In this document: piece by piece, positions 1 to 64,000 of the stretch
Layout of the letters: the number at the start of each line of letters is the position of its first letter
Numbering within the stretch: position 1 is the first letter of the stretch
NCBI GenBank assembly: GCA_009777995.1
Contig: WRKT01000002.1
Span: 1 to 64,000 of the forward strand
Reading direction: 5' to 3'
Length of the DNA: 64,000 bases
Source: Treponema sp.
GTDB taxonomy: Bacteria; Spirochaetota; Spirochaetia; Treponematales; Breznakiellaceae
Position numbers and translations under genes: made by a program
The notes under the pieces: generated by a model
Databases searched by the model: none
What the model saw: only the letters and a program-made list of their open reading frames with translations
What the model was told of the DNA's origin: nothing

Positions 1-131
1 TCAAGATAAAACATCCCAGGGGATTTAATCCCCCTAAAGGTACCAGGAAGACTACCTGGTTGATAGGTTGGAGGTCTAAGCATGGTAACATGTTCAGCCG
101 ACCAATACTAATCTACCGTGAGGCTTGACCA
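1..131 (+). rRNA. rrl: 23S ribosomal RNA, 3' end (partial)
   Basis: The first 131 bases match the conserved 3' end of bacterial 23S rRNA, including the segments CTACCTGGTTGATAGG and ACCGTGAGGCTTGACC, which corresponds to the E. coli ending GTGAGGCTTAACC. The rest of the gene lies upstream of the window. The exact mature 3' end is uncertain by a few bases because the pairing partner at the 5' end of 23S is not visible. The 5S gene follows after a spacer of about 105 bases. Confidence 0.95.
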
Positions 132-143
132 TATTATCCATGG

Positions 144-181
144 CTAAAAAGAAAAAAAGCAAAGCATTTTTTTCTTTTTAG
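144..181 (+). other. Long hairpin in 23S-5S spacer (1)
   Basis: A 15-base A-rich arm (starting CTAAAAAGAAAAAAA) is the exact reverse complement of the T-rich arm ending TTTTTTTCTTTTTAG, around a short loop. It lies directly after the 23S 3' end. It may be a processing stem for RNase III or, given its T-rich 3' arm, a partial transcription attenuator. Both roles are inference. Confidence 0.6.
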
Positions 182-185
182 CTCC

Positions 186-220
186 GTAGTTTTGCTATCC
201 CAAAGGGATACCAAAACTAC
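186..220 (+). other. Long hairpin in 23S-5S spacer (2)
   Basis: The arms GTAGTTTTG and CAAAACTAC pair perfectly. Inside them TATCCC pairs with GGGATA around an AAA loop, with one mismatched pair between the two helices. This gives about 15 paired positions between 23S and 5S. A role in separating 23S from 5S precursor RNA is plausible but not shown. No tRNA is present in this spacer. Confidence 0.6.
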
Positions 221-237
221 ATAAAAAAGTGTTTATA

Positions 238-352
238 CTTGGTAGCCATAGTGGAGGTGTTATACCCGTTCCCATTCCGAACACGGAAGTCAAGCCCTCT
301 AACGCCGATGATACTGCCCCGCTAAGGGGTGGGAAAGTAGGTCGCTGCCAAG
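238..352 (+). rRNA. rrf: 5S ribosomal RNA
   Basis: The sequence has the 5S hallmark segments CCCATTCCGAACACGGAAGT and GGGAAAGTAGGTCGCTGCCA. The ends CTTGGTAGC and GCTGCCAAG pair as the terminal helix, which sets the limits to about 115 bases, a normal 5S length. It is the last gene of the rRNA operon and is followed directly by a run of T. Confidence 0.95.
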
Positions 353-360
353 TTTTTTTT
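353..360 (+). terminator. T-run terminator of the rRNA operon
   Basis: Eight consecutive T follow the closing helix of 5S, so the terminal stem of 5S plus the T-run can act as an intrinsic terminator. The next gene is on the opposite strand and ends at 366, which fits transcription stopping here. Confidence 0.55.
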
Positions 361-365
361 GTCTC

Positions 366-1217
366 TTATGGCTCTCTTCCCGGGATATAAGAAAATCTGT
401 GGCAGGCAGGACATATTAGACCTGATATTGCATTTAAAATTGATTCGTCAATAGCTATTCTATGATTATCTATGGGACAAAAATAAGCTATTTCGTTATT
501 CAAGAAGTCAGTTGCAAAAACAATTGTATTTCTTGTGATCCCAAGAAGCTCATCCCTGCTCATAAAAGTATTATTCGGGTCTGCCGGATCCAAAATAGAA
601 ATGACATCCTCTTCCGGATCATAGCCGGTAAAAACAACTGCATGTGAAGCTAAGTAACTTCCAATAGATTGCATACTCAGAATTGCAGGAATTTGATTCA
701 CTTCCAGGTACATAAGAATCTCTTTTAGATCAAGTATATACACAATCGCCGGTAATAAACCCCTCTTTCCCATATATTGTGCTGCTAAAGGAAATGTGCC
801 CCCCATGGCCCGTCCATTAATATCATAAACTGCAATTTGATTAAAAATTTCCCGTAGATAAGCCCAAGATGTGGGCTCCCTATAATCATAAGGAACATCA
901 GTAAATAAGCTTTCTCCAAAATAGAAATTTTCTACCATGTAAATTGATGCTGCAAGACATAAAACAGAATCATGCTGTCTGACCAATGAAATATCTCTTA
1001 GTCTTCTGTCGGGATCCTGGGGCAGGTGTGCATTGCTTACAGTATCCGGGATTAAAATGGTTATAGTTTCAGAAATGCTTCCCGGGCGCAGATTCGGATT
1101 TCCAAGGGTAAGGAAAAAAGTTAAAATTGCAGGATTTCCACTAATAATAATTGCACCAATAATTAAAACAATAAAAATTAATGCGATTATAAAAAATTTG
1201 TCCCTTAAGAAGTGCAT
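366..1217 (-). CDS. Membrane-anchored C39-like peptidase domain protein
   Basis: The 283-residue protein starts with one hydrophobic segment (about residues 8-37) and then has a papain-like C39-type domain. The candidate nucleophile is the Cys in QHDSVLCLAASIYM (about residue 87). The candidate His is in SHAVVFTGYD, followed by the Asp in ILDPADP. The C-terminal 40 residues hold paired CP..H and CPAC motifs (CPIDNH, ICPACH) that resemble a small zinc-binding knuckle. The absence of an ABC transporter argues against bacteriocin-type C39 processing. Its start overlaps the end of the MATE gene by 13 bases, so the two are probably translated together. The substrate is unknown. Confidence 0.6.
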   Translation of the reverse strand: MHFLRDKFFIIALIFIVLIIGAIIISGNPAILTFFLTLGNPNLRPGSISETITILIPDTVSNAHLPQDPDRRLRDISLVRQHDSVLCLAASIYMVENFYFGESLFTDVPYDYREPTSWAYLREIFNQIAVYDINGRAMGGTFPLAAQYMGKRGLLPAIVYILDLKEILMYLEVNQIPAILSMQSIGSYLASHAVVFTGYDPEEDVISILDPADPNNTFMSRDELLGITRNTIVFATDFLNNEIAYFCPIDNHRIAIDESILNAISGLICPACHRFSYIPGREP

Positions 1218-2572
1218 TCATCGACCCTTGGCAGCTTCCTTATATTAATATAATGCCATACCAATAGCCAAACGCTTTTAATAGTCATGGCCATGGCTAT
1301 ACCCCACCACACTCCGCTTACCCCAAGTCTAGTATTCGCAAGGGCATAACAGACGAATACCCGTATAATATTACTGGAAACACTTGCGATTGTAGGTTTT
1401 AAGGTAATGCCCCTGCCCCTAAAAGAGCCGATTGCAACACCTTCAAGGCAAAAGAGCAGCTGTGCAAGGGCTATGATTCGCAGGTAGCTTCCGCCGATTA
1501 ATATGCTGTCACTCTCATTTAGGAATATGGAAACCAAGGGCTCTGCAAGGAAGAAGAGGACTGCTGTGATTAAAATGCCGTAACCGGCCATAAAGATATT
1601 TGCAACTCGCCTTGTGGATACCATTCGCCCCCATTTTTTTGCTCCATAGTTCTGACCAATGAAGGCAGTAAGCGCGCTTGCAAAGCCACCGCCAATCATG
1701 AAAGACAGGGATTCCACCTGCATTCCCACTTGATGGGCTGCAACTGCGCCATAGCCGAATCCGGCTATAAGACGTGTTACCAGCATAAAAAGTAATGCAA
1801 AGAGCAGGGATTCTGCCGCAACAGGGAGTCCCCATTTTAATATTTGGATGATTTTGTCTTTGGCAATTCTAACGAATAGGACATAGTTTTCAAAAGGCCG
1901 GTTTCTATACTTTGTCATTGCCCATATTTTGACAACAAAATTGAAAATGGCGGCTATCACCATGCTTGTTGCTGCTCCCAAAATACCCATATTAAAAATG
2001 AATATTAAAATGGGGCTTAAAACAATGTTTAGGAGCAGGGCAGAAGAGTTAACATAAAAGGGCAGTTTTGTATTTCCAAAACCGCCGTAAACCCCTGTAA
2101 ATACAGTGTGACCAAAGTTTAAAGGTATCGCCAATGCGGCAATTGAAAGATAAGTTGCTGCCGATGCTGCCACATACTCATTGTCTATATTAAAGAAACT
2201 GAGTAATTGCACTCGAAAAACTATCAATACGATGGAATAAAATAATCCTATGCATAATGAGAGCATAAAACCATTTTGGGCAAAACTAATCGCTTCTTCC
2301 TTATTACCCCTGCCCATATTTTGAGAAACACCGATCTCAGCCCCTATACGGCACATCATTATAAATGCAAAAGACATCCATAAAAATTGCCCTGCAAGGC
2401 CTGCTGCCGCAACATACTGCTCCCCCTGTTCTCCAAGCCTTCCAAGCCAAAACATATTGGTTAGATTATGGGCCGATTGCATCAGTGATGTTGCCATTAT
2501 GGGTACTGAAAGCTTTAGCAGCTTATTAAAAATAGGACCTTCTGTTAAATTATATTTTGCCTGATTACTCAC
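1205..2572 (-). CDS. MATE family efflux transporter
   Basis: A multidrug and toxin extrusion carrier expected to export cationic or small organic compounds using an ion gradient across the inner membrane. The 455-residue product has about twelve hydrophobic segments and the family-typical opening LLKLSVPIMATSLMQSAHN, with later segments such as AVAAHQVGMQVESLSFMIGGG. The frame is open further upstream, but a GTG at 2572 follows a GGAGG sequence with about 5 bases of spacing and gives a normal MATE length, so I prefer it over the upstream ATG at 2668. It is the first gene of a pair with the C39-like gene. The substrate cannot be read from the sequence. Confidence 0.9.
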   Translation of the reverse strand: MSNQAKYNLTEGPIFNKLLKLSVPIMATSLMQSAHNLTNMFWLGRLGEQGEQYVAAAGLAGQFLWMSFAFIMMCRIGAEIGVSQNMGRGNKEEAISFAQNGFMLSLCIGLFYSIVLIVFRVQLLSFFNIDNEYVAASAATYLSIAALAIPLNFGHTVFTGVYGGFGNTKLPFYVNSSALLLNIVLSPILIFIFNMGILGAATSMVIAAIFNFVVKIWAMTKYRNRPFENYVLFVRIAKDKIIQILKWGLPVAAESLLFALLFMLVTRLIAGFGYGAVAAHQVGMQVESLSFMIGGGFASALTAFIGQNYGAKKWGRMVSTRRVANIFMAGYGILITAVLFFLAEPLVSIFLNESDSILIGGSYLRIIALAQLLFCLEGVAIGSFRGRGITLKPTIASVSSNIIRVFVCYALANTRLGVSGVWWGIAMAMTIKSVWLLVWHYINIRKLPRVDECTS

Positions 2573-2658
2573 AGCTGCCTCCGGTAATAAAAAAAATGAT
2601 ATAACATTATGGAAAAATAGTGTATAGTATAGGGTAATTACTACAAAAAGGATTGGAT

Positions 2659-4101
2659 ATGATAACAATGCAAACCGAAGTATTTAAGGCAGGACAATTC
2701 GAAGCAGAAGGGAAGGTGGCACTCGCAAACGGGAAAAATATTCCCTTTAAATCTATCTGTGCTGATAACTTATTTCATGATGATGCTGAGAAACCCATTG
2801 GTTCGATGTTCAGTTATTCCTATTTTAGGAGTGATATTGAAGACGCTTCCGAGCGGCCCGTGATCTTCTTCTTTAATGGGGGGCCCGGTTCAGGTTCACT
2901 TTGGCTTCATGTTGGTCTTTTCGGCCCCCTGCGCATAAAGTACGATGATCCTGAGGCAGTAAATACCCCCTCTATTCCCCCATACAATGTTGCAAATAAT
3001 GAATTATGCCTATTGGATATTGCTGACCTTGTTTTTATCGATCCTGTAGGTACCGGCTGGGGCCGCCTGTTGGATAAGGATGCAGGAGAGCGTTTCTTTG
3101 GCATGGATAATGATGCTGACTGCTTCAATACCCTAATTCAGAGCTGGTTATCGAAATACCAGAGGTGGCAGTCTCCAAAGTATCTGATGGGCGAGAGTTA
3201 CGGGACAAATAGGGCAGTATTGCTTGCCGAGTCCCTTTCGGGGAGCAGTCAGGGGGAGTTCAGCAGTGTAGGTCTTAACGGGCTTATTCTTTTGGGGAAT
3301 GCCATCGGGCAAACGGAGGGTGTTCTCTCCTTTGACACAGTTGAACCTGCTGTCCTTGCCCTCCCTTCTATGGCAGCAACTAACTGGTATCATAATAAGA
3401 TCCCGGGCAGTCTTGAAGACTTTATTCAGAAGGCCTATGACTTCTGTGAGGATGAGTATTTAAAGGCCCTGTTTAAGGGTGCTACTCTTTCGGAAGCAAA
3501 GAGAAATAGTATTGCAGCGAAGGTGGCATATTTCTCGGGGCTTAAAAAAGAAACTGTTATCGAGATGGACCTTAGGCCTGATAAGAGAAAATATTTACAG
3601 CATGTTTTAAAAGACAGAGGACTTGAAGTAGGCGTATATGACAGCCGTTTTACTCTGCCCCTAAACAAGGACAGTATCAGCGATAAAATGGTAAGGGATG
3701 ATGCTGCCATTGCACAGTATACCCCTTCCTTCATGGCTGCAATCTCCGGGACTTATAAAAAGCTTCTTGGTATAACCCATGACCGCAAGTACTATGCAAT
3801 TTCAAATGAAGTTGGCAAGAACTGGAAGAGGGAATCAAGCCGTTCCTGTGCAAAAAGCCTTGCCGCTTCCATGCGCAGAAACCCCGATTTAAAAGTGCTC
3901 TTTTCTTCGGGGGCCTACGATATACAGTGCCAAATGGGTCAGGCGAGGTATCTGGTAAATCATATCGGGCTTGACTTAAAACGGGTTAAGCTTACAGAAT
4001 ACCCGTCGGGCCATATGGTATATCTTGGTGAAACTGCTGCAAAAGCTTTTGCCGATGATATTAGAGCAATGGTTGAAGGCACCCTGTTTAGCAAATTTTA
4101 G
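2659..4101 (+). CDS. S10 family serine carboxypeptidase-like protein
   Basis: The alpha/beta-hydrolase fold of peptidase family S10 is recognisable. FFFNGGPGSGSLWLHVGLFG forms the oxyanion region, GESYGTNRAVLLA holds the catalytic Ser, GAYDIQC holds the Asp and YPSGHMVYLG the His. All three triad residues are present. No signal peptide is seen, so the enzyme is probably cytoplasmic, unlike secreted eukaryotic relatives. The ATG at 2659 has AAAAGGA six bases upstream and is preferred over a TTG at 2653. The stop overlaps the end of the convergent amidohydrolase gene by 4 bases. The amidohydrolase may also act on peptides, but that link is inference. Confidence 0.88.
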   Translation: MITMQTEVFKAGQFEAEGKVALANGKNIPFKSICADNLFHDDAEKPIGSMFSYSYFRSDIEDASERPVIFFFNGGPGSGSLWLHVGLFGPLRIKYDDPEAVNTPSIPPYNVANNELCLLDIADLVFIDPVGTGWGRLLDKDAGERFFGMDNDADCFNTLIQSWLSKYQRWQSPKYLMGESYGTNRAVLLAESLSGSSQGEFSSVGLNGLILLGNAIGQTEGVLSFDTVEPAVLALPSMAATNWYHNKIPGSLEDFIQKAYDFCEDEYLKALFKGATLSEAKRNSIAAKVAYFSGLKKETVIEMDLRPDKRKYLQHVLKDRGLEVGVYDSRFTLPLNKDSISDKMVRDDAAIAQYTPSFMAAISGTYKKLLGITHDRKYYAISNEVGKNWKRESSRSCAKSLAASMRRNPDLKVLFSSGAYDIQCQMGQARYLVNHIGLDLKRVKLTEYPSGHMVYLGETAAKAFADDIRAMVEGTLFSKF

Positions 4102-5285
4102 CTTTTATAGACAGATTCGCCTGAGTAGAATACCTCCCTGACGTTTTTTAGTGCCTTTACGCCTTTTAAGGGGTCTCCGTTAATCACTGCAATATCAGCA
4201 ACTTTTCCGGGAGCGATCTCCCCGATTCTTTCCCCCATCCCCAGGGTTTCCGCTCCGGTCATGGTTGCTGCCTTGATTGCCTCGAGTACCGGCATGCCGT
4301 ACTTGACCATCAGTATTAGCTCTTCTGCAATAGGAGCCGCTTCTCTTCCGGGATAGACAAGGTCAGTCCCTGCTGCAATCTTGACTCCTGTTTTATACAG
4401 TTTCTCGAAATTATCACGATATGCATTGGCAGCATTTTGGAAATACTCATGGTGTTCAAGGAAGCCGGCTTGAACAGAGGCAGGATTATCCCTTTCCATG
4501 CTCTCCTTTATGCGATCATGCGTGAAGGTATAGGCCACAATCGTGGGAACCCAGACCAAGCCCTTGTCAGCCATCTGTTTGGCTTGAGTCTCTGTTAGAT
4601 AAGTACCATGCTCGATTGTATCAAAGCCGGCATCAATGCACATCTGTATAGAGGGTTGGGTTCCTGCATGGACGGCAATTTTTCTTTTAACACGATGACA
4701 TTCATCAACTGCCGCATTAAGCTCTTCCTGTGTATACTCAGGGGTGTCCGAACGATGGGATGCCATTATCTTTATCCAATGTGCTCCCCTTTTAATCGCA
4801 TCTCGAATGGCGGCTCTGACCTGCCAGGGACCATCCACTTCAACACTATGATCCCATGCATGTCCTCCGGTAAAGCAGATGTGTAAATCTGTATGGATGA
4901 TCCTTGGAATCTTGATATAGCCTTTCTCGGCAGCCTGTATCATTGTGGCGCAAAGGTTCTTTGGTGAAGAGACGTCTCTCATGGTGGTAACACCTTTGGC
5001 AAAGGCCTGCCTTGCGTAATCGCCTGAATAATAGGCAATCATAAAATCATTATATGCACTGCCTTCAGGGGTATTCCACACATAGCCGATATGTACATGC
5101 ATGTCGATAAGCCCGGGCAAAATGCTTGCGCCCGGATATTCAAGGACGGTTTTATCTTTATGCTTCTCCCTTAGCTTTGCAATCTCTCCAAGCTCAAGGA
5201 TTTTTCCTTTTTCCAATACCAAGGCCGTATTTTCCAATACAGTTTTCCCGTCGCCTGTAATGATCCTGTCAGCTTTTATGATCAT
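4098..5285 (-). CDS. Metal-dependent amidohydrolase (imidazolonepropionase/prolidase-like)
   Basis: A 395-residue member of the amidohydrolase superfamily. Metal-site motifs are visible: GLIDMHVHIG early, then IKIMAS with the position of the usual carbamylated Lys, AVHAGTQPS, IEHGTYLT and AAGTDLVYPG with the catalytic Asp. The N- and C-terminal segments form the typical small beta-sandwich (MIIKADRIITGDG and GKVADIAVINGDPL). Relatives include Xaa-Pro dipeptidases and other imide or amide hydrolases, so the substrate stays open. The start is firm: AAGGAGG lies 5 bases before the ATG. Confidence 0.88.
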   Translation of the reverse strand: MIIKADRIITGDGKTVLENTALVLEKGKILELGEIAKLREKHKDKTVLEYPGASILPGLIDMHVHIGYVWNTPEGSAYNDFMIAYYSGDYARQAFAKGVTTMRDVSSPKNLCATMIQAAEKGYIKIPRIIHTDLHICFTGGHAWDHSVEVDGPWQVRAAIRDAIKRGAHWIKIMASHRSDTPEYTQEELNAAVDECHRVKRKIAVHAGTQPSIQMCIDAGFDTIEHGTYLTETQAKQMADKGLVWVPTIVAYTFTHDRIKESMERDNPASVQAGFLEHHEYFQNAANAYRDNFEKLYKTGVKIAAGTDLVYPGREAAPIAEELILMVKYGMPVLEAIKAATMTGAETLGMGERIGEIAPGKVADIAVINGDPLKGVKALKNVREVFYSGESVYKS

Positions 5286-5333
5286 ATGATCCTCCTTGTA
5301 TATTGTAATTTAAAAGTATGATATAAGTATACA

Positions 5334-6635
5334 ATGAATATAGCCATCTCCCATACCAATATGGATTTTGATTGTCTCGGATCACTCATTCTTATAAAAA
5401 AACTATTTCCTGATTATCAGCTTGTAAGAAGCAGTCGTATACTTCCTGCCGCACAGATCATGTACGATTTTTATGAAGGGTATTTTAACTTCCTTTCCCT
5501 TAAAGATATATCAACCGAGAAAATCGAAAACATCATCATTGTGGATACCTGCATGTCTTCCCGTGTATCGGAGTATTTTTCTCATATTAAGAACTCAAAT
5601 CCAAGTATACACATATTTGATCATCACCCAATAGAAAACTGCGATATTCCGGGGGCCGAGGTTGAAGGAGGAAGGTTTGGTGCAACCACCACCATACTCG
5701 GGAGAATGGCGATAAAGAAGAAACTAAAGCTCTCCCCCGAGGAAGCTACAATTGCCCTTGCGGCTATTTATGCCGATACCGGGCGGCTTCTTTACGATAA
5801 TGTCACGAGCGAAGACTATGAGGTTTCGGCATGGCTTTTGAAAATGGGGGCTTCTTTAAGACTGGTTAGATCATTTTTACAGACAATAAAGGAAGATGAT
5901 CAGCTTGCCTTATTGAATAAACTAAGGCCCTCTCTGCATACAATACACGGGAATATGATCCTCTTAAGTTATATGGAGCTTGTCGAAAATGTGCCGGGTC
6001 TCTCAGCCGTTGTTGAAAAAACAATGGAGTCCCAGAACCCGGATGCCTATTTTGCAATTTTTTCTATTATTAGTGATGATATAATCATGATAATCGCAAG
6101 GAGCCAGAGAAAAAACATTGATCTAAATGTTCTGCTTTCTGAATATGGGGGCGGGGGGCATCCTATGGCTGCATCTGCTAAAATATCGGGAAGCGGCGGG
6201 CTTATGTTCCTTGAAGATTTTCGCGTTTTCCTTGAAAAATCCATTGCCCCTGCTGTAAGTGCCGGCGAAATTATGACAAGAAATGTCTTTTCAATACTTG
6301 AAACTACAAATTTAAAAGACGCTTCCATGTTTCTTGAAAGGGTCAACCTTACTGCTGTTCCGGTTGTGGATCAGGAGGGAAGCCTTTCGGGACTTATTAG
6401 TCTTCGAGATATAATGAAAGGCCGTAAGCATGGGAAAATGCATGCGCCTGTGAAAGCATATATGTCTAAACCTGTGATCTCTGTAGGGAGCAATGCAACA
6501 ATGAGGGATGTTGAGCAGATTTTCTATAAGAATAAAATCAGCCATTTACCTATCCTCGATGAAGGAAAGCTAACCGGCATTGTAACGCGCTGGGACTATC
6601 TGCAATTTCAAAAACAGAACACAGAGACCTTATAA
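5334..6635 (+). CDS. DHH family phosphoesterase with tandem CBS domains
   Basis: The 433-residue protein begins with a DHH phosphoesterase domain (SHTNMDFDCLGS, IIIVDTC, IFDHHP, YADTGRL), continues with a DHHA1 domain ending in GGGGHPMAASAKISG (about residues 270-285), and ends with two CBS modules (about 305-425, starting AGEIMTRNVFSI and VKAYMSKPVISVG). This is the N-terminal layout of some archaeal and bacterial poly(A) polymerase or CCA-adding fusions, but the nucleotidyltransferase part is missing. Likely roles are hydrolysis of a cyclic dinucleotide or short RNA, gated by adenylates bound to CBS. No Shine-Dalgarno sequence precedes the ATG, while TATGAT lies 11 bases upstream. Confidence 0.85.
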   Translation: MNIAISHTNMDFDCLGSLILIKKLFPDYQLVRSSRILPAAQIMYDFYEGYFNFLSLKDISTEKIENIIIVDTCMSSRVSEYFSHIKNSNPSIHIFDHHPIENCDIPGAEVEGGRFGATTTILGRMAIKKKLKLSPEEATIALAAIYADTGRLLYDNVTSEDYEVSAWLLKMGASLRLVRSFLQTIKEDDQLALLNKLRPSLHTIHGNMILLSYMELVENVPGLSAVVEKTMESQNPDAYFAIFSIISDDIIMIIARSQRKNIDLNVLLSEYGGGGHPMAASAKISGSGGLMFLEDFRVFLEKSIAPAVSAGEIMTRNVFSILETTNLKDASMFLERVNLTAVPVVDQEGSLSGLISLRDIMKGRKHGKMHAPVKAYMSKPVISVGSNATMRDVEQIFYKNKISHLPILDEGKLTGIVTRWDYLQFQKQNTETL

Positions 6636-6639
6636 AATT

Positions 6640-8346
6640 CTATCTCTTTATCTTCTTTGTTGTTGTCATCTCCATTGGCTCATCAAGTAACACTGTTCTA
6701 TTGATTTTCTGGTAGGGCTGGAGCCTTTGGTTTACTTCAGATACTATTGATTCGACCTTACTCATGATTTCATCTTTTGATGGGGTCTTATCATTTGCGT
6801 CCTTATACTCAGGGTTCGGATAAATAACGGCTTCGATGCCCTCAATTTTAAGTTTCTCGTCTTTTAAGTAGCCGCGAATCATTACCTGTTCCACTACGTC
6901 AAAGAAGAGCTGGAATTCATTCTCTATTTCCTCAGGGTAGACATTCTTTCCACCCTCGGTGACGATCATGTTCTTTGCCCTGCCTGTAAGATAAAGATAA
7001 TTTTCGCTGTCCATATAACCAACGTCACCTGTTTTCAGGTATCCATCCGGAGTAAAGACCGCGGCGGTTTCCTCGGGCATCTCGAAGTAGCCCTTCATTA
7101 CCATTGGTCCTTTTATTATGACTTCTCCGATACCCCGCTCATCCGGGTCCAGAATCTTCATGTCGACTTGCGGAAGGGTAACCCCCACAGATTCTTCTTT
7201 ATAATGCTCAATCGGGTTAAGGTTGATAATTGGACTTGTCTCTGTAAGGCCGTAACCCTGTACAAAGTCGAGACCTAATTGGTTAAACTTACGGAAAACT
7301 GATGGCGCAAGAGGACCTCCGCCTGAAATACAGATTCGCAGTGTTGATAGAGAAGCCTTCTCCAGAACCGTACCGAAGAGCTTTTTCCCGGGATTTACCT
7401 TGAAGACCTTCTTTATGAAGCCTGAAATCATCATTAGGAAGGACATTATGCAGTATACCAGCTTGCCCTTTGCCTTAATTCCCCTAATAACCCCTGCAAG
7501 GAGCTTATAGTAGAGCAAGGGCACTCCGAGGAGCAGTGTAATCTTTCCCTCTTTAAGCTCTTTTAACATTACAGCGCTTACCATCTTCTTACCGAAAACC
7601 ACTTCTGCACCGACAGATATTGTTTCAATAAAAACTGCAAGCATGCAGTAAGAGTGATGAATGGGAAGTATTGCGTAAAAGACATCGGTATGGTAAAGGC
7701 GTAAAGGTGTCCCCTGTCCAAGGTAGCAGTCTGAAACAAGGTTCTGATGTGTCAGCATGACCCCCTTGGGCTTACCTGTTGTTCCTGATGTAAAGAGTAT
7801 TGCCGCAAGCTCATGCTCTGTGGACTCTTCAATTTCTGCCTCGGGGCCGTCCAGGGTATAAACGTATGTTCCAATGTCCTTCTTTAGCGATACCACAGTA
7901 TTCAACTTCCCCGGATTTTGGATATAATAGGGGTGCTTTTCTTCATCAATGAAGAGCATCTTTGCATACGAAGCCTTTAAAAGCAGGTCAATCTCTTCAT
8001 TTCTAAGCTGATAATCAATAGGTACAACAGTAGCTCCCGCAAAAAGGATGCCAAGATAGGATATTGCCCACTCTGAAGAGTTTTTTCCTGTAAGTGCGAC
8101 CTTATCACCCTTACGAATTCCCTTACTGTATAACCAGCGGGCTATACCTTCAACTATTTTTAAAGATTCTTTATATGTCAGAGTAATACGATTCGGCTCG
8201 AACATTGTAAAACAGTTCCGCTCTCCGTATCGTAAAACATTAATCCTGTACATTTCAGGAATTGTTGGCCAGGTTCCGGTAAATGCCTTTCCCCTGTACT
8301 CATCCAAAAATCCCCAAGGCTTGTATTCTCTTAACTTTTCGATCAT
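6640..8346 (-). CDS. AMP-forming acyl-CoA synthetase (long-chain fatty acid-CoA ligase type)
   Basis: Adenylate-forming enzyme that would activate a fatty or other carboxylic acid to its CoA thioester with ATP. ANL-superfamily core motifs are complete: LFTSGTTGKPKGVMLTHQN (phosphate loop), GYGLTETSP, LKTGDVGYMD and GRAKNMIVTEGGKNVYPEE before the mobile C-terminal domain. An internal hydrophobic stretch near IKAKGKLVYCIMSFLMMISG is typical of long-chain members. GAGG lies six bases before the ATG at 8346, so I chose this over the ATG at 8358. It ends 4 bases from the convergent DHH-CBS gene and has no other metabolic neighbour. Confidence 0.9.
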   Translation of the reverse strand: MIEKLREYKPWGFLDEYRGKAFTGTWPTIPEMYRINVLRYGERNCFTMFEPNRITLTYKESLKIVEGIARWLYSKGIRKGDKVALTGKNSSEWAISYLGILFAGATVVPIDYQLRNEEIDLLLKASYAKMLFIDEEKHPYYIQNPGKLNTVVSLKKDIGTYVYTLDGPEAEIEESTEHELAAILFTSGTTGKPKGVMLTHQNLVSDCYLGQGTPLRLYHTDVFYAILPIHHSYCMLAVFIETISVGAEVVFGKKMVSAVMLKELKEGKITLLLGVPLLYYKLLAGVIRGIKAKGKLVYCIMSFLMMISGFIKKVFKVNPGKKLFGTVLEKASLSTLRICISGGGPLAPSVFRKFNQLGLDFVQGYGLTETSPIINLNPIEHYKEESVGVTLPQVDMKILDPDERGIGEVIIKGPMVMKGYFEMPEETAAVFTPDGYLKTGDVGYMDSENYLYLTGRAKNMIVTEGGKNVYPEEIENEFQLFFDVVEQVMIRGYLKDEKLKIEGIEAVIYPNPEYKDANDKTPSKDEIMSKVESIVSEVNQRLQPYQKINRTVLLDEPMEMTTTKKIKR

Positions 8347-8395
8347 AAAATACCTCATTGAAAATTAATAATATATGTTACACAATTAATATATC

Positions 8396-9124
8396 ATGAT
8401 TAAATACAAAAGACATTATATTTATACAAAGTTTCTTATTTTTATTTTGCTCATCTCTTCCCTCCTATCCTGCATGGCGAGAATTGAAGGTGAACTTATG
8501 GAAGGAGGGGCAGTGGAGCTCAGTTTAAGGACTTCCCTTGGTCCCAGAACCATAACTCTAATTCGTTCTCTTCGTACATTCGCGGGAGATGAATCTGAAG
8601 TTCTTTTGCTTGACGTGCCTGCAATCGGGCTGTCTCTTGAAGCAATGCCGGGTATCGGAAGAGCCGGAATCAGAAATACAAGCCCCTCTGCCCTTGATGG
8701 CACTATCTTTATCTCCAATATTTCCGATTTTCTTGCAGAGGGGGATGCAAACAGAAGATTTGTAGTTCTAAACGAGGCTGCTCAAAACTCTTCAATAAAC
8801 GTGGTGCTCGACAGGGTGACAGCACCGGGCCTATTCCTCAACCTTTCTCCGGATATCCTTGAGTATTTTCATGCTATATTTGCGCCTGCAATCCAGGGAG
8901 ATCATATCTCCGTGCAGGAATACCTTGATCTTTTAACTTCCATATACGGAAGGCCCCTTGCAGATGAGATCGAAGTAGGTGTTATTCTGGTGCAAATTAC
9001 ATTCCCAAGACCGATTATATCCGTCAGAGGGGGGACTTTCTCGGGAAGAATGGCTGAGTTTAGCATTCCCCTCGTGGATTTTCTTGTGTTGGAGCAACCC
9101 TTGCTCTATGAAGTAAGATGGTAA
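8396..9124 (+). CDS. Predicted lipoprotein of unknown function
   Basis: A 242-residue protein with a basic N-terminus, a hydrophobic segment and a lipobox-like LLSC (Cys at about residue 26), so it is probably a lipoprotein. I recognise no domain in the mature part. It is rich in beta-type alternating segments (ELSLRTSLGPRTITLI, EVGVILVQITFPRP). There is no Shine-Dalgarno sequence before the ATG, but TAATAT sits 6 bases upstream, so the message may be leaderless. It lies alone between the divergent acyl-CoA synthetase gene and the promoter of the hydrogenase operon. Confidence 0.7.
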   Translation: MIKYKRHYIYTKFLIFILLISSLLSCMARIEGELMEGGAVELSLRTSLGPRTITLIRSLRTFAGDESEVLLLDVPAIGLSLEAMPGIGRAGIRNTSPSALDGTIFISNISDFLAEGDANRRFVVLNEAAQNSSINVVLDRVTAPGLFLNLSPDILEYFHAIFAPAIQGDHISVQEYLDLLTSIYGRPLADEIEVGVILVQITFPRPIISVRGGTFSGRMAEFSIPLVDFLVLEQPLLYEVRW

Positions 9125-9139
9125 AAGGGCCTAATCCCC

Positions 9140-9169
9140 TTGTCAAATACTGATTTGCCCTGTTATAAT
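9140..9169 (+). promoter_or_regulatory. Sigma-70-type promoter of the hydrogenase operon
   Basis: TTGTCA at 9140-9145 and a perfect TATAAT at 9164-9169 are separated by 18 bases. Transcription would start near 9176, giving a leader of about 25 bases that carries AGGGGG just before the ATG at 9201. A second -10-like TATACT lies a little downstream. This is the strongest consensus match noted in the window. Confidence 0.7.
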
Positions 9170-9200
9170 TAGCGGGTATACTTTATTTATAGGGGGTTAC

Positions 9201-9701
9201 ATGGCGACCGCTACTGCGACAGCTAAAAAGGAGGGGGTAACTTTTCCCCCTGAGCTTATCTCGTTCATTAACGAATGGAAGGTTAAACCCGGGAGTCTGA
9301 TTATGATTCTTCATAAGACTCAAGAGGTTTTTGGTTATGTTTCCAGGGAAGTGGCAGGTCATTTGGCCGTTCTAACCGGAGTTCCGCTGGCCCGTATTTA
9401 CGGGGTAATTACTTTTTACCATTATTTTAAGACAAAGAAACCCGGCAAGTATAAAATTGCAGTTTGTATGGGAACTGCATGCTACCTCAAGGGTGCCCAG
9501 GATTTTCTCGAAGATATTCGGAAAACCTTGGGGATTTCTGTGGATGAGGTTACCGAAGACGGGCTTTTCTCTGTGGATGCTGTCAGGTGCATCGGTTGCT
9601 GCGGCCTTGCGCCTGTATTGACGGTAAATGCAGATACCCACGGCAAGCTAAGAAAAGAGCTGCTCCCCGGCATTCTTTCGCTTTATAAGAATCTGGGATA
9701 G
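9201..9701 (+). CDS. hydC: [FeFe] hydrogenase subunit HydC/HndA (NuoE-like, 2Fe-2S)
   Basis: A 166-residue relative of the 24 kDa subunit of NADH dehydrogenase. An N-terminal helical domain (PPELISFINEWK to VITFYHYF) precedes a thioredoxin-like domain with the [2Fe-2S] ligands in VCMGTACYLKGA and CIGCCGLAP. In Hnd and HydABC hydrogenases this subunit passes electrons between the NAD(P)H-oxidising flavoprotein and the H-cluster subunit. It is the first gene of the operon, with a strong promoter and an AGGGGG ribosome site directly upstream. The soluble complex is expected in the cytoplasm. Confidence 0.92.
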   Translation: MATATATAKKEGVTFPPELISFINEWKVKPGSLIMILHKTQEVFGYVSREVAGHLAVLTGVPLARIYGVITFYHYFKTKKPGKYKIAVCMGTACYLKGAQDFLEDIRKTLGISVDEVTEDGLFSVDAVRCIGCCGLAPVLTVNADTHGKLRKELLPGILSLYKNLG

Positions 9702-9713
9702 AAATCTAGAATC

Positions 9714-10265
9714 ATGCATTTTTTCCTTACAGATATAATTATGGATATCGCTCAAAATGGAGCCGAATCAGGTGCCTCTTTAATTGAACTCCACGTTGCA
9801 GGCAGCGAATGTCTTAAGGAAAAGGGTGAGCTTAGCTTCACGGTGAAAGATAACGGCAAGGGGATGACTGAAGAAGAGCTTAAAAATGCAGGCAATCCCT
9901 TTGTCAATAACGGGAAAAAACATCCGCATAGAAAAGCAGGGTTTGGACTCCCATTTTTCATCCAAACGGCAGAAGTTTCAGGCGGGGAATGGAAAATCAA
10001 ATCTACAGGGAAGGGTACCACTATAACAGGATCTTTTAATTGTGAAAATGTAGATACCCCCCCCATAGGCGATATTCCCGGAATGTTCAGAACCGTATTG
10101 CTTTTCGAAGGACCCGGGGAAGTAGTGATTTCCCGAACCGTAAACGGGAGGTCTTATGTCCTAAAGAAAACAGAGCTAAATGATGTTCTGTCGGATTTGG
10201 GAAACTCAAGTTCACTGATTTTATTGGATAAGTATTTAAGAGGAATGGAAATTCCTCATTCCTAA
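9714..10265 (+). CDS. Stand-alone histidine-kinase-type ATPase in the hydrogenase operon
   Basis: A 183-residue protein made almost entirely of a GHKL/HATPase_c fold: N-box-like DIAQNGAESGAS (about residues 11-22), G1 box DNGKGMTEE and G2 box HRKAGFGLPF. There is no membrane segment, no HisKA dimerisation helix with a phosphorylated His and no receiver. It therefore resembles an anti-sigma-type or regulatory kinase rather than a classic sensor. Such genes are known between hydrogenase subunit genes in other anaerobes; their role is not settled. It lies 12 bases after hydC and 21 before the hndB-like gene. The ATG at 9714 has no convincing Shine-Dalgarno sequence. Confidence 0.8.
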   Translation: MHFFLTDIIMDIAQNGAESGASLIELHVAGSECLKEKGELSFTVKDNGKGMTEEELKNAGNPFVNNGKKHPHRKAGFGLPFFIQTAEVSGGEWKIKSTGKGTTITGSFNCENVDTPPIGDIPGMFRTVLLFEGPGEVVISRTVNGRSYVLKKTELNDVLSDLGNSSSLILLDKYLRGMEIPHS

Positions 10266-10286
10266 TCTAATTGAAAGGAGTTGGAA

Positions 10287-10682
10287 ATGGCCAAGTTGAC
10301 ATTGGAAGAACTGCAGAAGCTTCGTGAAAAGAACAGACAAGACATGAGGCGCAGGGAATCCGTGGGTAAAGAAACTCAAGTTATTATCGGTATGGGTACC
10401 TGCGGTATCGCGGCCGGAGCTAAGGGTATAATGGATACCATTATTAAGATTTTAGATGAAAATAAGCTTATGGAGACTGTCTTGGTTCGCCAAGTTGGCT
10501 GCATGGGTTTTTGCAAGTCAAACGCCGAACCCAGTGTGGAAGTTGCGGTTCCCGGTATGCCCTTGGTAATTTACGGAAATGTGGATGCCTCCCTGGCAAA
10601 AGACATAGTTTTGAAACATATAATTGGACGGGAGTTACTGGAAGACAAAATTGTTGACAGACCCGCTATAGGAGGCAAATAA
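10287..10682 (+). CDS. hndB: HndB-like thioredoxin-fold ferredoxin subunit
   Basis: A 131-residue subunit with a short helical N-terminus (LEELQKLREKNRQDM) and a thioredoxin-like [2Fe-2S] ferredoxin domain. Cysteines are in MGTCGIAAGAKG and in the pair GCMGFC, so three Cys are obvious at the expected cluster site. The architecture matches HndB of NADP-reducing hydrogenases. The ATG at 10287 has AAAGGAG six bases upstream and is preferred over the TTG at 10281. It abuts the next gene, whose ATG follows its stop directly. It should relay electrons within the hydrogenase complex. Confidence 0.85.
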   Translation: MAKLTLEELQKLREKNRQDMRRRESVGKETQVIIGMGTCGIAAGAKGIMDTIIKILDENKLMETVLVRQVGCMGFCKSNAEPSVEVAVPGMPLVIYGNVDASLAKDIVLKHIIGRELLEDKIVDRPAIGGK

Positions 10683-12509
10683 ATGGCCTATAAGCAATTT
10701 ATCCTGGTATGTGCCGGAACCGGTTGTGAATCTTCGAAGGCAGATGAAATACACAGAAACTTGAAAACTGAGGCCGAAAAGCACGGTTTAAACAATGATG
10801 TTCAAATTATTAAGACCGGATGTTTTGGCTTTTGTGAAGCAGGCCCGATAGTAAAGGTACTGCCTGAAGAATCTTTTTATGTTTATGTAAAGCCGGAAGA
10901 TGCCAAAGATATTATTTCAGAGCATATTCTTAAGGGCAGGGAAGTCAGCCGCCTTCTTTATAAGGGGGATGGTGAAAAGAAAGATTCAATGTCTGTAGAG
11001 AATATTCAATTTTACCAAAAGCAGGTAAGGGTTGCTTTGAGAAACTGCGGATTCATAGATCCTGCGAATATCAATGAGTATATTGCAAGAGACGGTTATA
11101 AGGGACTTGAAAAAGTTCTTCTTGAATGGACTGATGAGCAGGTTATTGAAGAGGTTAAAATTTCAGGAATGCGGGGCAGGGGCGGCGCAGGTTTCCCCAC
11201 CTGGATGAAATGGGATTTTGCCCGAAAAGCCGTGAGTAATGCTCCGGGCGGGCCAAAGTACGTCATCTGCAATGCAGACGAAGGAGACCCGGGAGCCTTT
11301 ATGGATCGTTCAATTATTGAAGGTGATCCGCATTCGGTTATTGAGGGGATGATAACAGCCGGAAAGGCGATAGGCTCCCATAACGGTATCGTCTATATTC
11401 GTGCAGAGTACCCCCTTGCTGTGAACAGGCTCTATTTTGCCTTGAACCAGGCAAGGGAATACGGACTGCTCGGGAAAAATATTTTGAACTCCGGCTTTGA
11501 CTTTGATATTGAAGTACGCTTGGGAGCCGGAGCCTTTGTCTGCGGTGAGGAAACAGGTCTTATCAAGTCTGTTGAAGGTGTACGCGGAATGCCCGTTCCA
11601 AGGCCGCCATTCCCTGCAAATAAGGGACTTTGGGGTGTGCCGACTATCATCAATAATGTTGAAACCCTTGTTAATATCCCTGCAATTACGGCGAGAGGCG
11701 GAAGCTGGCTTGCACAGATGGGGACAGAGAAATCCAAGGGCTCCAAGGTTTTCGCCCTTACGGGGAAGGTAAATCATTCGGGTCTTGTTGAAGTTCCAAT
11801 GGGGACCACCTTAAGGGAAATTATTTTCGAAATAGGCGGCGGCATTAAGAATGGAAAGAAGTTTAAAGGCGTTCAAACAGGCGGCCCCTCGGGAGGTATC
11901 CTTACAGAGAGCTTCCTTGACACTCCCATAGACTTTGAAACCCTTACTGCAAATGGCTCAATGATGGGCTCGGGCGGTATGATCGTAATGGACGAAGATG
12001 ACTGTGTTGTCGACGTTGCCAGGTTCTATATGGACTTCTGTGTTGACGAGTCTTGCGGTAAGTGTTCTCCCTGTCGCATCGGTACCACCCAGCTTCTTTC
12101 GATCCTCGAGAAAATCTGTAACGGTAATGGAGAAGAAGAGGACCTGGATAAGTTGCAGCATATAAGTAAGGCCATGATGAAGGCCTCCCTTTGTGCCTTG
12201 GGTCAGACTGCTCCAAACCCGATAATGTCTACGATTAAGATGTTCAGAAACGAGTATCTTGACCATATTCATGATAAGAAGTGTAAGGCAGGGAAGTGTA
12301 AGAAACTTGCACGCTTTACGATTGATTCAGGTAAGTGTATCGGCTGCGGTGTTTGTGCCAAGAAATGCCCGGCTGATTGCATAATCGCTGAAGATGCTGC
12401 GAAGTTTCCCGACAAGAAAAAGCCCCCATACCGGATCGAGCAGGAAAAGTGCCTGAAATGCGGCGAATGTATTGCGGCATGTAAATTCAATGCGGTATTA
12501 AAAGGATAG
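10683..12509 (+). CDS. hydB: [FeFe] hydrogenase NADH-binding flavoprotein subunit HydB/HndC
   Basis: A 608-residue NuoF-like subunit. In order it has an N-terminal thioredoxin-like 2Fe-2S domain (CAGTGCESS, TGCFGFCEAG), the FMN/NADH domain (MRGRGGAGFPTWMKWDFA, CNADEGDPGAFMDRS), an SLBB region, the [4Fe-4S] motif ESCGKCSPCRIGTTQ, and a C-terminal two-cluster ferredoxin (CIGCGVCAKKCPADC and CLKCGECIAACKF). It would exchange electrons with NAD(H) or NADP(H). In related trimeric enzymes this subunit carries the flavin at which ferredoxin and NADH are co-oxidised. AGGAGG lies 8 bases before the ATG. The operon order and the extra ferredoxin domain support an electron-bifurcating or NAD(P)-linked enzyme; which one cannot be decided by eye. 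Confidence 0.95.
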   Translation: MAYKQFILVCAGTGCESSKADEIHRNLKTEAEKHGLNNDVQIIKTGCFGFCEAGPIVKVLPEESFYVYVKPEDAKDIISEHILKGREVSRLLYKGDGEKKDSMSVENIQFYQKQVRVALRNCGFIDPANINEYIARDGYKGLEKVLLEWTDEQVIEEVKISGMRGRGGAGFPTWMKWDFARKAVSNAPGGPKYVICNADEGDPGAFMDRSIIEGDPHSVIEGMITAGKAIGSHNGIVYIRAEYPLAVNRLYFALNQAREYGLLGKNILNSGFDFDIEVRLGAGAFVCGEETGLIKSVEGVRGMPVPRPPFPANKGLWGVPTIINNVETLVNIPAITARGGSWLAQMGTEKSKGSKVFALTGKVNHSGLVEVPMGTTLREIIFEIGGGIKNGKKFKGVQTGGPSGGILTESFLDTPIDFETLTANGSMMGSGGMIVMDEDDCVVDVARFYMDFCVDESCGKCSPCRIGTTQLLSILEKICNGNGEEEDLDKLQHISKAMMKASLCALGQTAPNPIMSTIKMFRNEYLDHIHDKKCKAGKCKKLARFTIDSGKCIGCGVCAKKCPADCIIAEDAAKFPDKKKPPYRIEQEKCLKCGECIAACKFNAVLKG

Positions 12510-12518
12510 GAGTTATAT

Positions 12519-14276
12519 ATGGTCAACATTAAAATAAACGGGAAAAGCCTCCAGGTAGAAGACAATCTCACCATTTTGGAAGCTGCGAAACTGGTTAATA
12601 TTAAGATACCCACCCTATGCTATACCCCTGATCTTTCCCCTTGGGCAAGTTGCGGACTCTGCATAGTCAGAACTGCGGGACCGGGTTCACCGCGTATGGC
12701 AAGGGCCTGTACAACAACTGTTGCAGAGAACATGGATATTATTACCCATGACCCTGAAATTATTGCAACTCGCCGTACTGTGGTTGAGCTTATTCTTTCA
12801 AACCACCCCGACGAATGTCTTAGCTGTACCCGGAGTAAGAGCTGTGAGCTACAGAATGTGGCAGCTGACTTCGGCATCAGGGAAGCTTCCTTTAGAAAGG
12901 TTAAGTTTGATAGGCCGATTGATGATTCAAACCCGGCAATAGTACTGAACCCCGAGAAGTGCATAAGCTGCGGCCGTTGTGTCAAAGTCTGTCAGGATGT
13001 GCAGAATGTCTGGGCAATCGAGTTCCTTGGAAGGGGAATAAACGGCTCCATTGCCACTGCAATGGATACACCCCTGGGCGAGGGTCCCTGTATCAAATGC
13101 GGTCAATGCGCAGCTCACTGTCCTGTCGGAGCTATTTATGAAAGGGATGATACGCCTGTGGTCTGGAATGCCCTGCAAGACCCCGAAGTTCACCCGGTGG
13201 TGCAAATTGCCCCGGCAGTTAGGGTTGCCCTTGCTGAAGAGTTCGGATTACCGCCCGGCACCCTTTATACAAAGAAGATATATGCGGCCCTGCGTCGCCT
13301 TGGGTTTAAAACCGTATTTGACACAAACTTTTCTGCAGACCTTACAGTCATGGAAGAGGGAGCAGAATTGGTCAAACGTTTGACCAAAAAAGACGGTGCA
13401 ATACCCCTGATAACAAGCTGCTGTCCTGCCTGGGTAGACTATCTGGAAAAATATTTCACGGACATGATCCCGCACTTTTCCACGGCGAAATCTCCCCAGC
13501 AGATGATGGGTGCCATGATTAAGTCGTATTGGGCAAATAAGGCAGGAATAGATCCAAAGAAGGTCTATTCAGTCTCGATAATGCCTTGTACCGCAAAGAA
13601 ATGGGAAGCTCATCGTAACGATGATATGAAGAGTGCAGGTGCCGGCTGGGATGTGGACATAGTCATCACAACAAGAGAGCTTGCCCGCATGATAAAGCAG
13701 GCGGGTATTGTGCTTAATGATTTACCCGATGAGGAAGCGGATAACCCGCTTGGACCGTATACAGGAGCAGGTACCATCTTTGGTGTAACAGGCGGTGTTA
13801 TGGAAGCAGCGGTGCGGAGTGCTTTCAATCTTGTAACAGGAAAGGAAATGGGCGATGTAAACCTAAAGCCCGTCCGGGGCCTTGAAGGTGTAAAGGAAGC
13901 TGAAGTTGACTTCCAAAATGGAACCAAGATCAAAATTGCCGTTGCACACCAGATGGGTAATATCGAGGCTGTACTGAATAGTATAAGAGAAGCAAAGAAT
14001 GCAGGGAAAGAACCCCCCTTCCACTTTGTGGAAGTGATGGCTTGCAGGGGCGGATGTGTCGGAGGCGGAGGCCAACCTTACGGCTGTACCGATGAAGTCC
14101 GAAAGCAGAGGGCTGCAGGTATTTACAACGATGATGAAAAGTCCAAGTACCGCTGCTCCCACTTGAATCCTTATATCTTAGAGCTTTATAAGGAATTCTT
14201 GGGAGAGCCCAACGGTAAGAAGGCCCATGATCTGCTTCATACCTCGTATACGGAGAGAGAGCTCTACGTGAAATAG
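12519..14276 (+). CDS. hydA: [FeFe] hydrogenase catalytic subunit HydA/HndD
   Basis: A 585-residue H-cluster subunit that makes or consumes H2. It starts with a plant-type 2Fe-2S domain (SCGLCIV), a His-Cys3 4Fe-4S site (HPDECLSCTRSKSC) and two 4Fe-4S clusters (CISCGRCVKVCQD, CIKCGQCAAHCPV). The H-cluster motifs follow: TSCCPAWVDYLEKY, MPCTAKKWEAHR and MACRGGCVGGGGQPYG. A C-terminal small-subunit-like tail (YRCSHLNPYILELYKEFLG) is fused on. All cluster-binding Cys are present, including the adjacent Cys pair in the first motif. The third motif has Arg where Pro or His is common. No HydEFG maturases are in the window. GGAG lies upstream of the ATG. Confidence 0.97.
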   Translation: MVNIKINGKSLQVEDNLTILEAAKLVNIKIPTLCYTPDLSPWASCGLCIVRTAGPGSPRMARACTTTVAENMDIITHDPEIIATRRTVVELILSNHPDECLSCTRSKSCELQNVAADFGIREASFRKVKFDRPIDDSNPAIVLNPEKCISCGRCVKVCQDVQNVWAIEFLGRGINGSIATAMDTPLGEGPCIKCGQCAAHCPVGAIYERDDTPVVWNALQDPEVHPVVQIAPAVRVALAEEFGLPPGTLYTKKIYAALRRLGFKTVFDTNFSADLTVMEEGAELVKRLTKKDGAIPLITSCCPAWVDYLEKYFTDMIPHFSTAKSPQQMMGAMIKSYWANKAGIDPKKVYSVSIMPCTAKKWEAHRNDDMKSAGAGWDVDIVITTRELARMIKQAGIVLNDLPDEEADNPLGPYTGAGTIFGVTGGVMEAAVRSAFNLVTGKEMGDVNLKPVRGLEGVKEAEVDFQNGTKIKIAVAHQMGNIEAVLNSIREAKNAGKEPPFHFVEVMACRGGCVGGGGQPYGCTDEVRKQRAAGIYNDDEKSKYRCSHLNPYILELYKEFLGEPNGKKAHDLLHTSYTERELYVK

Positions 14277-14294
14277 TCGATTTTAAGGAGCCGT

Positions 14295-14957
14295 ATGACC
14301 AACGCAGAAATTTTTGGGTATATCGACCATACCCTGCTTAGAGCTGTCTGTACCAGGGAAGAAATTGAGAAACTCTGTGACGAAGCCCTGCGCTTCAAGA
14401 CTGCCTCTGTCTGTGTGCCTCCCTCTTATGTGGAGTTCATAAGCAATGCATTTGCAGATCTAAATATCTGCACGGTCATTGGTTTTCCGCTTGGCTATAA
14501 TACTACTGCCGTAAAACTCCTTGAAACTGAAAAGGCCCTCCAAGGCGGAGCCGCAGAAATTGACATGGTTATTAACATTGGAGACGTAAAAAACGGGTAT
14601 GATGACAGGCTGCTTCAGGAAGTAAGGCAAATAAAAAAGGTATGCGGAACGAATATCTTAAAGGTTATTATTGAAACCTGTTATCTAACTGAAGACGAGA
14701 AGATCCGCCTCTGTTCCATTGTCACCGATGCAGGGGCGGATTATATCAAGACTTCTACCGGCTTTGGTACTGCAGGTGCCACAATTCAGGATGTACTTCT
14801 TTTCAAACAGCATATTGGAGACACAGTAAAGATTAAAGCTGCAGGGGGTGTAAAAACCAAGGAAGATCTTGTGTCATTCATTAATGCAGGAGCGGAGCGT
14901 ATTGGGACCAGTTCTGCAGTCGCACTTCTTGCAGGCAATACCGGCAATGATTATTGA
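14295..14957 (+). CDS. deoC: Deoxyribose-phosphate aldolase
   Basis: A class I aldolase that splits 2-deoxyribose 5-phosphate to acetaldehyde and glyceraldehyde 3-phosphate in nucleoside salvage. The 220-residue length is normal for the short bacterial type. The Schiff-base Lys is in DYIKTSTGFG, the second Lys in KIKAAGGVKT and the family segment LKVIIETCYLT is intact. TAAGGAG precedes the ATG at 14295. It follows hydA by 18 bases, so it is probably on the hydrogenase transcript. Acetaldehyde reduction consuming NADH might link the two, but that is speculation. Confidence 0.95.
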   Translation: MTNAEIFGYIDHTLLRAVCTREEIEKLCDEALRFKTASVCVPPSYVEFISNAFADLNICTVIGFPLGYNTTAVKLLETEKALQGGAAEIDMVINIGDVKNGYDDRLLQEVRQIKKVCGTNILKVIIETCYLTEDEKIRLCSIVTDAGADYIKTSTGFGTAGATIQDVLLFKQHIGDTVKIKAAGGVKTKEDLVSFINAGAERIGTSSAVALLAGNTGNDY

Positions 14958-14968
14958 AAGGGAGAGAC

Positions 14969-16057
14969 ATGAACAAGACTCGAATTGATAATTTGGTAAA
15001 AGAAATTAAGAAGGCAAATCTTGGCGGACTTCTTGTATGCCCTTCAGAAGATCTAAACTTTCTTACAGGCTTTACTCCAATGATGTGTGCCCGCTTTCAG
15101 GGCCTTTTTATAACTGACCAAGGAAAGTGTTTCTATGTTTGCAATAGGCTGTATGGAGGTGAGATAGAGCATGCCTATTCGGGCGAAGTAAAGATCTACA
15201 CCTGGAAGGACGGGGAGTCAATGACTGATACTGCCCGCACTGCACTCACCGAACACGGCCTTATCGGGAAAACACTTGGTACGAATAAATCGGCACAGGC
15301 CTTTAATGTCCTTGATATTGCTCGAGACTGCAATGTAAAATTTATTAATGGAGTCCCTATCCTTGAAGAAGCCCGTATCATTAAGACACCTGCCGAGCAG
15401 GATGACCTCCGGCGTTCAGCAAGCATTGCAGATGATGCTTTTGCATCTGTGATTAAGATCATAAAACCCGGTATGAAGGAAATGGATATCTTCCAGTTTC
15501 TAACCTCAAAAATGCTTGAAGCGGGAGGGACGAACGCTTCAGCAATTGTTGCATCCGGTCCTAATTCCAGTTATCCCCATTATTCGGGGAAGGGAAGGGT
15601 GATACAGGAAAAGGATTTAATGATACTTGATTTCGGATGTGCAGTTAATGGGATGCGCTCTGATATGTCTAGAACCATTTTTGTTGGCGGCATCTCAGAT
15701 GAAGAGAAAAAAATATACAGTATAGTGCAGGAATCTCTTAATGCAGGGGAGGCAGCAGCTATAACCGGTGCATTTATTCCTGATGTTGATAGGGCTGCTA
15801 GAGAAATAATTGAGAAAGCCGGATACGGAGAAAATTTTCTGAATCGTCTTGGGCATGGCATAGGTTATATGGGCCATGAAGCACCGGATATAAAGAAAAA
15901 TAATACCCGTAATCTGGAACCGGGAATGTCCTTTTCTATTGAGCCCGGTATTTACCTCGCAGGCCACATGGGTATGCGTATAGAAGATATAGTGCTTGCA
16001 ACGGAAACAGGGAATGAAATTTTAAATAAGGCAAATAAGGAGATAATCATTGTCTGA
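14969..16057 (+). CDS. M24 family Xaa-Pro aminopeptidase/dipeptidase
   Basis: A 362-residue creatinase-like N-domain plus pita-bread catalytic domain. Metal ligands are visible: the Asp in LDFGCAVNGMRSDMSRT (two Asp), the His in LGHGIGYMGHE, the Glu in SIEPGIYL and the Glu in MRIEDIVLATETG. It should remove residues next to proline in the cytoplasm using Mn or Co. A TTG at 14954 would overlap deoC, but the ATG at 14969 has AAAGGGAG upstream and is preferred. It overlaps the next gene by 8 bases, indicating translational coupling. Confidence 0.92.
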   Translation: MNKTRIDNLVKEIKKANLGGLLVCPSEDLNFLTGFTPMMCARFQGLFITDQGKCFYVCNRLYGGEIEHAYSGEVKIYTWKDGESMTDTARTALTEHGLIGKTLGTNKSAQAFNVLDIARDCNVKFINGVPILEEARIIKTPAEQDDLRRSASIADDAFASVIKIIKPGMKEMDIFQFLTSKMLEAGGTNASAIVASGPNSSYPHYSGKGRVIQEKDLMILDFGCAVNGMRSDMSRTIFVGGISDEEKKIYSIVQESLNAGEAAAITGAFIPDVDRAAREIIEKAGYGENFLNRLGHGIGYMGHEAPDIKKNNTRNLEPGMSFSIEPGIYLAGHMGMRIEDIVLATETGNEILNKANKEIIIV

Positions 16058-16733
16058 CTTCACAGAGTATCATCATGCCTTTATTTCTGCTTCCTTTTAC
16101 GAGCTCTTGAAAAATTATGAGCAAAAAGGCCTTGATATATTTATCCTTGCAACCCGGCGTTATGCGGAGCAGAGAGGCTCGAGGATGGCTCAAAAGGCCA
16201 TCAGCCTTGGCCTTCCTCTCACCTTTAAAACCTATCTGGAACTTGGTGAATGGAATTATTCAGAGAAGTTTTTAGCAGGCATTAAAGGTGATATTTCCAA
16301 AGCAACAGCTCTTTCGCCTGACTATTGTACAAGCACTTTCATTTGCCCCTGGCACGATAAGTATAAGGAAATGGGCCTTGTAAGCGGGTCCCTCCTATAC
16401 TGTAAGCATATTGATAAGGCCCTTGTGCGAGGATTTAATCCCTATCTTGAGTTTAGTGTATTGCAAACCATGCATGATACAGACAGATGCATGTTCGTAA
16501 TGAAAGATGCAGAGCTAAAGGATATGCCTGTTAAACGCAAGGAGTGGGTAAAACCATTTGAGTATCATTGTGCACATGTGTTTTTCACATACTCCGAGAC
16601 GGCAAGGAGCATCCTTAAAGCTGAAGGTATTGCTTTGTCGGCTGCTGTTCTTGCCCGCTTCTCGGAGGAGTATTGCAAAGACTCTGCTGACGCTTTACTC
16701 GCCTATAGAGATACAAACTTTAACATTTTTTAG
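16050..16733 (+). CDS. L-2-amino-thiazoline-4-carboxylate hydrolase-like protein
   Basis: The 227-residue protein resembles the ATC hydrolase family (PF14196), whose founding members open 2-amino-thiazoline-4-carboxylate on the way to L-cysteine. The match rests on the central block: a Cys-containing strand (STFICPWHDKYKEMG), then GSLLYCKHIDKALVRGFNP and the later segment DTDRCMFVM. The start is a TTG with AAGGAG seven bases upstream, inside the end of the M24 gene. Many members of this family are of unknown function, so a role in sulfur amino acid salvage is only a suggestion. It ends 6 bases from the convergent Hsp20 gene. Confidence 0.65.
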   Translation: MSDFTEYHHAFISASFYELLKNYEQKGLDIFILATRRYAEQRGSRMAQKAISLGLPLTFKTYLELGEWNYSEKFLAGIKGDISKATALSPDYCTSTFICPWHDKYKEMGLVSGSLLYCKHIDKALVRGFNPYLEFSVLQTMHDTDRCMFVMKDAELKDMPVKRKEWVKPFEYHCAHVFFTYSETARSILKAEGIALSAAVLARFSEEYCKDSADALLAYRDTNFNIF

Positions 16734-16739
16734 GACAAT

Positions 16740-17327
16740 CTAGTCTTCGCTGACTATCTCTATCTTTATCCCGTCACTCTGATCCGGCTCTTCTTTCGGG
16801 GGAACCGTTACCTTAAGGATGCCGTTCTTATAGACTGCCTTTACCTTATCCTGGGCGTACTTGTCCAGGGGGACAAAATACTTTTGCTTCTCTATATCCT
16901 TCATCTTAAGCCTGCGTTTAAAATAGCGAATGTTTTCACTAACAGTTGTTGACTCATCAAGGTTTTTGGGAAGGATTGCAGAGAAGACCATATAGTCCCC
17001 CTGAAAGGACAGGCTTATATCCTTTTCTTCAAAACCGGCCAAAGCAAACTCAAAAATCAGACTTCTGTCGCCTGTCATAAGTACATTCATTGGCGGATAG
17101 GAATAATTGGGATAATAGTCGGTATTTTCGCCCCTAAAGGCATCTCCGTCCGAATCAAAAACAAAGACACCATTCTTGCGGAACTCGTCCTGAAAATCTC
17201 GAGTTGCTTCAAAGATTTTGTCGAATATTGTGCCTAAATCAAAGGAGCCTCCGGGACCCCTTCCCCTGAAACCGTGGTGCCTATGACCCCGATGTCCTTC
17301 TTGACCAAACTCTCTTTCGTCTTTCAT
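16740..17327 (-). CDS. Hsp20/alpha-crystallin family small heat shock protein
   Basis: A 195-residue chaperone that would bind unfolding proteins. The N-terminal 30 residues are rich in His, Arg and Gly. The alpha-crystallin domain spans about residues 75-180, from PPMNVLMTGDRSLIFEFALAG to KVKAVYKNGILKVTVPPKEE, which carries the family AxxxNGxLxVxxP-type signature. The C-terminal IEIVSED offers an I-x-V type anchor. Its promoter and a highly folded leader lie upstream. GGAG precedes the ATG by about 7 bases. Confidence 0.9.
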   Translation of the reverse strand: MKDEREFGQEGHRGHRHHGFRGRGPGGSFDLGTIFDKIFEATRDFQDEFRKNGVFVFDSDGDAFRGENTDYYPNYSYPPMNVLMTGDRSLIFEFALAGFEEKDISLSFQGDYMVFSAILPKNLDESTTVSENIRYFKRRLKMKDIEKQKYFVPLDKYAQDKVKAVYKNGILKVTVPPKEEPDQSDGIKIEIVSED

Positions 17328-17410
17328 AGATTTCTCCGGTTGCCGGCCAAACGGCCCGGCTGAATTGAACCCTCATACGAGCGGTTCAGGGTCTTTAAAA
17401 TAATAGACCC
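17328..17410 (-). promoter_or_regulatory. Structured 5' leader of the Hsp20 gene (three hairpins)
   Basis: Three successive hairpins fill the predicted leader. Hairpin 1 (17410-17389) begins at the predicted transcription start and pairs GGGTCT with AGACCC. Hairpin 2 (17388-17366) pairs TGAACC plus CTC with GAG plus GGTTCA around a GTAT loop with one bulged G. Hairpin 3 (17360-17342) pairs GCCGG-CC with GGCCGGC around GTTT and ends a few bases before the GGAG ribosome site. Temperature-sensing leaders are known for small heat shock genes, but no ROSE-type motif is recognised here, so an RNA thermometer is a hypothesis. Confidence 0.5.
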
Positions 17411-17416
17411 GTGTAT

Positions 17417-17445
17417 AGTATAACAGATTTTTTTTCATTAGCCAA
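17417..17445 (-). promoter_or_regulatory. Sigma-70-type promoter of the Hsp20 gene
   Basis: On the minus strand TTGGCT (17445-17440) and TATACT (17422-17417) are separated by 17 bases. Transcription would start near 17410, giving a leader of about 83 bases. No obvious CIRCE inverted repeat overlaps it. Confidence 0.6.
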
Positions 17446-17453
17446 GAAGAAAA

Positions 17454-17873
17454 TCAGGAAAAATTCCGGTTTATTACTCTTTCTATGTATAGCGGATTTT
17501 CTTCTGCCGGGTGCTTCTTTTTTATTCTATATACAATGAATGCTGAAGCAAAAAAGAAAATTATTCCTGAAAATACATGTGCAGCCTGGGAGGCATTCGG
17601 TAATGATAAATAGGCAAGGAAAAATCCTATTAAAAAACCCGGAATCGGGGGTAATAATGTAGTTGCGGCTTGTTTTAAAAGTGCATTTTTAATGAATTTT
17701 AATTCTACAGTCTGGCCCGGTTCCAGAGGGAGGGCCTTGCTGTTTTTTGCATCTATCGAGCTAATTCTTGATTTACATTCTATTTCCATGCAGCCAAAGC
17801 AGTGTTCGCCTGAATCAGGTGCAATAAGGACATGTTTTCCTTCTATTTTAAGAACCTTCCCCTTCTTAATCAT
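17454..17873 (-). CDS. RseC/MucC-like SoxR-reducing-system membrane protein
   Basis: A 139-residue protein with an N-terminal Cys-rich domain (HCFGCMEIECKSR) and two membrane segments (about residues 75-95 and 100-118, LLPPIPGFLIGFFLAYLS and FSGIIFFFASAFIVYRI). This is the layout of the RseC/MucC family, linked elsewhere to SoxR reduction and the Rnf complex. No rnf genes are visible here. The ATG at 17873 lies inside the last codons of the YmdB-like gene, an 8-base overlap, so I chose it over an upstream in-frame ATG. Confidence 0.75.
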   Translation of the reverse strand: MIKKGKVLKIEGKHVLIAPDSGEHCFGCMEIECKSRISSIDAKNSKALPLEPGQTVELKFIKNALLKQAATTLLPPIPGFLIGFFLAYLSLPNASQAAHVFSGIIFFFASAFIVYRIKKKHPAEENPLYIERVINRNFS

Positions 17874-18696
17874 CGTCTTGCTCTTCAATTGACTCTTCAA
17901 CAGGCTCTTCAATGAGCACACTCAATCGCTCTATTGAGAGTGCCCTGCCGTTTTCGGCGAGTTCTATGAAAACCCCCTGCAGGCCGGGCTTCTCAGATGA
18001 TTCCCTTGTCCAATCGGGGATCCCTGTAATATATCTTTTGATTCTTGACTCCCTTTCATTTCCCCCCACGGATTCCAGGCTCCCTGTGCGGCCTGCATCG
18101 GTAATGACTGCAGTCCCTCCCTTCAATATCTTCTCGTCGGCAGTTTGAACCCTCGTATGTGAACCGATTATTGCCGAACAATAACCATCGGCCATTGCGA
18201 AGAAAGTCTGTTTTTCTGCGGTAGCAAGGGCATGGAAATCAACAATAATATAGGGTGTTTCCTTCTTCAGCCTTTCGAATATGGCTGCGAGTCCCGAGAA
18301 GGGGTTATTCCCGTGAAGCCTTGCAAAACCTGTCTGTCCAAGAAAGACTGCAACTGCCACCTTGGCAGTCTTATCGGAGTCGAGCCGGAAGATTCGTGAG
18401 CCGGTACCGGGTGCCTCTATGTTTAGATTATCAGGTCTTAAGACATAGGGTGTTTTTTCAAGGTTTTCGGTAAGGTCCTTCTTAAAGAAGCAGCAATCAC
18501 CTGTGGTAATTACATGAACTCCGAGCTTTCGGATATATGCCGCATGATTTCTTCCAAGGCCGTTTCCCCCTGTAGCACCGTCTGCGCAGGCAATGACCAA
18601 GTCCGGTTTTCTTTCCGATAAAATATGAGGCAGGCATTTCTTTAGGGCATAAACCCCGGTTTTGCCAACTATTTCTGCAATATAAAGAACTTTCAC
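17866..18696 (-). CDS. YmdB-like metallophosphoesterase with altered metal site
   Basis: The 276-residue protein aligns along its length with the YmdB/TIGR00282 family: MKVLYIAEIVGKTG at the start, then DFHALATAEK, GSHTRVQTADEKIL and GGTAVITDAGRTGS. B. subtilis YmdB is a cyclic-nucleotide phosphodiesterase with a binuclear metal site. From memory of YmdB, several ligands are changed here: D8 to E, E39-N40 to D-G (in ADGATGG), N67-H68 to D-C (in TTGDCC) and the final H177 to R. The His in DFHA and in GSHT remain. The protein may be inactive or use another chemistry. It carries an extra acidic C-terminal tail and overlaps the RseC-like gene. Confidence 0.8.
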   Translation of the reverse strand: MKVLYIAEIVGKTGVYALKKCLPHILSERKPDLVIACADGATGGNGLGRNHAAYIRKLGVHVITTGDCCFFKKDLTENLEKTPYVLRPDNLNIEAPGTGSRIFRLDSDKTAKVAVAVFLGQTGFARLHGNNPFSGLAAIFERLKKETPYIIVDFHALATAEKQTFFAMADGYCSAIIGSHTRVQTADEKILKGGTAVITDAGRTGSLESVGGNERESRIKRYITGIPDWTRESSEKPGLQGVFIELAENGRALSIERLSVLIEEPVEESIEEQDDD

Positions 18697-18706
18697 TTAC
18701 TTGTTT

Positions 18707-19252
18707 TTACTCTTGAGCTGACTCAGGGAATTCTCTTTTCAAACCATAGCTCTGAAGAACTCTCTCAAATTCTGCTGCTGCCCTATAATCCTTCAGCTCC
18801 CTGCACGTGTCTCTAAGATTAAATATTGCATCATAATATATGGGCATTAGACTCAATGCTTCTTCAAAACAATGGCGGGCTTCCTCATAACTCCCCTCGG
18901 TAAAAAACATAACACCAAGATTATTCCATACCTTTGGGGAAGCGGGGTCCCTTTCCAGTGCATTGCGATAGCAATTTTCTGCCGATTCAAAGAGTTCAAG
19001 TTCATAATATATGAGCCCCATAGCATTCCAGGCATCAATTTGGTAATCATCAATATGAATTGCTCTCTGAAAACTTGCAAGCGCATCTTCATAATCCCCT
19101 GTTCTTTGTTGAGCAATGCCAAGATTGAGGTAGAGCAGGGGGTTCCCGGGTTCCATCCTTATGGCCTTGCGGAATAGGGGAATTGCCTCATAGGGCCTAT
19201 TTGCACCTGTAAGCGCAATTCCGGAATCGTTTAACTTGGCGGCAGTTTCCAT
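18707..19252 (-). CDS. Tetratricopeptide repeat protein
   Basis: A 181-residue soluble protein made of about four and a half TPR units with a 34-residue period, for example NPLLYLNLGIAQQRTGDYEDA, then DAWNAMGLIYYELELFESAE and KVWNNLGVMFFTEGSYEEAR. TPRs bind partner proteins; the partner is unknown. AAGGAG lies 6-7 bases before the ATG. It is the first gene of the group with the YmdB-like and RseC-like genes, 10 bases ahead of the former. Confidence 0.85.
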   Translation of the reverse strand: METAAKLNDSGIALTGANRPYEAIPLFRKAIRMEPGNPLLYLNLGIAQQRTGDYEDALASFQRAIHIDDYQIDAWNAMGLIYYELELFESAENCYRNALERDPASPKVWNNLGVMFFTEGSYEEARHCFEEALSLMPIYYDAIFNLRDTCRELKDYRAAAEFERVLQSYGLKREFPESAQE

Positions 19253-19354
19253 AAACTCTCCTTAGAATAATATATCCTCGATTTCATTATTTTTCCATAT
19301 AAAAACCCCTATAAATTATTATTATTTTGTGCTAGCATTAAACAGGAATTTTTA

Positions 19355-20863
19355 GTGAAAAACTTGAACGAATATACAGAAAATACGTCTGAATATGAAT
19401 TATTCTCATTTTTAAGCGAGAAAGTGCTTTCAGGCGAAATCAGCAAGTTTTCACAGTTAAAAGAACAAATAGAGCCTATTCTAAGATACCAAAAGGCTCA
19501 TCCTGTTATAATGAGGGTCTTCGACCTGATAAAGAAGCTGAACTGGGGTTTTTTTGCAGAAATGGAAAAGAGCACCCATCTTAGACTTTGGAAGGAAATC
19601 GTGATCCCCGACAGCAAATTCCCCGATGCAGGAGATTTAAAAGATACTCTCCAGATTTCCAACCTTTATGTCGCAATGCTGGATATTCATGGTTATACAC
19701 AATTCTGTATGGATTCCCGTAAAAACCTGTCAATGATGCATACTTTGGATTGGGCAATGAATACCGGCTCCAGGCGAATATCTACCTGTTCCCATGCAAT
19801 TAGTCAGAGGGAGAGGGGGGATGAAGTTGTGGTTGTAGCGGCAACAGCCACAGATGCCATTACGACAACTCTTGCTATTATTGATTTCTTCGGAAAGACC
19901 AATATAGTGAATGACCCTGAAATACCAACGAAGCGAGAAGGCAATACTGAATCACTGCCTGTTTTTAAGATTTCTGCAGGGATCACAGGGGGGAATACCC
20001 AGAGTCCCCTGATCATTACCGAGAAGGGTAATCTTTCAGGCTTCCTTTTAAACTCAGGGGCACGGCTCCAGAGCAGGGCAAATGAGCTATCGCGCAAGGA
20101 ATCAAGGGTAATGGTTGCAAAGCAGGTTCACATGAACTATGTTAAGGAAAATGAGAAGGAGCCCTGCACCCTATTTAAACGTAATGTGGTTTACTTCCTG
20201 GATACCGGCCAGATTGAGTTTAAGGGCGTCCAGATTCCATCATGTGAGGCCATTTTTAAGGACGAAGACAAGTATAAGGAAAAAATCAGTGCTGATATGA
20301 TACAGCTCTTTAGTTCAATTAAAGAGAATAATTGGGAGCAGAAAATATATCAGGACATGGTTAATCTTATTGCAAAAACTTCGCAGGTCATGCCAAAGTT
20401 TATGGTAACACCTCCTGCTCCAATCAATGGTATGCAGACTATTTCGAACGAGTCCTTCCAGAACCTATGCCGTCAGGCTATAAAGGCTTATATTGTAGAT
20501 GAGGATTATTTTACTGCAGTTGATATTCTAAAAATATTTATTGATGTGATTGAGCAGATTCCTGCATTTGACAGGTTAATCCTTGACTATTTAAAGGGTG
20601 TAACAGAAAAGTACAGCATGCTCCTTGAGTTATATCTGGAAACCATAGATAAGGAAATTGTGAACAGAGCTCAGAGTATTTTTAATCAGGACAATTTATA
20701 CAAGGCCTGGCTTGCCGCAGGAAATGCAGTAAGGATGTACGAAAAGATGAAAAATATGGGCCGTAAAAGTGCAGCGATTCCAAAGAAAAAAATCCTATGG
20801 TATAGTCTTATAAAACAGAGAGCAGAAATTATGACATTTGTTCTCCATTCAGGGAAGAAGTAA
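19355..20863 (+). CDS. Class III nucleotide cyclase-like domain protein
   Basis: A 502-residue soluble protein. Residues about 105-300 resemble a class III adenylate/guanylate cyclase: AMLDIHGYTQFC (metal-binding Asp), ERGDEVVVVAA (second acidic site), FKISAGITGG and LLNSGARLQSRANELSRK in the position of the VNxAARL helix. The rest has no recognised domain; the C-terminal 180 residues are mostly helical. Catalytic activity is plausible but the divergence is large. The start is a GTG with AGGAA six bases upstream. Its stop lies 1 base before the def start, so it is co-transcribed with def and fmt. Confidence 0.65.
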   Translation: MKNLNEYTENTSEYELFSFLSEKVLSGEISKFSQLKEQIEPILRYQKAHPVIMRVFDLIKKLNWGFFAEMEKSTHLRLWKEIVIPDSKFPDAGDLKDTLQISNLYVAMLDIHGYTQFCMDSRKNLSMMHTLDWAMNTGSRRISTCSHAISQRERGDEVVVVAATATDAITTTLAIIDFFGKTNIVNDPEIPTKREGNTESLPVFKISAGITGGNTQSPLIITEKGNLSGFLLNSGARLQSRANELSRKESRVMVAKQVHMNYVKENEKEPCTLFKRNVVYFLDTGQIEFKGVQIPSCEAIFKDEDKYKEKISADMIQLFSSIKENNWEQKIYQDMVNLIAKTSQVMPKFMVTPPAPINGMQTISNESFQNLCRQAIKAYIVDEDYFTAVDILKIFIDVIEQIPAFDRLILDYLKGVTEKYSMLLELYLETIDKEIVNRAQSIFNQDNLYKAWLAAGNAVRMYEKMKNMGRKSAAIPKKKILWYSLIKQRAEIMTFVLHSGKK

Positions 20864-20864
20864 A

Positions 20865-21359
20865 GTGGAAATACTGAAGTATGGGAATGAAGTCTTAAGT
20901 CAAAAAGCAAAACCCATTAGTAAAATTGGCCCTGAACATATTAAAATTGTTGAAGAATTATTTAAAGCCCTCCATGCAGAAGATGGCTGCGGCCTTGCTG
21001 CACCTCAGGTTGGAATCCAAGAAAGAATTTTCGTTGTGCATGTGTCAGGAGACCAGCCGCGAGTTTTTATTAATCCTTCCATTATTGAAACTTCTCAAGA
21101 AACAGTAAAATTTGAAGAGGGATGTCTTTCTATTCCCGGGATATATGTAAACGTTATTAGGCCGAGGGCAATTAAAATACAGGCATGGAATGAAAAGGGA
21201 CGTCCTTTTACACTCGAGACTGAAGGTTTTCTTGCAAGGGCAATACTCCATGAATATGATCATCTGGAAGGTATCCTTTTTGTAGACAGATTAAGCGAAC
21301 AAAAGAGATTAAGCGTCCTTGCTAAATACCGGAAGGCATTATCAAAAACCGGCTCATGA
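20865..21359 (+). CDS. def: Peptide deformylase
   Basis: Removes the formyl group from new proteins. All three family motifs are present: GCGLAAPQVG, EGCLSIPG and HEYDHLEG, giving the Cys and two His metal ligands and the catalytic Glu. The GTG at 20865 gives 164 residues, starting VEILKYGNEVL as in most deformylases, with GGGAAGAAG just upstream. The frame is open further upstream but that extension lies inside the previous gene. Its end overlaps fmt by 4 bases (ATGA). Confidence 0.97.
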   Translation: MEILKYGNEVLSQKAKPISKIGPEHIKIVEELFKALHAEDGCGLAAPQVGIQERIFVVHVSGDQPRVFINPSIIETSQETVKFEEGCLSIPGIYVNVIRPRAIKIQAWNEKGRPFTLETEGFLARAILHEYDHLEGILFVDRLSEQKRLSVLAKYRKALSKTGS

Positions 21360-22324
21360 GAATCCTTTTTGCAGCAAGTCCTGTTATAGCCGTTCCTTCT
21401 CTTAAGATCATTTCACAAATGGAAGGGGTTTCTCTTGTGGGTGTACTTACAAACCCTGATTCGAGAAGGGGCCGTCATAACGATCTGATTCCCACAGATA
21501 TTTCTGCGGCCTTAGAAGAGTTAAATATAGAACGAAAAAGCAGGGGACAACCTTCGATTCCTCAATTAAAACCGGTAAAATTGAATGCCGCTGCACGCGA
21601 TGAAGTTTCCGGGCTAAACCCGGATCTTCTTGTTTCCTTTGCATACGGACATATTTTTGGCCCGCGTTTTTTATCTCTATTCCCGCTTGGGGGTATAAAC
21701 ATCCACCCAAGCCTGCTGCCAAAGTATAGAGGAGCAGCTCCTATTCCTGCAGCAATTTTAAACAGGGAAGAAGAAACAGGAATAACCATTCAGCTTATTG
21801 CACCTGAACTTGACTCAGGTGATATTCTTGCAGTTGAGTGCATTACTCTTAGCGGCAAGGAGACAGCCGCTTCTTTAAGTGAAACAGTGAGCATAAAAGC
21901 TGCATCTCTCCTTGGTGAGCTGCTTCCGGATTTTCACAATAAAGTTAAAAGTGCAAAGCCGCAGAAAGGCACTGCAGTGTACTGTAAACAGATGGTCAAG
22001 GAAGATGGGCTGATAGACTGGAGCAGAAGTGCCATTGAAATTGAAGCTAAGATACGTGCATATACCCCTTGGCCTCTTTGTTTTACGTTTAGAGGGAAAG
22101 ACAGGCTTTTTATTCTCGAGGCTCAGGTTTCTAAAGGCGATGTTTTTGAAAGAAAGACCGGGCCTGGTACTGTCTTGGGTAAAGACGGACAGGGTGTTTT
22201 GATTCAAACAGGAGAGGGTGTTCTGTCTGTTTCAAAACTGCAATTACAGGCAAAGAAGGCCCTTGATTGGAAGTCCTTTTTAAATGGAGAGCGAAACTTT
22301 ATTGGGTTAAAACTGGGTGTCTAA
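21356..22324 (+). CDS. fmt: Methionyl-tRNA formyltransferase
   Basis: Formylates initiator Met-tRNA with 10-formyl-tetrahydrofolate. The 322-residue protein has the catalytic Asn, His and Asp in GINIHPSLLPKYRGAAPI and ELDSGDIL, and a C-terminal tRNA-binding domain (EAKIRAYTPWPLCFTFRG). def-fmt pairing is common in bacteria and here the genes overlap by ATGA. Confidence 0.97.
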   Translation: MRILFAASPVIAVPSLKIISQMEGVSLVGVLTNPDSRRGRHNDLIPTDISAALEELNIERKSRGQPSIPQLKPVKLNAAARDEVSGLNPDLLVSFAYGHIFGPRFLSLFPLGGINIHPSLLPKYRGAAPIPAAILNREEETGITIQLIAPELDSGDILAVECITLSGKETAASLSETVSIKAASLLGELLPDFHNKVKSAKPQKGTAVYCKQMVKEDGLIDWSRSAIEIEAKIRAYTPWPLCFTFRGKDRLFILEAQVSKGDVFERKTGPGTVLGKDGQGVLIQTGEGVLSVSKLQLQAKKALDWKSFLNGERNFIGLKLGV

Positions 22325-22337
22325 ACAGGTAGTTTAG
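22321..22337. other. Small palindrome between convergent fmt and sensor kinase genes
   Basis: CTAAAC and GTTTAG pair perfectly around a 5-base loop and contain both stop codons of the convergent genes. There is no T-run on either side, so a two-way terminator role is only weakly supported. Confidence 0.3.
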
Positions 22338-24898
22338 GCACTTGTTTCTTTAATTACTGTGTCTGCAAGGGCTAGGAGTTCCTCGAAGTCACCATTTAAT
22401 AGATATTCAGCCATTATTATGAGTTTATCTTTAATTTCACTCTGCCATGCCTTCTCTCTAAGATCGGCTAAAATTCCCTTTGCTCTTTTCTTGTCAAAAT
22501 CCTCACAGGCATTTTTTAAGGAATTTAGTCTTTGGTGTAAATAAGAGTAATCAGAGAAGGTCTTTCTTAACGGGTCCGCTTGCTTAAGGTTGTACTTTCT
22601 TATTACAGTGCGCAGGTCTTCAATGAAATTTTTTGTCAGCCCTTCAATTTGTTCGATATTTCTTTCGCGCCCTGCCTTTTCAAGATTACCTGCAAGCTCG
22701 GAGAGTTCATGCTCATCTACATTTGCAAGAGCGCTTTTCATTGCATGTGTGTTCACTATATATTTTTCATAAAATTCATCGTCATAAGTTCCATGCTTTT
22801 CTCTAATTTCTTCGAGTATTTTAATCGACCTTTCTGCGTCTCGTATAAATGCTTCGAGAAGGGCACTGCCTCCGGTTTGTGTTTTTTTATCGCGTACATA
22901 TTTTTTTAGTAATGCGTTTAATTGGCGCAAATCAACCGGCTTAGATATAAAGCTGTCAAATCCGTTTGCAAGGAATATATCTGACTGTCCCACAACTGCG
23001 TTTGCAGTAAGAGCAATAATTGTGTCTGTATATCCCATTGAGCGGATGATCTTTGTGGTTTCAATTCCATCCGGTTTTGGCATCATATGATCCATGAATA
23101 TTATGTCGTATGTACGGCTTTCCTTAATTTTTTCTATTGCCTCAATTCCGCTTGATGCAGTATCGACATTCAGCGCGTATGGAGTTAAAAGTCCTCTTGC
23201 AACATAAAGATTAGACTCAACATCATCAACTACAAGAACAGTTCCATAGGGCATTGATTCAAACACTATGCTCTTCATTTGAACTTGCTTTAAATCGTCT
23301 GTACGGAATGCTTCAAGGTTATTTGCAGTTTCTTTTCCAATTATACTTGTGTTTATTTTCTTCTGAGGCAGGTGCACAGTAAACACTGAACCCTTCCCCG
23401 GTTCACTTTGTACTTTTATTTCTCCGTTCATTAAATTAAGAAGGTCGCGTGTAATATTCATGCCAAGGCCTGCGCCCTCTATTGTGCGATTTTCATCGAT
23501 ATTGAAACGGGTATAGGCATCAAATAATTTACTTAATTGTTCTTCTGTCATGCCTTTGCCTGTATCTATAACTTCAAAAACAAGTGTAACAGTAGAGTCT
23601 GTTTCCGATTCGCCAAAGATTGAAAGCTTTATCTTGCCTGTATCTGTATACTTAAATGCATTTGAAAGCAGGTTATTTAAGACCTGTTTTATTCTCAGCT
23701 CATCTCCATAAAGATTAGAAGGTGTGTTTTCCTCAACAGAAAGCTCAAACTCTATGGGCTTATTGCCAATCCTAATCAAATTAAGGGTAATAATATCCTT
23801 AATAAGGTTTGGAAGTTCATAATTTGATAAGGTAATTTCCAGTTTTCCTGCTTCAATTCTAGAAAAATCAAGTATATCGTTAATAATATTCAGCAGCATG
23901 TCACCGGAGCCATAAATTTTACTTAAAGCTTCTCTGTTTTCAACTGCAATCCCCTTATTAAACATTAGGATTTCCGTAATTCCCATTATTGCGTTTAAAG
24001 GAGTACGGATCTCGTGGCTCATATTTGCAAGAAAAGAAGACTTTATATTGGAAGCTGTCTCGGCTGCATTAATAGATGTTTTAATTTCCTCAACCATGTC
24101 GCCAATCCGATTTGATAGCATACCGAACTCATCTTTGCGATCACTTCGTATCGGGAAATCAAGGTCTCCAAGTGCAATAGCAGTTGCAGCAGTTTTTAAG
24201 TTGGAAATCGGCTGACTTATATTTTTAACCGTAAAGAACAATGATAAAATTGCAACAAGAATGAAGATTATGGCAATAGTTATGATCGTTCTTATCGCCC
24301 TTGCTGTTTCGACGGTTGTCGCTATTATTTTTTCACTGCTTGCGGTAAAGAGCAGGTCTAGTAATAATTGCATTCTTATTGTAAGATCATTTCCTGCAGG
24401 AATAGCCAGGTCGTAGAGGGATATTATCTCTTCTTTTTCATCTGCCAATGCTGCAGCTTCAATTTTCCTTGCAAGTAAAATAAAGCCTATAAAAGCCTCT
24501 TCGATTTCATTTACAAGCTCAGTTCGCCGGTTTCTTTCCTCTTCATTATACCTTTGATCATATATAACCATGGTCCTAAAACCATATAATCGCTCAAGGA
24601 AAGCTCTCGCATTTTCTTCGTAATTCTCTTCCACCTGCTCAACAAGTCTATAATACTCAGGTCCTTCTACAAGATAGCCCCTTGAAAGACTGGAATAGCG
24701 CATTTTATAAACATCGGTCATAGCCTCTGTAATTGTGATTTGTCTTAATAAATGGGAATTAATTAGCTCGTTTACATCATTATTAATAGCATAGATCTGT
24801 AATATTGCAAAACAGGCAAATATGAGCATTATTAATGCTAAAAGACCAAAACCAATTATTAATTTATAGCTTATTTTTACATTGCTGAACCAGTTCAT
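22334..24898 (-). CDS. Hybrid sensor histidine kinase (HAMP-HisKA-HATPase-REC-HPt)
   Basis: An 854-residue membrane kinase. It has a first membrane helix (about 12-35), a helical extracytoplasmic sensor (40-195), a second helix (203-223), HAMP (225-277), HisKA with the phosphorylated His in ANMSHEIRTPLNAIMG (H295), HATPase_c (to about 512, DTGKGM and GAGLGM), a receiver with Asp 603 in FMDHMMPKPDG and an HPt domain with His 718 in VNTHAMKSALANV. All phospho-transfer residues are present, so a full His-Asp-His relay is possible. Its start overlaps the end of the HD-GYP response regulator by 4 bases. Confidence 0.95.
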   Translation of the reverse strand: MNWFSNVKISYKLIIGFGLLALIMLIFACFAILQIYAINNDVNELINSHLLRQITITEAMTDVYKMRYSSLSRGYLVEGPEYYRLVEQVEENYEENARAFLERLYGFRTMVIYDQRYNEEERNRRTELVNEIEEAFIGFILLARKIEAAALADEKEEIISLYDLAIPAGNDLTIRMQLLLDLLFTASSEKIIATTVETARAIRTIITIAIIFILVAILSLFFTVKNISQPISNLKTAATAIALGDLDFPIRSDRKDEFGMLSNRIGDMVEEIKTSINAAETASNIKSSFLANMSHEIRTPLNAIMGITEILMFNKGIAVENREALSKIYGSGDMLLNIINDILDFSRIEAGKLEITLSNYELPNLIKDIITLNLIRIGNKPIEFELSVEENTPSNLYGDELRIKQVLNNLLSNAFKYTDTGKIKLSIFGESETDSTVTLVFEVIDTGKGMTEEQLSKLFDAYTRFNIDENRTIEGAGLGMNITRDLLNLMNGEIKVQSEPGKGSVFTVHLPQKKINTSIIGKETANNLEAFRTDDLKQVQMKSIVFESMPYGTVLVVDDVESNLYVARGLLTPYALNVDTASSGIEAIEKIKESRTYDIIFMDHMMPKPDGIETTKIIRSMGYTDTIIALTANAVVGQSDIFLANGFDSFISKPVDLRQLNALLKKYVRDKKTQTGGSALLEAFIRDAERSIKILEEIREKHGTYDDEFYEKYIVNTHAMKSALANVDEHELSELAGNLEKAGRERNIEQIEGLTKNFIEDLRTVIRKYNLKQADPLRKTFSDYSYLHQRLNSLKNACEDFDKKRAKGILADLREKAWQSEIKDKLIIMAEYLLNGDFEELLALADTVIKETSA

Positions 24899-25932
24899 TT
24901 TCCTTCCTTTAGAATAACCTTAGTCATCTCTATATCATCATTTGCAGCAAGAAAAACATCTACTATCTTTTGATCAAAATGTTTACCTGCATCTTCCTTA
25001 ATAATGTCCATTGCCTTATTATGAGGCATTGCGCTTTTATAGGGCCTTTCTGTTGTAAGTGCGTCATAAGCATCAACCACAGCAATAATCCGCCCCTGAA
25101 GAGGAATGTCCGCTCCCGAAAGGCGGTGAGGATAGCCGAGGCCATCCCAGCGCTCATGGTGATAAGCTGCTGAAAGTTTTGCATTTCGCAAGAGCTCATC
25201 ATCGCCTGAGCGTTTAATCATTTGCTCGATAATTCTTTCTCCCTCTATACAATGGGATTTCATTATTAGATACTCTTCATCTGTCAGAGGGCCCGGTTTG
25301 TTAAGGATGGAATCGGGAACCGATACCTTCCCAATATCGTGAAGACGGGCCGATGAAATAAAAGAATCCTGGTTCCAGTTCCGCGTTTCTTCCGTATATA
25401 CGCCCATTGAAGTCATTGTGGCAATTAGTATTCTTGTATAGAAGGCCATTCGATCAATATGCCCTCCGGTATTCTTATCGCGGCTTTCTACTATATCTGC
25501 AAGTGTAAAAACTATGCTGTTCTGAAGCTTTGAAAGCCTTGCTGTCCTCTCGCGGATTAACTCATCAATATCCATGTGGTATCTTATACGGTTAAGAAGA
25601 ACAGGCACTGAGAAGGGCTTTGTAATGAAATCAGCGGCTCCAAGCTCAATTCCATAGGCCTCATTTTCTGAATCGTTTAAAGCAGTAAGAAATATTACCG
25701 GGATACTGCTGTATAGATCATTTTCTTTTAGAAGCTTCATTGCCTCGATACCGTTTATTTCCGGCATTTCTATATCCAGCAAAATTAAGTCGGGCTTTAA
25801 CTTTCCCAGCATGCTAAACATTCTGGATACAGAGGATAAAGTTATTACCTTATAGTATTTCTCTAAGGCCTGTTCTGCAGTTAAAAGGTTAGTCGCGCTA
25901 TCATCAACTATAAAAACCGTTTTTTGCTTCAT
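24895..25932 (-). CDS. Response regulator with HD-GYP domain
   Basis: A 345-residue two-domain regulator. The receiver has Asp 53 in LLLDIEMPEINGIE. The HD-GYP domain has the HD pair in RLHDIGKVSVPDSIL and the signature HHERWDGLGYP. Such proteins hydrolyse cyclic di-GMP. It is the first gene of a two-gene operon with the hybrid kinase, whose HPt domain is the likely phosphodonor. Control of motility or attachment by cyclic di-GMP is a reasonable but unproven reading. Confidence 0.93.
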   Translation of the reverse strand: MKQKTVFIVDDSATNLLTAEQALEKYYKVITLSSVSRMFSMLGKLKPDLILLDIEMPEINGIEAMKLLKENDLYSSIPVIFLTALNDSENEAYGIELGAADFITKPFSVPVLLNRIRYHMDIDELIRERTARLSKLQNSIVFTLADIVESRDKNTGGHIDRMAFYTRILIATMTSMGVYTEETRNWNQDSFISSARLHDIGKVSVPDSILNKPGPLTDEEYLIMKSHCIEGERIIEQMIKRSGDDELLRNAKLSAAYHHERWDGLGYPHRLSGADIPLQGRIIAVVDAYDALTTERPYKSAMPHNKAMDIIKEDAGKHFDQKIVDVFLAANDDIEMTKVILKEGK

Positions 25933-25982
25933 GCAACTGTTATAACAAAAAATCGGCTTATAAGTAACCCAATGAAAACCGA

Positions 25983-26552
25983 TTATTTGGCTAAACCGGC
26001 AAGAATTTCTGTATAGAATCGGCTTTCAATAGCTTTTTCTTCTATACCAAGGCTTAAAAGGAAATTGAGAAGACAGCACTTCTTTTCCGATATTAAGTCC
26101 CCTGAGGCCTCTTCTTTCGGCAGGAGGATTTCCAGTTCTATAAACCACCCAAGGCCTTCAACCTCCAAAACTTCAGCAATTATTTCCCCTTCTTTATATA
26201 CACTGCCCCTCTTGTGTTTTGAAATCCCTCTTTCATAGCCCATCTCTCTTAGAAACTCTTCAACTGCTTCGGGGGGGCCTGCTTCGAACTCCGTTTCCTC
26301 ATTTACTTCTATATTGTCTCTTACTTCTTTTTTCTTAAATCCAATAAAGCATTCCGATTTTTCATTGCCACCCGGGGAGCTATGTTTCTGCCTGCGCATT
26401 CTGATCTTTTCTATCCCACTACTATTATCTATGGGGAACCAATAGGTATCATCTTTTATAAAATCACCCAAATATTCGGCCCTTTTTGAAAGGAGGAGCC
26501 CTAATGCCTCATGGTCTGTTATATGAGCTTTAAGCTCTATTTCCATGTTCAT
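25983..26552 (-). CDS. CYTH domain protein (class IV adenylyl cyclase CyaB-like)
   Basis: A 189-residue protein starting MEIELKAHI, the ExExK triphosphate-binding motif of CYTH enzymes, followed by basic and acidic strands (EKIRMRRQK, ECFIGFKKKEV, NEETEFEAG, GWFIELEILLP). CYTH members are class IV cyclases or thiamine/inorganic triphosphatases, and these cannot be told apart by eye. Its ATG overlaps the stop of the kinase gene by ATGA, so the two are co-translated. Confidence 0.82.
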   Translation of the reverse strand: MNMEIELKAHITDHEALGLLLSKRAEYLGDFIKDDTYWFPIDNSSGIEKIRMRRQKHSSPGGNEKSECFIGFKKKEVRDNIEVNEETEFEAGPPEAVEEFLREMGYERGISKHKRGSVYKEGEIIAEVLEVEGLGWFIELEILLPKEEASGDLISEKKCCLLNFLLSLGIEEKAIESRFYTEILAGLAK

Positions 26553-27472
26553 AGAAGCTCATTCTCTGCAAGCAAGCAGGCACCCTCAAGTGCAGTACCC
26601 TTAGGTCCTGAAACCAAAAGATCGGGGATTGTTTTTGCAAGTATGTTTTGAAGTTTCTCTGCGAATATTTTATTATTATCCAATACTCCGCCTGCAAGGA
26701 TTAATTCTTTATTTTTTATCCAAGGAGATTGCTCAATAACACTCTTTACAAGTAAGAGAAGTTCCTCTGCCCCCCTCCGGAGAATGTCGAGGGCAAGGGC
26801 ATCACCTGAAGCAGCACTAGAACCAATAATCGGCGCCAGCTCTGCAATTTTAGCCTTGTCTGCATCATGGTGAACATATCGAATGAAATCCCCGGCTTCA
26901 TTTAATCCGGTCTTCTCCAATAGCATGGCAAGCATATTGCTCGATAGATCTCTGCCTTCAAGGCTGCGAAGAATGCGTGCAATGGCAGTTCTCCCCATCC
27001 ATGCAGCTGAGCCTTCATCGCCAAGCATATAACCGTGCCCTCCTGCACGAACCAAACGGCCATCGGCAGATCTTCCCATTGCAACAGAGCCTGTCCCCGC
27101 AATAAGGCAATACCCTTCAAGGCCGTTAAGGCCTCCACAGAGCAGGGCTTCGGCATCAGTGCAGACCTTTATTGGGATATTGCTGCAAAGCAGGGTCTTT
27201 ATATATTCCCTAAACAAGTCTTGCTCCCCCTGTCTCCCAAGACCTGCACCTGCAAAACAGCCTGCTTTAAGGTCTCCGCCTTTAATTCCCGCAGTGTTCA
27301 GAGCAGATTCTATCAATATTGATATATTTGCAAAAACTTCATCTTTACTTATGGAGTAGATATTTGTGCTGCCTGCATCGGATCGGGCGAGTACTTTTCC
27401 TGTACCATCTTTCAGGATGAGTCTGGAATGTGTCCCGCCGCCGTCTATGCCAAAAATAATTTTACTGTTCAT
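26549..27472 (-). CDS. BadF/N-acetylglucosamine-kinase family ATPase
   Basis: A 307-residue ASKHA-fold kinase: FGIDGGGTHSRLILKD (phosphate 1), GCFAGAGLGR, IAGTGSVAMGR (phosphate 2) and GGHGYMLGDEGSAAWMGR, the segment typical of bacterial GlcNAc/MurNAc kinases of the MurK and NagK-like group. It most likely phosphorylates a cell-wall amino sugar. This fits the divergent neighbours, an S12 hydrolase and a sugar epimerase. AAGG lies just before the ATG. Badf-type dehydratase activators lack the GDEGSA segment, so that role is less likely. Confidence 0.85.
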   Translation of the reverse strand: MNSKIIFGIDGGGTHSRLILKDGTGKVLARSDAGSTNIYSISKDEVFANISILIESALNTAGIKGGDLKAGCFAGAGLGRQGEQDLFREYIKTLLCSNIPIKVCTDAEALLCGGLNGLEGYCLIAGTGSVAMGRSADGRLVRAGGHGYMLGDEGSAAWMGRTAIARILRSLEGRDLSSNMLAMLLEKTGLNEAGDFIRYVHHDADKAKIAELAPIIGSSAASGDALALDILRRGAEELLLLVKSVIEQSPWIKNKELILAGGVLDNNKIFAEKLQNILAKTIPDLLVSGPKGTALEGACLLAENELL

Positions 27473-27511
27473 TACCTTGCATTATCATATCATATTTTGT
27501 TAACATAATGT

Positions 27512-28546
27512 ATGGATGATATTAAAGAATTTCTAACTAATTGCGTAAAAAAAGGTGCATTTCCCGGAGGGAACTATATAATCGGGAATCCGGATGCCAT
27601 TTTGGAGCAGGGCAGCTTCGGTACCATGGATGGAAGTAAAACCGTGGATATGAACACTATTTACGACCTTGCAAGCCTGACAAAGACAGTAACTTCCATT
27701 GCAACAATGAGAATGCTTCAGCAAGGCCTCCTGTGCATGGAGGATACAATCGGGGTTTTCCTCCCGGAAAATGATAAGAGTGATGTAATGCTGTATGAGC
27801 TTATGACCCATACAAGCAGAATACAGGGAGCAGAGAAGCTCTATAGGAAATGTGATACAAAGGAGAAAATGATAGAGAGCCTGCTTTCCATGCCGCCAAG
27901 GGATACTAAAGCTGTTCCTGTTGAGTATAGCTGTGCAGGGTATATAATTCTTGGGGCTATTCTGGAAGCAATAGCCGGCCGGGGCCTTGATGAAGTTTTT
28001 AAGACATTAGTACTCGATCCCCTTGGAATGGAAAATACCATGTTTAATCCCCCTGACTCTATTCATGAAAGGATTGCACCTACAGAGTTCTGTCAATGGC
28101 GTAATTGCATAATTAAAGGCAGGGTGCATGATGAAAATGCTGTTGTTATGGGCGGCATTTCGGGTAATGCAGGGCTCTTTGGCACAGCCCCGGATATAGC
28201 GAAAATTGCAAAGATGATGCTCACAGGGAAAGATGAAAAGGGCAGGGACTTCCTTTCACCTGCAATTATTAAGGAGATGACTAGGGATCATACTATTGGA
28301 CTTAACCTTTCCCGCGGGCTTGGCTGGCAGGTTAAAAGAGGACCCGGAACCCCAATGGGAGACTTATATTCAAACGGTTCCTTTGGACATACCGGATTTA
28401 CAGGGACAAGTTTTTATATTGATCCTGAAAGGAAGCTCTACGCAGTACTGCTTACTAACCGTGTACATCCGACAAGGGAAAACGAGAAAATTTTCCGCGT
28501 TAGGAAGATTTTTCACAATCTTGTAATTCTACAGTACGGTAAATAG
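27512..28546 (+). CDS. S12 beta-lactamase family serine hydrolase
   Basis: A 344-residue member of the serine beta-lactamase/D-Ala carboxypeptidase family. The nucleophile is in LASLTKTVTS (SxxK), the second motif reads YSCAGY (YxN position occupied by Cys) and the third is HTGFTGTS. There is no signal peptide, so it is probably cytoplasmic. The B. subtilis relative AmiE acts in muropeptide recycling; with an amino-sugar kinase and epimerase next to it, a similar role is the best guess. No Shine-Dalgarno sequence is seen, while TTGCAT and TAACAT lie 18 bases apart with a predicted start at the ATG. Confidence 0.85.
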   Translation: MDDIKEFLTNCVKKGAFPGGNYIIGNPDAILEQGSFGTMDGSKTVDMNTIYDLASLTKTVTSIATMRMLQQGLLCMEDTIGVFLPENDKSDVMLYELMTHTSRIQGAEKLYRKCDTKEKMIESLLSMPPRDTKAVPVEYSCAGYIILGAILEAIAGRGLDEVFKTLVLDPLGMENTMFNPPDSIHERIAPTEFCQWRNCIIKGRVHDENAVVMGGISGNAGLFGTAPDIAKIAKMMLTGKDEKGRDFLSPAIIKEMTRDHTIGLNLSRGLGWQVKRGPGTPMGDLYSNGSFGHTGFTGTSFYIDPERKLYAVLLTNRVHPTRENEKIFRVRKIFHNLVILQYGK

Positions 28547-28555
28547 GAGCCGGCC

Positions 28556-29740
28556 ATGGAAAAGGCGAAAATTAGTAGTTTAAAAAAAACATACGAAAAG
28601 GAACTCTTTGAGAATGTAATGCCCTTCTGGGAGAGAGTTGCGCCTGATTATGAATATGGCGGCATTTTGCATAATGTTGACAGGGACGGCAGCCTTATTT
28701 CTTCGGATAAATGCGGATGGTTTCAGGGGCGAGGTACCTGGGTGTTTTCAAGGCTCTATAATGATTTTGGAAGAAAACCTATATGGCTTGAAATTGCCAA
28801 ACTTGGCTACGATTTTATCAACAAACACTGCTTTGATCTTGACGGAAGGATGTTTTTTGAACTTAAGCAGGATGGAAGACCCATAAGAAAGCGCAGATAC
28901 TGGTTTACCGAGGCTTTCTCGGTGATTGCAATGGCCGAATATGGTAAGGCGGCAGGAGATTCTGAGGCTCTACAGAAGGCTCGCGATTTGTATGATAAGA
29001 TCGTTTTTTATTTTAGGAACCCGGGTATTTTGCCCGCAAAGTATATCCCTCAGAATTTCCAAATAAAGGCTCATAATACACGGATGATAATGCTTGGTAC
29101 TACGCAGATTATGCGTGATATGGATCCGCTTAATACAGAAAAGTATGATGATATTCTCCTGAGCGTATGTAATGAGCTGTACAGAGATTTCTATAAACCG
29201 GATATGCAGTTATTTCTTGAGTATGTAGACCCTAGAGGAGAGTTTGTTGATAATCCTATAGGAAGAAGGTTAAGCCCGGGACATACCATTGAATCAATGT
29301 GGTTTGTACTTTTAGAAGCCGAAAGACATAAAAATAATGATTTAAAGCAAATGGCTCTTAACGCAATTCTTTGGTCTATGGATAGGGGATGGGACAAAGA
29401 GTATGGCGGACTCTTTAATTATATAGATGCAATGGGTAAGCCCTCTGATAAGCTTGAGTGGGACATGAAAACCTGGTGGCAGCATAGTGAGGCCTTATAT
29501 GCCCTCCTGCTTGCCCATCATTTAACAGGCGAAAAGAAGTTTGAAGACTTGTTTGACATGATGCATGAGTATACCTTCAAAGCCTTCCCGGATTATGAAT
29601 ACGGAGAATGGTTCGGTTATTTGCACAGAGACGGCAGTATTTGTCTCCCTGTTAAGGGCTCAATGTTTAAAGGGCCTTTTCATATCCCAAGGGCACTTAT
29701 GTACTGTATAAAGCTCTTAGAGAAAATGGAAAATACATAA
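28556..29740 (+). CDS. N-acylglucosamine 2-epimerase family protein
   Basis: A 394-residue (alpha/alpha)6-barrel protein of the AGE/cellobiose epimerase family: FWERVAPDYEYGGILHNVDR, KCGWFQGRGTWVFSRLYND, KRRYWFTEAFSVIAMAEYGK, LSPGHTIESMW and DMKTWWQHSEAL, which carry the Arg, Trp, Glu and His positions used in this family. It would interconvert GlcNAc/ManNAc or a related sugar. It follows the S12 hydrolase by 9 bases with a GGAG ribosome site. The exact sugar is not determined. Confidence 0.9.
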   Translation: MEKAKISSLKKTYEKELFENVMPFWERVAPDYEYGGILHNVDRDGSLISSDKCGWFQGRGTWVFSRLYNDFGRKPIWLEIAKLGYDFINKHCFDLDGRMFFELKQDGRPIRKRRYWFTEAFSVIAMAEYGKAAGDSEALQKARDLYDKIVFYFRNPGILPAKYIPQNFQIKAHNTRMIMLGTTQIMRDMDPLNTEKYDDILLSVCNELYRDFYKPDMQLFLEYVDPRGEFVDNPIGRRLSPGHTIESMWFVLLEAERHKNNDLKQMALNAILWSMDRGWDKEYGGLFNYIDAMGKPSDKLEWDMKTWWQHSEALYALLLAHHLTGEKKFEDLFDMMHEYTFKAFPDYEYGEWFGYLHRDGSICLPVKGSMFKGPFHIPRALMYCIKLLEKMENT

Positions 29741-29811
29741 TCGGCAAATTTGCAAGTAAAAAGTAAAAAAAAATCCAAAATCTTTCGGAATTCTACCGAT
29801 AATATATGGAT

Positions 29812-30606
29812 ATGAAATCCCGACTCGGCATTTTCTGCTTGCTGTCAGTATTGTTTGCCGCTTTCTTTTTCCCCTCGAGCCTATATGGGGAGGATAGGGT
29901 TCATATTGTCCAAAGAGGAGAAACCTTTTTCTCCATTGCAAGAGCTTCCGGGGTCAGAGCAGAGGATTTGATGGCATATAACGGCATCAGTGACCCAAAC
30001 AGGCTGCTTGCAGGTCAGCGGCTTAGAATTCCGGGACAGACCCCTGCAAATAACTTTGTTGAGTATAGGGTCGTTCGAGGGGATACCCTCTTTGGTATTG
30101 CCGGCAGATTTTCCGTGACTGTGGCGCAGATTAGAGAGATTAACGGTTTCTCGGAAAACCATGTATTAAGGGAAGGTTCTATTATCAGGCTGCCTGCAAC
30201 GCCGGGGACAGCCGCTCTTTCGACCGCTCAACCGTCGAATAATAATACCGTTCCCCTGCGCTGGCCTGTTAATGCAAGAGAAGTTGATGAGATGACCGGT
30301 AAACTCAGCGGAGTGGTAATTACCGGTACCAGAGGAGAACCTGTTATAAGTCTTACCCGTGGAACTGTTTTATCTGCAGGTCCATATAGAGGTTTTGGCA
30401 GGGTTGTAATTATTCAGGTAGATGGAGGTTATATATACGTCTACGGAGGTTGCGAAAGTTTATATGTTAAGGAAGGGGACCGGGTAGGCCCCGGCACCGA
30501 ACTTGGCAGGCTGGGAATTGACGCTGTTTCAAACAGGCCTCAGTTATTCTTTATGGTTTATCGAGGAAATACACCCATAGACCCGGCGCTTGCCCCAAGA
30601 GCTTAA
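29812..30606 (+). CDS. NlpD-like LysM protein with degenerate M23 domain
   Basis: A signal peptide ([20 protein letters not shown]) is followed by two LysM domains (about residues 28-75 and 82-128; [18 protein letters not shown] and [18 protein letters not shown]) and a C-terminal M23/LytM domain (about 150-262). In the M23 part the zinc ligands are absent: the usual YxHL reads YVYGG and the usual LHFE reads LFFMVY. It is therefore probably a non-enzymatic activator of amidases, like E. coli NlpD or EnvC. I chose the second ATG because GATAAT ends 8 bases before it, suggesting a leaderless message; the ATG at 29806 is the alternative. A sigma factor gene follows. Confidence 0.85.
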
Positions 30607-30649
30607 TATGAAAACTTCTGCATTTGTAAATTATAGTGAGGAGCAACTG

Positions 30650-31663
30650 ATGTCAGGAACCGTAGAAACCATACTCGCCGAAATTTCGGAAAGAAGTGAT
30701 GAGTTACTTACATTCTCAACAAGGAAAATACATGGCCGCAAGGTACCAAGAAGCAATAAAAAGATAAAAGCTATTAAAGAAACTGATCCATTAGCTCTTT
30801 ATTTTAAACAAATTTCAAAGTTTCCCTTATTGACCGTCCAAGAAGAGCAGTCCATTGGAGAAAAAATTATCCAATTAAGGCAGCAGATTAAGAATTTGGG
30901 AAAGAATAATGAATCTCAAAAAAATGAGCTTGAGAAGTCCCTGCTTGTATATAAAAACCGAATGATTAATTCCAATCTTCGTCTTGTAGTTTCCATTGCG
31001 AAAAACTATCAGCATAGGGGACTCGCCTTACTGGATCTGATTGACGAAGGTAATATCGGCCTTATTGAAGCTGTTGAACGTTTTGACTATACAAGAGGAT
31101 GCAGGTTCTCGACCTATGGTACATGGTGGATACGCCAGGCAATAATAAAAAGCATTGCTGACAAGGGCAGGGTAATAAGAATCCCCATCCACATGCTTAA
31201 TACAATTAAGAAATGTTATTTTGTTGCAAAGCAATTAACCCAAGATTTAGGCAGAGATCCAAGCAACGAGGAATTATCCGAATATATGGGTCTCCCGATT
31301 TCCAAGGTTGAAGAAATTGTTAAGCTCTCTCAGGAAACCACAAGCCTGGATACAATTGTTGATGACGGAAACCTGACCCGGCTTGCTGACCTAATTAGAG
31401 ATGATAATTTGATGGAACCTTTCGAAGCGGTTTTCTCAATGACCATCCAGGAAACAATTGGTAATATCCTAACCCACCTTTCCGAAAGAGAAATGAAGAT
31501 AATCCAGCTTCGTTTCGGTCTTTCAGGGGAAGCTCCAATGACCCTTGAAGAAACAGGGAAACTCCTTGGAATTACAAGGGAGAGGGTCAGGCAAATACAG
31601 GAAAAGGCCACTTATAAGCTAAGGAGCTTAAAAGAGTTAAGCGAGCTTAAAAACTTCCCCTAA
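30650..31663 (+). CDS. RNA polymerase sigma-70 family factor, group 2 (RpoS/RpoD-like)
   Basis: A sigma factor without region 1.1. Region 1.2 starts [17 protein letters not shown], region 2 is complete ([52 protein letters not shown]), and regions 3 and 4 follow, ending with the HTH in [19 protein letters not shown]. At about 337 residues it is too short for a housekeeping RpoD and fits a group 2 factor. The ATG at 30650 has GAGGAG six bases upstream; an in-frame ATG at 30608 is an alternative without a clear site. It follows the NlpD-like gene, the same order as nlpD-rpoS in gamma-proteobacteria. Confidence 0.92.
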
Positions 31664-31667
31664 TTAC

Positions 31668-33800
31668 TTATAAGCCGTATAAAACGGGCAGTTTAACATG
31701 AGACGGATAATCCTTCCCGTGGTAGATCTTGTTTATGGCAATTATAGGTTTTGGATCCAGGTAAGGATCTATTCCCGTATTCGTATTCGGGAAGAACTCA
31801 CGATAATTACTTGATGTAATATCAATTCTTAACTTATGCCCCTTCTTAAAGACATAGGCGTTGAAGTACATTTCCATCTCATATTTCTCTACGCTGTCAG
31901 GCTTTAGTAACTCAGGCTTATCAAAACCCTTACGAAACTCGGCCCTTATAACGTTATCAGAAATTTTTCGTGCAATTCCGTCTTCACCAACATCCGAAAG
32001 CCTTACAATAAAGTCTGTGTCAACTGCACTTGATGAGGCATAAAACTCCGAGTAAACATTCCCTGCCATGCACAGATCTTCCTTTAAAACTTCTGAGTTG
32101 TATACAAGACAGTCGTTTCTAAGCTGAATATGGTTGCAATGGTAGGGCTCAACATGGCCGTCTTCACCTATCGGCTGCGTCGGGTCATAGGTATATGCAT
32201 CAGCTCCCGTTTTTTCTTCCGGGTTTAAAACTATTTTTCCGTCTCCGAATAGGGAGTTTGCATGCCCTGAACTCGATAAGTAAAGATTTACAGCTTTGCT
32301 TTCAGTCGGATTCCAGTCATCGGAAGTCCTCCATTTATTTTCTCCGACTACATAGTATGTTGCCCTTGGTTTTTTATTTTCTCCGTTTTGAATCCCCTTA
32401 AGGTAAAGATCAAACCAACGAATTATGCGGGTGTCAAAGTCGTAATCTATGGCATTATCGCCGAACTCTAAGTCCCTGCAATCCCTAAAGGCATTAAGAC
32501 CATGGGGCCATGCGCCAAGTATAATCCGCCTTCCCTGAACATTATGCTTTGTAAGGAAACGCCAGGTCTCCTGTACTCCCATAGCGTCTCCGTCATACCA
32601 GCCTGAAATTATGAGCATTGGAATTTTGATTTTATGAGCATGCACAGTATTATCAGAATGTCTCCAGAAGTCATCGTATTTATAATGAGAGGCCCATAGA
32701 TCCCAGGGTCCTGATGCCTTGCCGATAATCTTCTGTGGGATGTCTTTTATCGGCCTATGTTTTATTGCTTCTTCTATGCTTATAGATTCTCCGCGGAAGG
32801 TTGGGAAGTCCACACGGTTGGACACTGACTGGGCCAAAGTCCAGCATAATAACGGCCAGGAGCAGATGGTGCCGCCCCTGCGTGCAGTATCGTAAAAGGG
32901 AGAGCCAACATTAACTTCACTTATAGCTGTTTTTAAATGCTCGTTTCCTCCTGTGGCAGCGGCTGTTGTAGTATATCCGAGGTAACTTGCACCCCACATG
33001 CCGATATTGCCGTCACACCAGGGCTGTTTTGCTATCCAGTCAAATAAGTCACAGGCATCCTCTCTTTCATTTTGAAAGGGCTCAAGGATGCCGTCTGAAT
33101 CAGAGCGGCCTCTTACATCCTGAATGACAAAGGCAAAACCTCTTGTGACCCAATGCCAGCAGCGGTCGATATCCCGTGCCTTTCCATAGCAGGTTCTGAC
33201 AACAATGACAGGGAATTTCTCTGCAGTGTTTTTACTCTCGGGGAGGAACACTTCTGTGGCCAGAAGTGTTCCGTCCTTACACGGTACGTAAATACTTCCA
33301 AGGTGATTAATTCCGTATTGCGGTTTGGATAAAAGCGGATCATCGAACTTAATTAGTGGGGTTAACTTTTCATAGCCCGGGATTACGGCAATTTCTGAGC
33401 TTATTCTACCGGGATGCGAGAAGGCAATAATTTGACCGTTCACGGTGATTATGTCAATGGATTCTCTTGTTTTACGCTTTGCCCAAAGTGTCGAGACAAG
33501 ATCAACCCCGTCTACTGTATCATTATAGGAAATATACCTGCTATATTCATCTTTATTAGAAAGTTTTACCCTCTCTCCTTCCCACTTTGCTTCTGCATAT
33601 ACCTTCAAGTCCTCATAGATTTTCGCATAGTCAATCATTGTATGCTTTTTGTTTTTATCGAAAGGTTCGCTCTTTAATCTTGCCCTCGTGCGCCTGTCCA
33701 CATCGCAGAGTTCCAGATTCTTTTCTCCGATAGTAATACTTCCGTTAAAAACGCCGGAAAAATAAATATTAAATGTTTTGCCAATTAAATAATTGTCCAT
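31668..33800 (-). CDS. CocE/NonD family (S15) hydrolase
   Basis: A 710-residue alpha/beta hydrolase of the X-Pro dipeptidyl-peptidase/cocaine esterase group. The nucleophile is in IGMWGASYLGYTTTAAA, the oxyanion segment DVRGRSDSDG precedes it, a helical cap follows, and the Asp (GWYDGDAMGV) and His (GAWPHGLNAF) lie in their usual places. A C-terminal jelly-roll domain follows. An N-terminal region of about 170 residues precedes the hydrolase. GGAG lies 6 bases before the ATG at 33800. It is the last gene of the peptide transporter cluster, so a peptide or amide substrate is likely; ester hydrolysis is also possible. Confidence 0.9.
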   Translation of the reverse strand: MDNYLIGKTFNIYFSGVFNGSITIGEKNLELCDVDRRTRARLKSEPFDKNKKHTMIDYAKIYEDLKVYAEAKWEGERVKLSNKDEYSRYISYNDTVDGVDLVSTLWAKRKTRESIDIITVNGQIIAFSHPGRISSEIAVIPGYEKLTPLIKFDDPLLSKPQYGINHLGSIYVPCKDGTLLATEVFLPESKNTAEKFPVIVVRTCYGKARDIDRCWHWVTRGFAFVIQDVRGRSDSDGILEPFQNEREDACDLFDWIAKQPWCDGNIGMWGASYLGYTTTAAATGGNEHLKTAISEVNVGSPFYDTARRGGTICSWPLLCWTLAQSVSNRVDFPTFRGESISIEEAIKHRPIKDIPQKIIGKASGPWDLWASHYKYDDFWRHSDNTVHAHKIKIPMLIISGWYDGDAMGVQETWRFLTKHNVQGRRIILGAWPHGLNAFRDCRDLEFGDNAIDYDFDTRIIRWFDLYLKGIQNGENKKPRATYYVVGENKWRTSDDWNPTESKAVNLYLSSSGHANSLFGDGKIVLNPEEKTGADAYTYDPTQPIGEDGHVEPYHCNHIQLRNDCLVYNSEVLKEDLCMAGNVYSEFYASSSAVDTDFIVRLSDVGEDGIARKISDNVIRAEFRKGFDKPELLKPDSVEKYEMEMYFNAYVFKKGHKLRIDITSSNYREFFPNTNTGIDPYLDPKPIIAINKIYHGKDYPSHVKLPVLYGL

Positions 33801-33809
33801 CAATATCTC

Positions 33810-34769
33810 CTATATTTCGTTTATTCTGCAGCAGCGAACCTTATGATTCTCTCCTAAAGTTATAATGTCAGGGTTCTTCTTTAAACATTTGTCAATTACA
33901 AATTGACATCTTTGTGCAAAGCGACATTCGTCTTTTGGGTTGATGGGTGAGGAGATTTCCCCTGTAAGGAGTATCCTTGCCTGTTTCTTTTTTAAGTTAG
34001 GAACCGGGATTGCGGAAAGCAGGGCCCTTGTATATGGATGGACAGGATTTGCAAACAATTCTTTTACAGGCGCCTGTTCAACCATTACACCTAAATACAT
34101 TACGAGGATTTCGTTTGCAAAATGTTTTACAACCGATAAATCGTGGGTAATGAACATATAGGTATAACCAAACTGAAGCTGTAGTTTTTTTAAGAGATTT
34201 AAGATCTGTGCCTGTATTGATACGTCAAGGGCTGAAACAGGCTCATCGCAGACTATGAACTCAGGGTTAAGCGCAAGGGCCCGTGCAATACCCACCCTCT
34301 GTCTCCGCCCACCATCCATTTCATGAGGATATGAGTTTGCAAATCGATCTGAAATACCCACAAGTTCCATTAATTGTGCTACACGCTCTTCCTTCTCTGT
34401 TTTATTACGGTAAATCCTATGTATGTCAAAGGATTCGGCAATGGTATTAAAAACAGTTTTTCTCGGATTAAGAGAGGAAAAAGGATCCTGGAATATAATT
34501 TGTATGCGGCGCCTGTATTCATTTCGCGCGGACTTTCGCAGTTTTGTAATATCTTTCCCGTCAAAAAAGATCTCGCCGTCAGTCGGCTCTAAGAGCATTG
34601 TAAGAAGCCGTCCTATGGTACTTTTCCCGCAGCCGCTTTCGCCCACAACACCGATGGTCTTGCCTTTGTCTATTTTTAAGTCAAGCCCGTCAACAGCATG
34701 CAAGGGCCCCCTTGGAGTTTGAAAGTATTTCTTTAAATTTCTAACATCGATATAAGAGGTATTACTCAT
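33810..34769 (-). CDS. oppF: Oligopeptide/dipeptide ABC transporter ATPase OppF
   Basis: A 319-residue ATP-hydrolysing subunit with Walker A GESGCGKST, Q-loop IIFQDPFSS, Walker B FIVCDEP and the C-terminal oligopeptide-type extension with Cys residues (CRFAQRCQFVIDKCLKK). The ABC signature reads MDGGRRQR at residues 151-158 instead of LSGGQRQR; the second Gly pair is kept. I believe this variant occurs in a subset of OppF proteins, so it is not evidence of inactivity. It overlaps OppD by 8 bases. Confidence 0.95.
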   Translation of the reverse strand: MSNTSYIDVRNLKKYFQTPRGPLHAVDGLDLKIDKGKTIGVVGESGCGKSTIGRLLTMLLEPTDGEIFFDGKDITKLRKSARNEYRRRIQIIFQDPFSSLNPRKTVFNTIAESFDIHRIYRNKTEKEERVAQLMELVGISDRFANSYPHEMDGGRRQRVGIARALALNPEFIVCDEPVSALDVSIQAQILNLLKKLQLQFGYTYMFITHDLSVVKHFANEILVMYLGVMVEQAPVKELFANPVHPYTRALLSAIPVPNLKKKQARILLTGEISSPINPKDECRFAQRCQFVIDKCLKKNPDIITLGENHKVRCCRINEI

Positions 34770-35760
34770 ATTTTCTTACCTCTTTTGAAGAAAGTAATCC
34801 TTCATAAATAAGACATCTTACTAAATGCCCGCCTTCATTTTCTTTTAATTGAGGCAGTGTTTTTCTGCAATGATCTTCAGAGTATTTGCACCTCGGGTTG
34901 AACTTACAGCCCTCGGGCAAATTTGACGGATCAGGCATGAGCCCCTCTATTGGAGAGAGAAATTCTATTTCTTTATCAATGTCAGGAAGTGAGCCGAAGA
35001 GTCCGTTAGTATATGGATGAAGGGGATTATTAAAAATGTCTTCTAAGCTGCCATACTCTACAATTTCACCTGCATACATTATTGCAACCTTATCACAAAT
35101 TTCAGAAACCACACCAAGATCATGAGTAATAAGCAGCATTGATGTCTTTAGTCTATCCTTTAACTCCTTCATTAATTCCAGCACTTGGGCCTGTATTGTC
35201 ACATCGAGGGCGGTTGTAGGTTCATCTGCAATTAAAAGCTTAGGCCTGCAGGCAAGGGCAATCGCAATTACCACCCTCTGCTTCATTCCGCCTGAAAATT
35301 GGTGAGGGTACTCATAGGCTCTTTCGGCAGGGATGCGAACAAGTTCAAGCATTTCAACTGCCTTATCAATTGCTTCACTTCCCCCAAGGTTCTGATGGTT
35401 TGAAATAACTTCTGCTATTTGATCTACGACCGTTAAGACAGGATTCAATGCAGTCATCGGGTCCTGGAAGATCATGGAAATTTCTTCCCCCCTTATTTCC
35501 CTATACTGCTCTTCGCTAATTTTAAGTAAGTCACCGCCGTTAAAAAATATTTCTCCCGAATGGATTTTCCCCGGCGGTGAATCAATCAGGCCCATGATTC
35601 CTAAGGCAGTGGTGGTCTTACCCGCACCTGTCTCCCCGACAAGCCCAAGACTCTCTCCTTCTGCAAGGTTTAGTGAAACACTGTTCACTGCATGTACCAC
35701 CCCGTCATCAGTGTGATACTTGATGAGAAGGTCTTTTATTTCAAGCAGATTGCTTTTCAA
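34762..35760 (-). CDS. oppD: Oligopeptide/dipeptide ABC transporter ATPase OppD
   Basis: A 332-residue ATPase with Walker [10 protein letters not shown], signature FSGGMKQR, Walker B LLIADEP and the OppD-type C-terminal Cys motif ([14 protein letters not shown]). It pairs with OppF to power import. It starts 3 bases after the end of OppC and overlaps OppF. Confidence 0.96.
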
Positions 35761-35763
35761 AGT

Positions 35764-36639
35764 TTACCTCTTCATCCTTGGGTCAAGAGCATCACGGAGG
35801 CCGTCCCCCACGAGGGTTATTGCAATAATCGTAAGCACAATAGCAATGCCGGGGAATGCCGTTACATGCCAAGCATCTCTTATAAAGGCTCTGCCGCTTG
35901 CAAGCATCGAGCCCCATTCGGGGTTTGGCGGCTGTACACCAAGGCCTATAAAACTTAGGCCGCTGATTGCCATTATTCCGCCTGCAATGGAAATAAGGTA
36001 TTGGGAGATAAGAGGGCTTATTGCATTAGGAAGGATATGGCCAAGGATTATTCTTAAATCACTTGCGCCTTGGGCTCTTATTGCTTCGATATACTCACTA
36101 TCCTTTACTTTGAGTATCTGGGCCTTTATCATTCTTGCGGAGCCCGGGATTCCTCCAATGGAAAGTGCGAGTAAAAGTGTTAAAAGACTTGGTCTCATAA
36201 CGCTTACTATGGTAATCATAAGAAGAATATTAGGAATTGCCATGAAAATATCGAGAAAGCGCATTATAAGAGTATCCAAGACATCACCGTAGTAACCTGC
36301 AATCGAGCCAAGGGTTAGACCCATAAGAAGGCTTAAAATTGTTGAAGCAAAGCTCAAGGAAATCGAAATCCTTCCGCCCCAGATTATCCGGGCAAAGACA
36401 TCGCGGCCAAGCTCGTCTCCGCCAAGGAGGGTCCCCGGCGAGGGGAACTCAAGGAGTCTGTCAAAGTTGGGCATAAGGACATCGGTATCGTAGTCGATAT
36501 AAAGGGGAGCAGAGTATACTGCGATGAGTATTATTAGGAGCATGATGATCCCTGCCACAGCTGATTTATTCCGTCTCATCCTGAGCCATGCATCGCCCCA
36601 TAGGCCGCGTTTTTTGGTTTTATCCGCCGCTTTTTGCAT
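35764..36639 (-). CDS. oppC: Peptide ABC transporter permease OppC/DppC
   Basis: A 291-residue inner-membrane permease with the DppC-type opening (RMRRNKSAVAGIIMLLIIL), the segment GTDELGRD-like GGDELGRDVFARIIWG and the EAA loop (EAIRAQGASDLRIILGHILP). About six membrane helices are visible. I chose the ATG at 36639 because GGAAAGG precedes it and it gives a normal length; a TTG at 36657 is the alternative. It overlaps the end of OppB. Confidence 0.94.
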   Translation of the reverse strand: MQKAADKTKKRGLWGDAWLRMRRNKSAVAGIIMLLIILIAVYSAPLYIDYDTDVLMPNFDRLLEFPSPGTLLGGDELGRDVFARIIWGGRISISLSFASTILSLLMGLTLGSIAGYYGDVLDTLIMRFLDIFMAIPNILLMITIVSVMRPSLLTLLLALSIGGIPGSARMIKAQILKVKDSEYIEAIRAQGASDLRIILGHILPNAISPLISQYLISIAGGIMAISGLSFIGLGVQPPNPEWGSMLASGRAFIRDAWHVTAFPGIAIVLTIIAITLVGDGLRDALDPRMKR

Positions 36640-37594
36640 TTGCCTTTCCGCCAACAATTACTTTCTTTTTAACGTACATGGATTTTATCCTCGGGTCTAC
36701 AAAGGCATAGGTCAGGTCAGTAAGGAGGTTTGCAACGGCAATCACAACCGCAGTGATGATAACACCTGACATGACTGTGGGTATATCCTTTTGCCTTAGA
36801 GCATCCATCATCATCCTGCCCATTCCGTTAATCCCAAAAAGGGATTCGATTATAATCGAGCCTCCAAATGCAGCTCCGACCTGCATGCCAATTGATGTTA
36901 CAACAGGCATCAATGCATTTTTTAGAGCGTGCTTGCGAATAACTAGGCTTTCCTTTGTACCCTTTGCCCTTGCAGTCCTTATATAATCCTGTCTTATGAC
37001 ATCAAGCATTGATGCTCTTACAAGCCGGGAAGTGAGCATCCAGCCTGCAACGGAGGAGCAGACTATGGGAAGTATCCTTGCCTGCCAGGTATCAAATCCG
37101 TTTGCGGGAAGGATTCGCAGATGGACTGCAAATAGTATTATCAATAATAATCCGAGCCAGAAGGCAGGCATTGCCGCGAGTATTAAACTTACCACACGCA
37201 TAACATTGTCGAATATAGAGTTTTGTTTAACCGCGAGAGCTATACCTAAGGGTATTGCGATAATCATTATCGTAAAAAGAGAACCGAAAGAAAGGATCAA
37301 CGTTGCAGGCAGTCTTACAGAAATCATATCTGCAACTCTCTGTCTTGTTGTATAGGAAACGCCAAGGTCGCCTGTGACAGCACCTCTCATATAACTAAAG
37401 TATTGCACGAGAACCGGATCGTTTAACCCAAGAGCTTCACGCAGGGCATCCACATCCTCCTGCTCTGCCTGTATCCCCAGGATCATTCTTGCAGGGTCGC
37501 CGGGACTGAATGAAAGCAGCATATGCACCACAAATGATACCCCTATAATTATGGGTATCATTTGTAAGATGCGTTTTACTATGTACTTTATCAT
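36620..37594 (-). CDS. oppB: Peptide ABC transporter permease OppB/DppB
   Basis: A 324-residue permease starting MIKYIVKRILQMIPIIIGVS as in DppB proteins, with the extracytoplasmic FSPGDPARMILG segment, TGDLGVSY and the EAA loop (RTARAKGTKESLVIRKHALK). It forms the channel with OppC and lies 27 bases downstream of the binding-protein gene. Confidence 0.95.
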   Translation of the reverse strand: MIKYIVKRILQMIPIIIGVSFVVHMLLSFSPGDPARMILGIQAEQEDVDALREALGLNDPVLVQYFSYMRGAVTGDLGVSYTTRQRVADMISVRLPATLILSFGSLFTIMIIAIPLGIALAVKQNSIFDNVMRVVSLILAAMPAFWLGLLLIILFAVHLRILPANGFDTWQARILPIVCSSVAGWMLTSRLVRASMLDVIRQDYIRTARAKGTKESLVIRKHALKNALMPVVTSIGMQVGAAFGGSIIIESLFGINGMGRMMMDALRQKDIPTVMSGVIITAVVIAVANLLTDLTYAFVDPRIKSMYVKKKVIVGGKANAKSGG

Positions 37595-37621
37595 TCTATA
37601 AGCTTAATTTTAATAAGCGGC

Positions 37622-39124
37622 TTACTCAACGTAAGCTTCTCTGAATGAGTAAAGAGCGTTTGTTAAAATTTCTACGCCCCTTAAATTCCTTGACATGCCA
37701 TAAAACACATTGTTTCTGAATGTGGGAATTATCGGCATATACTGCGCTGCAATTTCCTGAACTTCTCTTGTGGATGTAATAATTTCATTCTGGTTTGTCG
37801 ATCTAAGCACTATATCGTAAAGTTCATCTGCGCGGTCATTCACAAAGAAGGAGATATTACTCTGCCCGAAGCTCCCTGTCCAATAGCTTGCCATGGCGCT
37901 TAGTTCACTTCCTGTGGTATTATTCCATCCGCCCGAAAGCATCTGGTATTCTCCCCTCATCATCTGCTCAAGGAATACTCCAAACTCCATGTTCACTATG
38001 GACATCTCCACTCCGACAGTGCGAAGAATTGCCTGGTATGCCTCTATAATAGGATCACCTGCCCCGTATGTAATTACATCGAATCTTAGAGGATTTGCTG
38101 CAGAATAACCTTCCGCTGTGAGCAGTCGTCTTGCTTCATCAACACTGAACTGAGGAGTGCCCGACGCTGAATGGTATGTTGCAAACATTGTCGGGAACAT
38201 ACTGTCTATTGGAACCCTGCCCGGGTTTATTCTTGCAAAGGATTCCTTGTCATAGGCATGGGCCATTGCCCTTCTTATGTTCACATTATCAAAAGGTGGC
38301 ATACCTGTATTCATGGAGACAAAGTTTGTATTTGTGGTTTGCTTTTCAACTGCAATAAGTGAGTTATTATCCTGTGCTCTTGCGAAGTCCCTTGCGCCAA
38401 TGGGAGCGAAGTTAGCGTCCCCCGATTCCAATGCAATATATCTTGCAACCTCTTCTGCGATACCTCTAAAGGTAATTTTATCAAGTCTTGCTCTTCCGAA
38501 AGGATGATCTTCCCAAGCTCTTAAGACCATTCTGTCGCCGGGAATATACTCTTCGACTACATAGGGGCCTGTGCCAATGGGGTTATTTGCATAAGCATCA
38601 CCCGAGGCAAGAACATGCCTTCTATTTACCAAGATAATTGGTGCAACATCCCTTAAAAATGCGCTGTTTGGAGCTGTCAAAGTGATCGTAAGGACATTAC
38701 CTGCACCCGATACAGAAGCAATTCTATTGGAAAGAGAAGCTGTTTGCGGTATATTACTCAGCCTCTCGAATGAGAAAATTATATCGTCCATGGTCAATGG
38801 ATCGCCGTTATGGAATCTATAGCCTTCTCCAATAACAAACTCGTAAGTTAAGTTATTTGGAGTTCTCCAACTTGTAGCGACAGCAGGAACAAGGCCAAGA
38901 GAATCATCCAGACGCAGCAATGTATCGTAAACATGGTTCATTTTTATTGTGGTATTTGTGAAGTTTGCTACTTGAGGATCCATATTATTTCCAATGCTGG
39001 CCATTATTACGGTAATCTCATTCGATACAGCAGTTGTCTGTCTGCCTCTGCATGCAGAAAATGATGCGGCAATTACCAAACACAATACTAAAGTTAAAAA
39101 TAAATTTAAATAACTTTTTTTCAT
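37622..39124 (-). CDS. oppA: Family 5 solute-binding lipoprotein OppA/DppA
   Basis: A 500-residue binding protein of the peptide/nickel family. The signal peptide MKKSYLNLFLTLVLCLVIAA ends at a lipobox SFSAC (Cys at about residue 25). Family segments include MDDIIFSFERL, NPIGTGPYVVEEYIPGDRMV and MNTGMPPFDNVNIRRAMAHA. It captures a peptide-like ligand for OppBCDF. The ligand cannot be read from sequence. Confidence 0.94.
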   Translation of the reverse strand: MKKSYLNLFLTLVLCLVIAASFSACRGRQTTAVSNEITVIMASIGNNMDPQVANFTNTTIKMNHVYDTLLRLDDSLGLVPAVATSWRTPNNLTYEFVIGEGYRFHNGDPLTMDDIIFSFERLSNIPQTASLSNRIASVSGAGNVLTITLTAPNSAFLRDVAPIILVNRRHVLASGDAYANNPIGTGPYVVEEYIPGDRMVLRAWEDHPFGRARLDKITFRGIAEEVARYIALESGDANFAPIGARDFARAQDNNSLIAVEKQTTNTNFVSMNTGMPPFDNVNIRRAMAHAYDKESFARINPGRVPIDSMFPTMFATYHSASGTPQFSVDEARRLLTAEGYSAANPLRFDVITYGAGDPIIEAYQAILRTVGVEMSIVNMEFGVFLEQMMRGEYQMLSGGWNNTTGSELSAMASYWTGSFGQSNISFFVNDRADELYDIVLRSTNQNEIITSTREVQEIAAQYMPIIPTFRNNVFYGMSRNLRGVEILTNALYSFREAYVE

Positions 39125-39205
39125 TCTAATTCCTCCATTTACATTAATGCTTATTAAGATGATAGACTTCTTTTAACAAGAGGTCAATCACAGGCTGTAA
39201 GCTAA

Positions 39206-40363
39206 TTATCCGCAGATTTCTCTGAATACCCTTAGCCAGTTTCCGCCGATTATTTTGATGATGTCATCATCTCCATAACCTCTTGAAAGAAGGCCTCGCG
39301 TAATATTCGGGAAAGAGCGATAGTCTTTTAAACCCTTGATATACTCTGTTGATGGCCCGTCACCCTCTTTAAAGCCCATACTTACAGCTACGAGCTTCTT
39401 GAAATCCACTGCCATCCCCAAGGTCTGCGGCATGGGCCAGTCTGTCCCTATGCCTACATGGTCAATGCCGGTTAGCTTAACAATATGATCGATATGATCA
39501 AAAAAATGCTCAAGGGTTGAGTTTCCGGGATCATCGGCAATAAACCAGGGCATTGCAAAAACCCCGATAACACCCCCCGTTTTGGCAAGGGCAACAATTT
39601 CCTCGTCTGACTTGGCTCGCGAATGAAAAAAGACCTTCTCTGCACCTGTATGGGTTGCAACCACAGGCTTCTTTGAGTAACGGCAACTGTCAAGAGTGGT
39701 CTGCTTTCCGCAATGAGCAGTATCAACGATTATCCCTAACTCGTTTAACTTCTCTACAAACTTAATGCCGAAGCTCGAAAGCCCTGCGTTATTCTCTTCC
39801 ATGCAGCCAGCGCCCACAAGTTCCTGGTTATTATAGGTTAACTGCACCACTCTAAGACCAAAGTTATAAAGGGTTTCCAGGAGCCCAAGGTCCTTACCCA
39901 GTCCAAGAGTTTCCTGACAGCTTATTATCCCTGCTTTCAGGTTTTCCTTATGGGCATTTTCTATGTCTTCAGCTCTTAAAGCCTTTGTTAACCAGGGCTT
40001 TTTGTCAAACTCTTCCTGGACCCTAAGGGCACTTAAAAGAGCACTTTCCCTTGAAGACAGGGAGAGTTGACGGTTACCCGCACTTATGCCGCTTTCGTAC
40101 CAACATTCTTCATAAAGGTCTGATAGTTCCCCGTCTATAAAAAGAGTTCTTATGTGGTTCCGCATAAATTCCAGTTGAGCTCTTCGATTCCCGGGATGTT
40201 TCTCGGCTGCCAACCCTTCAAGTTTCTCTTCAAATCCAATCGGGAAAGAGTAGGTACCTATGGGGCCCTGAAAAAGCAGGTCAATTACAATATTATTAAA
40301 GTGCAGATTTTTTGCATGCTCTTCCTGCTCTGCGCTTAGGCCAAAGTCATATTTTTCTTGCAT
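39206..40363 (-). CDS. M19 membrane-dipeptidase-like protein with altered metal site
   Basis: The 385-residue product follows the M19 (renal dipeptidase) fold: IVDTAHCGKQTTLD, KPVVATHTGAEKVFFHSRAKSDEEI, HVGIGTDW and a C-terminal GGNWLRVFREI. Key N-terminal ligands of the usual enzymes are missing: the DGHND motif reads IDLLFQG, the EGG motif reads QET and LTH reads LTY. The later His, His and Asp are kept. The protein may bind one metal or act on a different substrate. The ATG at 40363 lies within the last codons of the OCD-like gene (17-base overlap); the frame is open upstream but that part lies inside the neighbour. Confidence 0.75.
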   Translation of the reverse strand: MQEKYDFGLSAEQEEHAKNLHFNNIVIDLLFQGPIGTYSFPIGFEEKLEGLAAEKHPGNRRAQLEFMRNHIRTLFIDGELSDLYEECWYESGISAGNRQLSLSSRESALLSALRVQEEFDKKPWLTKALRAEDIENAHKENLKAGIISCQETLGLGKDLGLLETLYNFGLRVVQLTYNNQELVGAGCMEENNAGLSSFGIKFVEKLNELGIIVDTAHCGKQTTLDSCRYSKKPVVATHTGAEKVFFHSRAKSDEEIVALAKTGGVIGVFAMPWFIADDPGNSTLEHFFDHIDHIVKLTGIDHVGIGTDWPMPQTLGMAVDFKKLVAVSMGFKEGDGPSTEYIKGLKDYRSFPNITRGLLSRGYGDDDIIKIIGGNWLRVFREICG

Positions 40364-41291
40364 AAATATAGTCCGCTGCTGCAAGGTCATAAACAGCAAG
40401 CCCAAGGGCTTCAAAAATCGTTATATCACTTTCGGTTTCTCTCCCTGCAATCTTACCAAGTAAAGCCTCCCCAAGCTCTCCAACGATTTTTTCTTTGCCA
40501 ATTAAACCTTCGTTATACGGAATGATAAAATCCCCTGCCTCGTTTAAGACTGATTCCATTCTGTCGGCATACATTTTCCCCATTGCAATACAGTCGGTGT
40601 CGAGCTCCCTTGCATCCGGTCTGCAGGCACCTACCGCATTGATGTGTACGCCTTTTTTTAGATCTTTTCCGAAAAGAACAGGCTTTATTGCCCCCGTCAC
40701 CGTGCAGATTATATCTGCATCCTTTACAGCCTCACTTGATGTATCACAGACAGTTATTGGGAGAGAGTACTTATCGCCCATCTCCTTTGCATAATTTTTT
40801 GCCGAGTCAGGGTTGATATCCCAAACAAGAACCTTCTTTAGATTTCTCACCCTTTTCAAAGCATTAAGATGGGTTCTTGCCTGAACCCCTGCACCGATTA
40901 TCGCGAGGACTTCGGAGTTTTTTCTTGCAAGTAGGTCAGTTGCAACAGCGCTTACAGCGGCAGTCCTTATTGCTGTAATGGATTCTCCGTCAAGCACGGC
41001 CTTTAGCGCCCCTGTAAGAGTTTCAAAATATAAAACCACACCTTGATGAGACGGCAATTTCTTCTCGAAATTTCCCGGGAAAATGGTAATTACTTTTGTA
41101 CCTGCAAGGTTCTTTGAAGAAATGGATGAGGGCATAAGTCCGAGTAAATTACCCCCGCCAAGCGGTATCACTGTACGTAGTATCTGGGTTGCCCTTCCTT
41201 CTGTAAGGTCAATCAGGGTTTCTTTCATTAGTTTGATACAGCCTTCCATATCAAGCAGAGCTTCGACTTGAGTACTATCAAAAAACTTCAT
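40347..41291 (-). CDS. Ornithine cyclodeaminase/mu-crystallin family protein
   Basis: A 314-residue NAD(P)-dependent enzyme of the OCD/mu-crystallin family. The Rossmann motif is AIIGAGVQARTHLNAL and substrate-side segments ESITAIRTAAVSAVA and INAVGACRPDARELD match the family. Known reactions include ornithine cyclodeamination, ketimine reduction and N-carboxyalkyl amino acid formation, so the chemistry is open. It lies between the TRAP transporter and the M19-like gene; an amino acid or imino acid derived from imported peptides is a reasonable guess. Confidence 0.9.
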   Translation of the reverse strand: MKFFDSTQVEALLDMEGCIKLMKETLIDLTEGRATQILRTVIPLGGGNLLGLMPSSISSKNLAGTKVITIFPGNFEKKLPSHQGVVLYFETLTGALKAVLDGESITAIRTAAVSAVATDLLARKNSEVLAIIGAGVQARTHLNALKRVRNLKKVLVWDINPDSAKNYAKEMGDKYSLPITVCDTSSEAVKDADIICTVTGAIKPVLFGKDLKKGVHINAVGACRPDARELDTDCIAMGKMYADRMESVLNEAGDFIIPYNEGLIGKEKIVGELGEALLGKIAGRETESDITIFEALGLAVYDLAAADYIYARKI

Positions 41292-41309
41292 ATAAACACC
41301 TCATTAAAA

Positions 41310-43196
41310 TTAATTAAAAAGTCTTACAAGGAAAGTGGAGAGTGCAGGTACATAGGTGACTAAAAATACCACAATAATTTGTATTGCAAGGAAAGGCAGC
41401 ACATAACGGCAAATTTGTGTAAAGGGCATCTTAAACCTATAACTTGCAAGGTAGAGGTTAAGACCAACGGGGGGAGTTAAGTATCCTACTTCCAGGTTTA
41501 CTATAAAGATTATTCCAAGGTGGACAGGATCAATTCCGTAGGCAAGTCCAAGGGGTATGATCAGGGGAAGGGCTATCAAAATAGCCGAGAAAATGTCCAT
41601 TAAGCAACCAAGAATAAACAGTGCGAGGTTCAGCAATAGGAGGAAAACGATTCTTGATTCCACATTACTTTGCATCCATGAGACGAATCTTTCGGGGACT
41701 TCTGAATCAATAAATGCATAGGAAAGTGCGTTAGCCATTGCAAGGATCGCAAGGATCCCCCCGATTATGGGGACAGCCTTATTAAATACTTTCGGAATAT
41801 CATTAAGTTTAATATCTTTATTTATTAAAACTTCGGCTATAAATACATAAAACACCGAAAATGCACTCACTTCAACAAGGGTGAGAATGCCTGAAAAGTA
41901 CCCGCCTATTAGGATTAATGGGAGCAGTATTTCCAGTATGCTTCCCTTAAGAGAGCTTATAGCTTCCTTGAAACGAAACGGCTCAACCGGTATCTTTGCC
42001 TTGGCAGAAGCGATAACTCCAAAGATTATCATCGCTATTATCAATATAATGCCCGGGATAATCCCCCCGAGGAAAAAGTCGATAATCCTATAGTTTACTG
42101 TCTCTCCCATAAAAAACATGATGCTGTTTGTAGTAGAACCTACGAGGATTATGGGAAGGCTTGGAGGGAATAATAGTCCTATGCAGCCGACAGACGTTAA
42201 AAGTCCTATTGAGAATTTTTCTGTATAGCCGAGCTTTTCTTGGAGGATCGTATAGAGTATGCCCCCGAGGGCTAGGATGGTGACTCCTGATGCTCCCGTA
42301 AATGAAGTGAAGAAGGCGCAGATTACAACTGTTGCAATTATCATTCCTCCGGGGAGCCAGGAGAAAAGACTTCGGAAGGTTTTTACTAAACGTTCTCCTG
42401 CCTTGCTTTCAGAAAGAAAGAAGCCTGTAATCGTAAAAAGAGGGATTGCGATTAGATCAGTACCTGTTAGGGCTGAAAATATCTGAACAGGTGCAACTTC
42501 AGGTTCACCCCCTCCTGCCCGCAGCAGCACCATTGCAATGCCCCCGATTGCAATAAAGATAGGCGTTCCCGAAAGAGCTGCGACTATAAGAAAGAGGATT
42601 AACGGTACTCGTGCATAATAGGCAAAGTCATAGAGAAAATCCATGGGTGCATTGAAGATGCCGGGTGAATCAAAGCCCCAGATGGCCTTGACTATGCCGG
42701 GGAGAGCTGCAGCAGTACCCAGGAGTATTGGAAGCAGTGGGAGCGGGCAGTATTTCCTCCTGCTTAAATTTGAAGCAAAGCGCAGAGCAATCGTACCAAA
42801 AGCAATAGGCAAAATAAAGGCAAAAACCCTATCATCAATAAGAAAAAGAGCAGTCCTGCCTGAAAAGCTATGCCTTATAAAGGAAAGAGAATCCCAAAAA
42901 ACTATCACAGCAATAAATGACGAAATAAGACTCGCACAGAAGTTTAAAACTCCCTTGATTTTCTCGTTCTTCGCATACTGCATTATTGCAATGCTTATAT
43001 GTTCCTTATTGCCTGTTGTAATCATTGCGGCAAAAAGGCCTGAAATAAGAAAGAGGCGCACCATTAAATGCCGGGAGAAGGGAATAAAAATACCAAGAGG
43101 GCGAAGCACTGCATCCAAAAAAGGCAAAAAAGCCATCAGTATCAATGCGGTATAACAAAAGCCTTGTTCAAGACGTTTTAAATTGATTTTTTCCAT
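41310..43196 (-). CDS. Fused TRAP transporter permease (DctQ-DctM, TatQM type)
   Basis: A 628-residue membrane protein. The first 180 residues form a DctQ-like four-helix small subunit (ending at ARKYCPLP-like RRKYCPLPLLP), and the rest is the DctM large subunit with segments LIAIPLFTITGFFLSES, TSVGCIGLLFPPSLPIILVG and VNLEVGYLTPPVGLNLYLAS. TRAP carriers import organic acids with Na+ using a binding protein. It lies 6 bases after the TatP gene, forming a TatT-TatP-TatQM cluster. Confidence 0.93.
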   Translation of the reverse strand: MEKINLKRLEQGFCYTALILMAFLPFLDAVLRPLGIFIPFSRHLMVRLFLISGLFAAMITTGNKEHISIAIMQYAKNEKIKGVLNFCASLISSFIAVIVFWDSLSFIRHSFSGRTALFLIDDRVFAFILPIAFGTIALRFASNLSRRKYCPLPLLPILLGTAAALPGIVKAIWGFDSPGIFNAPMDFLYDFAYYARVPLILFLIVAALSGTPIFIAIGGIAMVLLRAGGGEPEVAPVQIFSALTGTDLIAIPLFTITGFFLSESKAGERLVKTFRSLFSWLPGGMIIATVVICAFFTSFTGASGVTILALGGILYTILQEKLGYTEKFSIGLLTSVGCIGLLFPPSLPIILVGSTTNSIMFFMGETVNYRIIDFFLGGIIPGIILIIAMIIFGVIASAKAKIPVEPFRFKEAISSLKGSILEILLPLILIGGYFSGILTLVEVSAFSVFYVFIAEVLINKDIKLNDIPKVFNKAVPIIGGILAILAMANALSYAFIDSEVPERFVSWMQSNVESRIVFLLLLNLALFILGCLMDIFSAILIALPLIIPLGLAYGIDPVHLGIIFIVNLEVGYLTPPVGLNLYLASYRFKMPFTQICRYVLPFLAIQIIVVFLVTYVPALSTFLVRLFN

Positions 43197-43202
43197 GTTC
43201 GC

Positions 43203-44225
43203 CTATTGGCCGCGATGCCTTGTAAGAATTGCGTTGATCCTATTGTATAGGTCTCTGTCAAATGCGGTTCCAAGCAGAGATGGGACGACCCTATTCATCT
43301 CTTCAAACCAAATCCTTTCCTGGGCAGCAGAGGGCCTGTTTACCCTAAGGCCCGCTCTGGTCATTGTTTGAACGGCATCGTTAACAGTTCTTTCAAGCGA
43401 TCTGTCAAATTCTGCACCGATGCGCCGGGTAGTCTCCATAAGCTCGGCTTGGAATCTTGGGTTTAGTTCTCCGATTCTTCGCCAAGTAACCTGATTAATA
43501 ACAATGCCGCCAACTACGGGGGCAATATTTGTCGTGAGCATATGGCCTAGGATGGAATGTAATTGAAAGGCAGCGACCGCTGCAGGATTTTGGTAAATGG
43601 CAGTTACTGTGCCTGCATTTAGCATTGTACCTGTATCGCCCCAATCAGCTTCGATAAGGTTAAACCCCATGGTCTTAAATGCTGTATTCATTTCCATTGC
43701 CTCGGGGTTTGAGGCAATCCTTAACCTCCGTAAATCATCGGGGGTAAAGACAGGCTCCCTTGAAAAAATGTTCACAAAACCGGATTCGGACCAGGCAAGC
43801 AATAAATATTGACTGTTATTAAACCTGGCTTCCAAATCCCCCTGGACTTCCCTCATAACTACACGCAGTTCCTCTTCGTTACGGATAAGGAAGGGAGCGC
43901 TCATTGTCATGATTGAAGGCTCTATCACAGAAAGTCCAAAAGAGGTGAAAACTGCAGCCTGAATTATATCACTTGCAAGGGCCAACTGAACTGTGGCCTC
44001 ATTCCCTTCGATACCCCCATGACGCACATTAAGCCGTACCTGTCCGCCCGTAATGCGGTCCCACTCTACGGCAATCCTATCGAGGGTCCTGCCCCAGGGG
44101 CTTTCCCTCGGCAGGGGGGATGCAAGCCTAACTTCAAGGACCTGTCCGACTCTGCCTCCCCTCTGAGCAAAGAGAGGTGAAACAAGAAATAAAATTACTA
44201 TGATAGAAAAAAATATTTTACGCAT
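43203..44225 (-). CDS. tatP: TRAP transporter substrate-binding protein (DctP/TatP type)
   Basis: A 340-residue periplasmic protein with a signal peptide (MRKIFFSIIVILFLVSPLFA) and DctP segments (VRLASPLPRESPWGRTLDRI, DLRRLRIASNPEAMEMNTAF with the ligand-binding Arg, GTVTAIYQNPAAVAAFQLHS). In T. pallidum the equivalent Tp0957 works with the TatT protein; there a hydrophobic ligand has been proposed. It lies 43 bases downstream of TatT. Confidence 0.92.
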   Translation of the reverse strand: MRKIFFSIIVILFLVSPLFAQRGGRVGQVLEVRLASPLPRESPWGRTLDRIAVEWDRITGGQVRLNVRHGGIEGNEATVQLALASDIIQAAVFTSFGLSVIEPSIMTMSAPFLIRNEEELRVVMREVQGDLEARFNNSQYLLLAWSESGFVNIFSREPVFTPDDLRRLRIASNPEAMEMNTAFKTMGFNLIEADWGDTGTMLNAGTVTAIYQNPAAVAAFQLHSILGHMLTTNIAPVVGGIVINQVTWRRIGELNPRFQAELMETTRRIGAEFDRSLERTVNDAVQTMTRAGLRVNRPSAAQERIWFEEMNRVVPSLLGTAFDRDLYNRINAILTRHRGQ

Positions 44226-44268
44226 TTAAAACTCCATTATCATCGATTTCAATCGAGATTGCCGTCGA

Positions 44269-45201
44269 TTACCTGCCCGGGATCAAAGAAAAATACTCCC
44301 ATTCATTGTCCAGCATGAAGCGAGCCTGATTTTGGGATAAAACATTGAGAAGCCTGTTGGCAGGATCAAGATTTGGATCTATTGCCAGAGCCATCTCAAG
44401 GCTTTCCCTGAAAGAATCATAGTCTTGGGCAGGTATGGCAACCGCTCTTGCATAAGCAACAAATACACCTGCAGAAAGGTAACGACTTTTTTCAAGGGCA
44501 CGCCTATAATGAACTTCAGCTAATTCCCTGTTTCCTCCCATTAATTCAGGTAGGGAACCATAGTATAAAATGTAAAAGGTATCAATGGCTCCATCGCTAT
44601 AGTCAGGATCAAGCTCATAGGCCCTTGCCATCATTGCAGTCCATTCCGGGATTCCGGCACCGAGTTCAAAATCGAAGAGATCGATGGAATATGCAAGAAA
44701 GCCGCCTGCCGCCGCCCAATAAAGTAGTGGGATATCATCAATTCTAGTCCTTGCTAAAAGGCTATCTAAGGTCCCCTCAAAAACTGTTGCAGAAGCGAAT
44801 CCCCTATACTTCTTATCTAGGGCAGAAATCAGGATTTCATGGCCTCGCAGGTATAATTGCTTTGCCCTTTCCATTGCCTCAAGCCTTTCATAATAATCAA
44901 AGACGGGGTCGAGCATTTCTGCAGGGCTTTGGACAAAGGCATTTGCATACATTATGAAAAGAGAGCCTGTTGTAAGAAGCAGCCCCTGGTGATCAGGGTT
45001 CTGAGAAAGCAGGGCCTCATACATTTTAATTGCGAAGGGGAGGGCATCTCCCACAAGTTGGGGGTCCGAGTCCCCCGTAAAAACCTCAGCGCTCCCTGCT
45101 CCCGTAAGGGCGTTCGAGACGGCATTAATGGCCATCCTGTTTATTGAGCAGGATGATAAAAGAAGAAGGCTTATGATGCCTATAAAAAACAGCTTTTTCA
45201 T
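44269..45201 (-). CDS. tatT: TRAP-associated TatT lipoprotein (TPR-like)
   Basis: A 310-residue helical lipoprotein. The signal peptide MKKLFFIGIISLLLLSSC has a clear lipobox (Cys 18). The mature protein resembles T. pallidum TatT (Tp0956), which forms a trimer around a pore and binds the TRAP ligand protein: segments INAVSNALTGAGSAEVFTGD, DPQLVGDALPFAIKMYEALL and YYGSLPELMGGNRELAEVHY are typical. Gene order TatT-TatP-TatQM is conserved with T. pallidum. GAGG precedes the ATG. Confidence 0.92.
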   Translation of the reverse strand: MKKLFFIGIISLLLLSSCSINRMAINAVSNALTGAGSAEVFTGDSDPQLVGDALPFAIKMYEALLSQNPDHQGLLLTTGSLFIMYANAFVQSPAEMLDPVFDYYERLEAMERAKQLYLRGHEILISALDKKYRGFASATVFEGTLDSLLARTRIDDIPLLYWAAAGGFLAYSIDLFDFELGAGIPEWTAMMARAYELDPDYSDGAIDTFYILYYGSLPELMGGNRELAEVHYRRALEKSRYLSAGVFVAYARAVAIPAQDYDSFRESLEMALAIDPNLDPANRLLNVLSQNQARFMLDNEWEYFSLIPGR

Positions 45202-45220
45202 TTTATCCTCTAATTATGGT

Positions 45221-45250
45221 ATTCTATTACGATTCCGTTAGGATTAACAA
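45221..45250 (-). promoter_or_regulatory. Candidate promoter of the TatT-led array
   Basis: On the minus strand TTGTTA (45250-45245) and TAGAAT (45226-45221) are separated by 18 bases. The -35 hexamer overlaps the -35 hexamer of the divergent toxin-antitoxin promoter almost completely, so the two promoters should exclude each other. Confidence 0.5.
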
Positions 45251-45272
45251 GAGTGGCGAATAAGGGTATTAT
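45244..45272 (+). promoter_or_regulatory. Promoter of the DUF6922/AbiEii pair (leaderless)
   Basis: TTAACA (45244-45249) and TATTAT (45267-45272) are 17 bases apart. The ATG at 45279 lies 6 bases after the -10 element, so transcription should start at or next to the start codon. No Shine-Dalgarno sequence fits in between. Confidence 0.6.
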
Positions 45273-45278
45273 TGATTC

Positions 45279-45569
45279 ATGGCGCAAAGAAACCCCAATC
45301 TGTCAAAACACCTGTTTTGGGACATTGATGTGAACAAGCTGGACTTTCAAAGCAGAGCCTCGTTTGTTTTGGAGCGGGTTTTTACCATGGGAATGCAGGA
45401 AGACGAATGGAAGGCTGTCAAGTATTATGGGAAGGAGAAAATCAGGGAAGAAGTAGTAAAGTGCAAGGTCCTTGACAGAAAAACCCTTAATTACCTCAGC
45501 ATTTTTTATGATATACCCAAAAAGGACTTTGCATGTTATATGAAGGATCCGTACCAAAAGGGATTTTAG
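45279..45569 (+). CDS. DUF6922-like antitoxin partner of an AbiEii toxin
   Basis: A 96-residue protein with the block LSKHLFWDIDVNKLDFQSRA, then VLERVFTMGMQEDEWKAV, KYYGKEKIREEVVK and LDRKTLNYLSIFYDIPKKDF. This pattern matches the DUF6922 family as I recall it, small proteins encoded just before nucleotidyltransferase AbiEii toxins. It overlaps the toxin gene by 37 bases, the tightest coupling in the window. The antitoxin role is inferred from position. Confidence 0.75.
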   Translation: MAQRNPNLSKHLFWDIDVNKLDFQSRASFVLERVFTMGMQEDEWKAVKYYGKEKIREEVVKCKVLDRKTLNYLSIFYDIPKKDFACYMKDPYQKGF

Positions 45570-46171
45570 ATCTTTTAACTAAACTTATGGAGGAGTCCGT
45601 TTTCTCTGACTATTTCTTGGTTGGGGGAACAGCCCTTGCATTGCAGATTGGGCATCGGATATCGGTTGATATAGACCTGTTTACCCAAAAAGAGTTGAAT
45701 ATATCTGAAATTACCGGATGCCTGGCTAAAAAATTTAACGGAAAATATCAGATTTTAAATACACAAAAAATGATCTTTCAGGTAGTGATAGAAGAAATCA
45801 AAGTTGATTTTGTGCACCATCCATTTGAATTGGTAGAGCCTGTATTCAGGGACGGGCAAATTTCTTATTTAGGGAAAAATGATATAGCTGCCATGAAGCT
45901 GCATGCTATCGAAACTTCAGGGGATAGGGCAAAGGATTTTGTTGATATCTTTTTTTTATTGAAAGAAATTCCATTGGAAAAAATGTTTGAATATTATCAA
46001 AAAAAATATTCAACGAGTAACTATTTTAATGCAAAAAGAAGTTTAAGTTTTTTTGATGATGTTCCTCAGGGGAGCTGGAATGAAGTGCGGCTAGTCGAAG
46101 GAGATATTTCTGCAGTAGTTATCAAAGAGTCCATAATCAGAGCCATTGGTAATTTTAATGGAAAACACTAA
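45533..46171 (+). CDS. Nucleotidyltransferase AbiEii/AbiGii-type toxin
   Basis: A 212-residue protein of the AbiEii (DUF1814) family. The nucleotidyltransferase core is VGGTALALQIGHRISVDIDLF, with Gly-Gly and the two catalytic Asp, and the downstream motif is DIAAMKLHAIETSGDRAKDF. Characterised relatives transfer nucleotides to tRNA or to themselves and cause abortive infection. AAGGA lies 6 bases before the ATG. The coding sequence is visibly A/T-rich compared with its neighbours, which suggests transfer. It overlaps the patatin gene by 14 bases. Confidence 0.9.
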   Translation: MLYEGSVPKGILDLLTKLMEESVFSDYFLVGGTALALQIGHRISVDIDLFTQKELNISEITGCLAKKFNGKYQILNTQKMIFQVVIEEIKVDFVHHPFELVEPVFRDGQISYLGKNDIAAMKLHAIETSGDRAKDFVDIFFLLKEIPLEKMFEYYQKKYSTSNYFNAKRSLSFFDDVPQGSWNEVRLVEGDISAVVIKESIIRAIGNFNGKH

Positions 46172-47075
46172 ATTTCAAGAGCCGGTGCAGAAGGGTCAAA
46201 AATATAAGACCATGCTGAAGCAGGGCACAGCCCTTGTTCTTGAGGGCGGCGGGACCAGGGCCTATTATACAGCAGGAGTCCTCGAAGCCTTTATGGAGAA
46301 GGGGATCATGTTCCCCTACATTATTGGAGTTTCTGCAGGGGTTGGGAATGCCCTTTCTTATATTTCAGGCCAGAGCGGGCGAAATCGAACCCTGATTGAG
46401 AAGTTCACTGACCATAGATACGCAGGCCTTGGTAATTTGATTAAATACGGCTCTATTTTTAATTATGATTTTATCTTTGGAACAGTGCCGAATGAGCTTC
46501 TTTTTTGGGATAAGGAAGTCTACGATAAAAATGAAACCCGTTTTTTGATTGGCGCAACAGATTGTAATACAGGAGAGGCCCTCTGGTTTGAAAAGCATGA
46601 TCTATGCGAAGAGTTTATGGTTGCAAGGGCCTCTTGCTCTGTTCCCTTTCTTTCTAAAATTGTAAAGTATAAGGGCCTCCACCTGCTCGATGGCGGAATC
46701 GCCGCAGCAATTCCCATTGAAAAATCTGTCGCAGATGGTAATACTTTTCATGTGATAGTCCTTACGCGTAACGCAAATTATGTAAAAGCCAAAAGTCATT
46801 TTGAAAGGATGGCAAAGCTGTTTTATCGAAAGTACCCAAAGCTTGTTGAAGTCCTATTGAAAAGGCATGAGGCTTATCAAAGTCAGATTGCCCTTTGTGA
46901 GCAGTTGGAGAGGGAAGGGAAGGCTATTATCATTCGACCGCAAAATCCTATAAGGGTTGGCAGGGTGACCACCAACACAGAAAAGTTGCTTGCCTTGTAC
47001 GAAGAGGGTTTAGAGGAGGGCAGGGGGGCTTTGCGGGGGGTTGTTAATTTACCAGCTCATGCAGGAAAAACGTGA
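46158..47075 (+). CDS. Patatin-like phospholipase, YjjU type
   Basis: A 305-residue serine lipid acyl hydrolase: LVLEGGGTRAYYTAGVLEAF (oxyanion loop), GVSAGVGNALSYISGQSGRN (GxSxG nucleophile) and LLDGGIAAAIPIEKSV (catalytic Asp). The C-terminal part (LFYRKYPKLVEVLLKRHEAY, IIRPQNPIRVGRVTTNTEKL) matches the YjjU/DUF6363 group. The oxyanion motif has R-A instead of the usual R-G. The ATG at 46158 lies inside the toxin gene; an internal ATG at 46212 is possible. Its end overlaps convergent citXG by 32 bases. Confidence 0.88.
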   Translation: MENTKFQEPVQKGQKYKTMLKQGTALVLEGGGTRAYYTAGVLEAFMEKGIMFPYIIGVSAGVGNALSYISGQSGRNRTLIEKFTDHRYAGLGNLIKYGSIFNYDFIFGTVPNELLFWDKEVYDKNETRFLIGATDCNTGEALWFEKHDLCEEFMVARASCSVPFLSKIVKYKGLHLLDGGIAAAIPIEKSVADGNTFHVIVLTRNANYVKAKSHFERMAKLFYRKYPKLVEVLLKRHEAYQSQIALCEQLEREGKAIIIRPQNPIRVGRVTTNTEKLLALYEEGLEEGRGALRGVVNLPAHAGKT

Positions 47076-48399
47076 GTGCGAGCAGATCTGCGCAGCCTCC
47101 GGGGCTAATATTTTCAGCGATAAATTGCCTGTCCAGTTCCGCTGCCCTGTTTAACATGTCAGCCGGTGATGGGTTTCTGTTTAGAAAATCCGCTGTCTCC
47201 TTCTGAATACAGCGCAGGGTAGACAGACAAGAGCGATGGATTATGTTGGTGTCATCAACACAGGCAAGCAATGAAAGGAAGGCGGCTATTCCTGCATCGT
47301 TGTATGAATGACCTTCTATCAGCATTTTTTGAAAGATTGGGTAGGAGTGCTCCAGCACTGACGGGAAGCCGGTTGCAGCCTCACCTCGAATGCCTTGAAT
47401 CCCATGCCGGGAATAAATGGCTTCCCCGTGGGTATTGCTTTCTGCCTTGGAAAAATCTTCAAGGAGACTGCTTGTCATAACCTTGCATGTGTCGAGGATC
47501 TCTTCCGGTTTTACAATGTCGCTCTTCTTGTACAAGACACCGTAGGCTGCACTCACTATGCCAAAGCTGAATATAACTCCCCTGTGAGTGTTGGCACCAT
47601 TAGTGGCCTGCTTCATAAGCACTTCTGCTACTTTGCCTCCGGGACGTAAGGCCTCGAATAATGCAGGTAGTTCCCTGTCATTATCAAAACCCATGGAAGC
47701 ACATTCATTAAAATAGGATAGAACCGCTGCAGTTGAATCAATGAAAGTATAAAAGTCCATGTCCCTATGCGAGCCATTATTTACCCTGTCAACCAATCCG
47801 GGTTTTGGTGTGACAGCAACTTCAGCCATTAGGGCCTTCATAGCCGCCTTTGTAATGAGTTTGCCAAGGTGCTTGCGGAAAAAAACCTTCATTAAATTGA
47901 TTATAGCTCTTTGCAGATCGTTTATATCGTGAGTCCTATTGCGGCTGCATTCAAAGGCGAGCTTTGGACATAGGAGGCAACATCGCTCCTTATCGCGGGA
48001 GATTTTCTGCATGGAGGCACTTATTACATCAATATCGAACAGCCTTCCCATCGGGTGTGTTTCTTCTATAAAAGTACTTAGTTCTTTCGCCTTTTCGGGA
48101 GCTGACTGAGTAATTATATAACCGGTATATCCGGCAGGATTTTCTGTCAATTCCTCATGGACAATTTGTAGCCCTTCTGCTTCAAGTATTAACCGCACAG
48201 TATTTAGCCCTTCAAGAAAAGCGCGACGAGCAAGAGGGAAGGTTTTGCATGGCCCCGGTATATTTAAAGTCAGGCAGAGCAGGGTGCAGGTGTACTTTTC
48301 TAAAAGTTGCCTTTGGTGGTTAGCTCTATTTTCCCTTTCTTCGAGTATTTCCTCAAGGGAAACCGGAACCGAGCCTTCAAGTTCAGGAATGCTTGCCAT
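47044..48399 (-). CDS. citXG: Fused CitX-CitG: citrate lyase prosthetic group biosynthesis
   Basis: A 451-residue bifunctional protein. Residues 1-165 are CitX (VSLEEILEERENRANHQRQL, IPGPCKTFPLARRAFLEG, GRLFDIDVI), which attaches the phosphoribosyl-dephospho-CoA group to the acyl carrier protein CitD. The rest is CitG (EVAVTPKPGLVDRVNNGSH, NTHRGVIFSFGIV, GIQGIRGEAATGFPSV), which makes the triphosphoribosyl-dephospho-CoA precursor. Fusion is known in some bacteria such as Haemophilus. It is the last gene of the operon, overlapping citC by 17 bases. Confidence 0.93.
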   Translation of the reverse strand: MASIPELEGSVPVSLEEILEERENRANHQRQLLEKYTCTLLCLTLNIPGPCKTFPLARRAFLEGLNTVRLILEAEGLQIVHEELTENPAGYTGYIITQSAPEKAKELSTFIEETHPMGRLFDIDVISASMQKISRDKERCCLLCPKLAFECSRNRTHDINDLQRAIINLMKVFFRKHLGKLITKAAMKALMAEVAVTPKPGLVDRVNNGSHRDMDFYTFIDSTAAVLSYFNECASMGFDNDRELPALFEALRPGGKVAEVLMKQATNGANTHRGVIFSFGIVSAAYGVLYKKSDIVKPEEILDTCKVMTSSLLEDFSKAESNTHGEAIYSRHGIQGIRGEAATGFPSVLEHSYPIFQKMLIEGHSYNDAGIAAFLSLLACVDDTNIIHRSCLSTLRCIQKETADFLNRNPSPADMLNRAAELDRQFIAENISPGGCADLLALTFFLHELVN

Positions 48400-49378
48400 A
48401 CTCTAGTAAATACCTATATGTAGCAGGAGGTACAAGGGCTTCGATCTCGGCCATTGCTCCTTCCAGTAGAAAATTGCGCACACTGCTTGCGCTAATTGCC
48501 TTAGAGTGGTCACTGCTCTGGATCTCTAGTCGGGGTACTTCCACCACTTCAATGCCATATTGTGGAAGGGTCTCCTTCATTTTCCGGTTATAGGATGCGG
48601 TTAAACGGCAATTAGGTTCTGTTCCCACATAACGTCGGCTTATCCCAAGGGGGCGGGCAATATGCTCTGCGAAAATTTTCAAGTCCAGTTCTGCATTTAC
48701 ACCTCCGGGAGCATCATCTTTAATAAAATACTTGGGAAACGTTGCAGCCGAAATAATATAGGGGCCTGTGGGTTGAACAATCACATTAGGAATATGTGCG
48801 GTACCGTTAACAGCGAGTTCCTTGCGTAAATCCGATGAGAAAAAGCTTTTGTTTTCCGAGAGAATAAAAAGATGAAGGATATCGCATTCTCTTGCGGCTT
48901 TTTCGATTAAGTAAAGATGCCCCTTCGTAAAGGGATTACAGTTTGCCACGATTGCCCCAATTTTGCCTCCATCCGGTTTCTGTAAACCTGAAACAAAATC
49001 TATTATACCATCTTTTTTATTTTCCATTAACAATGCTTTCTTGGTTTGTGCAATGGAATAAAAACCAAGGCCGGAAAAGAGCTCTTTGTTTTCAGGGCCG
49101 GTAAATATAAAAAGATGATATTGACCCTGTTCAGCTGCTTTATTTATCAATTCAGTTACGATACGTGCAGCCAGCCCCTCATTCCGATGCGCGGGATCCA
49201 CGGCAATACATTTAAGCACATTTACATCTAGTGCCCCGGTTGCGATTATTTTCGGGCCGTCCATGATGCAAAGAGAAAACTGTTGCTGCTCATCATAGTC
49301 AAGGCCCTGTTTCGTAAGAAATGATTTTAGTTTTTCCAATCGCTCTCCGCTAAAGGGAGAGCCGTAATTTATTTCCAC
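48383..49378 (-). CDS. citC: [Citrate (pro-3S)-lyase] ligase
   Basis: Acetylates the thiol of the CitD prosthetic group with acetate and ATP, which activates citrate lyase. An N-terminal GNAT-like domain (CIAVDPAHRNEGLAARIVTE) is followed by the nucleotidyltransferase domain with GAIVANCNPFTKGHLYLIEK, GTEPNCRLTASYNRKM and ISASSVRNFL. I prefer the GTG at 49378, which has GGTGGAG six bases upstream; an upstream TTG at 49393 is possible. Confidence 0.94.
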   Translation of the reverse strand: MEINYGSPFSGERLEKLKSFLTKQGLDYDEQQQFSLCIMDGPKIIATGALDVNVLKCIAVDPAHRNEGLAARIVTELINKAAEQGQYHLFIFTGPENKELFSGLGFYSIAQTKKALLMENKKDGIIDFVSGLQKPDGGKIGAIVANCNPFTKGHLYLIEKAARECDILHLFILSENKSFFSSDLRKELAVNGTAHIPNVIVQPTGPYIISAATFPKYFIKDDAPGGVNAELDLKIFAEHIARPLGISRRYVGTEPNCRLTASYNRKMKETLPQYGIEVVEVPRLEIQSSDHSKAISASSVRNFLLEGAMAEIEALVPPATYRYLLEYGKHS

Positions 49379-49422
49379 CGCATGCTCCACCAAACAGCAA
49401 TATGGTCTTCATTCTACCCGAA

Positions 49423-50856
49423 TTATCGAATCTGTCTAATCTGATCAATGACACTGCCGTCCCTGTAGGTCACAATCCCCACGACCTTGTCGGTGTACTC
49501 TATTGGGGCAGCTCTGCCTGTAATGGACTCGGTCATTTCTCGCAGTTCTGCTACCGGTAGGACAGGAAGCCCTGCTGCAATGAAACGCTCTTTCAGATCA
49601 TTACGCAGTGGATTTACTGCAAGGCCTCTTTCTGTAACAAGCACATCCACCGTCTTACCCGGAGTCACAAGGCAGCCGACCCTGTCAACAAGGCATGGCA
49701 GGCGCCCCCGTGTCAGGGGACAAACGACGATTGTAAGACCTGCACCGTATGCCGTATCCTGATGGCCTCCGATAGCCCCGCGTATAATGCCATCAGAGCC
49801 GGTTAACACATTAACATTAAAGTTTACATCTACTTCTGTTGCCGAAAGAACCACAACATCAAGGAAGTTTACCGCTGCTCCCGGACCTTCAGGACTTGCG
49901 TAGTATTCTGCAGAAATCTGATGATGAAAGCGATTGTTTTTTAGGGATTGAGCAGCCTTTAAATCAAAGCTCTGGACATCGAGTAATTTTTTTACCAGTC
50001 CTTCTTCATGGAGATCCACGATGGAGCCTGTAATGCCGCCCAGTGCAAAGGCGGCTGTTATCTTCTTTTCGAGCATCTTTTCGCGCAAGAAGCGGGTAAC
50101 CGCAAGAGAAGCACCACCGGTGCCTGTCTGGAAGGAAAAGCCGTCTTTTATAATACCTGCGGCCTTTATAACATCAGAGGCAAGCTCTGCCATTAAGAGT
50201 TCCTTGGGATTTGTTGTAAAGCGGGTAGCACCTTTCATGATACCGGCCGGGTCTCCAATTTCGTCAACTTTAACTATATAATCCACATCGTATTCGGGGA
50301 TTCCAAAGGGAATATTTGGGTAAGGTACGATGTTATTCGTAAGAATAATTGTCTTCTTTGCATACTGTGCATCACACTTCGCATAACCCACGGAGCCGCA
50401 CATAACTGCATCTTCAATATCGCGGCAGTAACCGTTAGCATTGCCTGCCGGGTCGCAGGAAGGAGCGCCAAGAAAGGCCACATCAATTGGAAGGCTGCCG
50501 TTAGCGATCGCGAAGGCCCTGCCACCGTGAGAACGGAAGGACACAGGTGTATCCATAAGCCCCTCTGAAATTTCGTTGGCTAATTTCCCCCGCAGACCCG
50601 ATGTTTCAATACGGCTGATTACCCCGCTTTTAATATATTCGATTAAATCTACATGGCAATCTGTAAGGGATGATGCCGCAAGCACCAAATTCTTAAAACC
50701 CATTTCTGCTAGTTTTTGGATTACCATGTTGACGATATAGTCACCGTCCCTAAAATGATGATGAAATGAAATGGTCTGTCCGTTTTTTAGATCACAGAGC
50801 TTTGCAGCCTCTTCAATGCTTGCTACGAGCTTATCTCCCTTTAAATTATTCTTCAT
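49423..50856 (-). CDS. citF: Citrate lyase alpha subunit (citrate:acetyl-ACP transferase)
   Basis: A 477-residue CoA-transferase-fold subunit that swaps acetyl for citryl on CitD. Segments include GQTISFHHHFRDGDYIVNMV, AFLGAPSCDPAGNANGY, FSFQTGTGGASLAVTRFL and IGGHQDTAYGAGLTIVVCPL. It is slightly shorter than the E. coli protein (about 510 residues), mainly at the N-terminus. It overlaps citE by 11 bases. Confidence 0.96.
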   Translation of the reverse strand: MKNNLKGDKLVASIEEAAKLCDLKNGQTISFHHHFRDGDYIVNMVIQKLAEMGFKNLVLAASSLTDCHVDLIEYIKSGVISRIETSGLRGKLANEISEGLMDTPVSFRSHGGRAFAIANGSLPIDVAFLGAPSCDPAGNANGYCRDIEDAVMCGSVGYAKCDAQYAKKTIILTNNIVPYPNIPFGIPEYDVDYIVKVDEIGDPAGIMKGATRFTTNPKELLMAELASDVIKAAGIIKDGFSFQTGTGGASLAVTRFLREKMLEKKITAAFALGGITGSIVDLHEEGLVKKLLDVQSFDLKAAQSLKNNRFHHQISAEYYASPEGPGAAVNFLDVVVLSATEVDVNFNVNVLTGSDGIIRGAIGGHQDTAYGAGLTIVVCPLTRGRLPCLVDRVGCLVTPGKTVDVLVTERGLAVNPLRNDLKERFIAAGLPVLPVAELREMTESITGRAAPIEYTDKVVGIVTYRDGSVIDQIRQIR

Positions 50857-51736
50857 AGTTCATGTCCTTACCTGCAGCTCTTGCCCGATCCAGTACATGC
50901 TCTGCCCTTAGAACTACAGGCCTATCTATCATCTTTCCGTTAAGCGAAATAACTCCCGATCCTTTCTGCTCAGCCTCCTTGATTGCCTTTAGCACTGCAA
51001 GTGCATGTTCTATTTCTTTCTCAGTAGGTGTGAAAACTTCATGTACTATTTTAATCTGACGCGGGTTGATAATGCTCTTGCCGTCAAAGCCCAGCTGCTT
51101 TATGAGCATGGTCTCCCTGCGTAACCCATCTTCGTCATTTACATCCGAGAATACAGTGTCAATTGCATCGATCCCGGCATTCCGCGCTGCCAAAAGAATC
51201 ATGCTTCGCCCGAAAAACAGCTCAGTCCCTTCAGGTGAGCGGTTTGTTTTTAAATCGGTAACATAATCTTCAGCCCCTATGCTTATGGCAAGGAGCCGCT
51301 TGCTCGCCAAGGCAATCTCTTTTGCATTAAGTACCCCTGCGGCACTTTCAACAGCGGTCATTAATTTGGTAGAACCTAATGGGAGAGCGGCCTCTTTTTC
51401 AATCTCTTCAATAATATTTTCGCAGTAAATAAGGTCTTCGGCTGTTTCTGTTTTTGGAAGGCGTATAACGGCCTTACCTGTTCGCACGATTGCGTTTAGG
51501 TCTTCCCTGCCTGTCTCGGTCTTTGGATCGTTAATCCTCACTACAAGTTCCTTGCCGGGGTAGGTAAGGCTTGTGAGGGCCTCGAATACCAGGAAGCGGG
51601 CACTGTCCTTTTCGTTAACCGAAACTGAGTCCTCAAGATCAAAAATTATACAGTCGGATTTATAGATGTCTGCGTCCCGGATCATCCCGGGGTTGTTCCC
51701 CGGGATATAGAGCATGGTTCTGCGAAGTTGCTTCAT
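50846..51736 (-). CDS. citE: Citrate lyase beta subunit (citryl-ACP lyase)
   Basis: A 296-residue TIM-barrel lyase that splits citryl-ACP to acetyl-ACP and oxaloacetate. RRTMLYIPGNNPGMIRDADI, CIIFDLEDSVSVNEKDSAR, the Mg-site Glu in MTAVESAAGVLNA and SIGAEDYVTDLKTNRS are all present. Its ATG directly follows the citD stop, with GGAAGG as ribosome site. Confidence 0.97.
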   Translation of the reverse strand: MKQLRRTMLYIPGNNPGMIRDADIYKSDCIIFDLEDSVSVNEKDSARFLVFEALTSLTYPGKELVVRINDPKTETGREDLNAIVRTGKAVIRLPKTETAEDLIYCENIIEEIEKEAALPLGSTKLMTAVESAAGVLNAKEIALASKRLLAISIGAEDYVTDLKTNRSPEGTELFFGRSMILLAARNAGIDAIDTVFSDVNDEDGLRRETMLIKQLGFDGKSIINPRQIKIVHEVFTPTEKEIEHALAVLKAIKEAEQKGSGVISLNGKMIDRPVVLRAEHVLDRARAAGKDMNYEE

Positions 51737-52024
51737 CTATACCTTCCATTTAATTGCCGGTTTCCCGCAGGCTCGGTAAACAGCAGTTTTAACCCTGGCA
51801 CGAATACTGCAATCCAGAGCACCTTTGTCCACAGCTTTTATTCTTGCGTTATCTACACCCAGCTCCTTCAAGGTTTCTGTGATAGCCCGGCGGATCTCAA
51901 CTCCGTATTGTTTTTCAACGATACTTATAAGCTCAATCTCTATGCCCTTTCCGCCGGGCTCGACAGTAACCATTACATCACTTGACTCAAGGGTTCCTGC
52001 TACGCCGCTTTGTTTTACTTCCAT
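51737..52024 (-). CDS. citD: Citrate lyase gamma subunit (acyl carrier protein)
   Basis: The 95-residue carrier has the Ser attachment site in AGTLESSDVMV (Ser at about residue 14-15) for the phosphoribosyl-dephospho-CoA arm, followed by IEIELISIVEKQYGVEIRRA. Its ATG shares one base with the stop of the CapA-like gene (TAATG), so translation is coupled to that gene. Confidence 0.96.
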   Translation of the reverse strand: MEVKQSGVAGTLESSDVMVTVEPGGKGIEIELISIVEKQYGVEIRRAITETLKELGVDNARIKAVDKGALDCSIRARVKTAVYRACGKPAIKWKV

Positions 52025-53532
52025 TAAAACTTGATAACTCCGATCTCTCCCTGAATGTCTACCTTTGTTCCAAGAGGAACCGACATACGCTGTATACGCT
52101 TTAGGATCCTGTCTGCAACATCCGGCTTTGGTTTTCGGGGCATGCCGCGCTGAGATATGGGTACATCGTATCCAAACTCAACAGGGCGCAGTGTTATTTG
52201 TTTTAACTTACCCTTATCATAATCAAGCTGTGCTGTTACCGATTCCATCGACTCCATGTTCTTAAGATCTTTATGTTTTGTCACAGAATGTGGGGGCCAG
52301 GCATGCATATTGATCTCGGTCTCGGTGGACTCGCTATAGTATGGATTAAGGTGATAATCGGTATAACGATCAGGGCCTGCAGGAGTTCCCCATAGCTGGT
52401 AAATAAAGGCTGCAAGACTATAGAAGATAGGCCTGCCCTTATAAATCTCAATTCCTCTTAATAGATGAGGCCCTGTTGCAAAAAAGAGATCTGCTCCGTT
52501 ATCAATTGCCGAATGGGCATAGTTCACAAGAAATTCGGATGGATCTTCCTGTAAGAAATCCAGATGCCTTAAAACATTATTATTGTCATGGGTATGTAAA
52601 GTTGCGATCATAAAGTCAGACCACTCCTTACCCTGGCGTATGCTGCGAAGGTTCAACCTAAGATCATCCTCGTTAACTTGATAATTAAGGCCGCAGGGAC
52701 GATCTCCGACTTCAAACATTTGGGTATAGATCATCTGCCGCTTTTTCGGATCACCGATTTTTCCATAAAGATTTTCCAAAACCTTTTGAACTTCAGCACC
52801 GTCAGATGTGGCATGCTCGGCGTATTTTGCCATCATTTTCTTTGCGTATTCGGCTTCGTACTCTTTAATTTTTAAAATGCCTTCAAAAAGCTCCGGGGGC
52901 AGCACCACTGCGGGAGTCGTTCTAAGGAAGTTAATCCCCGGTAAGCCATTCCTGTTTCCCATCTGATAAGTTGCCATCTCCATCCCGCCATCAGCAGTAC
53001 GGGATGACTGATAATCCACTCTTCCTCTGAAAGAAACGACTGCAGCCGATAGGCCAATTCGTCCCTTTGGAGTTTCCATGTATTGAGGTGCCCTAGCATC
53101 TTCCAGGTTGATGCCTGAACCTGCATAGGAAACCCCTGCATCTTGCAGATAGCTGTTTCCCTGCAACATTTCCTCAACACCCTGGGAGGTTGTATGATTA
53201 CTCGCTCGTCCCACAAGGCCAATACCCATGGCTTTTAAATCCGCAGCAACTTCCTTACAGCCCTGGAGTCCTCCGATACGGCTGCCCTGATTGCGATAAT
53301 CTCCAAAGTTGGATTCCATATTTCCGACAGCCGCATCGCTATTCTTTATCGGATCAAGAATTGCGCGGACTTCCGGGTCTGACCTGTGAGATATGGGATT
53401 TGTCTGGATTATATCGCCTAACATGGTCAGGGTAAAAGGCTCTTTGATACCGGGTGTTGCAAAATGCTCTTCCCGCATCTTCACAATTGCCGGGTGATCC
53501 CCAATCTCGGGGCTCTTCTTTTCATCACTCAT
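52024..53532 (-). CDS. CapA-like PGA_cap domain protein in the citrate lyase operon
   Basis: A 502-residue protein with the calcineurin-like fold of the CapA family (poly-gamma-glutamate capsule type). Motifs are LTMLGDIIQTNP, AAVGNMESNFGD, GRASNHTTSQGVEEML, ATLHTHDNN and IDNGADLFFATGPHLLRGIE with YKGRPIFYSLAAFIY. The metal ligands Asp, Glu, Asn-His and the later His positions look intact. No signal peptide or membrane anchor is seen and no other capsule genes are present. The one-base overlap with citD shows that it belongs to the operon, but a CapA-like protein is not a known part of citrate lyase systems. Its substrate is unknown. Confidence 0.8.
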   Translation of the reverse strand: MSDEKKSPEIGDHPAIVKMREEHFATPGIKEPFTLTMLGDIIQTNPISHRSDPEVRAILDPIKNSDAAVGNMESNFGDYRNQGSRIGGLQGCKEVAADLKAMGIGLVGRASNHTTSQGVEEMLQGNSYLQDAGVSYAGSGINLEDARAPQYMETPKGRIGLSAAVVSFRGRVDYQSSRTADGGMEMATYQMGNRNGLPGINFLRTTPAVVLPPELFEGILKIKEYEAEYAKKMMAKYAEHATSDGAEVQKVLENLYGKIGDPKKRQMIYTQMFEVGDRPCGLNYQVNEDDLRLNLRSIRQGKEWSDFMIATLHTHDNNNVLRHLDFLQEDPSEFLVNYAHSAIDNGADLFFATGPHLLRGIEIYKGRPIFYSLAAFIYQLWGTPAGPDRYTDYHLNPYYSESTETEINMHAWPPHSVTKHKDLKNMESMESVTAQLDYDKGKLKQITLRPVEFGYDVPISQRGMPRKPKPDVADRILKRIQRMSVPLGTKVDIQGEIGVIKF

Positions 53533-53558
53533 ATACTTTTCCTCCTATAAAAAGTCTC

Positions 53559-54830
53559 TTATAGATAAATAAGAGGTATAATTATCATTGCTGCTATCAG
53601 GTTTGGTACTAACTCAAAAACTCCGCCATATTTCAGGAAGTACTTGTTATCATATCCGCCAAGTTGCTGTGTAAATGCCATTGAAGGGCTTGCCATAATT
53701 GACAGGTGACAGAGGAAACTCCCTGCAAGAGCTGCAAAAACGTAAGCATGTACATTCACCCCTTGGGCCACTGCCAATGTGATGGCAATTGGAGCCATTA
53801 ATGCTGCTGCCCCGTTATCTGACATGAATTGTGAAATAAGACTGGTCGTTATTAAAATGATGAAAATCATTAAAATAGGTGAAGGATTAGCACCGGTTAG
53901 GAACATAATGGAATCAGCAATAACCCTGCTCATACCTGAAGCTTCAAATCCGCGTGCAAAGGCGGACATGCCTCCGATAAGCATTACTACATCCCAGCTA
54001 ATTGATGTGTACATTTGCTTGGGTGTTAAGGTGCCGGTAAAGAGACAGGCTAACCCGCCGAGAACTGCGCCTACATGGGGCGGGAAGGCAGGGTTATTTA
54101 TTACAAAGCCCAGTAAGGTGCCGACAAGAATAAATGCTACCACTCCCATCTTAAATGTGAATTTTTCAGGCAGATCCTTGGTTCCTGCAGCAGCGGCAGC
54201 GTCCGGCTCCTTAAATTTGTAACCTTTCAGCAGGAATTTGTTAGCGAAGAAGTAAATTAGAACTACAGTGATTAACTTTGATGGCAGACCATAATAGGCA
54301 ATTTCAAAGAAATTCCATATACGGTATCCATTAGCTTCAAGGATTGCTGCTGTGGTTCCTATCATGCCCATACCTGTGAAGGTAAAAGCCGATCCGGTGG
54401 AGCTCCCCCACATCTGAAAGGCAACAATGTCAGACATGGAGGTCTTTGTGGAAATGGCAATACTGCAAATCAGAGGATACATGATCATCAATGTGGCAGT
54501 TCCTGTGACAAAGGGAGCAAGAATGGCAGTGGTCAAAAAAATCGCCAACTGAATCTGTCCTTTTTTAGTGCCCGTAAGACCCATTAACTTTTTTCCAATC
54601 CAGCCTGCAAGCCCGGTTGTGAACATTGCGCCGCCGATTGTCATCATCCCTATCATTAGTATGATTGTGTTACTGGTAAAACTGTTAAAAACAGTGGGTG
54701 CCGGCAAAATTCCTGTAAGAACAAAGGCAAAACCTGCAGCAATAGCCACAGGCACATTAGGTATCTTTGGGTGAAAAAAACATATTACTGTTGCACCTAA
54801 AATGATACCGCCAATAATTAATGGAGACAT
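53559..54830 (-). CDS. SLC13/DASS-type carboxylate transporter (YbhI-like)
   Basis: A 423-residue inner-membrane carrier with about eleven helices. Family features are the two re-entrant regions: FVTGTATLMIMYPLICSIAI with QMWGSSTGSAFTFTGMGMIG, and SQFMSDNGAAALMAPIAITL with LSIMASPSMAFTQQLGGYDN. The Ser-Asn-Thr-type sodium/carboxylate motif is modified (SDNGAA). It probably imports a di- or tricarboxylate using Na+ or by exchange. The start has AAGGAGG eight bases upstream. Confidence 0.88.
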   Translation of the reverse strand: MSPLIIGGIILGATVICFFHPKIPNVPVAIAAGFAFVLTGILPAPTVFNSFTSNTIILMIGMMTIGGAMFTTGLAGWIGKKLMGLTGTKKGQIQLAIFLTTAILAPFVTGTATLMIMYPLICSIAISTKTSMSDIVAFQMWGSSTGSAFTFTGMGMIGTTAAILEANGYRIWNFFEIAYYGLPSKLITVVLIYFFANKFLLKGYKFKEPDAAAAAGTKDLPEKFTFKMGVVAFILVGTLLGFVINNPAFPPHVGAVLGGLACLFTGTLTPKQMYTSISWDVVMLIGGMSAFARGFEASGMSRVIADSIMFLTGANPSPILMIFIILITTSLISQFMSDNGAAALMAPIAITLAVAQGVNVHAYVFAALAGSFLCHLSIMASPSMAFTQQLGGYDNKYFLKYGGVFELVPNLIAAMIIIPLIYL

Positions 54831-54854
54831 AGGATTTCCTCCTTAGGATTGTTT

Positions 54855-54884
54855 GCAACGGCTTTCTCCGGAAAAAGTCGTTGC
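54855..54884 (-). other. Hairpin between the hydratase and transporter genes
   Basis: On the minus strand GCAACG and CGTTGC pair, followed after one mismatch by CTTT pairing with AAAG, around a loop. It fills the largest gap of the operon (90 bases) and has no T-run, so an mRNA processing or stability role is more likely than termination. Confidence 0.45.
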
Positions 54885-54920
54885 TGCGCTCAAACTTGAT
54901 ACGCTGTTTATATCATTCCA

Positions 54921-57248
54921 TTAGATAGCACCTAACGGATTAATATCAGTTCTATAATCGAAATCAGTTTTGTAATAGTTGATAAGACAGCCTGCAAGGA
55001 GTATATTCCTCTCCTCTTCTGTAACATCGCCTAACGTGAATTTCATCGGGGCGACCTCATCTCCTATATAAAAAGCCTTGATCTCTACCTGCCCGGTTTT
55101 AATGGCAGTGCGGATATTGGGGAGAAAAATATACTTCCCTGCTTCAAAATTCTGATCTCCTTCCATAATTAATGGCAGCATGCCCCAATTGATAAGATTC
55201 GAGCGATAACGCCTTGTCGCGTACTCTTTTGCGATATTGGCTGTGCCGCCCAGCACACGCTGGCAGCTTGCTGCCTGCTCCCGTGCAGAACCGTCACCGG
55301 GTTTGATTGCATAAATCAACGAGCCAAAGCCTGTGTTTTTCACTGTAAGATCGGTTCCTGCAGCATTGGCTGCACTATTCATCATTTCATTTATAATTAG
55401 GGGTAATTCCTGTTCGGTAAGACGCTTTTCTTCGATCTGCTGTATAGCGAGTGCTCGCTCTACATAGTTCCTGTCCTTCCTTGAAAGGGTATATTGAGCC
55501 ATTGCTAAAGGATTGGAGCGATAAGTGGATGTATCACCTGATGGAATTAATTCATCGGTGGTTGTAACAGGGTCTAAAATGACTGAGGCTATTCCTAAAA
55601 GAAGATGCTCTTCCAGGGCACCAATGAAAGGCCAGTCTGTGATATTTGGGCCGTACTGTATTGGTGCATCTTCAAGGGCCTTACCAAAGCCTTGATATAC
55701 TCTTGTGTTATAAGCCGTTGAATCAAATTTATAATCCGGATAGGTTTCGACCATATCTGTGGCAGGTGTAAGAATACCGCCGTTGATTGCACTTGCAGCA
55801 ATGGAGCGTGCATCCATAAGCGCCACCGAAGCAATCTGCCCCTCAGTCGGCTTTGAGCCTTCGCGGTTTGGAAAATTCCTGGTTGTATGCCGTATAGAAA
55901 GCTGACCGTTAGCAGGAACATCTCCTGCGCCAAAGCATGGCCCGCAAAAGCTGCTTCGTAATACCGCACCGGCTTGGGCCAGTTCCATCCAGGTGCCGTT
56001 TCGCATCAAGTCTATCATTATAGGTTGGGAAGCCGGATAAATGGAAAGGGCGAAGTTCTCGTTGCCCAACTTTCCTTTTTTTAGAATCTCGGCAGCAGCC
56101 ATTATATTTTCCCGCATCCCCCCTGCACAGCCTGCGATAATCCCCTGATCGGTTTTGATCTTTATACCGTTTTTTGTTTTTTGTACTTTGTTAGTTAAGT
56201 TAAAGGAAAGGTCTTTTCCTTGTATAAGTGCTTCGCCTTGTTTTTCTGTTTCGCGCATTATATCGGACGCGTTTTCATTTACAAAATCAATCGTATAAAC
56301 ATTGGAAGGATGAAAGGGTAGAGCTATCATTGGTACGATTTCTGACAGATCTACATCAACAAGGCCGTCGTAGTAGACCACAGGGCCGGGTTTCAAGGCC
56401 TTATATAATTCCGACCTGCCATGTTGCAGGAAAAATTCCTTCGTTATATTGTCAGTCTCCCAGACTGAGCTTAGGCAGGAAGTTTCGGTGGTCATTATAT
56501 CAATGCAGTGACGAAAATCTACAGAAAGGCCTGCAAGGCCTTCCCCTGTGAATTCCATCACCTTATTTTTTACATAGCCGTTTTTGAATACTGCGCCGAT
56601 TATCGCAAGGGCTACATCCTGCGGGCCTACCCCGGGGTGGACCTTACCGTGCAGATTCACACAGACAATTTCCGGGTAGTCGATGTCGTAGGTTCTTTCA
56701 AGGAGCTGCTTGACCAGCTCTCCGGCCCCTTCTCCTATTCCCATACAGCCCAAACTGCCGTAACGGGTGTGACTGTCGGAGCCAAGGATCATGCCTCCGC
56801 TTGTAGCATGCATTTCGCTCATATATGTGTGAATCACAGCAAGATGGGGAGGGACATAAATACCGCCATATCTTTTGGCTGCACTTAGCCCAAAACAGTG
56901 ATCATCTTCATTTAAGGTGCCGCCCACTGCACAGAGACTGTTATGACAGTTTGTAAGAATATAGGGTAGGGGGAATTGCTTAAGGCCGCTTGCCTTGGCA
57001 GTCTGTAATACCCCTACATAGGTAAGATCATGTGATGCAAGGCAATCGAATTTTAATTTTAAAGTACTAGAGTTTTTTGCTGTATTATGAGCTTGGAGAA
57101 TGGAGTAACTGATACTTCCCTGTCGACTATCTTCCCTTGTAACAGTCCTGCCTGTGATTTTTTGAATGTGATTAAGTGCATCTGCTCCATTGTTCAGGAG
57201 GGTGTTGCCGTTTATGAGAAACACTCCGCCATCACTTAGCTTTATCAT
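54921..57248 (-). CDS. Aconitase-family hydratase (YbhJ-like)
   Basis: A 775-residue iron-sulfur hydratase of the aconitase superfamily. Cluster Cys are in IIAGCAGGMRENIMAAAEIL and SSFCGPCFGAGD. Other motifs are LGSDSHTRYGSLGCMGIGEG, RHTTRNFPNREG and RRYRSNLINWGMLPLIM in the swivel domain. It resembles E. coli YbhJ more than AcnA, AcnB or LeuC in layout and neighbourhood. Interconversion of cis-aconitate with citrate or isocitrate is the likely reaction. The ATG at 57248 has GAGGT upstream; a GTG at 57254 is possible. Confidence 0.88.
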   Translation of the reverse strand: MIKLSDGGVFLINGNTLLNNGADALNHIQKITGRTVTREDSRQGSISYSILQAHNTAKNSSTLKLKFDCLASHDLTYVGVLQTAKASGLKQFPLPYILTNCHNSLCAVGGTLNEDDHCFGLSAAKRYGGIYVPPHLAVIHTYMSEMHATSGGMILGSDSHTRYGSLGCMGIGEGAGELVKQLLERTYDIDYPEIVCVNLHGKVHPGVGPQDVALAIIGAVFKNGYVKNKVMEFTGEGLAGLSVDFRHCIDIMTTETSCLSSVWETDNITKEFFLQHGRSELYKALKPGPVVYYDGLVDVDLSEIVPMIALPFHPSNVYTIDFVNENASDIMRETEKQGEALIQGKDLSFNLTNKVQKTKNGIKIKTDQGIIAGCAGGMRENIMAAAEILKKGKLGNENFALSIYPASQPIMIDLMRNGTWMELAQAGAVLRSSFCGPCFGAGDVPANGQLSIRHTTRNFPNREGSKPTEGQIASVALMDARSIAASAINGGILTPATDMVETYPDYKFDSTAYNTRVYQGFGKALEDAPIQYGPNITDWPFIGALEEHLLLGIASVILDPVTTTDELIPSGDTSTYRSNPLAMAQYTLSRKDRNYVERALAIQQIEEKRLTEQELPLIINEMMNSAANAAGTDLTVKNTGFGSLIYAIKPGDGSAREQAASCQRVLGGTANIAKEYATRRYRSNLINWGMLPLIMEGDQNFEAGKYIFLPNIRTAIKTGQVEIKAFYIGDEVAPMKFTLGDVTEEERNILLAGCLINYYKTDFDYRTDINPLGAI

Positions 57249-57278
57249 GCTCACCTCTTTATCACTTTAAAAGCGGTC

Positions 57279-58409
57279 TTAAAAAAAGGCCGTACCTTTC
57301 ATTAAAAGTCTTGCAGTTCTAAACCCATAACTGTTTAGGATTTTTATTTCACCGTTTAAGTTTTTATGCTCGACTCCGGCTTCGAGTATTCCTGTCGGAT
57401 GAGCAATGCGGAGCCGTTTTGGCTCGGCTTCTTGTCGCTTTGTTCTAAAAACCAGGGTGCCTGGAATCACCGCCGCCGCCGCGGTGCACATTGCCCCTGT
57501 CAGAGCATAGGAGGGATGGGTTTTCTGCATGGACATCATACGCCCAAGAAGGTCTATCCTCTCTGAAGGGATTAGTTCACCTGAAGCAACGGTATATGCA
57601 CCCGGCGGGGCGATGATTGTCATTTTGGGTACCCCGGGACTTTTCAAGGGGGATTCTTCTGCATTATTTATTAGGCCCAGTTTAACAGCAGCTTCGCCGC
57701 GAATTTTTTCCAATAGATCAAGGAGGTCGGAATTTGTATCGATCTCTTCAGGGGTTTCCTTCCCGCTAATCCCGACATCGGAAGCAAGGGCAAAGACCAG
57801 GGGGTTGGCGGCATCAACTATAGATACCGTTAGTAAACCAAAACCGGGGATCGAAAGCTCATCAATTGTATTACCCGTAGGAAGCAGGCCGCCGCAAACC
57901 GACCCTGCCGGATCTTGAACCAGGACTTTTACAGGGGCTGCGGAGCCGGGCACTCCGGGAATTTCGTAGCTTCCTGAATAATTGACTTCACCGCCCGGGG
58001 TTTCAATTTCTTCTATTATTATTTTTTGGGTATTTGTATTAAAAATCCTTACCCTTGTAAAATCTTCTCCGGTTTTAACAAGGCCGCTTTCAATGGCGAA
58101 GGGCCCTGCCCCTGAGGACATGTTCCCGCAATTTCCCGCATAAGAAACCAAAGGCTTATCCACAGAAACTTGGGCAAAGGTATAGTCGACATCAGAGTCA
58201 TCCCGGTTAGAGGGGCCAAGAATTGCAATTTTGCTTGTTACCGATGTTGCACCACCAAGGCCGTCAATCTGGCGCATGTCGGGGCTGCCCATAAGTCGCA
58301 TTAAAACTTCGTCCCTTTCCTTTCCTTCAGGGGGGAGATCCTTCTCCAGAAGGTATAAACCCTTACTGGTTCCGCCCCTGAAAATCATGCAGGGAATGCT
58401 TCTCTGCAT
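57279..58409 (-). CDS. PrpF-family isomerase/tautomerase (YbhH-like)
   Basis: A 376-residue diaminopimelate-epimerase-fold protein: IPCMIFRGGTSKGLYLLEKD, GLGGATSVTSKIAILG, YAGNCGNMSSGAGPFAIESG (catalytic Cys/Lys region), and the C-terminal HPTGILEAGVEH. Family members isomerise 2-methylaconitate (PrpF) or tautomerise 4-oxalomesaconate (GalD), and PrpF has been reported to act on trans-aconitate in vitro. No prpBCD genes are present, so methylcitrate metabolism is unlikely. AAGGAG precedes the ATG. It is the first gene of the operon, divergent from the LysR gene. Confidence 0.9.
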   Translation of the reverse strand: MQRSIPCMIFRGGTSKGLYLLEKDLPPEGKERDEVLMRLMGSPDMRQIDGLGGATSVTSKIAILGPSNRDDSDVDYTFAQVSVDKPLVSYAGNCGNMSSGAGPFAIESGLVKTGEDFTRVRIFNTNTQKIIIEEIETPGGEVNYSGSYEIPGVPGSAAPVKVLVQDPAGSVCGGLLPTGNTIDELSIPGFGLLTVSIVDAANPLVFALASDVGISGKETPEEIDTNSDLLDLLEKIRGEAAVKLGLINNAEESPLKSPGVPKMTIIAPPGAYTVASGELIPSERIDLLGRMMSMQKTHPSYALTGAMCTAAAAVIPGTLVFRTKRQEAEPKRLRIAHPTGILEAGVEHKNLNGEIKILNSYGFRTARLLMKGTAFF

Positions 58410-58453
58410 AAAAACTCCTTGTCATTAGGTCTTCTATGTATTATCCTAGCTCT

Positions 58454-58487
58454 GAATTTGCCATAGGTCTAATTCATTTTTTGAATA
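58454..58487. promoter_or_regulatory. Candidate LysR operator with T-N11-A dyad
   Basis: ATTCA-N5-TGAAT at 58472-58486 is an inverted repeat containing T-N11-A, the hallmark of LysR-type sites. A second dyad, GAATT-N12-AATTC (58454-58475), partly overlaps it. Both lie in the 122-base gap between the divergent prpF-like and lysR genes. A possible -10 (GATAAT on the minus strand near 58445-58440) for the operon lies downstream of them. Binding is not shown. Confidence 0.5.
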
Positions 58488-58531
58488 TTTTTTATAGCCT
58501 GTGTGCATAGTTTAAGAATAAGGGGGATTAT

Positions 58532-59440
58532 ATGGATTTCAGGGAATTACAGTACATTGTTTCGATTGCAAAGAACCAAAATATCACGAGGGCATCGGAG
58601 GAGGTCTTTGTCTCCCAGCCCACATTGAGCAAGTTCGTACAGAACATAGAACACTATCTGGGTCAGCCCCTCTTTCGAAGACTTGGGAATCGTTTCCTCC
58701 TTACCTATGCAGGGGAGCGCTATGTGGAAAAAGCTAAGGCAATGTTAAGCATGAAAAAGGAACTGGATGAGGAGCTGTCGGATATCCTAAAAAAAGATAT
58801 TGGGGAATTGAAAATAGCCTTTCCGATTACACGGGGGACTTATATGCTTCCATGTACTCTCCCTGTTTTCAAGAAGGAGTATCCAAGGGTAAAGGTCACA
58901 GTGAAAGAGGCAGATTCAAAAGCTCTTGAGGAAATGATTCTAGAAGGTGAAATAGACCTTGCCTTTTTCACCCTGCCAATAAGGCACCCCGACATTGACC
59001 ATGACACGATCCAAGAAGAAGAGGTTGTACTAGTGATGAAAGCGGATCATCCAATGGTGACTGAAAGTGTTTACAAAGCTAATTGCAAGTATCCCTGGAT
59101 TGATCTTACAAAGCTGGCAAACGAAACCTTTATCCTTCAACGGCACGACCAGCGTACAAGACATATTACAGATCAGGTCTTCCATGATCTTGATATGGAG
59201 CCGAAGCTTTCTCTTAGTATACGCAATATAATGGCCTCTGTTGAACTTGCAGCAGGCGGCTATGGTGTCACCTTTGTAGGCGAAACCCATTTACGCCATA
59301 TCACCCTTAAGGAAAAGCCCGCCTTCTTCTCGGTAGGTAATCCAAAGACAATGACCAGCTTTGTGGCAGCATACCGCAGAGGAATCTACCTCCCTGAGTA
59401 TACCCGGCGGTATATACAGATTGTTAGGGAGTTTACCTAA
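58532..59440 (+). CDS. LysR-type regulator of the tricarboxylate/citrate lyase operon
   Basis: A 302-residue regulator with the winged HTH MDFRELQYIVSIAKNQNITR through SEEVFVSQPTLSKFVQNIEH, and a two-lobed effector domain (EGEIDLAFFTLPI, LAAGGYGVTFVGETHL). It is divergent from the operon, the classic arrangement for a LysR activator whose inducer is the pathway substrate. AGGGGGAT precedes the ATG. It occupies the place of ybhD in the E. coli ybhHIJ locus. Confidence 0.94.
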   Translation: MDFRELQYIVSIAKNQNITRASEEVFVSQPTLSKFVQNIEHYLGQPLFRRLGNRFLLTYAGERYVEKAKAMLSMKKELDEELSDILKKDIGELKIAFPITRGTYMLPCTLPVFKKEYPRVKVTVKEADSKALEEMILEGEIDLAFFTLPIRHPDIDHDTIQEEEVVLVMKADHPMVTESVYKANCKYPWIDLTKLANETFILQRHDQRTRHITDQVFHDLDMEPKLSLSIRNIMASVELAAGGYGVTFVGETHLRHITLKEKPAFFSVGNPKTMTSFVAAYRRGIYLPEYTRRYIQIVREFT

Positions 59441-59475
59441 AAATACCCCGGCTCCCTTCTATTCCGTGCCTCTTC

Positions 59476-60774
59476 TCATGGTTTTAATGCATTAATCGGA
59501 ATAACATAAACGCCATCTTCACACATCCTACCCAATCCTCCACCTGTGATAACCGCAAGGCATGATGGTTCTCTTGTCCCATCTGATGCCATCTTTTTCT
59601 TCAATCTAAGTAAAGTCCGAACTGCAGATTCGACCTGATTTTCGCCAAGTTTTATTTCGAAGGCTCCCCATGAGCCATCTTTCATCTCAACAATTGCATC
59701 AACCTCTAAATTGCTGTTATCTCTGTAATGATAAAGAGAGGCATCGTAAAATTCAGCGTATGCACAAAGATCGCGCAGACAAAGATTTTCAAACATAAAA
59801 CCATAGGTGTTTAGATCATCGATCAAATGCCGCCTTCCAATACCAAGGGCTGCAATAGCCAAAGAGGGATCAGTAAAAACCAATTTCGGAGACATTCGTA
59901 TCCTGGTCTTTGAGCGGATACCCGGCATCCAACCTGGAATCTCTTCTATTACAAAGATGCGCTTAAGATCGGCTATATAACTTGTGACACTGTTGCGGGA
60001 AATTATCATTTCATTGCTACCGGGATCCTTACTTTCCTCACCGGTAATATCTCTTGCTATAGTTGTTTCACTTACTGTTGTTGCATTATTTCGGGCCAAT
60101 GAGCGCAGTAGGACATTTAGTTTCACTGAATTTCGTTTTGAAAAATTTCCGCCGAATAAATCATTTTTTAAAATTGCATTAATATACTCAACAGAAACGC
60201 TGCTGGCCTTCCTGACAGGCAGATTAAGCGTCCGGGGCCAACCACCACGAATAGTTATGTTGATAAGGCGCGGGAGGTCAATATCAGCTGCAAAAGGGCT
60301 GATTTTCTTACCTGTAAATAATGAAATAAAAGACACTAACGCATCTGAATCACCGGACTCATATAGTGTCATGGGGCGCATCCGCACTATAGCGATTCTG
60401 CCTGCGCCGCTATGTTTGTATGATTTACGCACAGGAGTAGCAGAACCGGTTAGAATGTACTTGCCAAAGCCCGGGTTTTGATCAACATCAAATCTAACTG
60501 CATCCCAAATCCCGGGAACCTCTTGCCATTCATCTATGACATGGGGAATCTTTCCCTTCAATACAAGAGAAGGATTAAGCTCTGCCCTAGTTTTATTATT
60601 GTAATTACCTGCAGGATCCATTATATAAGTGATACTGTTTGCGTGATTAAGGGATGTCCATGTTTTCCCACACCATTTGGGACCCTCTACGGAAACAGCA
60701 CTGAATAGTTTAAGATATTCACGGAGTTTTTTATCAACAAGTCTTATTTTGTATCCTGCTTTTTTTAGTGACAT
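59476..60774 (-). CDS. AAA_14/DUF4143 family ATPase
   Basis: A 432-residue protein with Walker A VEGPKWCGKTWTS, Walker B-like HVIDEWQEVPGIWD and sensor YILTGSATP in an AAA_14 domain, followed by the DUF4143 domain (SRNSVTSYIADLKRIFVIEE, FENLCLRDLCAYAE, EVDAIVEMKDGSWGAFEIKL). The last motif resembles a PD-(D/E)xK nuclease core (E-x-D, then E-I-K). These ATPases are common in gut bacteria and archaea; function unknown. The protein lies alone between LysR and an M20 peptidase, with a repeat array over its promoter. Confidence 0.88.
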   Translation of the reverse strand: MSLKKAGYKIRLVDKKLREYLKLFSAVSVEGPKWCGKTWTSLNHANSITYIMDPAGNYNNKTRAELNPSLVLKGKIPHVIDEWQEVPGIWDAVRFDVDQNPGFGKYILTGSATPVRKSYKHSGAGRIAIVRMRPMTLYESGDSDALVSFISLFTGKKISPFAADIDLPRLINITIRGGWPRTLNLPVRKASSVSVEYINAILKNDLFGGNFSKRNSVKLNVLLRSLARNNATTVSETTIARDITGEESKDPGSNEMIISRNSVTSYIADLKRIFVIEEIPGWMPGIRSKTRIRMSPKLVFTDPSLAIAALGIGRRHLIDDLNTYGFMFENLCLRDLCAYAEFYDASLYHYRDNSNLEVDAIVEMKDGSWGAFEIKLGENQVESAVRTLLRLKKKMASDGTREPSCLAVITGGGLGRMCEDGVYVIPINALKP

Positions 60775-60792
60775 AAAATTCTTCTTATCTTG

Positions 60793-60821
60793 ATCTTATA
60801 TAAAAAATGGGCAAAAAGCAA
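60793..60821 (-). promoter_or_regulatory. Candidate promoter of the AAA/DUF4143 gene
   Basis: On the minus strand TTGCTT (60821-60816) and TAAGAT (60798-60793) are separated by 17 bases, giving a start near 60786. The -35 hexamer is the first half of the nearest 23-bp repeat, so anything bound to the repeats should affect initiation. Confidence 0.45.
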
Positions 60822-60867
60822 GTGATTTTTTATGCAAAAAGCAAATAATTTTTTGGGCAAAAAGCAA
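60811..60867. repeat. Three 11-bp repeats with exact 23-bp spacing
   Basis: GCAAAAAGCAA occurs at 60811, 60834 and 60857. The 12 bases between copies are also similar (an A/T-rich block ending in six T), so this is about two and a half copies of a 23-bp tandem unit. The spacing is close to two helical turns, putting all copies on the same face of the DNA. It lies directly upstream of the AAA/DUF4143 gene and overlaps its -35 element, which suggests an operator. Confidence 0.75.
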
Positions 60868-60869
60868 TA

Positions 60870-62000
60870 TCAAAAATACCCAAGCACCAACTCAAACGCC
60901 ACCTTAAGGCCCGGGAGCAGGCTGCTTATCTCGACAAACTCTTCCCTAGTATGTGCGCCTTCCCCAAGGTAACAGCCGACAGCGATGGCAGGGATTCCCA
61001 TTGATAATGGGATATTGCAGTCGGTTGAACCTGAATCAAACTTGGGTTCTATATCAAAGTAATTGCGAATTGCCGCATCAGCTTTATCCGTAAGAGCCTG
61101 CAGCTTTTCCGGGTCCACATCCCTTGTACAGGGGCGCTCCCCTACAACTTCTACATTGACACCTGCACCCTTGGCTCTGTAAAGTTCAACTGCAGCATTC
61201 AGGTGCTTCTCCATTTCGTCGAGGGCATCATTAGAATCAGAGCGGAACTCGTAAAGCATTTCAGCCTGTTGGGCAATTGTATTTACAGAAGTCCCGCCGC
61301 TGATTGTTCCAACATTATAAGTTGTAATACTATTCTCAGGCAATTTTACCGTATAAAGAGTGTTAATAAGAGAAGCCAGATAATGTATGGCATTCCTATT
61401 CCCGAACTTTCCGAAAGAATGTCCGCCCTCTGTGGTAACTTCAATGCGATAACGCTTTGAGCCTATCGATCCGTTTGTAATCTTACGGCAACCGCCGTCA
61501 AGAGAAATAAACTCTGTAACTCTCTTGCCAAAGTCCTTGATAATTTTCCTCGAGCCCTTCAAATTCCCAAGGCCCTCTTCACAGGAGTTTACGACAAAGA
61601 GTATACCTCCGGTTTTAGGCTGTAAACCATTTGCAGTTATATACTTTATTGCCATAAGCATTGCAACTATATTTGCAGTATCGTCTCCAACCCCGGGGCA
61701 GTAGATCCTGTCATTCTCAATTTTCAAAGGGAGCTCTTCAGTGTCAGGGAAGACTATATCACTATGGGCTATAAAGACCATAAGGGGATTATCATCGCAG
61801 TTAACCGGGTATACCACATTAAGGGCTTCATCAATATAAACCCCCTTGCACCCCTGCTTTTCAAGCCAAGCTTTACAAAACGCAGCTCTCTTTTCTTCGT
61901 TATGCGATGGAGAGGGAATCTTCGCCATTTCCACAAGAAGCTCGAACGCCTCTTCTCTGTGTTTTTCTATATAGTCCAGAACTTCCTTTTCTAATTTCAT
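60870..62000 (-). CDS. M20 family metallopeptidase
   Basis: A 376-residue dinuclear zinc peptidase: FIAHSDIVFPD (His and Asp), CPGVGDDTANIVAMLMA (bridging Asp), VVNSCEEGLGNLKGSR (catalytic and metal Glu), SLDGGCR and GEGAHTREEFVE (last His). A dimerisation domain lies between (VTTEGGHSFGKFGNRNA). It is closest to peptidase T/ArgE-type enzymes. The ATG at 62000 has GGGAG six bases upstream; an adjacent ATG at 62003 is nearly equivalent. An open extension upstream runs into the palindromic element and is not used. Confidence 0.9.
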   Translation of the reverse strand: MKLEKEVLDYIEKHREEAFELLVEMAKIPSPSHNEEKRAAFCKAWLEKQGCKGVYIDEALNVVYPVNCDDNPLMVFIAHSDIVFPDTEELPLKIENDRIYCPGVGDDTANIVAMLMAIKYITANGLQPKTGGILFVVNSCEEGLGNLKGSRKIIKDFGKRVTEFISLDGGCRKITNGSIGSKRYRIEVTTEGGHSFGKFGNRNAIHYLASLINTLYTVKLPENSITTYNVGTISGGTSVNTIAQQAEMLYEFRSDSNDALDEMEKHLNAAVELYRAKGAGVNVEVVGERPCTRDVDPEKLQALTDKADAAIRNYFDIEPKFDSGSTDCNIPLSMGIPAIAVGCYLGEGAHTREEFVEISSLLPGLKVAFELVLGYF

Positions 62001-62039
62001 CATTTTCTCCCTTTGTTTCACACAACTTTCAGGCAACTC

Positions 62040-62178
62040 GAAATTTTTCACACGGAGCTCACAGAGGGCACAGAGCTCACAGAGGAATTCAAAAGTGAGC
62101 CAACTCTAATAACTCTCTGTGTCCTCCGTGCTTCTCCGTGAGCTCTGTGAGAACCAAAACACAGAGTAGAAAAATTTC
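62040..62178. repeat. 139-bp palindromic element of 9-bp units with terminal inverted repeats
   Basis: The ends GAAATTTTTC (62040-62049) and GAAAAATTTC (62169-62178) are perfect inverted repeats. Just inside the left end are four head-to-tail 9-bp units of consensus CAC(A/G)GAGNN (62051-62086). Four similar units lie in the opposite direction at about 62113-62154. The whole can fold into one large hairpin. It lies between two same-strand genes and encodes nothing obvious. Similar CACAGAG-type repeats are seen in many environmental genomes. No target duplication is evident. Confidence 0.75.
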
Positions 62179-62194
62179 TATGTTCAGTGTAAAC

Positions 62195-63934
62195 CTACTC
62201 CCCAATTACCGCTCTAATATCCTTCTCGATAGCCTTAAGCTTCCTCCCCGCCTCTTCCTTCGCACCTGCGAGGCCGCCGCCGGCAAGCTCTGCGCAGCAG
62301 GTGGCGTAGAACTTTATCTTTGGCTCTGTGCCGCTGGGTCTTGCGCTTACCACTGTGCCGTCTTTAAGGAAGAACTGAAGCACGTCACTCGGTGCAAGGC
62401 CGTCTGCTCCGTTCTTTATATCTCTTACTCTCGCAATCTCGATCCCTCCAAGGCTCTTCGGGGGATTTTTGCGATATTCTTCCATTATCCCCTTCATAAT
62501 GGCAGGGCCTTCAATACCCTGGAAGTATTTGGAGATACCCACTTCTTCCCAATATCCACAGATCTTGTAAAGTTCATCAAGCCTGTCCAAAAGGCTCATC
62601 CCCTTGCTGCGCCAGTAAAGGCTCATCTCTGCCGTAAGAGCCGCTGCCGAAATTCCATCCTTATCGCGAACATCACCTGAGATATTATAGCCGTAACTTT
62701 CTTCAGTACCGTAAACCACGGTATTTGAGCCGGTATCTTCGCACTTTGCCCAAACCTCCGCAATCCACTTAAAGCCCGTAAGACACTCAAAGCACTTTGC
62801 CCCGTAATGCTCGGCGACCTTCTTCTGCATTCCGGTTGTAACTATCGAATTGACCATTGCAGGGTTAGCAGGCGTTCTCCCCGTTTCCTTCATCGAGAGG
62901 AATAGATAATCTGCGATAAGGGTACCAATTTGATTCCCTGTGACAAGGGTAAACTCGCCGGTTTTACCCGCTGTTGGAACCGCAATCCCAAAGCGGTCCG
63001 AGTCAGGGTCAGTTGCCATGACCAAATCCGCCTTTTCCTTGATTGCAAGATTGATAGCCATCTCAAGGGCCGCTGCCTCCTCGGGGTTCGGAAATGCCAC
63101 TGTCGGGAAATTACCGTCACCTTCGCGCTGTTCCGGCACTGTAATAACATTCAAGCCAAGCTCTCCAAGGACCCCTTCCACATGGAAGGCACCCGTGCCG
63201 TGCAGAGGTGTATAGACTATCTTAATTTCCTTTGCCTTTTCCTTGATAAGTTCAGGTCTAAATAGGCAATTTTTTACCATTTCACGATAGGGATTATCAA
63301 TCTCCTTATCGATTATGACCAAAAGCCCCTTCGCAAGAGCCTCTTCTCGGGCCATCTCCTTGATTTCAGTTACAGCATTTACTTCATTAATAATCCCCTT
63401 ATCATGGGGGGGGATTACCTGACTCCCGCCTGTCCAGTAGGCCTTATAACCGTTATAAGCCGGTGGGTTATGACTCGCTGTGACCACAACGCCGGTCTGA
63501 CAGCCAAGTTGACGAATGGCATAGGAAAGTTCCGGGGTTGGCCTTGGAGACGAGAAGAGATAACACTTTATGCCGTTAGCCGCGAAAATCAACGCAGTTG
63601 ACTCCGAGAATTCTGCCGAGAAATGCCTTGAGTCAAAGGCCACTGCAGCAGAAAGTGCTCCGGGGGATTTCGCCTTATCGGGGAAGGCCTTTAGTAAATA
63701 GGTTGCAAGCCCCTGGGTTGCACTCTTTACAACAAGGGAATTCATCCTATTATATCCGCCTCCAATAATACCTCTTAGGCCCCCGGTACCGAATTCGAGA
63801 TTTTGATAGAACCTGTCTTCCAATTCCTTGAAGTTTTCTGCAGCAAGCAGGTCTTCCACCTCTTTTCTGAAGTGACTATCATTCTCTCTTCTTATATAGT
63901 CCTTCGCCCTCTCGATAATCTTTTCTTTATCCAT
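62195..63934 (-). CDS. Phosphoglucomutase/phosphomannomutase family enzyme
   Basis: A 579-residue alpha-D-phosphohexomutase that interconverts hexose 1- and 6-phosphates. The phospho-Ser is in VVTASHNPPAYNGYKAYW, the Mg loop is ATDPDSDRFG, the sugar loop is YGTEESYGY and the phosphate-binding loop is SARPSGTEPKIKFYA. Length and the N-terminal RRENDSHFRKEVEDLL segment fit the PgmB/ManB-like group of spirochaetes and Firmicutes. AAGGA lies about 10 bases before the ATG. Glucose 1-phosphate formation for glycan synthesis is the likely main role. Confidence 0.95.
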   Translation of the reverse strand: MDKEKIIERAKDYIRRENDSHFRKEVEDLLAAENFKELEDRFYQNLEFGTGGLRGIIGGGYNRMNSLVVKSATQGLATYLLKAFPDKAKSPGALSAAVAFDSRHFSAEFSESTALIFAANGIKCYLFSSPRPTPELSYAIRQLGCQTGVVVTASHNPPAYNGYKAYWTGGSQVIPPHDKGIINEVNAVTEIKEMAREEALAKGLLVIIDKEIDNPYREMVKNCLFRPELIKEKAKEIKIVYTPLHGTGAFHVEGVLGELGLNVITVPEQREGDGNFPTVAFPNPEEAAALEMAINLAIKEKADLVMATDPDSDRFGIAVPTAGKTGEFTLVTGNQIGTLIADYLFLSMKETGRTPANPAMVNSIVTTGMQKKVAEHYGAKCFECLTGFKWIAEVWAKCEDTGSNTVVYGTEESYGYNISGDVRDKDGISAAALTAEMSLYWRSKGMSLLDRLDELYKICGYWEEVGISKYFQGIEGPAIMKGIMEEYRKNPPKSLGGIEIARVRDIKNGADGLAPSDVLQFFLKDGTVVSARPSGTEPKIKFYATCCAELAGGGLAGAKEEAGRKLKAIEKDIRAVIGE

Positions 63935-64000
63935 ATTAATTGCATCCTTTTCAAATAATTTCTAAGAACTGCCCTTGCACAAAGGCAAGTTAACAGTATA

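Follow-up and report, generated by a model that had tools for sequence, protein, structure and literature searches.

A dispersed hairpin repeat in a Treponema genome and its probable gene-bearing counterpart, a GxxExxY element of the PD-(D/E)XK fold

Near one end of the window, by which we mean the whole 64,000-nucleotide stretch of Treponema sp. contig WRKT01000002.1 that was analysed, a 139-bp inverted repeat (62040-62178) separates two minus-strand genes, one for a phosphohexomutase and one for an M20 peptidase. Does this repeat serve the junction, or is it something that moves? The preliminary description proposed a miniature mobile or REP-type element, and that reading has held up well. 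The inverted repeat is one copy of a dispersed repeat family with many copies in its own genome and few in congeners, and elsewhere a partner gene lies between matching arms. We consider the window element to be probably a gene-less, MITE-like copy of a mobile family whose gene-bearing form consists of an arm, a GxxExxY gene, and the opposing arm. The features of the junction are collected in Table 1.

Table 1. Features at and around the inverted repeat, in window coordinates
Feature	Position	Strand	Basis
5' arm, four units CACGGAG-CT-CACAGAG-GG-CACAGAG-CT-CACAGAG, spacing 9	62051..62084	+	sequence and repeat search
Inter-arm spacer, 28-30 nt in window copy	62085..62114	.	consensus of 28 complete copies
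3' arm, four inverted units CTCTGTG-TC-CTCCGTG-CTT-CTCCGTG-AG-CTCTGTG, spacing 9, 10, 9	62115..62149	-	sequence and repeat search
Outer CACAGAG unit past A-rich linker	62160..62166	+	sequence, family comparison
Left 10-bp outer repeat GAAATTTTTC; absent from family consensus	62040..62049	+	sequence, consensus
Right 10-bp outer repeat GAAAAATTTC; absent from family consensus	62169..62178	-	sequence, consensus
Phosphoglucomutase/phosphomannomutase gene; stop codon 17 bp from the element's outer repeat	62195..63934	-	ORF and family match
M20 peptidase gene, ATG at 62003 chosen	60870..62003	-	ORF and family match; start inferred

The two facing arms, each with four CAC(A/G)GAGNN units, are present as first described. 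Within the window the pattern CACRGAGNNCACRGAG, allowing up to two mismatches, matches five times, always inside the element (0.41 matches expected; none of 100 shuffles reaches five). The 10-bp terminal repeats are indeed perfect, but they are absent from the consensus of 28 complete family copies and so are not the ends of the element. The mechanical M20 open reading frame starts inside the element, at a GTG at position 62051; the start that we chose has a GGAG about 5 nt upstream.

A search of the genome and its relatives for further copies, as the preliminary description advised, proved productive. The assembly (2.63 Mb in 59 contigs, 87% complete) contains 82 + 62 = 144 matches to the pattern, compared with 0 + 0 for the reversed-pattern control, and a DNA similarity search with the element returns 88 matches. 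Among 35 sources (the window and 34 fetched stretches) there are 28 hairpins with both arms. A typical one comprises four units, a spacer of 27-37 nt (18-85 nt in a few), and four further units. The spacer is near-palindromic, with a consensus of approximately TAGAGTTTGGCCAACTCTA, and the family consensus, likewise from the 28 complete copies, covers the arms, this apical near-palindrome, and an A-rich right border. Many copies are trailed by an outer unit like that of the window, with the consensus AcaGtG after an A run. Several contigs terminate at hairpin copies, and contig C20 opens with a tandem array of about 3.5 copies at a period of ~133 bp (L067 1-470). Direct repeats of at least 8 flank 5 of 22 copies, as against 46 of 462 mismatched pairs, which is not above chance as a sign of target duplication; two of the five come from the tandem array. 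The copies may be old, or their ends may not be correctly placed.

Three congeners, whose assemblies are 64, 97, and 77% complete, have 1, 1, and 10 pattern matches, so the expansion is recent or lineage-specific. A single copy held at the same place in all relatives, which would have pointed to a local regulatory hairpin, is not what is found: further copies exist, and in the two congeners whose mutase locus was read we saw no element next to that gene. The M20 part of the query has no match in any congener, which leaves no orthologous empty site for the window copy.

Some copies have a nested small hairpin like CACAGATTCGAAGAGCCGCGTAGCGGC in an arm or loop (L052 4670-4700, L072 ~1200, L083 ~870). 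On contig C47, an open reading frame between two hairpins (L052 4817-5245, minus strand) resembles the C-terminal part of an Rpn nuclease (25 bits, cut-off 52), and its initial residues are encoded by the repeat. Three more weak Rpn-like matches occur in this genome, one of which (C43) stops directly before a half-element.

The preliminary description also called for a transposase with matching ends. A partner gene between like arms does occur elsewhere, but in place of a conventional transposase it encodes a member of the GxxExxY family (TIGR04256, PF13366 PDDEXK_3). The Treponema genome has a single GxxExxY gene, whose end is 20 bp away from one hairpin; a second hairpin follows after another ~430 bp. 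No recognisable arm is found on the gene's far side within the ~250 bp up to the contig end, and its flanking inverted-repeat score of 15 is at chance level. Because this gene lies so close to a hairpin, we tested the association in 296 Spirochaetota genomes, counting GxxExxY matches over the cut-off. Of the 15 genomes in which the pattern matches 10 times or more, 13 have GxxExxY; of the 281 others, 50 do (Fisher p 5e-8). In G304, from the same family as the window's genome, the gene is enclosed by two full CACRGAG-type hairpins.

The flanks of the gene were then compared directly, an inverted repeat being scored when the two 160-bp flanks reach a Smith-Waterman score of at least 26. Among 92 near-full-length Spirochaetota matches (partial ones were initially left out), 88 loci are usable, and 56 of these have inverted repeats; 26 score under 22. 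The controls yield 8/1760 for shuffled flanks, 3/81 for sequence 300 bp further out, and 353/7554 for pairs from different genomes. Outside Spirochaetota we took the best 80 of 577 loci, found with a query that covered the GPG subfamily only, and dropped three already seen and two that were too short. The remaining 75 come from Bacteroidota, Verrucomicrobia, Planctomycetota, Chloroflexota, Acidobacteria, Proteobacteria, Cloacimonadota, and others, and in 52 of them the gene has inverted-repeat flanks (6/1500 for shuffled flanks, 3/192 for far ones). Pairs from different loci score high here as well (845/5550), because the arms are alike across phyla. One of three archaeal loci, from Methanosarcinales, reaches the threshold. 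Of 169 loci, 133 have unit arrays near GxxExxY, and 10 have them at a distance of 350 bp. The arms and the GxxExxY gene thus belong together across phyla.

A single query finds GxxExxY in 8 of 72,556 plasmid records and 0 of 50,697 phage records, so carriage by plasmids or phages is no general route for the gene. We note that in G302, again from the window's family, diverged GxxExxY genes are paired side by side, and the arrangement is repeated on several contigs (L252, L255, L258-L263). The accessible part of PMC12085832 also lists a GxxExxY gene for a virus that infects the haptophyte Chrysochromulina parva, an entry that would extend the family to eukaryotic viruses.

Similarity of arms and proteins, compared as k-mers in a Mantel test, gives a weak correlation (rho 0.119, reached by 0/300 permutations; far flanks 0.032, 15/300), and the cross-phylum value (0.069, 16/300) is not clearly different from its control (0.043, 14/300). 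As these tests were weak or unclear, we turned to unit classes, which were defined after the arms had been inspected: AG (CRCNRAG), AT (CRCNRAT), and GGAT. Among classed loci, GPG-type proteins go with AG arms 96 times and with GGAT arms 3 times; GxGF-type proteins go with AG arms once and with AT or GGAT arms 19 times. Placed on a tree of 91 Spirochaetota proteins with 59 classed tips, arm class requires 4 changes (300 shuffles: minimum 16, mean 20.9). Two classes coexist in eight genomes. The rule has exceptions. Four GPG-type genes at the Bacteroidaceae radA site carry AT arms, and there the GPG motif fails as a predictor of arm class. G274 and G195 have many CACRGAG matches and no AG-armed GxxExxY was found in them, and G075 and G189 have such matches yet no GxxExxY. 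These exceptions aside, arm type tracks the phylogeny of the nuclease.

Junctions that are occupied in some genomes and empty in others show how the units come and go. In 101 Flavobacterium genomes we examined the gap between two genes that we take, from resemblance, to be methionine aminopeptidase (map) and a methyltransferase; 40 gaps have both flanking genes on one contig, and 14 further full-length matches were read as loci. Nineteen of the 40 gaps are empty, and 13 hold a gene with AT arms (13/13 AT), its GKG[HF]/GRGH box being recognised in 12. The other gaps are varied: G331 has AG arms around a broken gene, G319 a 233-bp internally deleted copy that retains its arms, G383 a 109-bp AG hairpin without a gene, and five gaps are 65-145 bp long, some with unit traces. 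At 11 further loci of this junction, AG arms surround a GPG- or GSG-type gene. Two loci, L391 and L398, contain a different palindrome, of the CAAGGTTTTNAAAACCTTG type, beside unit traces.

The radA junction of Bacteroidaceae (201 genomes; 25 loci and that of B. finegoldii read) gives a similar range. Twelve of the 25 loci are empty, at 11-40 bp. Five have arms and gene (AG in G469; AT in G563, G596, G610, and G582), three are 87-133 bp long, at least two of these with traces of arrays, and the content of the last five is different or could not be read. The B. finegoldii locus has AG arms and the termini TTCACC and GGTGAA. Read by eye, the radA insertions have no evident target duplication. 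From empty, gene-bearing, and remnant junctions it follows that gene and arms are gained and lost jointly and that the arms can outlast the gene. At a fixed junction the gene-plus-arm unit is there in some genomes and lacking in others.

The sharpest record of movement comes from the spirochaete G131, whose arm units are GGGGAT-like, unlike the CACRGAG units of the window. Five copies of ~500 bp (L184, L196, L197, L458, L461) lie in unrelated flanks with GxxExxY as their sole gene, 91-97% identical where compared and 93-97% identical to L184. Their termini are CTGACWTCTACCCACA and its complement, and they have a 65-bp inverted repeat of 77% identity. L463 is a truncated copy with one end missing, and L487 (260 bp) keeps both ends and has lost most of the gene. 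The 9-bp flanks of the five full copies and L487 match at 9, 8, 8, 7, 4, and 8 of 9 positions, the L184 match requiring a one-base offset in a C run. Five of six copies therefore show a 9-bp duplication, with 7-9 of 9 positions matching, and of 720 pairings of the flanks 2, the true one included, do as well as the observed set. A 510-bp element is 96% identical in G268 and G116, and its flanks differ. In at least this one GxxExxY subfamily, that of G131, the element ends are sharp and the insertions at several loci are flanked by 9-bp target duplications.

The protein itself, ~125 residues long, matches PF13366 with an E-value of 5.6e-35 and belongs to a family of the PD-(D/E)XK fold. Glu26, Asp66, Glu76, Lys78, and Gln90 are among the residues invariant in 45 sequences, and Asp66, Glu76, and Lys78 correspond to the D...E-x-K active-site residues of the superfamily. 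The AlphaFold2 model (pLDDT 95) is PD-(D/E)XK-like. It compares with a Cas4-type structure (4ic1, Z 9.7), with 3ijm (9.2), and with an archaeal Holliday-junction resolvase (HJC, 1gef, 7.0), although Z values under 8 often arise by chance. Foldseek finds nothing below 0.001 for the model (best E-value 0.0037), and a sequence search of solved structures with the GxxExxY profile gave no match (best E 0.32). PD-(D/E)XK enzymes hydrolyse DNA.

From this combination we infer that the GxxExxY protein moves the element. Each arm is a row of ~9-10-nt units (CACRGAGNN in the window), the two rows standing in inverted orientation around one small PD-(D/E)XK gene. In the mechanism that we propose, the protein would bind the unit arrays as its sites, cut at the element ends, and mobilise its own element as well as copies that lack the gene, that of the window among them. 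Strand joining might fall to the protein itself, to a partner, or to the host's repair of a staggered cut. The window copy is best explained as a gene-less member of this element family, in view of its unit sequence, the expansion of its family, the neighbouring GxxExxY gene, and the links elsewhere.

The strongest competitor holds that a conventional transposase, DDE or other, mobilises the hairpins in trans as ordinary MITEs, with GxxExxY as a passenger in, for example, defence or recombination. The resemblance to MITEs and their parent insertion sequences is real: the elements have terminal inverted repeats and internally deleted derivatives that keep the two ends (L487, G319), and one GxxExxY subfamily makes target duplications. 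They differ in having no DDE transposase gene and GxxExxY as their only gene. Terminal inverted repeats and 9-bp duplications are typical of conventional insertion sequences, and two of the five full G131 genes contain stops, yet those copies show target duplications. Moreover, according to the accessible part of PMC10327210, no autonomous transposase with the PD-(D/E)XK fold is known, and a fold not known to transpose alone favours the passenger. Against this, the terminus, at up to two mismatches, matches eight times in 394 kb of G131 sequence (~9% of 4.3 Mb), all at four GxxExxY-element copies (deletion derivative included), and never beside another gene set. The gene lies between arms in many phyla with an arm type that tracks its phylogeny, which a passenger would not need, and PADLOC matches GxxExxY to no defence family. 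We regard a passenger role as unlikely, while still giving it some weight.

Also to be compared are the Rpn proteins (YhgA-like, recombination-promoting nuclease/putative transposase), which are likewise small PD-(D/E)XK proteins encoded by singly mobile genes. As far as the accessible text of PMC5350276 goes, rpn genes are gained and lost one at a time, including at operon junctions like panC-panD, and that of PMC10327210 describes variable ends and no target duplications. GxxExxY elements differ in having defined inverted arms.

REPIN/RAYT systems combine short palindromic extragenic repeats in many copies, sometimes in tandem, with one small gene flanked by them. A REPIN-type repeat moved by a RAYT, a Y1 tyrosine transposase (TnpA-REP), would share with the present family its many palindromic copies, its occasional tandem arrays, and its single small gene between the same repeats. 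Dozens of hairpins occur in the window's genome, and the ~133-bp period of the C20 array recalls REP/BIME arrays (PMC2817692, in the part available). The arms, however, are rows of 9-nt units about a 28-37-nt spacer, related arms are tied to GxxExxY across phyla, the protein has a PD-(D/E)XK fold instead of that of a Y1 transposase, and at least one subfamily makes 9-bp target duplications. We find a RAYT-driven origin improbable.

That the element acts locally at the mutase-M20 junction, as a regulatory RNA hairpin or a terminator, is more improbable still. This reading would gain from the position between two same-strand genes and from the predicted RNA fold of -62.4 kcal/mol (z -6.1, equalled by 0/200 shuffles; DNA fold z -6.9). 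On the other hand, there are dozens of copies elsewhere in the genome and no trace at the mutase of two congeners. No terminator-like site (a GC-rich stem with a T run) is found at 61900-62300, and Rfam places no family on the element in the four loci searched, so that both a terminator and an RNA switch were rejected; the proposed block to mutase read-through finds no support in the sequence. Rfam hits are confined to tRNA and 6A RNA elsewhere, the latter (RF02925) above gathering score at L003 151-200, minus strand, ~1.3 kb from a hairpin.

Nor is complementarity of the unit pairs preserved among copies. The cruciform arms noted at the outset do fold far beyond shuffles, but the palindrome is imperfect: across 22 own-genome copies, the R/Y position forms Watson-Crick pairs in 41 of 88 unit pairs, against a shuffled mean of 50.2 (4987/5000 shuffles are at least as high), the window copy being left out for the 3-nt linker in its 3' arm. 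Partners at this position are G-C in 3 of the 88, G-T in 27, and A-C in 19. Selection for base pairing was accordingly rejected, and the family palindrome seems to shun perfect pairing. Because partner units are less complementary than chance, we read the rows as putative binding sites, which they resemble more than a conserved RNA stem. The strong hairpin predicted for the window element could still influence expression, although this copy probably has little function of its own at the mutase-M20 junction.

Finally, spread by recombination or tandem duplication with no dedicated enzyme would suit the C20 array and own-genome copies without target duplications, and is scarcely credible beside the sharp-ended, duplication-flanked G131 copies at unrelated loci and the nearly identical element in the differing flanks of G268 and G116.

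The hairpin itself is of a known kind, a palindromic MITE-like repeat; new is GxxExxY as the partner of its arms. In the open literature, with most subscription journals outside its coverage, we found no paper linking GxxExxY or PF13366 to repeats, and no mention of repeats was found in the accessible portions of papers naming GxxExxY, PF13366, or PDDEXK_3. The gene-bearing element that would be the source of the hairpin looks undescribed in the literature searched.

More broadly, and more tentatively, with the balance tipping slightly against it for now, GxxExxY proteins may be the mobility enzymes of very widespread transposons, the first autonomous ones on the PD-(D/E)XK fold. The CACAGAG-, CACGGAT-, CGCAAAG-, and CAGGATT-type hairpins of many phyla would then be gene-less derivatives, and each nuclease clade would read its own unit array. 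CACAGAG-like repeat rows in genomes of many phyla and GxxExxY genes each gain a partner. A one-gene element defined by its arms, termini, deletion derivatives, and target duplications makes transposition driven by a PD-(D/E)XK protein directly testable, and it would also account for many small operon-junction hairpins and for the repeat-encoded ends of annotated proteins.
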